A stretch of DNA of 41,813 bases from Pseudorhodoferax sp. Leaf267 (GTDB lineage: Bacteria > Pseudomonadota > Gammaproteobacteria > Burkholderiales > Burkholderiaceae_C): positions 1 to 41,813 of the forward strand of contig NZ_LMMV01000008.1 in assembly GCF_001422405.1 (NCBI RefSeq), written 5' to 3'. Of the stretch, positions 1 through 41,813 are shown piece by piece. The position numbers and the translations under genes were made by a program. The notes under the pieces are model-generated. The model had not been told where the DNA came from, ran no database searches, and saw only the letters and a list, made by a program, of their open reading frames with translations. Numbering within the stretch: position 1 is the first letter of the stretch; each line of letters starts with the position of its first letter.

Positions 1-85
1 CCATGTTGCCAGCGGCCTGGGCACCCGGGGCCACCATGGCCAGGGCGGTGGACAGAGCCAGGATGAACTTGGAAGTGGTGCGCAT
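1..85 (-). CDS. N-terminus of an exported protein (partial, runs off left edge)
   Basis: Reading leftward from an ATG at 85, the first 28 residues form a textbook Sec signal peptide. They begin MRTTSKFILALSTALAMV and reach an AQA|AG cleavage site near residue 24. The rest of the gene lies outside the window, so the mature protein cannot be identified. It is divergent from the PAS sensor gene, with about 217 bp between the two starts that must hold both promoters. A periplasmic binding protein or porin would fit the signal peptide, but that is a guess. Confidence 0.6.
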   Translation of the reverse strand, partial: MRTTSKFILALSTALAMVAPGAQAAGNM

Positions 86-302
86 GGTGGGCCTCGTGAA
101 GTCGTTGCGGGGGCCGGACCGTTGTGTGATCCGATGCCGCCATTGTTCGACGCGAGACCCCGCACATCGTGGCGCAACGGTGTCGCAAAGCCTGTGGTTC
201 GCGACACATTCGCATCACATTCGCGGCCACCGGCTGCGGCTCAATCCAGGTCTTCGATGCGCCCGCCCCGGCCGCTGCATCGCCCCGACCAGGAGACGCG
301 CG

Positions 303-1979
303 ATGCCTTTCGAGACCCTTTCCGCCTTCCTGATGCCTGCCTGCGAAGCCCCTGCGGGACCGGAAGCGCCCGCGGCCCCGGCCAGCCCGGCGGCGCTGGA
401 CGGCCTGCTGGAGACCGCGCTGGCCAGCGGCCCCGACGGCTGCGTGGTGCTGGACCTGGCGGGCCGCATCGTGCGCTGCAACGAGCGCTTCGCCGACCTG
501 TGGCAGCTGCCGTCCACGCTGCTGTCGGTGGGCACGGCCGACGCCGTGCGGGCCTACATGGCGCGCCAGCTGGTCGATGCCACGCGCTTTCTGGACCGCG
601 TTGGGCAGGACATCGCCCACGCGACGCTACCGCCCACCGAGTCCTTCGCGCTGCACGACGGGCGCGTCTTCGTGCGCCGCGTGACGCCCTGGTATGCGGG
701 CCGCACCTGCATGGGCCTGCTCGTGCGCTGGCGCGACGGCACCGAGAGCACGGCCCTGCGCGAGGCGCTGGCGGCGAGCGAGGCCAGCCACCAGGCGTTG
801 CTGGACCACCTGGACAACGGTGTCTTCGTGGCCCGCGGCGGCCGCTTCCTGGCCACCAATGCGGCGCTGCCGGCGCTGCTGGGCTACAACGCGCAGGCCT
901 TCCTGGGCCTGGGCTTCGAGGACGTCATCGCGCCGGAATTCCTGGCGCTGTGGAAGCACCGGCTGGCCAACCACCTGCCGCAGGGCGAGGCCACGCGCCG
1001 CAGCTACCGGCTGCGCCTGCTGCCGCGCTGCGGCGACGAGGCCGTCTGGATCGAGCTGCAGGTGCGGCCCAGCCTGCACCAGGGCCAGCCCTGCGTGCTC
1101 GGCCTGGTACGCGACGTGACCGAGCGCCGCCGCGCCGAGCAGTGCGCGCGGCTGCGCGAGCGCGTGCAGGCCAGCCTGCCCACCGCCGCCGACCTGGACA
1201 GCGTGCTGGGCGCGATCGTCTGCGGCACCGAAGACATGCTGCCCACGCTGCGCAGCGCGCTGCTGGTGCGCGAACCCGGTGCCGACCGGCTGCGCCTGGC
1301 CGCCGCGGCCTCGCTGCCCGAAGCGCTGGCCGCCGCCCTGGACGGCCTGCCGTTGAGCGACGCCGCCCGCCACGGCCTGGCCACGCAGCGCAGCGGCACG
1401 CTGATGGTCGACGGCCTGGCCCAGGCCGAGGCGGACCCGGCGTTCGCCGCGGCCGTGGCCGCTTCCGGCCTGCGCGCCAGCTGGTCCACGCCCGTGCTCG
1501 GTGCCGGCGGCATGCTGCTGGGCGTGCTGGTGGCCTACCGCGAGGCGCCCGGCGCACCGAGCGCGGGCGACGCCACCGCGCTGGCCCACGCCGCGCAACT
1601 GGCCGCCACCGCCATCGAGCGCCGCCATGCCGACGCCCAGTCGCGCCTGGCCGCGCTCGCGCAGCAATGCAGCGGCGAGGGCCAGATGGTGCTCGACGCG
1701 CAGCAGCGTGTGCTGTGGGTCAACCCGGCCTTCCTGCGCATCACCGGCCACGCGGCCGACGAACTGCTGGGCGTGGACGTGCGCCGCTTCGACCTGGCGC
1801 CCAACGGCCGGCATTTCCTGCACGACCTGTGCCGCGCGCTGCAGGCCGACGGCCAGTGGCGCGGCCTGGTGCACAGCCGCCGCCGCGACGGCCAGACCTT
1901 GACGGGCTGGGTGACGGTGCAGCGCTGCGGCACGCAGGGGCAGACGGTGGTGCTGCTGTCGGATGCCGGCGCGCCATGA
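303..1979 (+). CDS. PAS-PAS-GAF-PAS sensor protein without a recognisable output domain
   Basis: A 558-residue cytoplasmic sensor-like protein. The frame is open further upstream, but the ATG at 303 is preceded by AGGAG at a good distance and starts where protein-like sequence begins. Visible domains: PAS at about 40-150 (GPDGCVVLDLAGRIVRCNE), PAS at about 160-280 ending in LVRDVTERRRAEQ, a GAF-like stretch at about 290-435, and a third PAS at about 445-555 (VLDAQQRVLWVNPAFLRITG). The reading frame stops directly after the third PAS core. No histidine kinase, GGDEF, EAL or HTH domain follows. The family normally couples such domains to an output, so this is either a stand-alone sensor that acts through a partner or a truncated gene. 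There is no membrane segment. Confidence 0.8.
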   Translation: MPFETLSAFLMPACEAPAGPEAPAAPASPAALDGLLETALASGPDGCVVLDLAGRIVRCNERFADLWQLPSTLLSVGTADAVRAYMARQLVDATRFLDRVGQDIAHATLPPTESFALHDGRVFVRRVTPWYAGRTCMGLLVRWRDGTESTALREALAASEASHQALLDHLDNGVFVARGGRFLATNAALPALLGYNAQAFLGLGFEDVIAPEFLALWKHRLANHLPQGEATRRSYRLRLLPRCGDEAVWIELQVRPSLHQGQPCVLGLVRDVTERRRAEQCARLRERVQASLPTAADLDSVLGAIVCGTEDMLPTLRSALLVREPGADRLRLAAAASLPEALAAALDGLPLSDAARHGLATQRSGTLMVDGLAQAEADPAFAAAVAASGLRASWSTPVLGAGGMLLGVLVAYREAPGAPSAGDATALAHAAQLAATAIERRHADAQSRLAALAQQCSGEGQMVLDAQQRVLWVNPAFLRITGHAADELLGVDVRRFDLAPNGRHFLHDLCRALQADGQWRGLVHSRRRDGQTLTGWVTVQRCGTQGQTVVLLSDAGAP

Positions 1980-2024
1980 GGCCTGCGCGCAGTGGCCGAT
2001 CATGGTGCCGTCTGACCTGACAGC

Positions 2025-2048
2025 AAAAAACCCGGCCGAGGCCGGGTT
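2025..2048 (-). terminator. Rho-independent terminator of the PEP-CTERM gene
   Basis: An 8-bp perfect stem (AACCCGGC / GCCGGGTT, 2029-2048) with a four-base loop is followed, in the leftward direction, by six Ts (2025-2030). It lies 22 bp after the stop of the PEP-CTERM gene and is the cleanest intrinsic terminator in the window. It could also work weakly for the PAS gene ending at 1979. Confidence 0.9.
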
Positions 2049-2070
2049 GATCTTCAGCGTCGAAGCGCCC

Positions 2071-2913
2071 TCAAGCGCGTGTGCGGCGGCGTGCCGCGGC
2101 AAGACCTGCCAGCCCCAGGCCGAGCAAAGCCAGCGAGCCGGGCTCCGGGACTTCCGCGGCCAACTGTCCGCGAAGCGTCGACGAGCCCTGGTAGCACCAT
2201 GCCCCTTGGACAGCCGTTCCGTTTTTGCAGCCGGCTGCGGTGCCGTTCTCCTCGTCGAACCTGTTCAGCACCGAATTGTTGAAGGACGAAGTCAGGGTCG
2301 TGTCGGCAAAGCCACCGATTGCGTCCTGCTCGCTGTTGCCATTGAGTTTGGAAATGACATCGGCAAGACCGGGCCCCAGCGTATTGACGTCGAACAATCC
2401 GTACCCGGACCCGGAGAGAGTTTCCCCCGTCAAAATGCCTGAGCCATTCCCCTCGGCTTGGGGCGATGCCAAGCCGCCGAGATTTTTATGGCCGACCAGC
2501 GTCAGCCATGGCGTCAGCCCCTGGATCAGGCTTAGATTTTGATTGGAGCTCTGGCTCAAGAGGTTGAAACCCACGTCGGCGTAGTACACCGAAACCGCAG
2601 TCTCCAGAAACTCAACGTAAGCGCCGCTGAATGCCTGTGAATTGCTGAATGTGGCCACGTAATAAAGGCTGCAGCCAGGGGTGGCGCAATAGTCCAGGCG
2701 ATCGGCTCCGTTGACGGTCGAAATCACGCCGTAGCCGATTGCGCTCTGCCCATTTCCATTCACGTAGGTTTGCGCAATCGTTGCTGTTTCCAGGTGCGCG
2801 TTGACAAAGGAGCCATTGAAGTCGATGCCACCGATGACGGCAGCATGGGCGACGACAGCAGCCATACTGGAAGCAATAATTCCGGTCTTGAAAGCAAGCT
2901 TGTATTTGGACAT
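2071..2913 (-). CDS. PEP-CTERM sorting domain protein, secreted
   Basis: A 280-residue exported protein. The N-terminus has a Sec signal peptide (about residues 1-24, ending AHA|A). The C-terminus carries the PEP-CTERM tripartite signal: VPEPGSLALLGLGLAGLAAA followed by an RRRTRA basic tail. In known systems this signal is recognised by exosortase and the protein is linked to exopolysaccharide or biofilm matrix. The middle is rich in Asn, Gly, Ser and Thr, with four cysteines that could pair (CATPGC; later C...WC). No exosortase, EpsH-type or polysaccharide gene is nearby, so it must be served in trans. Base composition is visibly lower in GC than its neighbours. The upstream sequence (CACCAAAAAAATG) lacks a good Shine-Dalgarno. 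The specific role is unknown; flocculation or adhesion is an inference. Confidence 0.9.
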   Translation of the reverse strand: MSKYKLAFKTGIIASSMAAVVAHAAVIGGIDFNGSFVNAHLETATIAQTYVNGNGQSAIGYGVISTVNGADRLDYCATPGCSLYYVATFSNSQAFSGAYVEFLETAVSVYYADVGFNLLSQSSNQNLSLIQGLTPWLTLVGHKNLGGLASPQAEGNGSGILTGETLSGSGYGLFDVNTLGPGLADVISKLNGNSEQDAIGGFADTTLTSSFNNSVLNRFDEENGTAAGCKNGTAVQGAWCYQGSSTLRGQLAAEVPEPGSLALLGLGLAGLAAARRRTRA

Positions 2914-3575
2914 TTTTTTGGTGTATGAAGGTGTCGCAAGGTGGTTGGGATGGTTACGCAGTGGGGGCGAGCTGCTCGCGTCGTTCAGACCGTCAGGCCA
3001 GAGCGCCAGCGGTCAAAAATACGGCCTGGCAGATGGTGCTTCGTTTGCCTGTGGGTGTTCATCGAATATCCCATTTAAGCGCCGAGTGTGGCGCTACGAG
3101 CATCGAGCGATGTGCACGAACTCATCAAACGCCCATGCATATTTGATGCCATCGTGATTTATTTTCTGTGTGTCGTTGAAATGAATACGTTTTCTGAGCT
3201 TGTTTTTTCGACACGCGTGCCAAGCTGTAAGAAATACCGTCACGATTCTCGTTGGATGGTATTTACCGATGCGTCACACCCGAATGCCTGCGTCTGTACG
3301 CTGGCGAACATAGGCAGCGATATTTCTGCCGTTCCAACGACGGTCGCCCAGGCATTTACTGGACGAACATTGAATCTAGTGTGTAAATACAAAGGGAGTG
3401 TGGCCGGAGCCGGTAGCGCCTTGACGTGGCCTGCTGGAGCGCGCGCCATCGACCATCCGCCGCGAGCGGGGATGCACACGTCTGCCGACGCCGTGATCGG
3501 TTCGCACCATGCTTCTCGCACCCACCGGCCCTGGCCCGCAGGGCCGATGCTCGCTCCATCCAGGCGCGTTGCGCT
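2914..3575. other. 662-bp intergenic stretch of lower GC, no convincing gene
   Basis: This gap lies between the PEP-CTERM gene start and the chemotaxis-hybrid stop. Short frames exist on both strands, but none has a ribosome site, domain or sensible composition. The sequence is AT-richer than the rest of the window, like the PEP-CTERM gene, and must hold that gene's promoter. A 7-bp GC stem at 3527-3545 (GGCCCTG/CAGGGCC) after the hybrid gene could be a weak terminator, but it has no T-run. Confidence 0.5.
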
Positions 3576-6500
3576 TCAGCCCTGCAACCGCCCACCCAAG
3601 GGCGGTGCGCCGGCCACGATCTGCGACAGCACGTCGGGATCGACGGGCTTGACCAGATGGCGATCGAAGCCCGCGGCTGTCGCCCTGGCGATGTCCTCGG
3701 GTTGGCCATAGCCGGTCAGGGCGACCAGCGTGACCGCCGACGTCGCTGCAGCGCCGCGCAGCACGCGCGCCACCTGGTAGCCGTCCATGCCGGGCAGGCC
3801 GATGTCCAGCACAACCACGTCGGGCCGCACCGCGGCCGCCATGCGCACGGCCTCGTGGCCGTCGTAGGCGACGTGGACCTCGTGGCCATCGAACCCGAGC
3901 ACCTGGGCCAGGCTGTCGGCGCCATCCACGTTGTCGTCTACGACCAGCACGCGCATGGACCGTGGACCCGCCCGGTCGGACGGGGCGCCTGCATCGCCGG
4001 GCTGGGGCGCGCGGCGCGCGAGCATCGGCAGGCACACGGTGAACGTGCTGCCCATGCCGAGGCCTGCACTTTCGGCCTGCACCGTGCCGCCGTGGAGCTG
4101 GACCAGTTGCTGCACCAGCGTCAGGCCCAGCCCGAGGCCGCCCTTCGCACGGTCCAGCGTGGTATCGGCCTGGGAGAACAGGTCGAACACGCGCGGCAGC
4201 ATCTCGCTGGAGATGCCGGCACCGTTGTCCTCGATCCGCACGCACACCTGGTCGCCTGCCGGCTCGACCCACAGCGTGATCGCCCCCCGCTCGTCCGTGT
4301 ACTTGGACGCGTTGTTCAGCAGGTTGGCGAACACCTGCGTGAGCCGCAACAGGTCGCCCTCGACCAATACGTCGTCGGCACCATGGACCGTCAAGGCCTG
4401 CTGGCGCGCGGTGATCGAGGCCTGCCCGATCTCCACGGCGCGCTGCACGACGACCATCAGCTCCACGGGTGCCTTGTCCAGCGTCAGCTTGCCGCGCGAG
4501 ATGCGCGCCACGTCCAGCAGGCCGTCGAGCAACTTGGCCATCAGCTCGGCCTGCCGGTCGATCATGCCCAAGGCCCACGCCGCCCGGGCATCCGGCAGCC
4601 CCAGGCGCCCCAGGATGGTCACGGCGCTGCGGATGGGGGCCAGGGGATTGCGCAACTCGTGCGCCAGCATCGCCAGGAACTCGTCCTTGCGGTGGTCGGC
4701 CTCGACCAGTTGCAACTCGGCCTGCTTGCGGTCCTGCACATCCACCATCAACGCCACATAGCCTGCGAAGCCGCCAGCCGCATCCACGTGCGGCACGCTC
4801 ATGGAGCGCATCCACCGGTAGGCGCCATCGTGGCGCTGCAAGCGGATGTCGCTGTCCAATTGGCGCTGCTCTGCCCGCGCCGCCGCGTACTCGTCCAGGT
4901 AGCGCTGCCTGTCCTGCGTGTGCACGAACTCCAGCCAACCCTCGCCCACGAGCTGTTCACTGCTGCGGCCGACGAACGCGACACAGCCGCGGTTGACGAA
5001 CGCGGTGCGGCCGCGCACATCCTCGACACGCAACAGCGCCGGAATGTCGTCGGCCAGGCGTCGGAAGCGGATCTCGCTTTCCGTACGCAGCCGCTCGGAG
5101 ATGTCGCGCTCGGTGAACAGCACGGCATGCACGACGCCCAGGCCCTCGCGCAGTGCCGTGGCCGACATCGACACGGTCACCGTGCGGCCGCCCTTGGTCC
5201 GCCGCTCGACGTCCCTGGCACCGACGGAGCCATGTGCGATGGCGTGGGCGAGCGCTTGCGCATCCGCCGCCCCGGCGGGTGCCCGATGGCTTGAAAGCTG
5301 GTCCACCGTCAAATGCAGGGCCTCGTCCCTCGAATAGCCGTAGATCTTCTCTGCGCCCTTGTTCCAGGACAGGATGCGCCCGTCCAGCCCGCAGCTGTAG
5401 ATGGCGTCGTTCGAGTCGTCCAGCATCGCGGTCAACTGGCCGATCTGCCGGGCCGCAACCCGCAATACGGTGATGTCCACGAAGGTGACCACCACGCCCT
5501 CGGTGCGGCCGTTGTGTCCCACGTAGGGCAAGAGCCTGCGTAGCCAGACCGTCTCGCCCAGCCCGGTCACCTCCGCCTCCACCGCCTCGTTTTCGCGCAA
5601 GACCACCTGCGCATCGCGAAACAGCGCCGGGTCGTGCACCTCCGCAGCCATGTCGCTCAGCCGCCTGCCTTCGTCGCCCGATCGCAGGCGAAAGAGCTCG
5701 CCAGCCAATGGTGTGAAGCGGCGCAGGCGCAGGTCCCGGTCCAGCAATAGCGTTGCCACATGGGTGCTGTCCAGCAGGTTGCGCAGGTCGTCGGTGTTGA
5801 GCTGGGTCTCGGCCACCTTGTCTTCGAGCTGGGCGTTGACGGTGGACAGTTCCTCGTTCAGCGCCTGCAACTCCTCCTTGGAGCTTTCGAGCTCCTCGTT
5901 GGACGATTGCACCTCTTCGTACAGGGCGGACGCCTCCTCGTTGGCAATGCGCAGCTGCTCGTTCGTGCGCTCCGCGTCTTCCAGCGCCATGGACAATTCC
6001 TGCTGGCTCTCGAGGACCTGCGCTTCCAGCGTCTGCCAGTCGAAGTCGTGCGCCTCGGTGGCGGCGGTGTGGTCCATCGGCTTGACGGAGAAGGTCACCA
6101 GCTGCATGCCGTTGGCTTCGGTGCGGTCGATGCGCTGTGCGTGCAGGTCGACGTGCTGGCGGATCGAGGGATCGCGGCGCGTCGGCAGCGCCAGGCTGCG
6201 GCTGGCCATGGGCTCTCCCTCGGCAACTTGTCGCAGCACGATGCGGGCCGATGGCCGCAGCTCCTTGCGCAGCATGCGCAGCAGCTCCAGCGTCGCCTCG
6301 CCCGAGGGTTCCAGAAAGCGCGCCGTCTCGCCGGCAAAGTACAGGGCGCGCCCCTCACGGTCCACGAGCGTGGCGGCCGTCACCTTGCGGCCCCCCAGCT
6401 GCTCACGCAGCAGGTCCGGCAGCGGCGGCAGGCGCGTGGCCGCGCCGTGGTGCCACACCGTGGCCGCCGGCGCCACCCTGGAGCTGAAACCGCGCGGCAA

Positions 6501-7976
6501 ATACGATTGGCCGCCCAGGCGCCGGTACAGGCGCAGTGGGCCGGACACCTGTTCGAACAGCGCGGCGTGGGCTGCCCCCAGCGACTCGGCCTTGCCCAGC
6601 CACAAAAGGCCACCGGGCTTCAGCGCAAAGTGAAACAGCTGGAACACCCGCTCCTGCAACGCGGGCTCGAAGTACATCAGCAGGTTGCGACAGCAGATCA
6701 GATCGAGCTTGGAGAACGGGGTGTCCTGCACCAGGTTCTGCGGCGCGAAAGTGACCGCATCGCGCAGCCGCTTGCGGATCGCATACTCGCCCCGCCTTCG
6801 ATCGAAGAACCGGCTCAGCCGCTCCGCCGAGACGGTGGAGGTGATGCTGTCGGGATACACGCCCTGGCGCGCCGTGGTCAGCGCGCCTCCATCGATGTCG
6901 GTGCCGAACACCTGCACGAAGCCGCTGACCTCGTGCTGGTCGAACAGCTCGAGCATCACCATCGCGATCGAGTAGCTCTCTTCGCCGGAGGAGCACGCAG
7001 GCGTCCACACCCGGAAGGTGGCGTCGACGCGCGGCCATTGCGCGATCAACGGCGACAGCGTTTCGCTGGCCAACGTCTGCCACAGCTCGGGGTCGCGAAA
7101 GAAATCGGTCACACCGATCAGGAACTCGGCGCTCAGGGCCGCTGCTTCGGTCAGAGAACCCTGTAGCAAGGCGACATATTCCGTGACGTGCGCACAGCGC
7201 GTGACCGACATGCGCCGCTTGAGCCGGCGTTGCAGCATGCCGGGGCGGTACTGCCGAAAGTCAGCACCGGTGCGCTCCAGGACCAGCTCCAGGATGCTGT
7301 GCAGGACCGATGCCGACGCATCCGAGGATGGCGGCTCGGCCAACTCGCGCTCGGCGTTCTGCGCGCCGAGGAAGTCGGACAAGGCGGAGGCCACCGCGGA
7401 CGGGCTCAGCACAAGATCTGCTGCGCCTGCGCTGATCGCGCTGTTGGGCATGTCCGGGAACTCTGCCGTTGCCGGCGACTGCGCAATGGTGAGCCCGCCG
7501 ACCGCCTGGATGGCCTTCAGCCCCAACGTGCCGTCGTGGTCGGTGCCGCTCAGGACGATGCCGACGCAGCGGTCGCCCGCATCTTCGGCCATCGAATCCA
7601 TGAAGAAATCGATCGGCTTGGGCGCGGGGCGCTGCAGCGCGGGCATCGGCTTGAAAAACACCTTGCCCTGGCGCAGCCCCATCAGCTTGCCCGGGGGCAT
7701 GACATACACGCGCCCGCCCTCCAGTTGCTGGTGGTTCAGCGCGTTGCAGGTGGGCAGCGAACCGGCGCGCCCCAGGATGTCGGCCAGGTAGCTTGCATGG
7801 TCCATCGGCAGGTGGGTGACCACCACATAGGCAAGCTGCGGATCGGGGACGGCGGCCGCGAACAGTTCTCTCAGCGGCTCCAGGCCACCGGCGGACGCGC
7901 CCACCGCCACATAAGTGAGCGGCTGCGCCATGTGGCCTGCGGCCCCAGGCGGGGCCTGCTCGACATCATCGTCCAT
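3576..7976 (-). CDS. CheB-CheR-PAS-histidine kinase-receiver hybrid
   Basis: A 1466-residue multi-domain signalling protein. The CheB methylesterase domain at about 20-205 has its Ser in GASAGG (S28), His in THLP (H55) and Asp in SGTDHDGT (about D148). The CheR methyltransferase at about 215-490 has the SAM motif ACSSGEESYS and VTDFFRDPELW. A long Glu-rich coiled coil at about 650-740 repeats SNEELESSKEELQALNEEL. PAS domains follow at about 745-860, 870-985 and 990-1110. The kinase has a His box AHELRNPLAP (about 1125), an HATPase with N and G boxes (LLNNASKYT, GLGLGL) and a C-terminal receiver (VVDDN, phospho-Asp in VVLDIGLPG). The ATG at 7976 has GAGGAG upstream. There are no other che genes nearby, so it probably forms an orphan phosphorelay rather than a flagellar chemotaxis array. 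Confidence 0.95.
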   Translation of the reverse strand: MDDDVEQAPPGAAGHMAQPLTYVAVGASAGGLEPLRELFAAAVPDPQLAYVVVTHLPMDHASYLADILGRAGSLPTCNALNHQQLEGGRVYVMPPGKLMGLRQGKVFFKPMPALQRPAPKPIDFFMDSMAEDAGDRCVGIVLSGTDHDGTLGLKAIQAVGGLTIAQSPATAEFPDMPNSAISAGAADLVLSPSAVASALSDFLGAQNAERELAEPPSSDASASVLHSILELVLERTGADFRQYRPGMLQRRLKRRMSVTRCAHVTEYVALLQGSLTEAAALSAEFLIGVTDFFRDPELWQTLASETLSPLIAQWPRVDATFRVWTPACSSGEESYSIAMVMLELFDQHEVSGFVQVFGTDIDGGALTTARQGVYPDSITSTVSAERLSRFFDRRRGEYAIRKRLRDAVTFAPQNLVQDTPFSKLDLICCRNLLMYFEPALQERVFQLFHFALKPGGLLWLGKAESLGAAHAALFEQVSGPLRLYRRLGGQSYLPRGFSSRVAPAATVWHHGAATRLPPLPDLLREQLGGRKVTAATLVDREGRALYFAGETARFLEPSGEATLELLRMLRKELRPSARIVLRQVAEGEPMASRSLALPTRRDPSIRQHVDLHAQRIDRTEANGMQLVTFSVKPMDHTAATEAHDFDWQTLEAQVLESQQELSMALEDAERTNEQLRIANEEASALYEEVQSSNEELESSKEELQALNEELSTVNAQLEDKVAETQLNTDDLRNLLDSTHVATLLLDRDLRLRRFTPLAGELFRLRSGDEGRRLSDMAAEVHDPALFRDAQVVLRENEAVEAEVTGLGETVWLRRLLPYVGHNGRTEGVVVTFVDITVLRVAARQIGQLTAMLDDSNDAIYSCGLDGRILSWNKGAEKIYGYSRDEALHLTVDQLSSHRAPAGAADAQALAHAIAHGSVGARDVERRTKGGRTVTVSMSATALREGLGVVHAVLFTERDISERLRTESEIRFRRLADDIPALLRVEDVRGRTAFVNRGCVAFVGRSSEQLVGEGWLEFVHTQDRQRYLDEYAAARAEQRQLDSDIRLQRHDGAYRWMRSMSVPHVDAAGGFAGYVALMVDVQDRKQAELQLVEADHRKDEFLAMLAHELRNPLAPIRSAVTILGRLGLPDARAAWALGMIDRQAELMAKLLDGLLDVARISRGKLTLDKAPVELMVVVQRAVEIGQASITARQQALTVHGADDVLVEGDLLRLTQVFANLLNNASKYTDERGAITLWVEPAGDQVCVRIEDNGAGISSEMLPRVFDLFSQADTTLDRAKGGLGLGLTLVQQLVQLHGGTVQAESAGLGMGSTFTVCLPMLARRAPQPGDAGAPSDRAGPRSMRVLVVDDNVDGADSLAQVLGFDGHEVHVAYDGHEAVRMAAAVRPDVVVLDIGLPGMDGYQVARVLRGAAATSAVTLVALTGYGQPEDIARATAAGFDRHLVKPVDPDVLSQIVAGAPPLGGRLQG

Positions 7977-8129
7977 GAGACGCTCCTCATCGCACCTGGT
8001 TGCGGGGCATGCCAGCGTGCGCGGCTCGGCGCCTGGACAAGCGAGCGGACATTCTAGGAGTTGGCAACACCCGCGCAGCTCTCTCCGCCAGGCCGCTGGG
8101 GCGCCCTCTTGGCGCGGCAGAAGAAGGGG

Positions 8130-8146
8130 AGGCGGCGAAGCCGCCT
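8130..8146 (-). terminator. Probable terminator after the purine permease
   Basis: A 7-bp perfect stem AGGCGGC/GCCGCCT with a GAA loop lies just beyond the permease stop. In the leftward direction it is followed by the pyrimidine-rich CCCCTTCTTCTG rather than a pure T-run, so termination strength is uncertain. Confidence 0.5.
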
Positions 8147-8159
8147 GGGAACGTGATGG

Positions 8160-9638
8160 TCAGTGCGCTTCGGCCGCCTTGGCGGCCTCGATCGCATCGT
8201 CTGTGTTGTCGCCCGTGCCGTTGAAGAACACGTTCAGCACCACGGCCGCGATCGCCGTGAGCAAGATGCCGGACTCCAGCAGCGGGTGCAACCCGTGCGC
8301 CATCTGCTGCATCCAGCGCGGCGCGACCAGCGGGATCATGCCGAAGCCGATCGACAGCGCCACGATGTACAGGTTGTTGCGGTTGCCGCGAAAGTCCACG
8401 GCCGACAGGATGCGGATGCCCGTGGCCGCCACCATGCCGAACATCACGAGCCCTGCGCCACCCAGCACGAAGGTGGGCACGCTCTCCACGAGTGCGCCCA
8501 TCTTGGGCAGCAGGCCCAGCACCACCATGATGGCGCCGGCCGCCACGCAGACCCAGCGGCTGCGCACGCCCGTCACGCCGACCAGGCCCACGTTTTGGCT
8601 GAAGCTGGTGTAGGGGAAGGTGTTGAAGAAGCCGCCGATCACGGTGCCCAGGCCATCGGTGCGCAGCCCGGCGGCCAGCTCGGCCTGGCCGATCTTCTTG
8701 CCCGTGATGTCCGACAGCGCCAAGAACATGCCGGTGGACTCGATCATCACCACGACCATGACCAGCGTCATGGTCAGGATCATCACGATGTCGAAGGTGG
8801 GCATGCCGAAGGCCAGCGGCGTGACGAAGTCGAACCAGTGCGCCTCGGCGACCTTGTGGAAGTCCATCTTGCCCACGGCCACGGCGACGACGCAGCCGGC
8901 CACGATGCCCAGCAGCACCGAAATGTTGGCGACGAAGCCGCGCCCGAAGCGCACCAGCAGCAGGATGAAGACCAGTACCGCGGCCGCGATGCCCATGGTG
9001 TCCAGCGCACCGTAGTTGGGGTTGTCCACCATCGGGATCGGGCCCAGCAGCTGGCCCATGGGCACGCCCTTGGCTTGGGCGGCGGCGCGCGTTGCGTCGA
9101 CCAGGCGGCCCAGCGCTTCGGCGTTCACCGTCTGCGCCAGGTGGGCCGGCCCACCCATGGCCCAGCCCACGCCCACGCGCATCAGGCTGATGCCGATGAT
9201 GGCGATGATGGTGCCGGTGACCACCGGCGGGAAGAAGCGCAGCAGCTTGCTGATGACGGGCGCGATCAGCATGGAGATCACCCCCGCGCCGATGATGGCG
9301 CCGAAGATCGCGCGCGCGCCCTCGACGCCCGGCATGGCCTGCGCGAACGCCACCATGGGCCCGACCGCCGCGAAGGTGACGCCCATCATGACGGGCAGCT
9401 TGATGCCGAACCAGCGCGTCATGCCAAAGGACTGGATCAGCGTGACGATGCCGCAGCAGAACAGGTCGGCGCTGATCAGCAGCGCCACCTGCGACGGCGT
9501 GAGCTGCAGCGCGCGCCCGACGATCAGCGGCACGGCGACGGCACCGGCATAGATCACGAGCACATGTTGGAGGCCCAGCGCCGTCAGGCGGCCGGTGGGC
9601 AGGCGTTCGTCCACGGGGTGGACAGCAGGCGTCGTCAT
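8160..9638 (-). CDS. NCS2-family purine (xanthine/urate) permease
   Basis: A 492-residue inner-membrane transporter with about 12-14 hydrophobic segments. NCS2 signatures are visible: YAGAVAVPLIVG near the N-terminus, the acidic ESTGMFLALSDITG segment, and FSQNVGLVGVTGV. The QNVG version of the last motif is typical of the xanthine/urate branch rather than the uracil branch. It would bring purine or urate in by proton symport. The ATG at 9638 is chosen because AGGAGAC lies just upstream; an upstream extension is open but has no protein character. It is last in the leftward run gcl-hyi-glxR-hiuH-permease, with a 237-bp gap before it that contains a GTATAC box. A soluble charged C-terminal tail (GTGDNTDDAIEAAKAAEAH) ends the protein. 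Confidence 0.92.
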   Translation of the reverse strand: MTTPAVHPVDERLPTGRLTALGLQHVLVIYAGAVAVPLIVGRALQLTPSQVALLISADLFCCGIVTLIQSFGMTRWFGIKLPVMMGVTFAAVGPMVAFAQAMPGVEGARAIFGAIIGAGVISMLIAPVISKLLRFFPPVVTGTIIAIIGISLMRVGVGWAMGGPAHLAQTVNAEALGRLVDATRAAAQAKGVPMGQLLGPIPMVDNPNYGALDTMGIAAAVLVFILLLVRFGRGFVANISVLLGIVAGCVVAVAVGKMDFHKVAEAHWFDFVTPLAFGMPTFDIVMILTMTLVMVVVMIESTGMFLALSDITGKKIGQAELAAGLRTDGLGTVIGGFFNTFPYTSFSQNVGLVGVTGVRSRWVCVAAGAIMVVLGLLPKMGALVESVPTFVLGGAGLVMFGMVAATGIRILSAVDFRGNRNNLYIVALSIGFGMIPLVAPRWMQQMAHGLHPLLESGILLTAIAAVVLNVFFNGTGDNTDDAIEAAKAAEAH

Positions 9639-9808
9639 CGGGATGTCTCCTAGGGGCTTGGAGTCTGGACGCGCGCTGGCTGCGGACTTTTCAAGGGGGG
9701 AGAAGCCGCGGCCAGTGCCGGCCGTTTCTTCCCCCACCACAGCGGGTTCTGTGAGGTGTGTTGGTCGCAACCCCCGTCAAGCAGGGGACCCGCGGCGACC
9801 TATGGGCC

Positions 9809-9825
9809 TAATCGTATACAGAATA
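9809..9825 (-). promoter_or_regulatory. GTATAC box upstream of the purine permease
   Basis: GTATAC occurs at 9814-9819. Read toward the permease it is TTCTGTATACGATTAGG. The same core with similar right-hand bases (GATT/ATTT) occurs before hiuH and before the GntR gene. It may be a GntR operator or part of a -10 element (TATACG). It lies 176 bp from the permease start. Confidence 0.45.
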
Positions 9826-9875
9826 GACCATATTTAGTATCCGGAGTTACCCTTGCGACGCATACGAAGCGGGCG

Positions 9876-10235
9876 TCAGGAGCCCCGGTAGGTGCTGTAG
9901 CTGAACGGGCTGACCAGCAGCGGCACGTGGTAGTGGCCGTCGGCGTCGGCGATGCCGAAGTCCAGCTGCACGGTGTCGATGAAGGCCGGCTCGGGCAGCG
10001 CCACGCCGCGTGCGCGGAAGTAGGGCGCCACCTCGAACACGAGGCGCCAGCGGCCCACGGCCATGGTGCTGTCGTCCAGCAGGGGGCCGCCGTCGTTGCG
10101 GCCGTCGGCGTTCAGGGTGAGGGCTTTCACGTTGTCCACGCGGCCGTCGTCCTGGATGCGCTGCAGCAGTACGCGCATGCCGGCGGCGGGGCAGCCATTG
10201 GCCGTGTCGAGAACGTGGGTGCTCAGGTGGCCCAT
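9876..10235 (-). CDS. hiuH: 5-hydroxyisourate hydrolase (transthyretin-like)
   Basis: A 119-residue protein that hydrolyses 5-hydroxyisourate, the product of urate oxidase, to OHCU. The family hallmarks are present: N-terminal LSTHVLDTANG with the catalytic His region, a central GRWRLVFEVAPYF stretch, and the diagnostic C-terminal tetrapeptide YRGS (SYSTYRGS-stop). There is no signal peptide, so it is cytoplasmic. The ATG at 10235 follows AAAAGGAAACGAC; the frame continues upstream but without protein-like sequence. It feeds the UraD domain encoded at 16864. A GTATAC box lies 42 bp upstream of the start. Confidence 0.95.
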   Translation of the reverse strand: MGHLSTHVLDTANGCPAAGMRVLLQRIQDDGRVDNVKALTLNADGRNDGGPLLDDSTMAVGRWRLVFEVAPYFRARGVALPEPAFIDTVQLDFGIADADGHYHVPLLVSPFSYSTYRGS

Positions 10236-10271
10236 GTCGTTTCCTTTTCGTTGGGGGGAGGGTGAGGTCGC

Positions 10272-10287
10272 AAATCGTATACCGGAT
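10272..10287 (-). promoter_or_regulatory. GTATAC box upstream of hiuH
   Basis: GTATAC at 10277-10282. Read toward hiuH it is ATCCGGTATACGATTTG, matching the permease box over GTATACGATT. It is inside the 102-bp gap between glxR and hiuH, so hiuH may have its own regulated promoter as well as read-through from the gcl operon. Confidence 0.45.
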
Positions 10288-10337
10288 TGCCGGCGCTGCC
10301 GACAGACCTCGCTCGCAAGCACCGTGCCGAGGACCGG

Positions 10338-11243
10338 TCAGGCGGTCTGCCCGATCTCGAAGTTCGAGAGATTCTCCAGCGCTCGCACCATGGCCGAATG
10401 GTCCCACCCGGCGCCGCCCTGCGCCACGCAGGCCGAGAACAGCTGCTGTGCGGTGGCCGTGGCTGGCAGTGCCAGGCCCAGCGTGCGGGCGGACGACAGC
10501 GCAAGGTTCAGGTCCTTCTGGTGCAGCGCGATACGGAAGCCCGGCTCGGTCTTGCGTTGCACCATGCGCTCGCCCAGGATGTCCAGGATGCGCGACGTGG
10601 CCAGGCCGCCCATCAGGGCCTCGCGCACCTTGGCGGCGTCGGCGCCGGCACGCGCGGCGAACAGCAGGCCTTCGGCCACGGCGTTGATGGTCAGCGCCAC
10701 GACGATCTGGTTGGCGACCTTGCAGGTCTGGCCATCGCCCGTGCCGCCCACGCGCGTGATGTTCTTGCCCATCAGCGCAAAGACGGGCTGCATGCGGTCG
10801 AACACCTCGGGCTTGCCGCCGCACATGATGGACAGCGTGGCGTTCTTCGCGCCCACGTCGCCGCCGGAGACGGGCGCGTCCAGGTAGTCGGCGCCCAGCG
10901 CCTCGATGCGGCGCGCGAAGTCCTTGGTCTCCACGGGCGAGATGGAGGACATGTCGATGACGACCTTGCCGCGCGACAAGCCTTCGGCCACGCCGCCTTC
11001 GCCGAACAGCACGGCCGCCACGTCGGGCGTGTCCGGCAGCATGGTGATGACGATGTCGGCGCGCTCGGCCACGCCGCGGGCCGAGGTGCATTGCGTGGCG
11101 CGCGACTCTGCGATCTCTGGCGGTACCTTGCCGCGCGTGTGCACATAGAGCTGGTGGCCGCCGCGGATCAGGTGGCTGGCCATGGGCGTGCCCATGATGC
11201 CCAGGCCGATGAAGCCGATCTTCAGGGGGGAAGGGGAGGTCAT
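10338..11243 (-). CDS. glxR: 2-hydroxy-3-oxopropionate (tartronate semialdehyde) reductase
   Basis: A 301-residue NAD(P)H-dependent reductase of the beta-hydroxyacid dehydrogenase family. It reduces tartronate semialdehyde, the Gcl product, to glycerate. Seen: the Rossmann GxGxxG start IGFIGLGIMGTPMA (about 9-22), the substrate-binding DAPVSGGDVGA (about 121), the catalytic Lys region GQTCKVANQI (about 170), and the tail motif GGAGWDHSAMVRALE characteristic of the GlxR/GarR branch. Its place behind gcl and hyi supports the assignment over 3-hydroxyisobutyrate dehydrogenase. The ribosome site is weak. A 160-bp gap holding a REP-like inverted repeat separates it from hyi. Confidence 0.94.
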   Translation of the reverse strand: MTSPSPLKIGFIGLGIMGTPMASHLIRGGHQLYVHTRGKVPPEIAESRATQCTSARGVAERADIVITMLPDTPDVAAVLFGEGGVAEGLSRGKVVIDMSSISPVETKDFARRIEALGADYLDAPVSGGDVGAKNATLSIMCGGKPEVFDRMQPVFALMGKNITRVGGTGDGQTCKVANQIVVALTINAVAEGLLFAARAGADAAKVREALMGGLATSRILDILGERMVQRKTEPGFRIALHQKDLNLALSSARTLGLALPATATAQQLFSACVAQGGAGWDHSAMVRALENLSNFEIGQTA

Positions 11244-11280
11244 GTTGTCGGGTGTCTTTCAGTGTTTGTTGGTGGCGCGG

Positions 11281-11382
11281 CCCCCTCTCCCCAGCCCTCT
11301 CCCGCGAGGGGAGAGGGAGCAAGAAGGGCCGCGCGCTCTGGCTCCCCTCGCCCCTTGCGGGAGAGGGGTTGGGGGAGAGGGG
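11281..11382. repeat. REP-like pair of inverted repeats between hyi and glxR
   Basis: Two related 39-41-bp units in opposite orientation: 11281-11319 and 11342-11382. Each contains a small internal hairpin built on CCTCTCCC-GCGA-GGGGAGAGG-type sequence. The right unit, reverse-complemented, matches the left with a few differences, so the pair can form one long stem. This CTCTCCC/GGGAGAGG type is a widespread intergenic repeat in proteobacteria. Inside an operon it could stabilise the upstream gcl-hyi message or attenuate glxR. Confidence 0.75.
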
Positions 11383-11403
11383 TGACGGCCGTGGCGGATC
11401 AGC

Positions 11404-12171
11404 TCACTTGCGCCAGCCCAGCCCAGCTTGCGTCGTCGTTGCCGGCTTGTACTCACACCCGATCCACCCCTGATACCCAATACGGTCCAGGTGCGCGAAC
11501 AGGAAGGGGTAGTTGATCTCGCCCGTGCCCGGCTCGTTGCGCCCCGGGTTGTCGGCCAGCTGGATGTGGGCGATGCGGGCCAGGTGCTTGCTCATCGTGG
11601 CCGCCAGCTCGCCTTCCATGCGCTGCATGTGGTAGATGTCGTACTGCAGGTAGAGGTTGTCGGCGCCCACCTCGTCGAGCACGGCCAGCGTCTGCGCGCT
11701 GCGGCTCAGGTAGAAGCCGGGGATGTCGTAGAAGTTGATGGGCTCGACCAGCAGCTTGAGGCCCGCTTTCTTCAGCTCGGCTGCGGCGTAGCGCAGGTTG
11801 TGCACCAGCGTGCTGCGCAGCAGCGCATCGTCGACACCGGCGGGCGTCTTGCCCACCAGGCAGTTCAGCTGCGGCACGCCCAGCACTTGGGCGTATTCGA
11901 TGGCCTGGCCCACGCCGGAGCGGAACTCGGCCACGCGGTCGGGCAGGCAGGCGATGCCGCGCTCACCCGCGTCCCAGTCGCCGGCCGGCAGGTTGTGCAG
12001 CACGAGCTGCAGCTTGTGCTCCTGCAGGCGCTGGCGGATCTCGTGCGCCGGGAAGGCGTACGGGAACAGGAACTCGACCGCTTCGAAGCCGGCCTGGGCG
12101 GCCAGGGCGAAGCGGTCCAGGAACGGCGCTTCGGTGAACAGCATCGTGAGGTTGGCTGCGTACTTGGGCAT
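11404..12171 (-). CDS. hyi: Hydroxypyruvate isomerase
   Basis: A 255-residue TIM-barrel enzyme of the AP-endonuclease-2-like isomerase family. It interconverts hydroxypyruvate and tartronate semialdehyde. Seen: the N-terminal MPKYAANLTMLFTE, LPAGDWDAGERGIACLPDR, LLVEPINFYDIPGFYL, LQYDIYHMQRMEGEL and HIQLADNPGRNEPGTGEINY, with metal-ligand Glu, Asp, His and Glu positions as in Hyi. It starts 14 bp after the gcl stop (AAAGGA upstream), so the two are clearly co-transcribed. In glyoxylate metabolism it lets hydroxypyruvate enter the same glycerate route used by GlxR. Confidence 0.94.
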   Translation of the reverse strand: MPKYAANLTMLFTEAPFLDRFALAAQAGFEAVEFLFPYAFPAHEIRQRLQEHKLQLVLHNLPAGDWDAGERGIACLPDRVAEFRSGVGQAIEYAQVLGVPQLNCLVGKTPAGVDDALLRSTLVHNLRYAAAELKKAGLKLLVEPINFYDIPGFYLSRSAQTLAVLDEVGADNLYLQYDIYHMQRMEGELAATMSKHLARIAHIQLADNPGRNEPGTGEINYPFLFAHLDRIGYQGWIGCEYKPATTTQAGLGWRK

Positions 12172-12185
12172 TTCTCTGTGTCCTT

Positions 12186-13982
12186 TCAATCCAGCATGGA
12201 TGCCGCGATGGCGGTGGGCGCATCGGCCTTGTCGGCGGCCAGGTCCTCGAACTCCATCACGTTGTCGATCTCGGTGCCCATGGCGATGTTGGTCACCTGC
12301 TCGAGCAGCACCTCGATGACGACCGGCACCTGGAACTGCTCCATCCACGCCTCGGCCTGGCGGATCGCGGGTGCGATTTCTTCCTGGCGCTGCACGCGGA
12401 TGGCCTTGCAGCCCAGGCCTTCGACCACCTTGATGTGGTCCACGCCATAGCCGTGCGCGGCCTCGTCGCTCGGCGTGTTGATGTTGTCGAACGCGAGCTG
12501 CACGCAGTAGTCCATGCCGAAGCCGCGCTGGCTCTGGCGGATCAGGCCCAGGTAGCTGTTGTTCACCACCATGTGGATGTAGGGCAGCTTGAACTGCGCA
12601 CCCACGGCCAGCTCCTCCAGCATGAACTGGAAGTCGTAGTCGCCCGACAGCGCGACGATCTTGCGCGTGGGGTCGGCCGCGCGCACGCCGAGTGCGGCCG
12701 GCACCGTCCAGCCCAGCGGGCCGGCCTGGCCGCAGTTGATCCAGCGGCGCGGGCCGTAGATGTGCAGGAATTGCGCGCCGGCGATCTGCGACAGGCCGAT
12801 CGTGGAGACGTAGGTCACGTCCTTGCCGAAGGCGTTGTTCATGCACTGGTACACGCGCTGCGGCTTCATGGGCACGCTGTCGTAGTTGGTCTTGCGCAGG
12901 TACTTCACGTCGCGCTTGCGGCCCTGGCATTCGGCGGCCCAGTCGCTGCGGTCGCGCAGCTTGCCGGCGGCCTTCCATTCGCGGGCGGCTTCGACGAACA
13001 GCGTGAGCGCGGCCTTCGCATCGGAGACGATGCCGTAGTCGGGTGCGAACACGCGGCCGATCTGCGTGGGCTCGATGTCCACGTGGATGAACTTGCGGCC
13101 CTTGCAATAGACCTCGGGGCTGCCGGTGTGGCGGTTCGCCCAGCGGTTGCCGATGCCCAGCACGAAGTCGCTCGCCAGCATGGTCGCGTTGCCGTAGCGG
13201 TGGCTGGTCTGCAGGCCGCACATGCCAGCCATGAGCGGGTGGTCGTCGGGGATGGTGCCCCAGCCCATGAGCGTGGGGATCACCGGGATGCCGGCGATCT
13301 CGGCGAACTCGACGAGCAGGTCGCTCGCGTCGGCATTGATGATGCCGCCACCGGCCACGATCAGCGGGCGCTCGGATGCGTTGAGCATCTCCAGCGCCTT
13401 GTCGATCTGCTTGCGCGAGGCCGTGGGCTTGTAGACCGCGAGCGGCTCGTAGGTGTCGATGTCGAACTCGATCTCGGCCATCATCACGTCGAACGGCAGG
13501 TCGATCAGCACCGGCCCCGGGCGGCCCGAGCGCATGAGGTGAAAGGCCTGCTGGAACGCACGCGGGACCTGCGCCGGCTCCAGCACCGTCGTGGCCCACT
13601 TGGTCACTGGTTTGGCAATGGAGGCGATGTCGACCGCCTGGAAGTCTTCCTTGTGCAGCCGGGCGCGCGGCGCCTGGCCCGTGATGCACAGGATGGGAAT
13701 GCTGTCGGCGCCGGCCGAATACAGCCCCGTGATCATGTCGGTGCCGGCCGGGCCCGAGGTGCCGATGCACACGCCGATGTTGCCGGCCTTGGCCCGCGTG
13801 TAGCCCTCGGCCATGTGCGACGCGCCCTCGACGTGGCGCGCCAGCACGTGGGCAATCGTCTGCCGTTCGCGCAGCTGCGCATACAGCGGGTTGATCGCCG
13901 CGCCGGGCACGCCGAACGCCTGGGTCACGCCTTCTTTTTCCATCACCAGCACGGCAGCGAGGGCTGCCTTCATCTTGGCCAT
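12186..13982 (-). CDS. gcl: Glyoxylate carboligase (tartronate-semialdehyde synthase)
   Basis: A 598-residue ThDP and FAD-type enzyme that condenses two glyoxylate molecules to tartronate semialdehyde and CO2. The decisive residue is Val51 in [14 protein letters not shown], where most ThDP enzymes carry the catalytic Glu; glyoxylate carboligase is known for this Val. Also seen: the [13 protein letters not shown] loop, the central FAD-type domain (about 190-330), and the ThDP/Mg motif [14 protein letters not shown] ending in [12 protein letters not shown]. The ATG at 13982 has AAGGAGCAAAC upstream. It is first in the leftward operon and divergent from a LysR gene, whose product probably controls it. 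Glyoxylate comes from allantoate breakdown encoded on the other arm. Confidence 0.96.
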
Positions 13983-14063
13983 GTTTGCTCCTTGTGTTTG
14001 AAACCGGGGGTGATGGTCGCGGCGGGGCCTGCGCTTGAGAACGCCTGGGGCCGGATATGACTT

Positions 14064-14078
14064 ATTCCTGGATGGAAT
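14064..14078. promoter_or_regulatory. Palindrome in the gcl/LysR divergent promoter
   Basis: ATTCC-TGGAT-GGAAT, perfect five-base arms around a five-base centre, in the 118-bp gap between gcl and the LysR start (23 bp upstream of ATG 14101). Spacing and place fit a LysR-type operator giving autoregulation and gcl control; the regulator-site link is inferred. Confidence 0.5.
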
Positions 14079-14100
14079 GCGTGGCCCTAGACTGCGCGGC

Positions 14101-14997
14101 ATGGACCACCTCATGACCATGCAAGTCTTCGTGCGCGTCGTGGAGACCGCCAGCTTCAGCAAGGCTGCGGCCGAGCTGGGCACGACGCAGCCCACCGCCA
14201 CCAAGGCCGTGGCCGAGGCCGAGCGGCGGCTCGGCGCGCGGCTGCTGCACCGCACCACGCGCGGCGTCACGCCGACCGAGATCGGCCTGCTGTACTACGA
14301 GCGCTGCAAGCTCGTGGCGCGCGAGGTCGAGGAGGCCGAGAACGTGACCGCGCTGGTGCAGAGCGGTGCCACGGGCCTGCTGCGCATCAGCAGCTCGGTG
14401 GCCTTCGGCCGGCGCGTGCTCGTGCCGCTGGTGCTGCGCTACATGCAGGAGCATCCGCAGCTGCAGATCGACCTGAGCTTCGACGACCGCTACGTGAACC
14501 TGGTGGAGCAGGGCATCGACCTGGCCGTGCGCATGGGCCGGCTGGCCGACTCCTCGCTGGGCGCGCGCTACCTGGGCAGCAACCCGTGGATGCTGGCCGG
14601 CGCGCCGGGCTACCTGGCGCAGCACGGCACGCCTGCTTGCGCGGCCGACGTGGCCCGGCACGCCTGCCTGGTCTACAGCAGCGTGCAGGGCGATGCGCGC
14701 TGGCTGTTCCACGGGCCGGGCGGCGAAGAGCAGTCGGTGCCCGTGAAGGGGCCGCTGCGCTCGAACAACCTGTCGGCCGTGCTGGCGGCCTGCCGCGCCG
14801 GCATGGGGCTGGCGATCCTTCCCTGGTACGTGGCGCGCGAGTCGGTGGCCGATGGCGCCATCGTGCCGCTGCTGCCCGACCACGGCCTGCCGTCGCAGGA
14901 GATGCATGCCGTGTTTCCCTCGCCCAAGCTCGTGCCGCAGAAGGTCACGGGCTTCATTGCCTGGCTGCAGCAACGGCTGCAGGGCGAGTGGTGGTGA
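14101..14997 (+). CDS. LysR-family regulator, probable controller of the gcl operon
   Basis: A 298-residue LysR-type transcriptional regulator. The winged HTH is at about 1-65 ([20 protein letters not shown], then [16 protein letters not shown]) and the periplasmic-binding-like effector domain at about 90-298 ([40 protein letters not shown]). The start at [10 protein letters not shown] is used; an in-frame extension to 14035 has no protein character. It is divergent from gcl with a shared 118-bp promoter region, the classic arrangement for a LysR activator of its neighbour. The effector is unknown; glyoxylate or an allantoin intermediate would be logical. Confidence 0.9.
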
Positions 14998-15041
14998 CAA
15001 AAACGGTGCATCACTGTATTCACTATTGACCTCGCCTTGGG

Positions 15042-15066
15042 CTGGGAGGAACAGGCGTTCTCCCAG
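15042..15066 (+). terminator. Hairpin after the LysR gene, possible terminator
   Basis: CTGGGAGGAAC / GTTCTCCCAG forms a ten-pair stem with one bulged G and an AGGC loop, 45 bp after the LysR stop. No T-run follows, so it may be a weak or Rho-assisted terminator that insulates the GntR promoter. Confidence 0.4.
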
Positions 15067-15123
15067 TGAAACTCGTGGCTGTTGGGCGCGTTTCGGGCAT
15101 CAACCCGCTTGCAAACAGGGGAT

Positions 15124-15140
15124 TACCTGTATACATTTAT
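15124..15140 (+). promoter_or_regulatory. GTATAC box before the GntR gene
   Basis: GTATAC at 15129-15134, in the context TACCTGTATACATTTATC, 32 bp before the GntR start. The core matches the boxes before hiuH and the permease. TATACA could equally be the -10 hexamer of this promoter; an operator overlapping -10 would give autorepression. Confidence 0.5.
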
Positions 15141-15165
15141 CGGCAATCCCGCGTACCATCCAGCC

Positions 15166-15891
15166 ATGCCCCGCAAGTCCGCCACCACCCTGCGCCTGAT
15201 GGAGCCCGTGCGCCTGCCGCGCGAGGCACCCAGCAGCACCGACCAGATCGTGGAGTCGATCACCAGCGCCATCGTCGAGCAGCGCCTGATGCCCGGCACC
15301 AAGCTCGTGGAGCAGCAGATCGCCGACGTGTTCTCGGTTTCGCGCACGGTGGTGCGCCAGGCGCTGAACCAGTTGAGCCGCAGCCGGCTCGTCACGCTGC
15401 TGCCCGCGCGTGGTGCCTTCGTGGCCACGCTGAGCGCCGAAGAGGCGCGCCAGGTCTACGAGCTGCGCCGCCTGGTCGAGGGCGGCATGGCGCGCGAGCT
15501 GGCCGCGCGCATCACCGACGCGCAGATCGCCGAGCTGCGCGCCCACCTGCGCGAGGAGCGCAATGCCGTGGCCCGCGCCGACGTGCCGGGCCGCACGCGG
15601 CTGCTGGCCGACTTCCACGTCGTGCTGGCGCGCCTCTTGGGCAACGAAGTGCTGGCCGAGCTGATCGCCGACTTGCTATCGCGCTCGCAACTCATCGCGC
15701 TCATGTACCAGTCCGGCCACTCGGCCGAGCATTCGCAGACCGAACACATCGAGATCGTCGAGGCGCTGGAACGGCGCGACGGCCGCGCTGCCGCCAGGCT
15801 GATGGAGCAGCACATCAGCAGCGTGGAACGCAACTTGCGCCTCGACCCCCGCTCCCCCGACCTGGCCACCGTGCTGCGGCCAAAAACCTGA
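15166..15891 (+). CDS. GntR-family (FadR/FCD type) regulator of purine catabolism
   Basis: A 241-residue regulator. The N-terminal winged HTH at about 25-90 contains EQQIADVFSVSRTVVRQALN and LVTLLPARGAFVA, and an all-helical FCD ligand domain occupies about 95-225 (YELRRLVEGGMARELAARIT; the later ADFH and EHIEIVEAL His residues are typical metal/ligand positions). The start at MPRKSATT was chosen because the promoter-like GTATAC sequence lies just upstream; the frame is open to 15082. It is the first gene of a rightward run with puuE, uraD::allC and the M20 peptidase. This makes it the likely repressor of purine or allantoin use. The inducer is unknown. Confidence 0.92.
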   Translation: MPRKSATTLRLMEPVRLPREAPSSTDQIVESITSAIVEQRLMPGTKLVEQQIADVFSVSRTVVRQALNQLSRSRLVTLLPARGAFVATLSAEEARQVYELRRLVEGGMARELAARITDAQIAELRAHLREERNAVARADVPGRTRLLADFHVVLARLLGNEVLAELIADLLSRSQLIALMYQSGHSAEHSQTEHIEIVEALERRDGRAAARLMEQHISSVERNLRLDPRSPDLATVLRPKT

Positions 15892-15901
15892 ACCAGCGAC
15901 C

Positions 15902-16861
15902 ATGACCACTACCGCCCCATCCGCCCGCTACCCGCGCGACCTGCGCGGCTACGGCCGCAACCCGCCGCATGCGCAATGGCCCGGCCAGGCCCGCGTGGCC
16001 GTGCAGTTCGTGCTGAACTACGAGGAGGGCGGCGAGAACGCCGTGCTGCACGGCGATGCCGGCAGCGAGCAGTTCCTGTCCGAGATGTTCAACCCGGCGT
16101 CCTACCCGGCGCGGCACATGAGCATGGAAGGCATCTACGAATACGGCGCGCGCGTGGGCGTGTGGCGCTTGCTGCGCGAGTTCGAGAAGCGCGGCCTGCC
16201 GCTCACGGTGTTCGGCGTGTCGATGGCGCTGGAGCGCTGCCCCGAGGTCACGGCCGCCTTCGTCGAGCTGGGCCACGAGATCGCCTGCCACGGCTGGCGC
16301 TGGATCCACTACCAGAACCTGGACGCATCGGTCGAGGCCGAGCACATGCGCATCGGCATGGAGATCATCCAGCGCATCACCGGCCAGACCCCGCTGGGCT
16401 GGTACACCGGCCGCGACAGCCCGAACACGCGCCGCCTGGTGGCCGACCACGGCGGCTTCGAATACGACAGCGACTACTACGGCGACGACCTGCCGTTCTG
16501 GCTGCAGGTCAAGAAGACCGACGGCGCACTGGCACCGCAACTCGTCGTGCCCTACACGCTGGACTGCAACGACATGCGCTTCGCGCTGCCGCAGGGCTTC
16601 AGCCACGGCGACGAGTTCTTCGAGTACCTGCGCGACGCCTTCGACGTGCACTACGCGGAGGGCGAAGAGCGCCCCGCGATGATGAGCATCGGCATGCACT
16701 GCCGGCTGCTCGGCCGGCCCGGCCGCATGCGCGCGCTGCAGCGCTTTTTGGACCATGTGCAGGCGCACGACCGGGTCTGGGTCACGCGGCGCATCGACAT
16801 CGCGCGCCACTGGAAAACCGTGCATCCCTTCGATGCGCAAACCGCCTTCGTCTGGGAGTGA
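15902..16861 (+). CDS. puuE: Allantoinase, PuuE type (polysaccharide-deacetylase fold)
   Basis: A 319-residue enzyme converting allantoin to allantoate. It has the NodB/deacetylase-like barrel of PuuE rather than the amidohydrolase fold of AllB. Seen: RYPRDLRGYGRNPPHAQWPG, VQFVLNYEEGGENAVLHGD, FGVSMALERCPEV, IACHGWRWIHYQ, GWYTGRDSPNTRRLV and MSIGMHCRLLGRPGR, all characteristic of the allantoinase branch. It begins 10 bp after the GntR stop and ends 2 bp before the uraD::allC start, so it is part of one operon. Its substrate is the product of the UraD domain next door. Confidence 0.94.
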   Translation: MTTTAPSARYPRDLRGYGRNPPHAQWPGQARVAVQFVLNYEEGGENAVLHGDAGSEQFLSEMFNPASYPARHMSMEGIYEYGARVGVWRLLREFEKRGLPLTVFGVSMALERCPEVTAAFVELGHEIACHGWRWIHYQNLDASVEAEHMRIGMEIIQRITGQTPLGWYTGRDSPNTRRLVADHGGFEYDSDYYGDDLPFWLQVKKTDGALAPQLVVPYTLDCNDMRFALPQGFSHGDEFFEYLRDAFDVHYAEGEERPAMMSIGMHCRLLGRPGRMRALQRFLDHVQAHDRVWVTRRIDIARHWKTVHPFDAQTAFVWE

Positions 16862-16863
16862 AC

Positions 16864-18642
16864 ATGCCATTGACCTTGGAGCAGATCAACGCCGCCACGC
16901 AGCCCGAATTCACGGCGCTGCTGGAGGGCACGTACGAGCACTCGCCCTGGGTGGCCGAGGCGGCCTGGGCGGCGCGGCCGTTCGCCTCGCTGGCCGCGCT
17001 CAAGCAGGCGCTGGCCCAAGCGGTGCGCGATGCCGGGCGCGAGCGGCAGCTGGGGCTGATCCGCGCCCACCCCGAGCTGGCGGGCAAGGCCATGGCCGCC
17101 AACACGCTGACCGCTGAGTCCACCAACGAGCAGAACAAGGCCGGCCTGACCAACTGCACGCCCGAGGAAATGGCGCTGATCAGCGGCCTCAACACCGCCT
17201 ACCTCGCGCGCTTCGACTTCCCGTTCATCCTGCCCGTGCGCGGGCCGCGCGGCACGGGGCTGAACAAGCAGCAGATCATCGCCACCGTGCAGCGCCGGCT
17301 GGAGAACCACCCCGACTACGAGTTCGCCGAGGCATTGCGCGCGATCCACCGCATCGCCGAGATCCGGCTGGACGACAAGTTCGGCCATTCGCCCACCCTG
17401 GGCAACCAGGTCTGGGACTGGGCCGAGCAGCTGGCCGCGCACAGCGACCCGGGCTACGCCGAGCGCGGCGAGCTGACCGTCACCTACCTCACCGACGCAC
17501 ACCGCGCCGCCGCCGCGCAACTGGCCGCCTGGATGCGCGAGGACTGCGGTTTCGACGAAGTGAACATCGACGCCGTGGGCAACGTGGTCGGCGTCTACCA
17601 CGGCACGGACCGCGCTGCACCGCGCCTGTTGACCGGCAGCCACTACGACACCGTGCGCAACGGCGGCAAGTACGACGGCCGCCTGGGCATCCTGGTGCCC
17701 ATGGCCTGCGTGCGCGAGCTGCACCGCGCGGGCCGGCGGCTGCCCTACGGCTTCGAGGTCGTGGGCTTTGCGGAAGAGGAGGGCCAGCGCTACAAGGCCG
17801 TGTTCCTGGGCTCGGGCGCGCTGACGGGCGACTTCGACATGAATTGGCTCACGCAGAAGGATGCCGACGGCATCACCATGGACGAGGCCATCCGCCACGC
17901 CGGCCGTTCGCCAGCCGACATCGCCGCGCTCAAGCGCGACCCCGCCAAGTACCAAGGCTTCGTCGAAGTCCACATCGAGCAGGGCCCGGTGCTCAACGAG
18001 CTGGATCTGCCGCTGGGCATCGTCACCTCGATCAACGGCAGCGTGCGCTACGTGGGCGAGGTCATCGGCATGGCCAGCCATGCCGGCACCACGCCGATGG
18101 ACCGGCGGCGCGACGCGGCGGCGGCCGTGGCCGAGCTCGTGCTGTTCATGGAAAAGCGTGGCGGCAGCGAGCCGAACCTCGTGGCCACCGTCGGCATGCT
18201 GGAAGTGCCCAGCGGCTCGATCAACGTGATACCAGGCCGCTGCAAGTTTAGCCTGGACATTCGCGCCACCACCAACGAGGCCCGCGACGCCTGCGAGCGC
18301 GACGTGCTGGCGGAGCTCCGATCCATCTGCGAACGCCGCGGTGTGCATTACAAGGTCGAGGAGACCATGCGTGCCTCGGCCGCGCCCAGCGCCGCCATCT
18401 GGCAAGACCGCTGGGAGCGCGCCGTGCAAGCCCAGGGCCTGCCGCTGTACCGCATGCCCAGCGGGGCGGGGCACGACGCCATGAAGCTGCACGAACTCAT
18501 GCCGCAGGCCATGCTGTTCGTGCGCGGCGAGAACGCGGGCATCAGCCACAACCCGCTGGAATCGACGACCAACCACGACATGGAACTCAGCGTGCGCGCG
18601 TTCCAGCACCTTCTTGACCAACTCGCGAGCGAACCACGATGA
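16864..18642 (+). CDS. OHCU decarboxylase fused to allantoate amidohydrolase
   Basis: A 592-residue fusion. Residues about 1-170 are UraD: HPELAGKAMAANTLTAEST carries the catalytic His, followed by FDFPFILPVRG and the helical RRLENHPDYEFAEALRAI. About 175-592 is an M20 allantoate amidohydrolase: GSHYDTVRNGGKYDGRLG gives the first His and the bridging Asp, EEEGQR the catalytic Glu and ligand, VEVHIEQGPVLNE a third ligand, and SGAGHDAMKLHEL plus GISHNPLEST the C-terminal part. One protein thus does OHCU to S-allantoin and allantoate to ureidoglycine/ureidoglycolate, the steps on either side of PuuE. The ATG at 16864 is 2 bp after the puuE stop; open sequence upstream of it is the puuE shadow frame. 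It overlaps the next gene by 4 bp. Confidence 0.94.
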   Translation: MPLTLEQINAATQPEFTALLEGTYEHSPWVAEAAWAARPFASLAALKQALAQAVRDAGRERQLGLIRAHPELAGKAMAANTLTAESTNEQNKAGLTNCTPEEMALISGLNTAYLARFDFPFILPVRGPRGTGLNKQQIIATVQRRLENHPDYEFAEALRAIHRIAEIRLDDKFGHSPTLGNQVWDWAEQLAAHSDPGYAERGELTVTYLTDAHRAAAAQLAAWMREDCGFDEVNIDAVGNVVGVYHGTDRAAPRLLTGSHYDTVRNGGKYDGRLGILVPMACVRELHRAGRRLPYGFEVVGFAEEEGQRYKAVFLGSGALTGDFDMNWLTQKDADGITMDEAIRHAGRSPADIAALKRDPAKYQGFVEVHIEQGPVLNELDLPLGIVTSINGSVRYVGEVIGMASHAGTTPMDRRRDAAAAVAELVLFMEKRGGSEPNLVATVGMLEVPSGSINVIPGRCKFSLDIRATTNEARDACERDVLAELRSICERRGVHYKVEETMRASAAPSAAIWQDRWERAVQAQGLPLYRMPSGAGHDAMKLHELMPQAMLFVRGENAGISHNPLESTTNHDMELSVRAFQHLLDQLASEPR

Positions 18643-19877
18643 GCACGAACACTTCCTACGCCGCACTCGACCAATGGATCGACGCGCATTTCGACGAACA
18701 GGTGCAGTTCCTGCAGGCCCTGGTGCAGGTGCCCACGGACACGCCGCCCGGCAACAACACGCCGCATGCGCTGCGCACGGCCGAGCTGCTCAAGGGCTAC
18801 GGCTTCGAGGGCCAGACGCATGAGGTACCGGCAGAGACGGTCAAAGCCCATGGCCTCGAGTCCATTACCAACCTGGTCGTGCAGCGCCGATATGGCGACG
18901 GCGGCCGTGTCGTGGCGCTGAACGCGCACGGCGACGTGGTGCCGCCCGGCGAAGGCTGGACGCGCAAGCCCTACGGCGGCGAGGTGGTGGACGGCAAGCT
19001 CTACGGCCGCGCCTCGGCCGTCAGCAAGTGCGACTTCTCGACCTTCAGCTTCGCCGTGCGCGCGCTCGAAGCCGCTGGCGTTCCGCTCAAGGGCGGCGTG
19101 GACCTGCTGTTCACCTACGACGAGGAATTCGGCGGCGAGCTCGGCCCGCAATGGCTGCTCGACAAAGGCATCACCAAGCCCGATCTCGAAATCGCCGCCG
19201 GCTTCAGCTACCAGGTCGTCACCGCGCACAACGGCTGCCTGCAGCTCGAAGTGACGGTGCACGGCAAGATGGGCCACGCGGCCGTGCCCGAGACGGCGGT
19301 GGATGCGCTGCAGGCCGCCACCCGCGTGCTGACCGCGCTGTACGCCCAGAACGGTGAGCTCAAGAAGACCAAGAGCGCGGTGAAGGGCATCAACTCCGGC
19401 TACATCAACGTGGGCCAGATCAATGGCGGCACCAACACCAACGTGGTGCCCGGCACCGTGGTGCTGAAGGTGGATCGCCGCATGATTCCTGAAGAGGATC
19501 CCGTGGCGGTCGAGGCTGCGTTGCGCCAGCTGATCGAGCAGGCGGCCAGTGGGCAGGTCGGCATCAAGGTCGACATCAAGCGCCTGCTGCTGGCCCGCTC
19601 CATGGTGCCGCTGGCGGGCAACGCACCGCTGGTCGATTCGCTGTGCCGCCACGCCACCGAGCTATTCGGCGAGACGGTCGAGGCCTCGGGCACGCCGCTG
19701 TACACGGATGCGCGCCTGTTCAGCGAGCGCGGCATCCCGGCCGTGATCTACGGCGCCGGGCCGCGCACGGTGCTGGAATCGAACGCCAAGCGGGCCGACG
19801 AACACATCGTGCTGGAAGACCTGCGCCGCGCGACCAAGGTCGTGGCGCGCACATTGCTGGATCTGCTCAAGGCGTGA
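18639..19877 (+). CDS. M20-family (ArgE/DapE-like) amidohydrolase
   Basis: A 412-residue di-metal hydrolase-like protein. Seen: metal-site start VALNAHGDVVPPGEGW (H97, D99), FTYDEEFGGELGP (E162/E163), YTDARLFSERGIPAVIYGAGP, and the last His in KRADEHIVLED. The usual GRGxxDMKGG bridging-Asp motif is instead LYGRASAVSKCDFS, with Val128 at the expected Asp and D132 four residues on. The start ATG lies inside the uraD::allC stop (ATGA overlap), implying translational coupling and a job in the same pathway. Candidates are removal of an acyl or carbamoyl group from an allantoate-derived intermediate. A direct ureidoglycolate role is unproven. The family call is firm; the substrate is unknown. Confidence 0.85.
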   Translation: MSTNTSYAALDQWIDAHFDEQVQFLQALVQVPTDTPPGNNTPHALRTAELLKGYGFEGQTHEVPAETVKAHGLESITNLVVQRRYGDGGRVVALNAHGDVVPPGEGWTRKPYGGEVVDGKLYGRASAVSKCDFSTFSFAVRALEAAGVPLKGGVDLLFTYDEEFGGELGPQWLLDKGITKPDLEIAAGFSYQVVTAHNGCLQLEVTVHGKMGHAAVPETAVDALQAATRVLTALYAQNGELKKTKSAVKGINSGYINVGQINGGTNTNVVPGTVVLKVDRRMIPEEDPVAVEAALRQLIEQAASGQVGIKVDIKRLLLARSMVPLAGNAPLVDSLCRHATELFGETVEASGTPLYTDARLFSERGIPAVIYGAGPRTVLESNAKRADEHIVLEDLRRATKVVARTLLDLLKA

Positions 19878-19967
19878 TCCCGGCCAGGGACGTGAAGAAG
19901 GGCGGTGCCCGCGCGATCGCCGCCACCAGGATCGTGAGTTAAAAAAACGCCGGCTTTCAGGCAGACA

Positions 19968-19997
19968 GCGGCTGCAGACGCCCGGGTCTGCAGCCGC
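19968..19997. other. 12-bp perfect inverted repeat
   Basis: GCGGCTGCAGAC (19968-19979), loop GCCCGG, GTCTGCAGCCGC (19986-19997). It sits 91 bp after the M20 gene and 91 bp before the GGDEF-EAL start. It has no T-run on the rightward side; leftward, seven Ts lie about 20 bp beyond. It could be a terminator-like end of the purine operon or an operator. Confidence 0.6.
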
Positions 19998-20087
19998 GTC
20001 GTATGTGCCCTGGGCGCGGTCGCGACTGCAGCGCCAAGTGTTTTGTGGTATGCACGGCATTCCTTTGCCTCAATCGAGAGGAATGCT

Positions 20088-22499
20088 GTGGACAAGTCGA
20101 CAGGTATGCAATGGGCTGGGCTGCGGGGCTGCTGGGCTTTGCCGGACGCCACGGCCCAGGTCCGCGCTGCGCTGCTCAATGGACAGCTGCGCAACCTGCT
20201 GCGCGTCGTGCCCTGGTTCGCGGCCTCCAACGTCTACACCGCCGGCGCCGTCTTCTACACGTTGTGGCCCTTCGTGCACGGCCGGCCCTGGCTGCCCTGG
20301 CTGGCGGGCCTCGTGCTCGCGCACCTGGCCTGGGCCGGCCATGCCATGCTGACCGTGCGGCGGGTGCAGCGCACAGGCCAGCTGCTGGACATGCGCGATA
20401 TGTACCTGTCGGCGGGGTGGTGCGCCTGCTGCGCGCTGGTCTGCGGCCTGGGCATCTACGGCGGCGCGCTGCTGGCGGGTGACGATGCCAGCCGCCTGTT
20501 GCTGAGCGCCTACACGCCTGGCCTGATCGCCACCGGCGTGCTGGTCGGCATCACCACGCCGCTGCTGTCGTTCATCTGGCTGGCGATCCTGACGGTGGCG
20601 GCCTGCCTCATGGTGGCGCAGCTCGACTTCCTGGCGCAGGGCATGACCATCGTGCTGCTGTGCTGCTACGCCTTCATCCTGACCGTGGCGCTGCTGTTCG
20701 CCTCGCGCCTGTTCGTCAAGCGCATCGAGGCCGAGCAGGCCACCGAACAGGAGCGCCAGATCGTCGGCTTGCTGCTGCGCGACTTCGAAACCGATGCGCG
20801 CGACTGGCTGTGGGAAAGCCGGCCCTCGGGCGAGCTCACCCGCGTGGGCGTGCGGCTGTGCGAGCTGCTCGGTCGCAGCCAGGACGAGCTGCTCGGTCAG
20901 CCGCTGGGCACGCTGTTTTCGCAAGCGCGTCTGCTCAGCGTGGGCAGCGACGTCGAGGTCGGCCCGCACGCGCTGGGCCGTCTGATGGCGGTCTGCCAGC
21001 CTTTCAATGGCCTGGTGATGGAAGCGCGCGTACAAGGCGAGCTGCGCAGCTGGGCGCTCAGCGCCAGGCCGCTGGTGGGCGCCGACGGCGCGTGGACCGG
21101 CTGGCGCGGCGTGGGCGTGGATGTGTCGGACGCGCGTGCCCGCGAGGCCGAAAGCGCCGTGCGCGAGTACCACCTGCATTACCTGGCGCACCACGACGCG
21201 CTGACCGGCCTGCCCAACCGCCGCGCGTTCCTGGACGAGGCCGAGAAGGAGCAGGCCACGCAAGGCCGCTGGGCCCTGGCCCTGGTGGACCTGGACCACT
21301 TCAAGACCGTCAACGAGAGCCTGGGCCACGCGGCGGGCGACGAGCTGCTGTGCTCCGTTGCGCGGCGCCTGCGCAAGGCCACGCAGGGTGGCGATGCACT
21401 CGCGCGTCTGGGGGGCGACGAATTCGCGCTGGTGCTGCGCCACCTGCCCGCCCAAGGCTGCGAGGCCGAGATCGAGCGGCGCCTGGGCCACGTGCTCGAC
21501 GCCCTGCGCGTGCAGGAGCGCATCGGCGAGTACCGCGTCGACGTGCGCGCCAGCATCGGCGCGGCCTGGACCAACGGCGCGCTGACGGCCGGCGACCTGC
21601 TGCGCCAGGCCGACACCGCGCTGTACGTGGCCAAGAACGGCGGGCGCGACGCGCTGCGCCTGCATGCGCCCGGCATGAGCGACCGCCTGCGCGAACGGCT
21701 GGCCATGGTCAGCGACCTATCGCTGGCCGTCGAGCTGGACCAGTTCGACGTGGAATACATGGGGCTGCGCGACGCAGGCTCGCTGCGCGTGCAGGGTTAC
21801 GAGGCCCTGGTGCGCTGGCGCCATCCACGCCACGGCCGCCTGTCACCGGCGTTTTTCATCCCGGTGGCCGAGGAGTCCGGCATCGTGGTGCAGATCGGCA
21901 TGTGGGTGCTGGAGCGCGCGTGCCGCGATGCGCTGGCCTGGCCGCACGACACGCTGGTGGCCGTGAACGTGTCGCCCGTGCAACTGGCCCTGCCGCGCTT
22001 CGTCGAGTCGGTCATGGAGGTGCTGCAGCGGGTGGGCCTGCCGCCGTCGCGGCTGGAGCTCGAAGTGACCGAGACCGCGCTGACGCGCGACGCCGGCAGT
22101 GCGCGCACGGCGCTGCAGCGGCTGCGCGCGCTGGGCGTGCGCACCGCCATCGACGATTTCGGCGTCGGCTATTCGTCGATGGCACAGCTGCGCGAGCTGC
22201 CGTTCGACCGCATCAAGCTGGACCAGTCGTTTGCGGCCGCGCTGCTGCGCGAGCAGGCGGGCGGCATGACGCATTCCATCATCGCCTCGGTCGTCCTGCT
22301 GGCCAACACCATGCGGCTGGACGTCACGGCCGAAGGCGTGGAGCAGGCCGAGCAGCTTCGTACGCTGCGCGCGCTGGGCTGCCCCACGGTGCAGGGCCAC
22401 CTGTTCGGGCTGCCGGCCGGTGCAGACAGCGTGGGTGGCCGGCACCGCCTGGCCACCGCGCCGGCCGGCGCGCAGGTCGTGGTGCAGCCGGCGGCGTAG
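20088..22499 (+). CDS. Membrane PAS-GGDEF-EAL cyclic-di-GMP protein
   Basis: An 803-residue protein. N-terminal residues about 35-225 hold roughly six membrane helices, followed by a PAS at about 245-365. GGDEF at about 375-545 has an intact LARLGGDEFALVL and so predicts diguanylate cyclase activity. EAL at about 555-795 has EALVRWRHPRHG, VAVNVSPVQLA, LEVTETAL, IDDFGVGYSSM, IKLDQSF and TAEGVEQ, so the phosphodiesterase residues look complete. The inhibitory RxxD site before GGDEF reads QGGD, so product inhibition is probably lost. The GTG at 20088 is preferred because AGAGGA lies five bases upstream; ATG 20106 is an alternative. It probably senses a membrane or redox signal. It stands alone in its transcription unit. 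Confidence 0.93.
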   Translation: MDKSTGMQWAGLRGCWALPDATAQVRAALLNGQLRNLLRVVPWFAASNVYTAGAVFYTLWPFVHGRPWLPWLAGLVLAHLAWAGHAMLTVRRVQRTGQLLDMRDMYLSAGWCACCALVCGLGIYGGALLAGDDASRLLLSAYTPGLIATGVLVGITTPLLSFIWLAILTVAACLMVAQLDFLAQGMTIVLLCCYAFILTVALLFASRLFVKRIEAEQATEQERQIVGLLLRDFETDARDWLWESRPSGELTRVGVRLCELLGRSQDELLGQPLGTLFSQARLLSVGSDVEVGPHALGRLMAVCQPFNGLVMEARVQGELRSWALSARPLVGADGAWTGWRGVGVDVSDARAREAESAVREYHLHYLAHHDALTGLPNRRAFLDEAEKEQATQGRWALALVDLDHFKTVNESLGHAAGDELLCSVARRLRKATQGGDALARLGGDEFALVLRHLPAQGCEAEIERRLGHVLDALRVQERIGEYRVDVRASIGAAWTNGALTAGDLLRQADTALYVAKNGGRDALRLHAPGMSDRLRERLAMVSDLSLAVELDQFDVEYMGLRDAGSLRVQGYEALVRWRHPRHGRLSPAFFIPVAEESGIVVQIGMWVLERACRDALAWPHDTLVAVNVSPVQLALPRFVESVMEVLQRVGLPPSRLELEVTETALTRDAGSARTALQRLRALGVRTAIDDFGVGYSSMAQLRELPFDRIKLDQSFAAALLREQAGGMTHSIIASVVLLANTMRLDVTAEGVEQAEQLRTLRALGCPTVQGHLFGLPAGADSVGGRHRLATAPAGAQVVVQPAA

Positions 22500-22622
22500 T
22501 GGGGCCCGAAGGCACGGCGTGAGGCGCACCGAGGCGCTACGAGCTGGCGATCCCGCAGATGCGGCGCATCCCGGTCGATCAGGTCCGCCGCCACTGGCCG
22601 CGGCGCCACGTGCGGTATCGCA

Positions 22623-24644
22623 TTACAGCGGCGAGCGCAGGCGCAGCTCGGGCTCGGGGCCGGGGCGGGTGGGCTGCGCCTGGGCTTGCGACAGGACGTT
22701 CTCCAGCCGTTCCAGTTCCAGCAGCAGGGCCTGCAGCTCTCGGGCCTGCTCGCCGTTCAGCAGCGCGTGGTTGCTGCGCCGTCCCATGGGTTGCTGCACC
22801 GTGGACTTGGCGCGCGCGATCAGCGCGGCCATGGGTGTGGCGTGTGCGGGCCATGCGGCATTCGCCGCCAGGCCCGTGAGGCGCTCGCGCAGGCCGTTGA
22901 CCAGCAGTTGCAGGCGCACCAGGCGTTGGTCGCGCCACGCGGGCGTGTGTCCGTCGTCGCCTTCGGCGAACTGCTGGACGAAACGTTTGCCTGCCGTCGT
23001 ACCGTAGCGACCGGCCATGTCCAGGATCTGCTGGCGTGACATCGCGATGTGCAAGCCGCCTTCGTCGGGCGCGAGAAGCATGCGCGCGACCCGGGTGCGC
23101 ACATGCGGCAGGCGCATGCTGGTTCTGTCGCGCCAGTCCTTGGCCGCCATCACGACGCCCAGCAGAAAGCCGGACAGCAACGACATGTCGGGCCGATGAT
23201 CCGCTGCATCGGGCGACGCACCGGGCGCCGCGGGCGCGGCCGGCCGGGTCCGCGGGTCGAAGCGGTTCCAGTTGTCGCCCCAGCCTTTGTCGATGAAGTC
23301 GGGCAGCCACACGTCGCCGTAGTCATACGGGCCCTTGCTGTCCAGCCACAGGCCGAAGGTCGGCCAGCGCGGCACGGACTCATCGAAAAAGTGGATGGGA
23401 AAGTTGGAGGAAATCCCGCCGTCGCTGAACCAGCAGGGGCGCAGCTTGCGTTGCCCGCGCGGCGCCTCGTAGTCGATGGCCCACAGCGGCACGGCGGAGA
23501 ACAGGAGCGGGAAGCTCAAGCTGAGCCGTGCCGCCACGACCACGGGCAGGTCGGCCGTGGGCAGTTCCAGCAGCCCCTGCGCCTGGGCCTCGGACAGCGA
23601 GGGGTCGGAACCGTGCGCAGGGCTGGGTTCGTAGGGGCGCGCCACCAGTTCCAGCGCATCGAGCACAGCCTGCGGAAAGTAGTCCTTCCATTCATCACGG
23701 CTGTAGAACAGCCGGCTGGTCTGGTCGGCCAGCGGCAGCCGGTAAGGCCGCCCGTGGGTCACGTTGGTCGTGATCATGCGCAGGTCGATGGTGCGCTTGT
23801 CGACCGGGTCGTCTTCGGTGCGGCGCTCGGGCGCCGCACCGCGATAGGCGGGTGCGCTCCAGAGGTCGCGGAAGGTGAGCGGACGGTCGGTGTCCTGCAG
23901 CCCTGCGCAGGCCTGGATGCCCTCGTGCAGCCACTCCGACAACCCCGGGCGGCGGCCTTCCGGCCCGGGTGCCTCCATCGTTCCCCCTTTGCACAGCCCG
24001 AGCCCGTTGCCAACCAGCCCGCAGCGCACGTCGCCCCACACCGCCAGCCCCAATCCGGCAAGGCCGCCGAGCGGTACGGACAGCGCATGGCCGATGGGCC
24101 CTGCGCCGTCCACGGCCGCCAGCGCAAGCCCCGCCAGCGCACCCAGGCCGCTGGGCCAGCGGTAGACAGTCAGCACTGCAGCGGCCACCGTGGGCCATCC
24201 GCCCACCGCACGGCCAGGCTTGCCTGCGCGCCGACCGCGGGCCAGGCGGCCCCAGAGTTCGATGAGCCGCCGGCCGCGCCGGTGGGTCTGGAATAGCGAC
24301 AGCATGCGGGTGCGGCCGTCCGGCAGCATCTCGCCCAGGGCCGCCGGCGTGCGGCGCAAAGCTTCGAACGGCGCGTCGCAGCCGGTGCGGCGGCCGTACT
24401 CCGACGCCGCGGCCAGCGCCGCCGCCATCGCACCGACCGAGGTGCCGCCGATGCTCTGGAAGCGGTAGACCCGCGCGAGCTCGACGATCGCCCATGGGTA
24501 GACCACGCCGCTGGCCACGCCGCCGGTCAGCACCAGATCGCAGAAGCGGTCGATGGGCGGCTCTTCATCCACCGGTGGCGGCACGGCACACACGTCGTCG
24601 CCCGGTGGGATCTCCTTGCGCTGCGGCGTTTGCGGGGCCGTCAT
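22623..24644 (-). CDS. Patatin-like phospholipase with central hydrophobic segment
   Basis: A 673-residue patatin-fold lipid acyl hydrolase. Seen: oxyanion-hole glycines LVLTGGVASGVVYPWAI (about 38-53), nucleophile elbow GGTSVGAM with Ser69, and catalytic Asp408 in FSDGGISSNFP. Between these is an unusually long insertion with hydrophobic stretches at about 150-175 and 185-215 that may associate with membrane. The C-terminal 200 residues are helical and end in a coiled-coil-like QARELQALLLELERLENVL. Standard bacterial patatins are about 300-400 residues, so this is a large variant. The start codon overlaps the stop of the DyP gene (ATGA). It is last in a run with a P450-like protein and a DyP peroxidase, suggesting lipid substrates or a membrane-directed effector. 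Confidence 0.9.
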   Translation of the reverse strand: MTAPQTPQRKEIPPGDDVCAVPPPVDEEPPIDRFCDLVLTGGVASGVVYPWAIVELARVYRFQSIGGTSVGAMAAALAAASEYGRRTGCDAPFEALRRTPAALGEMLPDGRTRMLSLFQTHRRGRRLIELWGRLARGRRAGKPGRAVGGWPTVAAAVLTVYRWPSGLGALAGLALAAVDGAGPIGHALSVPLGGLAGLGLAVWGDVRCGLVGNGLGLCKGGTMEAPGPEGRRPGLSEWLHEGIQACAGLQDTDRPLTFRDLWSAPAYRGAAPERRTEDDPVDKRTIDLRMITTNVTHGRPYRLPLADQTSRLFYSRDEWKDYFPQAVLDALELVARPYEPSPAHGSDPSLSEAQAQGLLELPTADLPVVVAARLSLSFPLLFSAVPLWAIDYEAPRGQRKLRPCWFSDGGISSNFPIHFFDESVPRWPTFGLWLDSKGPYDYGDVWLPDFIDKGWGDNWNRFDPRTRPAAPAAPGASPDAADHRPDMSLLSGFLLGVVMAAKDWRDRTSMRLPHVRTRVARMLLAPDEGGLHIAMSRQQILDMAGRYGTTAGKRFVQQFAEGDDGHTPAWRDQRLVRLQLLVNGLRERLTGLAANAAWPAHATPMAALIARAKSTVQQPMGRRSNHALLNGEQARELQALLLELERLENVLSQAQAQPTRPGPEPELRLRSPL

Positions 24645-26068
24645 CGGACCGCCTTGGCGGCGCGCGCTGCAGCGTGGTGGGGCAAGGGTCCACCCGGCGG
24701 ATCTTCAGCGTCCCGCTCCAGCCACATGCGGTTGTCGGCGATGCCCTCCAGGGTGGGCAGGCTGGGGTAGAACAGGTAGGCCACGCCCAGGGTGCGGGTG
24801 AAAGGCTGCAGCCCGTGGAGCCGCAGGGGCGGCTGGCCCGCGCGCGGGATCTCGTAGGGCCCATCGTCGGATGCGTGCGCTCCGATCAAGGGGTCGCGGG
24901 CGCCGCCGCGGTCTTGGCTTCCCATCGGCACGCGGTCGGCCCACTGGCCCAGCAGGTGTTCGTACTGGTCTTCGATGCTGGCGCAGAAGAACAGCCCCAT
25001 GAGGCCGGGCTTGCGGCACTCCGGCAAGGTGTAGGGCATGCCGCGGCGCAGCAGCGCGCGCGAGCGCAGGCCATGCACCAGGTTGTCGCCGCGCGGATTC
25101 ATGCGGCGCATGTGGCTGCCAAAGGGGCAACCGATGCCTTGCGGGTCCGCGGTGTAGTCGAATGCGTCTGTCGCCAGGGCCTTGGGATGGCCGACCGGGG
25201 TGCCGCCTGGATAGCGTCCGCAGAGCTTGGCCTTCAGCTCGTCCGGCTGAAGGCCCGTCAGCGCCGAGGCCTCGGCCACGAACGCCTCGAACGCTGCCAC
25301 GTTCTGTTCGATCTGGTGCAGGACGCCGAAACTGCCTTCGTGGAAGAACGCGCGCACGGGTGCGGGCCAGACCGTGCGGCCCGGCCCGGCGATCCAGGGG
25401 TTGGCGCCAGAGTCCTGTGCCATGCCCAGCACGAACTCGCCAGCCGCATGGCCGGGTGCGCAAGGGTCGTGGGCGCGGCCGCACGGCCAGCCTTCGATGC
25501 CCACACGCGTGAGCCCGTCGCGGTACCCGAAGTGCACCCACTGCTCGTCCTGTGCCGCCGGGCTGCCGTCGGGCCGCAGCGCCAGCCGGCGCGCCAGCGG
25601 TAGCGGCATCACGTCCACGCCGGCCTGCGCTGCCCGTTCGCACACCCGCCGACGCATGTCCTGCATGCGCGCTTCGTGCCTGCCGTGCAGGCTGAGCACC
25701 GCATCCAGCGTGGTGTGCGCGAACACGGGATCCCACCGCTGCGGCGCATCGTTGCCCGTGATACCCAGATGCTGGGCCGCGCGCCTGGACGCACTGCTGG
25801 AAAAGGCGGGGGACTTCAACGCGAACCGCGCCAGCACGTGGGGCGGCACCCTGGCGTTTTCCAACCCGCGCCGGCTGAAGCCCAGGCTCAGCTGCACGAA
25901 GGGCTGCCCCTGCAGCGCACCCTCTGGCCACAGCGCGTCCTGTCGCAGCAGCTGCAGGAAGCGCTGCGGCGAGGACCCGGGGCCGAAGCACAGCACCAGG
26001 TGTTGCGCCGCCTCCCACCGGTTGCCGTGCAGCACGATGCGCTGCACGCCTGCGAACGGCCGGCTCAT
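24641..26068 (-). CDS. DyP-type heme peroxidase
   Basis: A 475-residue dye-decolorising peroxidase-family protein. Seen: the GxxDG motif in HFGYRDGLTRVG (G181-G185, distal Asp184), the proximal-heme-ligand region CPFGSHMRRMNPRGDN (His319), RRGMPY about 22 residues on with a candidate distal Arg, and GLMGLFFCASIEDQYEHLLG near the C-terminus. No Tat or Sec signal is present, so it is predicted cytoplasmic. The length and the CPFGSH/RRGMPY arrangement resemble the larger C/D-type DyPs. The ATG at 26068 overlaps the upstream P450-like stop and its own stop overlaps the patatin start, so three genes are translationally coupled. The substrate is unknown. Confidence 0.92.
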   Translation of the reverse strand: MSRPFAGVQRIVLHGNRWEAAQHLVLCFGPGSSPQRFLQLLRQDALWPEGALQGQPFVQLSLGFSRRGLENARVPPHVLARFALKSPAFSSSASRRAAQHLGITGNDAPQRWDPVFAHTTLDAVLSLHGRHEARMQDMRRRVCERAAQAGVDVMPLPLARRLALRPDGSPAAQDEQWVHFGYRDGLTRVGIEGWPCGRAHDPCAPGHAAGEFVLGMAQDSGANPWIAGPGRTVWPAPVRAFFHEGSFGVLHQIEQNVAAFEAFVAEASALTGLQPDELKAKLCGRYPGGTPVGHPKALATDAFDYTADPQGIGCPFGSHMRRMNPRGDNLVHGLRSRALLRRGMPYTLPECRKPGLMGLFFCASIEDQYEHLLGQWADRVPMGSQDRGGARDPLIGAHASDDGPYEIPRAGQPPLRLHGLQPFTRTLGVAYLFYPSLPTLEGIADNRMWLERDAEDPPGGPLPHHAAARAAKAVR

Positions 26069-27873
26069 GGCCGGGCCCATTCGTTGCGCAGGATGTTCGA
26101 CACATCGCTGCCCGGATAGGCGCTGAAGAAAAAGCCCATGGCCGGCTCGCTGTTGTAGCGCTGGATGTGCGCAACGAACTCGTCCGGGAACTTGTCCACC
26201 GGCATCGGCGGCGGGTTCTGGATGCACTCGAACAGCGCGTCGAAGATGTCGCCTGCCTTCAATGCGAAGTGCTGGATGTAGGCCGCGAACGGCCCGTCGT
26301 AGACCGTGTGCAGCACCAGCACCGTGTCGCTCTCGATCAGCTCGAACCACGCGAAATGCACATGCTGCGAAGTGCGCAGCGCCTCCTCGATGCGCGGCGC
26401 ACCGGCGCGCAGCACATCGCGCACCCGCGCCGCGCTGTCCTTGACGGGCGACTTCAGGCGCATGGCGACGTTCAGGCTCGCCTGGTACAGGCGCCGGTCG
26501 CGGTGGTGGGTCAAGGGATAGCTTTCGCAGGCAAAGCCCCAGCGCTTCTTCAGACCGATCACGGTGGCGTCCTCGGCGTCCAGGCGCTGGGCCAGTCCGG
26601 GCAGCGCCATCACCTGCTGCACGATCGCGGCCACCAGGGGCCAGGCCAGGGCCTTGCCAGCGCACCAATGCGGCCCGCCGATGGGCATGCCCCAAATGAG
26701 GGGATCGTCCGGGGCCGGTGCGTCGGCATGCGCCGTCCCACCACCCAACGCCAGCAGGACCTGGTATTGCAACTGGCCCTGGCCATCGACCTTGAGCCGC
26801 GGCAGCATCGGGATCGGCGGGTTCGCCGCCAGCGCAGGGCCGATCAAACCCTGCCAGCGGGACCGCTGCAACTGCGGCAAGAGGCTTTGGCCCGCAAGAA
26901 TGCGCGCCTGCTGCAGCAGGCGGGTGTCGTTGAAGAGCGCCTGGACCGCAATGCATGCGGCGGCCTGCACGTTGCCCACCGTGCCCACGGCGGCGCCGAC
27001 GGCGATGATGGCGCGCTGCTCGGCGTTCAGGTCGGGGCCGGCATGGCGTGCGAGCTGCCGCAACACGGGCTGCAGGTTCGCCGGAACGGCAGGGTCGTCG
27101 CAGCCTTTGAGCCCATCCTCGTCGTCGGTGGTGTAGGCCTCGATCAGCGCACTGGTGCGTCGCAGCAGCATGCCGAGCGCCTGCCTGGCCGCCGGGATGG
27201 CCAGCGGGTCGACCACGAGGTGGCGTCCCAGCACCTGGTGGACGAGGCCGCGGTACGCCGTGCCCAGGGCGCTCTCCAGCAGCGTGTAGTCGGTCGAGGC
27301 ATAGCCCATGAGCTTCTGGCAAAAGCGCAGCGCCGCCTGCTGGGCGAACTGCGCCAGGTCGAAGTCCGACGCGCGCAGCGACAGCACGGACGCATCCTTG
27401 CACGCCGCTTCGCTCAGTTGCGTGATGAGTTCCAGATGATGCGGAAAGCACGCAAAGTAAGCTGCCCGCTGTTCCGCGTGGATGCCCACGCCGCCCGGAT
27501 CCAGCGCCAGCATGAAGCTGCCGCCGCCGAGCTCCGCATAAACGCGGCTCGCGTACTCCCTGTCCTTGTCCACCAAGATGCGCTCGATCTCGTCGCGCCG
27601 GGTGATCAGGCGCACGTGGTGCCGATGGCCGAGTGTGGGCGGCGACCGAGGCTGCTCCAGCCCCTCGCATCCGCATTCACGCTCCAGCGTGTCGCTCGAC
27701 GGGAAGTCGAATTGGCCGCCGAGCCCTTCGATGACACGGTAGAGATGGGATCGGTGCTCGTCGTCGCCGAGCCACTCGCGCAGATGCCAGTTCAGCGCGT
27801 ACGGGTTGTTGGACCTCAACTCTTGCAGCAGCGATGCGCTGGGCGCAGTCGCGAACCGTTCCCTCTTGGCCAT
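26065..27873 (-). CDS. Cytochrome P450-like protein with extra C-terminal domain
   Basis: A 602-residue protein. Residues about 85-460 look like P450. The Cys-ligand loop is PIGGPHWCAGKALAW (Cys404), and an I-helix-like AVGAAVGTVGNVQAA lies at about 291-305. The K-helix ExxR pair is not visible: the stretch before NPPIPMLPR reads GPALAA. About 465-602 is an added domain (VHFAWFELIE, LHTVYDGPFAAYIQHF, MGFFFSAYPGSDVSNILR) whose pattern of aromatic strands and a YDG turn is unlike P450; I do not recognise it with certainty. The ATG at 27873 has AGGAGG eight bases upstream and was chosen over ATG 27879. It starts 25 bp after the cyclase/ATPase stop and overlaps the DyP start. Confidence 0.82.
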   Translation of the reverse strand: MAKRERFATAPSASLLQELRSNNPYALNWHLREWLGDDEHRSHLYRVIEGLGGQFDFPSSDTLERECGCEGLEQPRSPPTLGHRHHVRLITRRDEIERILVDKDREYASRVYAELGGGSFMLALDPGGVGIHAEQRAAYFACFPHHLELITQLSEAACKDASVLSLRASDFDLAQFAQQAALRFCQKLMGYASTDYTLLESALGTAYRGLVHQVLGRHLVVDPLAIPAARQALGMLLRRTSALIEAYTTDDEDGLKGCDDPAVPANLQPVLRQLARHAGPDLNAEQRAIIAVGAAVGTVGNVQAAACIAVQALFNDTRLLQQARILAGQSLLPQLQRSRWQGLIGPALAANPPIPMLPRLKVDGQGQLQYQVLLALGGGTAHADAPAPDDPLIWGMPIGGPHWCAGKALAWPLVAAIVQQVMALPGLAQRLDAEDATVIGLKKRWGFACESYPLTHHRDRRLYQASLNVAMRLKSPVKDSAARVRDVLRAGAPRIEEALRTSQHVHFAWFELIESDTVLVLHTVYDGPFAAYIQHFALKAGDIFDALFECIQNPPPMPVDKFPDEFVAHIQRYNSEPAMGFFFSAYPGSDVSNILRNEWARP

Positions 27874-27898
27874 GCGCATCCCCTCCTGACTGTTGTTG

Positions 27899-30800
27899 TC
27901 ACGCCCACTGCGCGCACACCGCCAGCGCATCGCGCAGATCGCGTGTGCCACGCCCCTCTGTCCATCGCGCCACCAGCGGCACCAGCAGCCGGCGGGCGCG
28001 TGCACTTCGTCCATCTGCTGCCCACAGGCGTGCCAGCGCGGTCGCGCTGCGCAGCGCAAAGCCCAGGCGGCGCTGCCGGATCGCCAGCGCATAGGCGCTC
28101 GCGAAACAGCCTTCGGCATGCGCCCGTTCACCGCGCCGCCAGGCCAGTTCGCCGCGCAGTCGCAGCAGTTCGGCCTCGAGCTGGCGCTCGCCGTAGCGTT
28201 GCACGGCCGCCAGCCCCTGGTCCACGCATGCCGTTGCGGCGTCGCTCTGGCCGGCCAGCATCAGCCCCTCGGCCTGCAGCACCATGTACAACGGTTGCGA
28301 CACCATGGAGCCCGTTGCCAGCCACATCTCGGCGCCCGCGCGCATGTCCCGCAGGCCCGCCGCGTGATGGCCCTGCTCGCACAGCAAACGGCCTTGCATG
28401 CAGCGCGCGATGGCGAGCCAGACCGGAAAGCCGGCGTCCTCGCAGACCTGGATGCAGGCGTCCGCGCGGTGCAACGCGGCCTCGGTCTCGCCGCGCAGCA
28501 GTTCGATGCTCACGGCGTAGGCCATGGCGACTGCCTGGCTGAACTTGTGTTCGAACTCGCTGGCGATGGCGTTGGCGTGCAGGATGCGCGCCAACGCCTT
28601 GTCGGGCTGGCCCAGCTCCCACAGCGCCCAGGAGGAATACGCCAGGCACATCACGCCCGGGTCCTGCACGCCGAAGCGCTGGTGCAAGGCTGGCGTGTAC
28701 AGGGCCAGGCCGGCGTCCATCTCGCGCATGGTGGCGCGCAGTGCGCCCTGGTGGAACAGCGTGCAGGCCAGGCCCCAATGCGCATGCAGGCGCTGCCCGA
28801 GGTCGCCCGAGCGCTGCGCAATGGCGGCCGCACGTCTGCCGTGTTCCAGCGCCAGGCCGAAGTCCGCGCGCATGAAGCGGTAGGCCTCCAGGCCCATCTC
28901 GACTTTGAAGCGCGCCGCGTCGTCGCCGATGCGGTCGCACAGGCGCTCTGCCTCCTGGTAGGCATGCAGGACGGTTTCGGCGCCGTAGCCCTCGGTCGCG
29001 ATGAGCCGCGCCGCCAGCGACAGCTGCAGGCGCAGCCCGGTGCGGTCGCGTGCGTCGCCCGGTTGGGTGTGCGACAGCACGGCCAGCGCCCGGCGCAGGT
29101 GGCTGATGGCCTCGAACTCGGCCGAACGGGCCGCCGCGTTGCGCGCTGCGCGTTCCCATTGCGCCAGCGCATCGTGGTGCTGGCCGGCCTCGGTCTGGTG
29201 CAGGGCCAGCAGCTCGGGTTGCATGGCAGCGCGGTCCGGCCAGCGTTCCTGCAGCAGCGACACGACCCGAGCATGCAGTGCATGGCGGTCGCGGGCCCAG
29301 AGCGAACCGTAGGCCGCATCGCGGATCAGCGCATGCTTGAAGGCGAACTGGCCCGCACCCACCGCCCGCACCAGGCCAGAGGCCTCCAGCACCGCGAGCC
29401 GCTGTGCCAATGTGACGGCGTCCAGCGCCCAGTGGCCCGACTCCAGCAAGGCAGTGAGCACCTCCAGCGAAAATTCGCGGCCCAGCACTGCCGCCACTTG
29501 GGCCAGGGCCTTGGCATCGCCCAGGCGGTCCAGCCTGGCCATCAGCAGGTCTTGCAACGACGCAGGCACCCGCTCGAGTGCCGCGCTCGCCGCTTCTGCG
29601 CGCTCGCCGCCTGACTCCAGGGCCATGCGCGTGGCCTCTTCGAGGAACAGGGGAACGCCGTCGCCCCGCTCGGCCAGCATACGCACGAAGCCCGCGGGCA
29701 GGGGGGTGTCCCGGCAGGTCAGGCGCACGAGCGAGCGGGCGGCATCGGGGGGCAGCCCTGCAAGTTCCAGTTCCTCGTCGACCGGGAACGCGCAGGGGGC
29801 TTGAGCGCTGCCGCCCCGCGTGTTGATGACGACCAGCAGCCCAGCGGCGGCAGGCTGCGCGACGAGACGCTCGACGAAAGCGCGCAGCGACGGGTCGGCC
29901 CAGTGCCAGTCTTCGACGATGAGGCAACTGGGCTGGTGCTGCATGAACTGGCCAAGCCAGTCCAGCAGGAGCTGCAGCAGGCGCTGTCGCAGCACGGCGG
30001 GTGTCGCATGGGATGGCTGCGCGCCAAGCCCCAGCATGGCCGCCAGCAAGGTGAACGGCTCGCCCTGGCGCGATGCCTGCGGCAGCGCCGCTGCCAGCTT
30101 GGCGAGCGCATCGGTGCGGGGTTCGTCCGCGCCGATGCCGAGCCAGCGCCTCAGCGCCTCCGCGAGCACCAGATAGGGGCTGGCACTGGCGTCTGCGCGG
30201 CACCGGCACTCCAGCACCCTGACGCCACGCATAAGCAGTGTGTTGCGAAACTCCCGCACCAGGCGCGACTTGCCCATGCCAGCCTCGGCGCGCACCACCA
30301 CGACACAGCAGACGCCCGCGCGTGTCTTGTTCCAGCAATGGTCCAGGCGATCGAGCTCCGTTTGCCTGCCCACCAGGGGCGTGAGCGCGGGCAGCGGCTC
30401 GGCTGGGTGCGCCCCCGTGTCGCTGCGCGCGGCCAGTACGACAAAGGCATCCTGCGGCTCTTCGATGCCCTTGAGCCGCAATGGAGCGTCAAGCGCGCGC
30501 AGCGCGAACCTGTGGGCCACCAGCCGGCGCGTGGCTTCCGAAGCCATCACCTTGCCCGGAACGGCCGCGTTCTGCAGGCGCGCCGCGAGATGGATCGACA
30601 GGCCGACCGGCTGGCCTGCCTTGACGGCGACCAACCCGGTCGCGATGCCGATCCGCACCGCGACCCCCAGCTCGCACACCGTGCGGACAAGCTCCAGCCC
30701 CGCTTCGACCGCATGCACGGGCGCATCTTCGACCGCCGACGGATGGCCGAAATAGCACATGACGCCGTCGTCGCCCTGTGGATCGTCGGGCAAGCCGCCA

Positions 30801-31732
30801 TGGCGACGCACCACATCGGCGCACCGCGCATGCAGGCGCGCCAGCATGTCCGCGTAGGCTTCGTCGCCGATGCGCGCCATCAGCGCGGTGGAGCCGACCA
30901 AGTCGAAGGACAGGCTGGTGACCTGGCGGCGCGAGGTCGGCGACTGCATGCGCACGAAGCGTGTGTCGGGGTCGCCATAGACCCGCGCGTCGAAGTGCGC
31001 AGGCGCTCCGCGGCGGTGCACGGAGCGCACGGACTCGCCGACGCTGGCGCCGTTCTCCAGCTGGCGCAGCACGGCCTGCAGCGGCTCACCCGACAGGTCG
31101 GCTGCATGCCGCAGCACGAGCAGGGCTGCTCCCGTGTCGAGCACGCGCGCCAGGAGGGCCGGCGGCTGGGGCGCACCGAGCACGAACAGATGCGCGTGCA
31201 GGGGTGGGTTCGCACGCGCCAGCACCTCGGTCAACTCGACGCCATCGAGCACGAGCACGTGTGCCGCGGCGATGGTGTCGCGGCTTGCGCTTTGTTCCAG
31301 CGCGTCCAGTGCGACGTGCCGCGCCCAAGGGCACACGCGCGAGGCGGCCCCGTGGACGACCACCACGGCCAGCGCGTCGGCACGTACGGACTGCAATGCT
31401 GCAACTGCATCGCTCGCGCTGACCAGGTGCCGGCCCAGGCAGAAGTGCCCGGCCAACGTGGTCGAGCCGATCTGCAACGACTCCCAGGCTGCTGCGTCGA
31501 GCGCGTCGTCAATCTGTACGTGCAGGACACGCGCCTCGCTGCCGGCCAGGCGCCTGGCCAGGTCGTCGCCCAGGAAGTCTCTGGCCGCCATTGCATGTTG
31601 GGCCTGGTCCAGCAGATAGGCGGGACGCTTCGCGCGCCAGTCGAGACGGCGGCCGTCGCCCAGCCTGAATTCGAGCAAGGGTCCTTCCAGGCTTGCGCTC
31701 AGCGTCCAATGCGGCCGGTCCAGGATGTCCAA
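27899..31732 (-). CDS. CHAT-like / class III nucleotide cyclase / STAND ATPase / TPR protein
   Basis: 1277 residues from a TTG with AAGGAG five bases upstream; an open extension also begins with TTG at 31786. N-terminal about 15-240 resembles a CHAT fold (VLHVQIDDALDAAAWESLQ; later GASVGESVRSVHRR), without an evident catalytic His-Cys pair. About 270-430 is a class III cyclase: LSFDLVGSTALM (metal Asp277), GDDGVMCYFG (D321/D322) and GLSIHLAARLQ, in which the transition-state Asn is His381 while Arg385 remains. The ATPase has P-loop AEAGMGKS (482-489; first Gly is Ala) and Walker B LIVEDWHWADP. About 800-1277 is TPR-like helical repeats. It heads the P450-DyP-patatin run and probably senses a ligand and signals to it. 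Confidence 0.88.
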   Translation of the reverse strand: MDILDRPHWTLSASLEGPLLEFRLGDGRRLDWRAKRPAYLLDQAQHAMAARDFLGDDLARRLAGSEARVLHVQIDDALDAAAWESLQIGSTTLAGHFCLGRHLVSASDAVAALQSVRADALAVVVVHGAASRVCPWARHVALDALEQSASRDTIAAAHVLVLDGVELTEVLARANPPLHAHLFVLGAPQPPALLARVLDTGAALLVLRHAADLSGEPLQAVLRQLENGASVGESVRSVHRRGAPAHFDARVYGDPDTRFVRMQSPTSRRQVTSLSFDLVGSTALMARIGDEAYADMLARLHARCADVVRRHGGLPDDPQGDDGVMCYFGHPSAVEDAPVHAVEAGLELVRTVCELGVAVRIGIATGLVAVKAGQPVGLSIHLAARLQNAAVPGKVMASEATRRLVAHRFALRALDAPLRLKGIEEPQDAFVVLAARSDTGAHPAEPLPALTPLVGRQTELDRLDHCWNKTRAGVCCVVVVRAEAGMGKSRLVREFRNTLLMRGVRVLECRCRADASASPYLVLAEALRRWLGIGADEPRTDALAKLAAALPQASRQGEPFTLLAAMLGLGAQPSHATPAVLRQRLLQLLLDWLGQFMQHQPSCLIVEDWHWADPSLRAFVERLVAQPAAAGLLVVINTRGGSAQAPCAFPVDEELELAGLPPDAARSLVRLTCRDTPLPAGFVRMLAERGDGVPLFLEEATRMALESGGERAEAASAALERVPASLQDLLMARLDRLGDAKALAQVAAVLGREFSLEVLTALLESGHWALDAVTLAQRLAVLEASGLVRAVGAGQFAFKHALIRDAAYGSLWARDRHALHARVVSLLQERWPDRAAMQPELLALHQTEAGQHHDALAQWERAARNAAARSAEFEAISHLRRALAVLSHTQPGDARDRTGLRLQLSLAARLIATEGYGAETVLHAYQEAERLCDRIGDDAARFKVEMGLEAYRFMRADFGLALEHGRRAAAIAQRSGDLGQRLHAHWGLACTLFHQGALRATMREMDAGLALYTPALHQRFGVQDPGVMCLAYSSWALWELGQPDKALARILHANAIASEFEHKFSQAVAMAYAVSIELLRGETEAALHRADACIQVCEDAGFPVWLAIARCMQGRLLCEQGHHAAGLRDMRAGAEMWLATGSMVSQPLYMVLQAEGLMLAGQSDAATACVDQGLAAVQRYGERQLEAELLRLRGELAWRRGERAHAEGCFASAYALAIRQRRLGFALRSATALARLWAADGRSARARRLLVPLVARWTEGRGTRDLRDALAVCAQWA

Positions 31733-31848
31733 AGATTCTCCTTGATGCCTTCGGGCAAGGCGCCCGTCTCTCCTGAGGCTGTACAAGACGCTACCCCAAA
31801 GGCCCCCGATCGCCTAGAGGCCATTGGTCATCCGGCGGCGGGCGCGCC

Positions 31849-32724
31849 TCAGGCAGGTGTGCCCAGCAGCACCACCCCCAGCGCCAGCAGCGCACAGCCC
31901 AGGGCGCGGCCCGGTCCCACGCGCTCCTTGAGCACCACCATGCCCAGCAGCGCGCCGACCATCATAGACATCTCGCGCGTGGGCGCCACCACACTGAGCG
32001 GCGCGCCGAGTTCCAGCGCCTCCAGCACCAGGATGTAGGAGAGCGGCGAGAGCGCGCCCACGGCCAGCGCCAGGCCCCAGTGGCCGCGCATCGCGGCCAC
32101 GGCGTTCGCGCGGTTGCGCAGCATCCACGGCAGCAGCACGCACAGCCGCACCATGTTCGAGCACCAGTCCAGGATCACGGCCTGGATGCCCAGCGTCTTC
32201 ACGCCGTAGGCATCGACCACGGTGTAGCCGGCGATCAGCGCGCCCGTGGCGCCGCCCCAGCGCACGCCCTGCAGCGCGCGCGCCTGGCGGAACATGGCAA
32301 GCCGGCCCTGCGTGGCGATCAAGCCGATGCCGAGCACGATGGCGGCCAGGCCCAGCAGCCCGCGGCCGGTCGGCGTCTCGCCCAGCAACACGAAGGCGCC
32401 GATCGAGGACAGCAGTGGCCCGGTGCCGCGCGCCACGGGGTAGACCACCGACAGGTCGGCCACGCGGTAGCCCTTCTGCAGGCACAGGCTGTAGGCCAGG
32501 TGCAGCAGGCCGCTGGCCACGATGCAGGCCACGACGGGCCCGCTCCAGGGCAGGGTGTTGCGCGCCAGCAGCCAGGCTACCCAGGGCAGGTAGACCATGC
32601 ACGAGACCACGTTGGTGGCGGCAACGAAGGCCGGCCCCGCATGCGCGGCGCGCTTGGCCAGCAGGTTCCAGGTGGCGTGGATCAGCGCGGCCAGGACGAC
32701 CATCGAGAAGGTGAGAAATGACAT
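31849..32724 (-). CDS. EamA/DMT-superfamily transporter
   Basis: A 291-residue inner-membrane protein with about ten hydrophobic helices in two EamA-type halves. The first half includes HATWNLLAKRAA, YPVARGTGPLLSSIGAFVLLGE (a diagnostic end-of-EamA motif) and GLIATQG. The second half includes LSYILVLEALELGAPLSVVAPTREMS and VLKERVGPGRALGCALLALG. The family exports metabolites such as amino acids or nucleobase-like compounds; the substrate here is not evident from sequence. The start at ATG 32724 has only GGGGCC upstream, so translation may need activation. A ykkC-class riboswitch lies about 50-155 bp upstream, implying control by a small ligand. A 116-bp gap without clear terminator separates it from the cyclase gene. 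Confidence 0.92.
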   Translation of the reverse strand: MSFLTFSMVVLAALIHATWNLLAKRAAHAGPAFVAATNVVSCMVYLPWVAWLLARNTLPWSGPVVACIVASGLLHLAYSLCLQKGYRVADLSVVYPVARGTGPLLSSIGAFVLLGETPTGRGLLGLAAIVLGIGLIATQGRLAMFRQARALQGVRWGGATGALIAGYTVVDAYGVKTLGIQAVILDWCSNMVRLCVLLPWMLRNRANAVAAMRGHWGLALAVGALSPLSYILVLEALELGAPLSVVAPTREMSMMVGALLGMVVLKERVGPGRALGCALLALGVVLLGTPA

Positions 32725-32750
32725 CGAAGGCCCCGAATCGAACAGCGTGC

Positions 32751-32776
32751 AGGAGGAAGACTCGACGTCTCCTCCT
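32751..32776 (-). promoter_or_regulatory. Hairpin after the ykkC-class aptamer (expression platform candidate)
   Basis: In the RNA sense AGGAGGAGAC / GUCUUCCUCCU pairs with one bulge and a five-base loop. The 5' arm directly follows the aptamer's AAAAGCCCAGAGG and could alternatively pair within it. No U-run follows, so control may be translational or Rho-dependent. Confidence 0.55.
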
Positions 32777-32880
32777 CTGGGCTTTTGTCCCTCGGGTGCT
32801 GCCGCGGCGCAGGCCGCGGTGTCCGCAACGCTTGGACCAGCGGCGGGGCCTGGTGTGCCCGCCCGGAACCCTAGTTGCCA
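32777..32880 (-). promoter_or_regulatory. ykkC-class riboswitch (guanidine-I or a subtype-2 relative)
   Basis: In the leftward RNA sense the order of conserved ykkC elements is clear. It runs ACUAGGGUUCCG; a GC stem GGCGGG...CCCGCC; GCUGGUCCAAGCG; a perfect P-stem CCGCGGC-CUGC-GCCGCGG; then GCACCCGAGGGACAAAAGCCC and AGAGGAGG. This matches the ykkC consensus (CUAGGGUUCCG, CUGGUCC, GGGACAAAAGCCC). AAGCG in place of GAGAG, and CACC before the AGGG in place of ACACGG, look closer to the nucleotide-sensing subtype 2 (ppGpp/PRPP types) than to classical guanidine-I. The ligand is therefore open. It controls the EamA transporter and perhaps the genes behind it. Confidence 0.85.
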
Positions 32881-33131
32881 CTCGGTCGAACGCGCATTCT
32901 AGTGAGGGCCTGCATGCGCGCCGCCGCGTGGTCTGAGGCCCGCTCTGTCCACCGGTTTGCGGACGGAATGGCGATGGCGTCGTTGGAACTGAGGATGCCC
33001 GCCGCGCAGGGCGACTCGAACATGGCAGCCATCGATGAGGTGCGCACAACCCGGGAACTCATCGAGAAAGGCCGAGGGCAGGGCGCCCAAGGCCGATGTG
33101 TCGTCGAACCCAACTTTGCGAGGACCGAACC

Positions 33132-33473
33132 ATGTACACCAAGCTCATTGCCCCCTGCCTGCTGGCCGCCGCCTGCGCCGCCACGCCCTGCCTTGCCGAC
33201 ACCAATGTGTTCGGCGAGGTGGGCTACATCCCGCCCGTGCCCAGTGGCAGCACCACCACGCGCGAGGCGGTGATCACCGCTTACCTGGAGTCGCTGAAGC
33301 CCCAGCAGCCGCCGCCGCCGAGCACGGTCAAGCGCGCTGACGTGGTGGCCGAACTCATGCGCGCGCTGCGCGAGGGCACCATGCCGCCCTATGGCGAAGG
33401 CAGCGACACCGGCACCATGCTGGCGCAGCGGCCGGCCCCGGCGCAGACGCAGCCGATGTTGGCCACGCGTTGA
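33132..33473 (+). CDS. Small exported hypothetical protein (DUF4148-like)
   Basis: 113 residues. The signal peptide MYTKLIAPCLLAAACAATPC with cleavage after LAD or ATPC is followed by a short mature part: TTTREAVITAYLESLK, a proline run, KRADVVAELMRALREGTMP, and a Gln/Pro/Thr-rich tail. The repeated xxTREAVxAxL and TRADVxAEL patterns resemble the DUF4148 periplasmic proteins common in Burkholderiales, whose function is unknown. The start at 33132 follows GAGG; an upstream extension to 33096 lacks protein character. It stands alone, divergent from the riboswitch-EamA unit. Confidence 0.7.
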   Translation: MYTKLIAPCLLAAACAATPCLADTNVFGEVGYIPPVPSGSTTTREAVITAYLESLKPQQPPPPSTVKRADVVAELMRALREGTMPPYGEGSDTGTMLAQRPAPAQTQPMLATR

Positions 33474-33474
33474 A

Positions 33475-33519
33475 GCGCACCGGTGCGCGCAGGGCGGCTC
33501 TGTGCCGCGCTGCGCCCTG
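33475..33519. terminator. Two GC hairpins between convergent genes
   Basis: A 14-bp perfect palindrome GCGCACCGGTGCGC (33475-33488) and a 7-bp stem CAGGGCG/CGCCCTG (33490-33519) fill the 54-bp gap between convergent stops. This is a plausible bidirectional terminator, but neither side has a T-run. Confidence 0.35.
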
Positions 33520-33527
33520 GCGGTGCC

Positions 33528-33860
33528 TCAGCGCATTGCCAGCGTGCGCAGCGCCGGCAGATAGGGCAGCTCCACCCAGGCCCGCCCTGGCGCCGCCACG
33601 CTGGTGGCCACGGCCAACGGGCAAAACTCCGGCGCCAGGTACACCGAGTGCAACGGCGAGCCCGGCCCCTGGCGCGCGCACAGCGAGGCCTCGGATTCCA
33701 CCAGCCGCATGCCGTAGCGCGCCGAGCGCGGCAGCAACAGCGTGGCGCGGCGCTCGGGCGCGTCCAGCACCAGCAGCGTGACGCGGCTGGCGCCCACCGC
33801 CACCGCACCGGCGCCCAGCGCGGCCACCAGCGCCACCACCGCCACGGTCTTCCTGCGCAT
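33528..33860 (-). CDS. Small hypothetical membrane-anchored or exported protein
   Basis: 110 residues (111 if the preceding GTG is used). It starts MRRKTVAVVALVAALGAG, a basic N-terminus with one hydrophobic segment that is either a signal peptide or an anchor. The rest is beta-like: SRVTLLVLDAPERRATLLLP, two cysteines (LCARQGPG, EFCPLAV) and WVELPYLPALRTLAMR. I do not recognise the family. It starts only 11 bp after the stop of the penicillin-acylase-type lipoprotein and is surely in its operon. Confidence 0.6.
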   Translation of the reverse strand: MRRKTVAVVALVAALGAGAVAVGASRVTLLVLDAPERRATLLLPRSARYGMRLVESEASLCARQGPGSPLHSVYLAPEFCPLAVATSVAAPGRAWVELPYLPALRTLAMR

Positions 33861-33871
33861 CACCAGGCGCC

Positions 33872-36343
<2,472 letters not shown>

Positions 36344-36484
36344 TGTGTGTCTCCTCCAGGGGCTGTGTTCGCACCAGGGCGGTGCGGCCGCGGGGCAGCG
36401 TATCGCCAAACACGTCAGATGTGCACAAATGACACAAATGGATGCAGGTTTTCAGTCTGAAATTTGAACCAGTGAAACAAGCGC

Positions 36485-36503
36485 GTGCGCCAAGTTGGCG
36501 CAC
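36485..36503. promoter_or_regulatory. 19-bp palindrome upstream of the uracil permease
   Basis: GTGCGCCA-AGT-TGGCGCAC has perfect 8-bp arms. It lies 56 bp before the permease start in the 216-bp divergent region shared with the acylase gene. It is a probable operator; a hairpin in the permease leader is the alternative. The cognate regulator is not in the window by evidence. Confidence 0.5.
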
Positions 36504-36559
36504 GGCACAATCTGCGCCGGCCGCGGCCAGCCCAATACCACCACAACACGAGGAGCACC

Positions 36560-37840
36560 ATGCGCCTGTTTCCCACCTGGACCCTGCAGACGAGCGGAGA
36601 GGTCGCGCCCGACGAGCGCCTGCCCACGGCACAGACCATCGTCATGGGCGTGCAGCACGTGGTGGCCATGTTCGGCTCCACGGCGCTCGCGCCCATCCTG
36701 ATGGGTTTCGACCCCAACACCTCGATCTTCTTTTCGGGCATCGGCACGCTGATCTTCTTCCTGCTGACCGGCGGGCGGCTGCCCAGCTACCTGGGCTCGA
36801 GCTTCGCGTTCATCGGCGTGGTGATCGCCGCCACGGGCTACGCCGGCAGCGGGCCAAACGCCAACATCGGCGTGGCACTCGGCGGCATCATCGCGGCCGG
36901 GGTGCTCTACATCCTGATCGGCCTCGTGGTGCAGGTGCTGGGCACGGCCTGGATCGAGCGGCTGATGCCGCCCATCGTCACCGGCACCGTGGTCGCGGCC
37001 ATCGGCCTGAACCTGGCGCCTGTGGCCATCAAGATGCTGGGCGCCACGCCCGTGGACACCACCATCGGCCTGTTGACCGCGCTGGCCGTGGGCCTGATCG
37101 CCGTGCGCGGCCAGGGCGTGGTGGGCCGGCTGCCCATCCTGCTGGGCGCACTGGCCGGCTACGTGCTGTACGGCATCGTCGCCAACGGCCTGGGTTGGGC
37201 CAAGCCCATCGATTTCTCGGGCGTGGCCGCGGCCGCGTGGTTCGGCCTGCCCAAGTTCAGCGCGCCCGTATTCCAGGCCTCGGCCATGGCGCTGATCGCG
37301 CCGGTCGCCGTGATCCTGGTGGCCGAGAACCTGGGCCACGTGAAGGGCCTGGCGGCGATGACCGGCCGCAGCTTCGACCCGCTGATGGGCCGCGCCTTCA
37401 TCGCCGATGGCATCGCCACCGTGGTCTCGGGCTCGGGCGGCGGCACGGGCGTGACCACCTATGCCGAGAACATGGGCGTGATGGCCGTGACGCGCATCTA
37501 CTCCACGCTGGTGTTCGTGGTGGCCGCGCTGGTGGCGCTGCTGCTGGGCTTCTCACCCAAGTTCGGCGCGCTGATCTTGACCTTGCCCGTGCCCGTGATC
37601 GGCGGCCTGGCGCTGGTGGTGTTCGGCCTGATCGCCGCCACGGGCGGGCGCATCTGGGTCATGAACAAGGTCGACTTCTCGCGCCCGCGCAACCTCATCA
37701 CGGCGGGTGTGGCGCTGACGGCTGGGGCAGGGGACCTGACACTGTCGATCGCGGGGTTCAAGATGGGGGGGATTGGGACGGCCACCTTTGGGGCGATCGT
37801 GCTGTACCACCTGCTGCGCGAGCGCGAAGCGGCACGCTGA
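36560..37840 (+). CDS. NCS2-family uracil permease (UraA/RutG type)
   Basis: A 426-residue inner-membrane symporter with about 14 helices. Seen: the N-terminal RLPTAQTIVMGVQHVVAMFG, FAFIGVVIAATGY, LVAENLGHVKGLAAMTGR with the substrate-site Glu, and TTYAENMGVMAVTRIYST, the AENMG motif of the uracil branch. This separates it from the QNVG purine permease at 8160. AGGAG lies four bases before ATG 36560. It is monocistronic as far as visible and has no pyrimidine-degradation gene beside it. Thymine or another pyrimidine is possible. Confidence 0.93.
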   Translation: MRLFPTWTLQTSGEVAPDERLPTAQTIVMGVQHVVAMFGSTALAPILMGFDPNTSIFFSGIGTLIFFLLTGGRLPSYLGSSFAFIGVVIAATGYAGSGPNANIGVALGGIIAAGVLYILIGLVVQVLGTAWIERLMPPIVTGTVVAAIGLNLAPVAIKMLGATPVDTTIGLLTALAVGLIAVRGQGVVGRLPILLGALAGYVLYGIVANGLGWAKPIDFSGVAAAAWFGLPKFSAPVFQASAMALIAPVAVILVAENLGHVKGLAAMTGRSFDPLMGRAFIADGIATVVSGSGGGTGVTTYAENMGVMAVTRIYSTLVFVVAALVALLLGFSPKFGALILTLPVPVIGGLALVVFGLIAATGGRIWVMNKVDFSRPRNLITAGVALTAGAGDLTLSIAGFKMGGIGTATFGAIVLYHLLREREAAR

Positions 37841-37851
37841 GCGTCATTGCG

Positions 37852-37870
37852 CGGGGTTGCAGCGACCCCG
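37852..37870. terminator. Short hairpin between convergent permease and small membrane gene
   Basis: A 6-bp stem CGGGGT/ACCCCG with a seven-base loop lies 12 bp after the permease stop and directly after the stop of the small leftward gene. There is only TTC afterwards, so it is a weak candidate. Confidence 0.35.
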
Positions 37871-37871
37871 T

Positions 37872-38024
37872 TCAAGCCTGGGAGCTGCTGAGCACCCGCA
37901 ACACGATGAACAGGACCACCACCACCGCGATCGCGCCGCAGATCACCAGCATGCGTTTGTTGGCGAAGCGGTTGCGGCTGGAAGAGGTGGGAACTGCGCC
38001 GGGTTCAGGTTTCTGTTCGAGCAT
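37872..38024 (-). CDS. 50-residue single-pass membrane protein
   Basis: A short gene: MLEQKPEPGAVPTSSSRNRF, then a basic ANKR, one strong transmembrane helix (MLVICGAIAVVVVLFIVL) and a short tail ending SSSQA. The charge pattern predicts a single-pass inner-membrane protein. No clear Shine-Dalgarno is seen (CTGAAAGCCTCCC before the ATG), which lowers confidence. Convergent with the uracil permease. The family is not recognised. Confidence 0.6.
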   Translation of the reverse strand: MLEQKPEPGAVPTSSSRNRFANKRMLVICGAIAVVVVLFIVLRVLSSSQA

Positions 38025-38147
38025 GGGAGGCTTTCAGTGAGGACTGCACCGATTGGGACGCGTGCCGCCCGCTGCCCGTGTGGGGCGGGCGGCTGACTGG
38101 GCGCAGGACAGATGCCCTATGGTCTAGCTGCAGGCCGGAAGCTGGCT

Positions 38148-38555
38148 TCAGCCAAGCAACTCCACTGGCGGCGTCAGCGCGAGGGCTTTAGCACGCCGCG
38201 CAAGTTTGCGGTCGAATGTGGCGAATCTGGACGCACGAGCGCTGCGCGCCACGTGCAGCGCATCGGCGAAATCCAGGCCCTTGTCGAACGCATCGATTGC
38301 GGCCAGAACCACATCACGGTCCTCGAGCGTGATGTGCTCAATGCTCGCCAGTGCACGCATCACGCGGGAAACATCCTTTGCTGGCAATTTGTAGAACCCG
38401 CGCATCACCCACTCCAGCTCAAGCAACACGGTGACCGAGACAAACGAGCGTTCGGAGACCGCGGCGATGGCCGCGGGGCGTTGTAGGGCAGCCTGTGCAT
38501 CGTCGGCGTCATCGACGAAGAACCGCGCCAGCACGTTCGTATCCAGGGCCCTCAT
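38148..38555 (-). CDS. VapC-type PIN-domain toxin
   Basis: 135 residues. PIN-domain acidic residues are all visible: Asp5 in MRALDTNVLARFF, Glu in SVTVLLELEWVM, Asp in GLDFADALHVA and Asp in RFATFDRKLARRA. PIN toxins of VapC type are Mg-dependent ribonucleases, often cutting tRNA. The start ATG lies within the stop of the AbrB-like antitoxin gene (4-bp overlap), the standard antitoxin-first order. The open frame upstream of 38555 is the antitoxin region read in another frame and is not part of the protein. Confidence 0.92.
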   Translation of the reverse strand: MRALDTNVLARFFVDDADDAQAALQRPAAIAAVSERSFVSVTVLLELEWVMRGFYKLPAKDVSRVMRALASIEHITLEDRDVVLAAIDAFDKGLDFADALHVARSARASRFATFDRKLARRAKALALTPPVELLG

Positions 38556-38815
38556 GCGTCGCCGCGCCGTGAACGGGTCAGCAGCGATGCGGGATCGAAG
38601 TCCTCCAGGCGCCGTGGAACACCGCGCGCTGGTGCCTTGACCATGCCCGCCATGTCCGCGATGTCCACCTGCGCCACAGAGCGGACGACGCGCAGCTTCA
38701 GGCCGTCCGACTCTTCGAGCACCTCGATCCTTGCGCCTGCACCCATCCCGAGTCGTCGCCGCATTTCGGCGGGCAACACGATCTGGCCTTTCGAGGAGAC
38801 GAGAAGAGTCGACAT
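38552..38815 (-). CDS. VapB-type antitoxin with SpoVT/AbrB domain
   Basis: 87 residues. The N-terminal swapped-hairpin AbrB fold at about 1-47 reads STLLVSSKGQIVLPAEMRRR and GMGAGARIEVLEESDG. The C-terminal 40 residues (KAPARGVPRRLEDFDPASLL) are the expected flexible segment that wraps the toxin. It binds DNA to repress its own promoter and neutralises VapC. First in the two-gene operon. Confidence 0.9.
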   Translation of the reverse strand: MSTLLVSSKGQIVLPAEMRRRLGMGAGARIEVLEESDGLKLRVVRSVAQVDIADMAGMVKAPARGVPRRLEDFDPASLLTRSRRGDA

Positions 38816-38923
38816 ACGGATCTCGGATTGAACGGCGGCACCGCATCGTAGTGCGGCTTACGTGGTAAGTCAAAAATGGATGCCCTCATCCTGTGCGCAA
38901 GCCCAAGGCCCGACACTCCGCCC

Positions 38924-39808
38924 ATGAAGCTCGACTCCATCACCGTCCAACTCGTCCTCACCATCGTCGAGGAGGGCAGCATCTCCAAGGCCGCCGACAA
39001 GCTCAACCTGGCGGTGGCCGCCGCGTCCAAGCGCGTGACCGACCTGGAGTCGCAGCTCGGCGCCAAGCTCTTCAAGCGCCAGCCGCACGGTGTGAAAGTG
39101 ACCGAGGCCGGCGACCGCCTGCTGGCCCACATCCGCCAGATCGACAACCTGATCGGCCGGCTCGAAGGCGACGCCCAGGCCCTGGGCCACGGCCGCGACG
39201 GACGCATCATCATCGGCGCGCCCAAGGCCGCCATCATCCAGTTCCTGGCGGCCGACATCGCGCGGCTGCAGGCCGCGTATCCGCAGATCACGCTCAAGAT
39301 CCTGGAAGAGAACAGCAAGATCGTGCAGCAACTGCTGCGCGACAAGGTCATCGACGTGGGCATCTACGAGAAGACCAGCGGCTTCCTGGACCTGCCCCAG
39401 TTCGCCTACCGGCAAGACCGCCTGGTGCTGGTCTACAGCCGCCCACATTTCCAGTTCGGCGCCGGCCCGGTCGGCATCGACGACATCCTGGACCTGCCCA
39501 TCGTGAGCCTGGGCAAGGGCTCGGCCGTGCTGGCCGCCGTGGAGCGCGCCTACCGCAGCCGCGGGCGGGCGTTTCCGAACAACTTCTCCGCCAGCGGCTT
39601 CGACACCATGCTGGCGCTGGTGCGGCACGGGCTGGGTGTGGGGCTGATGCCGCCGGAGGTGCTGCGCAGCTTCCACCCGGAGGCTGCACTGGGCGCGGCG
39701 GAGCTGGAGGGCGACTGGCACCAGCGCAGCTATGTGCTGTCGTGCGTGGAGGGGCAGGCGCAGGAGCAGACCTTGCGGAACGTGGTGGGCGAGCTGCTGA
39801 AGAGCTGA
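38924..39808 (+). CDS. LysR-family transcriptional regulator
   Basis: 294 residues. The HTH at about 1-60 contains VQLVLTIVEEGSISKAADKL and AVAAASKRVTDLESQLG; the effector domain at about 88-290 contains IIIGAPKAAIIQFLAADI, KVIDVGIYEKTSG, and GFDTMLALVRHGLGVGLMPP. The start MKLDSITV at 38924 fits the family; 38876 is an open extension. The nearest rightward gene is an M16 peptidase 26 bp away, which may simply be read through. It is divergent from the VapBC operon. Its regulon is unknown. Confidence 0.9.
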   Translation: MKLDSITVQLVLTIVEEGSISKAADKLNLAVAAASKRVTDLESQLGAKLFKRQPHGVKVTEAGDRLLAHIRQIDNLIGRLEGDAQALGHGRDGRIIIGAPKAAIIQFLAADIARLQAAYPQITLKILEENSKIVQQLLRDKVIDVGIYEKTSGFLDLPQFAYRQDRLVLVYSRPHFQFGAGPVGIDDILDLPIVSLGKGSAVLAAVERAYRSRGRAFPNNFSASGFDTMLALVRHGLGVGLMPPEVLRSFHPEAALGAAELEGDWHQRSYVLSCVEGQAQEQTLRNVVGELLKS

Positions 39809-39834
39809 CGGCGCCTGCCACGGACAATGCTGCC

Positions 39835-41130
39835 ATGACTTCCACCGTTCTTCGCACGCTGCCCAACGGCGTCAGGCTGCTCGCCGTTCCCATGCCCCAT
39901 GTGCAAAGCCTCAGCGTGGGCGTCTTCCTGCGCGTGGGCTCGCGCGACGAGACGCCGGCCACCAACGGCATCGCCCATGTGCTGGAGCACATGGCCTTCA
40001 AGGGCACGACCACCCGCTCCGTGCAGGCGATCAACCTGGATGCCGAGCGGCTGGGCGCGGACGTCAACGCGTTCACGGGCAAGGACATGACCGGGTACTT
40101 CATGACCGGCCTGGGCCGGCACGCCGACCAGCTGCTGCGCATGACGGCCGACATCGTGCTGAACAGCACCTTTCCGCAGGCCGAGCTGCAGCGCGAGCTC
40201 GACGTCATCCGCCAGGAAGCCATCGAATACGCCGAAGACCCCGAGGACCGTTCCAGCGACCTGCTCGACCGCGCCATCTGGGGAGACGATGCGATGGGCA
40301 TGCCCGTGATCGGCACCGTGGAGAACATCGAGGGCTTCACGCGCGACGACCTGGTGCGCCATGTGCGGGCCCACTACACGGCGCACAAGACCGTGGTCGT
40401 GGCGGCCGGCAATTTCGATGTCGAAGCCTGGATGGAGCGGGCCGGCGAACTGTTTGCCACGATGCGCCAGACTGCGGACACGCCTGTGCTGCCACTGCCA
40501 GCACCCGCGCCGTACGTGGGCCACGCCATGGCGCAGCGCTTCACGCAGGTGTCGCAGGTGTTTCTGAACATCGCCTACCCGCTGGTGCCCGCCCGCCAGG
40601 ACGAGATGCCGCAGCAGCGCTGGCGCCTGGCCTCCGCGCTGGCGTCCAACCTGTTCGGCGGCGGCATGTCGGCGCCCCTGGTCGACACCGTGCGCGAGCA
40701 GCTGGGCCTGGCCTACACCGCCCATTCCACGGTGGACAGCGGCGACGTCTGGGCCAACTTCGTGGTGCATGCGGTCACCACGCCCGACAAGCTGGACGCC
40801 TTGGTGGCGGCCACGGGCGAGTTGCTGCGCGCCCAGGCCATGGCCATCGACCCGGTGCACCTGGAGCGGGCGAAGAACCAGTTGACCGTGTCGCGGGTGC
40901 GCGGGGCAGAACGGACCTACGCCACGATGGAGCAGGCCGTCGAAGAGCTGTTCGCCAGCGGGAGCGTGACGCCGATGGATGAAGCGATGGCGATGATCGA
41001 GGACATCGGCGCAGACGAAATGCGAGCCGTGTTCCAGCGGATGCTGGCCAACCCGCCGGCGATCGCGGTGACCGGCAAGGGCGTCAGCGCGCGGACTGCG
41101 AAGCAACTGGCAGCGCGGCTGGTCGGTTGA
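39835..41130 (+). CDS. M16-family zinc metallopeptidase (processing-peptidase type)
   Basis: 431 residues. The inverted zinc motif HxxEH is in GIAHVLEHMAFKGTTTRS (H48, E51, H52), with the third ligand Glu128 in DVIRQEAIEYAEDPED, exactly 76 residues on. The C-terminal half carries the Arg-Tyr-type substrate region (VREQLGLAYTAHST). There is no signal peptide, so it is cytoplasmic. It resembles the alpha-proteobacterial/mitochondrial processing-peptidase-like branch (PF00675 plus PF05193 arrangement). It starts 26 bp after the LysR stop. Confidence 0.93.
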   Translation: MTSTVLRTLPNGVRLLAVPMPHVQSLSVGVFLRVGSRDETPATNGIAHVLEHMAFKGTTTRSVQAINLDAERLGADVNAFTGKDMTGYFMTGLGRHADQLLRMTADIVLNSTFPQAELQRELDVIRQEAIEYAEDPEDRSSDLLDRAIWGDDAMGMPVIGTVENIEGFTRDDLVRHVRAHYTAHKTVVVAAGNFDVEAWMERAGELFATMRQTADTPVLPLPAPAPYVGHAMAQRFTQVSQVFLNIAYPLVPARQDEMPQQRWRLASALASNLFGGGMSAPLVDTVREQLGLAYTAHSTVDSGDVWANFVVHAVTTPDKLDALVAATGELLRAQAMAIDPVHLERAKNQLTVSRVRGAERTYATMEQAVEELFASGSVTPMDEAMAMIEDIGADEMRAVFQRMLANPPAIAVTGKGVSARTAKQLAARLVG

Positions 41131-41132
41131 AT

Positions 41133-41149
41133 CCCGCCTCTGTGGCGGG
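41133..41149 (+). terminator. Probable terminator after the M16 peptidase
   Basis: A 6-bp GC stem CCCGCC/GGCGGG with loop TCTGT lies directly after the M16 stop. It is followed by CGTTCG rather than a T-run. Confidence 0.4.
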
Positions 41150-41200
41150 CGTTCGCGCACGACTGCGGCGCACCATGCGCTGCCGTGGTCGAATCCCTCG

Positions 41201-41497
41201 ATGCATCTAAAGAGCTACAAGTACCAGCGCGTCGTGCTTGTCTGCGCCGACTGCGAGAAGCGAGACGACGGACCGCGCCATCTGGACAGCAAGGCCGGCG
41301 CCAGCGCACTGCGGCAGGCTTTGCGCGAGGCGCCAGGGAAGGTACAGGTCACGCGCACGCGCTGCCTGGGCCTGTGCCCGCGCAAGGCGCTGGCGGCGGT
41401 GGCGTTGGGAGCTGGATTGCAGGCGATGGCGGCGGAGCTCCGTGATGCGGGTGACTTGGCGGTCTTGGCGCGCTTCGCGGGGTCCGTCACGGGTTAA
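41201..41497 (+). CDS. Small (2Fe-2S) ferredoxin-like protein
   Basis: 98 residues. Four cysteines are placed in two pairs: C15/C18 (VCADCEKRD) and CLGLC (about C55/C59, RTRCLGLCPRKAL). The second pair, Cys-x3-Cys followed by P-R, is typical of thioredoxin-like [2Fe-2S] ferredoxins; the first pair is closer together than usual for that family, so cluster binding is plausible but unproven. No good ribosome site is seen before ATG 41201. No obvious partner enzyme is adjacent. Confidence 0.65.
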   Translation: MHLKSYKYQRVVLVCADCEKRDDGPRHLDSKAGASALRQALREAPGKVQVTRTRCLGLCPRKALAAVALGAGLQAMAAELRDAGDLAVLARFAGSVTG

Positions 41498-41698
41498 GCA
41501 TTTCACTCTTTGGCTTCGAACTGCGCTGCAGAATGGGGGCGTACAGGCGCGTGAAAGTGCCGTCTGTCTAAGCGTTTGCTGGGCCAGATGCGCCAGAAGG
41601 AAAAGGCGATCAGCCATTCAAAGGCAAACCGCCACGCGCTGGGCCAAGCCCGCAATGACCGCATCGGCACCAGTGTCCCGGAGCGCATGCAGGTGCAT

Positions 41699-41813
41699 TG
41701 GGCGGTTTCAAACTTGAAGTGCAACGCCGGCAATGAGATCCGCAGTGAGTTGTGAGAACACTTCATGCGGGGAGTGGAAGTTGAGGATTTTGCGCGGACG
41801 GTGGTTGAGCATG
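41699..41813 (-). mobile_element. End of an IS30-family insertion sequence (cut by window edge)
   Basis: The transposase C-terminus runs in from the right edge. Its stop codon lies in a sequence that reads, leftward, GTTGCACTTCAAGTTTGA and then AACCGCC, which has the look of an IS30-family terminal inverted repeat. The IS boundary is therefore placed near 41699-41702. The other end and any target duplication lie outside the window. Confidence 0.6.
41708..41813 (-). CDS. IS30-family transposase, C-terminal fragment (partial)
   Basis: In the leftward frame entering at 41812 the last 34 residues are visible: LNHRPRKILNFHSPHEVFSQ followed by LTADLIAGVALQV and a TGA. The LNxRPRKxLxxxxPxEVF pattern is the conserved end of IS30-type DDE transposases, just after the catalytic Glu helix. 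The gene continues off the right edge. Family call is good; the specific element is unknown. Confidence 0.8.
   Translation of the reverse strand, partial: MLNHRPRKILNFHSPHEVFSQLTADLIAGVALQV

What the first reader, a model, noticed from the sequence alone, without database searches (positions are those of the whole stretch)
32725..32880. ykkC-class riboswitch, possibly a subtype-2 variant, in front of an EamA transporter
Seen: in leftward sense ACUAGGGUUCCG, CUGGUCC, a perfect variable stem, and GAGGGACAAAAGCCC, in the right order and spacing. Known: ykkC subtype 1 senses guanidine; subtype 2 forms sense ppGpp, PRPP or nucleoside diphosphates. Inferred: AAGCG instead of GAGAG and CACC...AGGG instead of ACACGG suggest it is not ordinary guanidine-I. 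An EamA/DMT protein would then be an exporter or importer tied to that ligand. The AGGAGG hairpin behind the aptamer is an unusual expression platform with no U-run.
Basis: partly seen in the sequence, partly recalled or inferred. Interest (0 to 1): 0.85.

Follow-up and report, generated by a model that had tools for sequence, protein, structure and literature searches.

The report
Orphan ykkC-2d riboswitch before EamA transporter
A short RNA switch in front of a membrane transporter gene belongs to a rare known riboswitch subtype whose trigger molecule was still unknown in the papers we could read; its conserved parts suggest a phosphate-bearing trigger rather than guanidine.

Summary
The finding is real. 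Window 32891-32756 (minus strand) is a ykkC-family aptamer: 43.9 bits against Rfam Guanidine-I, below the curated 63, E 9.1e-7. The same leader precedes EamA relatives in 59 of 80 genome loci and 3 of 4 plasmid loci, with strong covariation.

It is not guanidine-I. Of 201 parsed ykkC cores, 66 have C at the diagnostic pocket base, always with CACC; the other 135 have A, G or U, never with CACC. Pocket and gene (best family phn_DUF6) match subtype 2d, described in 2018-2020 as an orphan for EamA/TauE transporters: a new member of a known orphan class.

Additions: 2d leaders carry complementary tails (add-on helix P0, as in PRPP/ppGpp riboswitches) and PRPP-like pocket bases. In 55 of 63 leaders the 3' P0 strand can also pair beside the start codon. 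A diverged second clade of five leaders shares the pocket and shows two compensated P0 pairs. This suggests an anionic, probably phosphorylated ligand (inference).

The window's AGGAGG is conserved aptamer sequence; its hairpin is strongest in the window. Computed ribosome-site accessibility did not establish switch direction.

The parts
32756..32891 (-). conserved ykkC subtype 2d unit (tails, P0-P3)
   Evidence: model R1 123.6 bits (the window is one of its 62 training rows); independent RF00442 hit 32772-32885, 43.9 bits, E 9.1e-7
32885..32889 (-). 5' strand of add-on helix P0 (UCGAC)
   Evidence: 99.7% of cells paired across 62 leaders but nearly invariant; predicted unprompted by RNAalifold; the P0 of the diverged clade B has 2 of 9 pairs compensated, n = 5
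32762..32766 (-). 3' strand of P0 (GUCGA); overlaps the expression helix
32874..32878 (-). P1 5' strand (GCAAC)
   Evidence: 4 of 5 pairs with changes on both sides
32825..32829 (-). P1 3' strand (GUUGC)
32834..32870 (-). P1a/P1b arm, from GGUUCCG to CUGGUCC
   Evidence: 8 pairs, 97.4% of cells paired, 3 with changes on both sides
32829..32833 (-). pocket motif AAGCG; C at 32830 is the subtype-2 base (A46 in guanidine-I, C49 in PRPP)
   Evidence: numbering from PMC6031431
32802..32819 (-). P2 variable stem-loop
   Evidence: 5 of 6 pairs with changes on both sides
32771..32799 (-). P3 with pocket strand GCACCC, loop ACAAAAG, and 3' AGAGGAGG
32734..32764 (-). candidate expression helix CGAGUC (32764-32759) with GAUUCG (32739-32734, one G-U), next to GGGG 32734-32731
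   Evidence: seen in the sequence; 55 of 63 leaders have at least 6 bp in this kind of helix, mean 6.06 against 3.36 in shuffles. The window itself scored 5 bp in that call, whose scan stopped 14 nt before the ATG
32751..32776 (-). AGGAGGAGAC-GUCGA-GUC(U)UCCUCCU hairpin, alternative to P0/P3
   Evidence: -15.8 kcal/mol, 3 of 200 shuffles as stable; related hairpins in L041, L049, L061, L079 (80, 17, 32 and 5 of 200); absent in three alpha leaders folded
31849..32724 (-). EamA/DMT transporter, 291 aa
   Evidence: Pfam EamA 59 bits; best NCBIfam TIGR03340 phn_DUF6, 123 bits, below its 288 cut-off

Best explanation
This is a member of ykkC subtype 2d, an orphan riboswitch class, controlling translation of a stand-alone EamA (phn_DUF6-like) transporter. 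Shown: the ykkC fold, the subtype-2 pocket, conserved complementary tails (P0), and in most relatives a possible helix that pairs the 3' P0 strand with bases beside the ribosome-binding site. Inferred: ligand binding closes the P0/P3 pocket, breaks that helix and turns the transporter on, as reported for guanidine-I, ppGpp and PRPP riboswitches. Also inferred: the ligand is probably anionic or phosphorylated, and the transporter moves it or a related compound.
For: Rfam hit. Same leader in 59 of 80 genome and 3 of 4 plasmid EamA loci. Covariation: 14 pairs changed on both sides against 4.7 in shuffles, 0 of 500 as high. Clean pocket split. R1 searches of genomes: all nine distinct loci above 120 bits, the window's among them, have an EamA relative right behind the leader (tblastn; in L211 only residues 1-116 align). 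Best protein family phn_DUF6, the gene the literature names for 2d. P0 compensated in clade B at 2 of 9 pairs, n = 5. Platform helix of 6 bp or more in 55 of 63 leaders. The window departs from 4 of 86 conserved columns, two of them in the clade-variable platform, so it does not look decayed.
Against: The published 2d alignment was not available, so membership rests on gene context and pocket logic. P0 barely varies in the main clade, and tail complementarity by length alone is no better than shuffles (mostly 5 bp against a mean of 4.6; guanidine-I tails do as well). Modelled ribosome-site accessibility does not support a consistent ON switch: in 57 alpha leaders it is lower in the bound model in 23 and higher in 7 (means 0.28 bound, 0.33 free); in five beta/gamma leaders it is higher in 3 and lower in 1 (0.31 bound, 0.18 free) (L093 left out, start codon mis-set for L088 and L099). 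No neighbour gene hints at a substrate. TauE, the other reported 2d gene, did not turn up in these searches.
Confidence: 0.8

Rival explanations
1. It is a diverged guanidine-I riboswitch that still senses guanidine and switches on a guanidine exporter.
For: Rfam's only significant match is Guanidine-I. EamA lies in the same DMT superfamily as guanidine exporters, and the 2018 authors found 2d closest to guanidine-I (PMC5912903 section 13).
Against: The base that sorts guanidine-I from subtype 2 is C in 66 parsed cores and not in the 135 others, and the CACGG strand is replaced by CACC in the same 66.
Confidence: 0.06
2. 2d senses a small toxic cation or polar compound like guanidine, through a re-cut pocket, with EamA as its exporter (the 2018 proposal).
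For: Transporter superfamily and the authors' proposal. A gene without a recurrent partner and 16 plasmid records with the leader suit a detoxification exporter.
Against: The add-on helix and the C77/C78-type bases, which contact phosphate or ribose in PRPP and ppGpp aptamers, are both conserved in 2d.
Confidence: 0.3
3. It senses ppGpp, PRPP or a nucleoside diphosphate.
For: Shared pocket bases G-C ... CACC and P0 tails.
Against: The gene is neither biosynthetic nor a hydrolase. ACAC becomes GCAC in the main clade. Subtypes 2a-2c were separated from 2d by their authors.
Confidence: 0.1
4. The window copy is a relic: its genus has lost regulation, so it no longer functions.
For: The EamA orthologs of five congeners carry no such leader, nor do the nearest homologues L036-L040. 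The window is the only one of 250 family genomes sampled above 120 bits.
Against: Only 4 of 86 conserved columns differ, and P0, P1, P2, P3 and the pocket are intact.
Confidence: 0.1

Closest known systems
ykkC subtype 2d (orphan, EamA/TauE; PMC7266159, PMC5912903)
   Same: subtype-2 pocket base, phn_DUF6/EamA-type gene downstream, ykkC core
   Different: The 2018 paper mentions extra conserved tails for 2a-2c only; tails forming P0 are present here. Switch direction unknown. The published 2d alignment was not seen.
PRPP and ppGpp riboswitches (subtypes 2b, 2a; PMC6031431)
   Same: C at the A46/C49 position, CACC pocket strand, terminal helix P0 overlapping the expression platform
   Different: gene context; GCAC for ACAC in the main clade (clade B keeps ACAC); ligand not tested
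Guanidine-I riboswitch (RF00442)
   Same: P1-P3 fold, CUAGGGUUCCG and AAAAGCC elements
   Different: GAGAG/CACGG replaced by GAGCG or AAGCG/CACC; scores below the curated cut-off
TIGR03340 phn_DUF6
   Same: best NCBIfam match of the window protein and of six relatives tested, five with the riboswitch and one without
   Different: scores of 108-126 bits against a cut-off of 288, so not members by that model

Membership tests
ykkC subtype 2d | ykkC fold (P1, P1a/b, P2, P3) | tested here: met
ykkC subtype 2d | pyrimidine at the guanidine-I A46 position | tested here: met
   C at window 32830
ykkC subtype 2d | located before an EamA (phn_DUF6) or TauE gene | tested here: met
   nine of nine genome loci above 120 bits
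ykkC subtype 2d | match to the published 2d consensus alignment | not testable with these tools
   papers that may hold it are not in the library
Guanidine-I (RF00442) | score at or above 63 bits | tested here: not met
   43.9 bits
Guanidine-I (RF00442) | A at the diagnostic pocket base and CACGG | tested here: not met
   AAGCG and CACC
PRPP/ppGpp riboswitch (2b/2a) | purine or amino-acid biosynthesis genes downstream | tested here: not met
   EamA
PRPP/ppGpp riboswitch (2b/2a) | terminal helix P0 and CACC pocket strand | tested here: met
   position mapping through the CAC motif is my inference
all of these classes | binding of the cognate ligand | not testable with these tools
   needs in-line probing

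The most novel reading that the evidence does not exclude
Subtype 2d is a further polyanion-sensing ykkC class. It keeps the phosphate-binding half-pocket of PRPP/ppGpp aptamers plus an add-on helix P0, and senses a phosphorylated metabolite or a phosphonate that its phn_DUF6-type EamA partner transports. A second, deeply diverged clade of leaders shares the pocket with different, again complementary tails.
Probability: 0.4. Interest if true: 0.75.

Novelty: new member of a known kind. Interest (0 to 1): 0.52.

Why it matters
Subtype 2d is the ykkC subtype left without a ligand in the 2020 review. A set of 62 distinct aligned leaders with a defined P0, pocket and platform, plus five diverged ones, gives full-length constructs and a narrowed ligand class, which makes that open question testable. 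It also suggests that Rfam's curated threshold passes over the class: no gathering hits in the window or in the three other 2d loci scanned (L116, L117, L252).

Tried and rejected
Neighbourhood clustering of 62 leader-bearing loci (all but the window; flanks up to about 3 kb, crude ORF calls) found no conserved partner: beyond EamA and ORFs overlapping it, the largest clusters cover 5 and 4 loci, and I did not run family searches on them. Accessibility folding gave no consistent direction. Tail complementarity by length alone did not exceed shuffles. The P3 purine pair R99/R116 is reciprocal in 59 of 62 leaders (30 G-A, 29 A-G; exceptions L052, L057, L086), but only 2 independent contrasts lie on supported branches, so it is weak evidence. 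Of 29 viral-contig stretches with a short 2d motif, one (L252) has a leader by my pattern. Of 3 and 11 stretches in two looser viral scans, L252 and L274 look ykkC-like by eye; a protein scan of the same collection returned the same two contigs. Of 111 loci fetched for weaker R1 hits (24-70 bits), 106 have guanidine-I pockets (GAGAG 100, AAGAG 5, GAGGG 1); the others are L188 (GAGUG), L123, L167, L171 (clade B) and L212 (broken 2d); weaker hits without a locus were not read. The pattern scan of 299 phylum genomes matched 6, of which four are ykkC (window, G362, G551, G473); L283 is not, and L285 was seen only as its matched string. The family scan of 164 genomes matched 4: L288, L289, L282 (the L123 locus) and L283. 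An OFF-switch reading of the beta-clade hairpin was considered and dropped for lack of support.

Full report
Observation. A full-window Rfam scan at curated thresholds gives nothing. A permissive scan of 401 bases gives Guanidine-I (RF00442) at 32885-32772 with 43.9 bits and E 9.1e-7, against a curated cut-off of 63; the next families are at E 2 and 3.1. The lone sequence does not fold unusually well (z -0.89), so the case rests on comparison.

Conservation. A protein scan with the window EamA kept the best 80 of 97 genome loci. A DNA search returned 21 plasmid records, of which I fetched four at that stage. The leader is present in 59 of the 80 genome loci and 3 of those 4 plasmid loci. After dropping one duplicate core (L114), 62 distinct leaders including the window form alignment A1. 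RNAalifold, unprompted, returns P0, P1, P1a/b, P2 and P3. Covariation is strong: 98.4% of cells paired, 14 pairs changed on both sides against 4.7 in shuffles, 0 of 500 shuffles as high, and sliding partners by 1-3 columns drops pairing to 30-48%. P1, P1b and P2 carry most of it. P0 is 99.7% paired but nearly invariant there.

Subtype. The literature sorts the ykkC family by one pocket base: A46 in guanidine-I, a pyrimidine (C49) in PRPP and ppGpp aptamers (PMC6031431, parts 1-4 of 9 read and passages found). My parser read 201 distinct ykkC cores from the loci fetched. In 66 the base is C and the P3 strand begins CACC (65 CACCC, 1 CACCT); in 135 it is A, G or U, of which 123 read CACGG and 12 CACAC, the earlier CAC of ACACACGG-type strands; none of the 135 begins CACC. 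The parser missed three A1 rows (L006, L093, L105) and L123; by eye all four have the C and CACC. The window belongs to this set, with C at 32830 and CACC at 32798-32795.

Literature match. PMC7266159 (found passages) states that subtype 2d precedes EamA (phn_DUF6) and TauE transporters and that its ligand was undetermined in 2020. PMC5912903 (introduction and discussion read) describes 2d as closest to guanidine-I, proposes a small charged toxic ligand, and speaks of extra conserved tails for 2a, 2b and 2c. The window EamA has phn_DUF6 as its best NCBIfam match (123 bits, cut-off 288); six relatives, five with the riboswitch and one without, also have it best at 108-126 bits. Searches of the open library for a later ligand listed no paper whose title or abstract start names one for 2d; I read passages, not whole texts, of five later or related papers (PMC10043782, PMC12186494, PMC10687018, PMC9574504, PMC7266159). 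The subscription papers I tried were not held, so a ligand published there would be missed.

Distribution. Model R1 gave a two-peaked result. Genomes with a match above 120 bits: 3 of 398 in a phylum sample, 1 of 250 in the window's family, the window itself, 1 of 385 in the class of G362, 2 of 18 in G362's family, and 6 of 198 in G551's family. Samples overlap, and large samples were scored with stricter filters. The distinct loci above 120 bits number nine, the window's among them. In all nine an EamA relative (60-67% identity outside the window) lies right behind the leader; in L211 only residues 1-116 align. Of 111 loci fetched for weaker hits, 106 have guanidine-I pockets; the exceptions are L188, L212 and three clade B leaders. 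The window's genus has one EamA ortholog in each of 6 genomes, at 79-81% identity to the window's. The loci of the five congeners carry no leader by pattern or by R1; the strong RF00442 hit in G003 is a GAGAG guanidine-I element.

History. On an EamA tree of 87 proteins (65 with leader, 22 without; one short row, L108, dropped), the label needs 8 changes against 19.8 in shuffles. The window is the one leader-bearing member of a fully supported 7-row clade, most simply the lineage that kept the switch. The tool warned that its bootstrap had not settled and that long branches meet, the clade B branches among them. The tree holds three of the five clade B proteins.

A second clade. Five leaders (L123, L167, L171, L289 in genomes, L274 on a viral contig) have GAGCG or AAGCG with ACACC and lie before EamA proteins 38-41% identical to the window's. 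They score 33-51 bits against R1. Their tails differ from the main clade but are again complementary over 9 pairs around a mismatch: 97.8% of cells pair, and 2 pairs show changes on both sides (G-C to A-U in two leaders, C-G to U-A in one). With only five sequences the controls are modest: 16 of 500 shuffles reach the covariation score and 73 of 500 the number of compensated pairs; slid versions pair at most 61.9%. I found L167 and L171 only on rechecking, since an earlier script read one strand.

Expression platform. In 55 of 63 leaders, bases starting in the 3' strand of P0 (CGAGAUC) can form at least 6 bp with GGUCUC(G) just before the start codon, next to or within the AGGAGG-type ribosome-binding site. 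Mean helix length is 6.06 bp against 3.36 in shuffles, with 3.71 the highest of 300 (the start codon was mis-set for L088 and L099). This helix and P0 compete for two or three bases. The eight below 6 bp are L049, L061, L077, L079, L086, L093, L099 and the window, whose equivalent CGAGUC 32764-32759 with GAUUCG 32739-32734 lies partly beyond the scanned stretch. The five beta/gamma leaders form instead, or as well, a hairpin with GUCGA in its loop; it is most stable in the window (-15.8 kcal/mol, 3 of 200 shuffles as stable), then L079 (5), L049 (17), L061 (32) and L041 (80 of 200, unremarkable). AGGAGG itself is part of the conserved aptamer tail. Computed accessibility of the ribosome-binding site did not favour an ON switch: in 57 alpha leaders it was lower in the bound model in 23 and higher in 7; in five beta/gamma leaders higher in 3 and lower in 1. 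The ON switch is inferred from the validated ykkC classes (PMC6031431), not shown.

Ligand. In the PRPP aptamer, G48, C49, C77 and C78 surround the 5-phosphate, and P0-side bases hold the pyrophosphate; in the ppGpp form, C75 pairs with the base. Mapping through the CAC motif (my inference), 2d keeps G48, C49, C75, A76, C77 and C78 and has a P0. [quoted passage not shown] paper not held). With a phn_DUF6-type transporter, my best guess is a phosphorylated or phosphonate compound. This differs from the 2018 proposal and remains an inference; no neighbour gene supports a particular compound.

Verdict. The window element is a well-preserved member of orphan subtype 2d, a new member of a known kind. 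The P0, platform and clade B observations are the useful additions.

Noticed in passing
L188 1501-1640: A ykkC variant with GAGUG (pyrimidine at the diagnostic base) but CACGG, ahead of an ORF that looks like a TRAP-type substrate-binding protein (by eye, not searched); 46.4 bits to R1. A mixed pocket that fits neither subtype cleanly.
   Followed up: partly
L212 1501-1605: A 2d leader that is intact through P1 and then breaks off (69.5 bits) near a contig end.
   Followed up: partly
L265 4001-4380: On an Agrobacterium Ti plasmid (Yub002) the 2d leader scores 139.9 bits while the EamA reading frame behind it is cut short.
   Followed up: partly
L123, L167, L171, L274, L289: Second 2d-like clade with the same pocket, different tails and more distant EamA genes.
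   Followed up: partly
L075: Record named Arthrobacter, but its EamA groups with Sphingomonas proteins on the tree; possibly mislabelled or contaminated.
   Followed up: no
L252 2647-2772: A 2d leader with EamA on a contig filed as viral; possibly host flank.
   Followed up: no
L211: Leader above 120 bits, but the EamA behind it aligns only over residues 1-116.
   Followed up: no
window 33872-36325: Large penicillin-amidase family gene upstream of the riboswitch (Pfam 679 bits), same strand.
   Followed up: no
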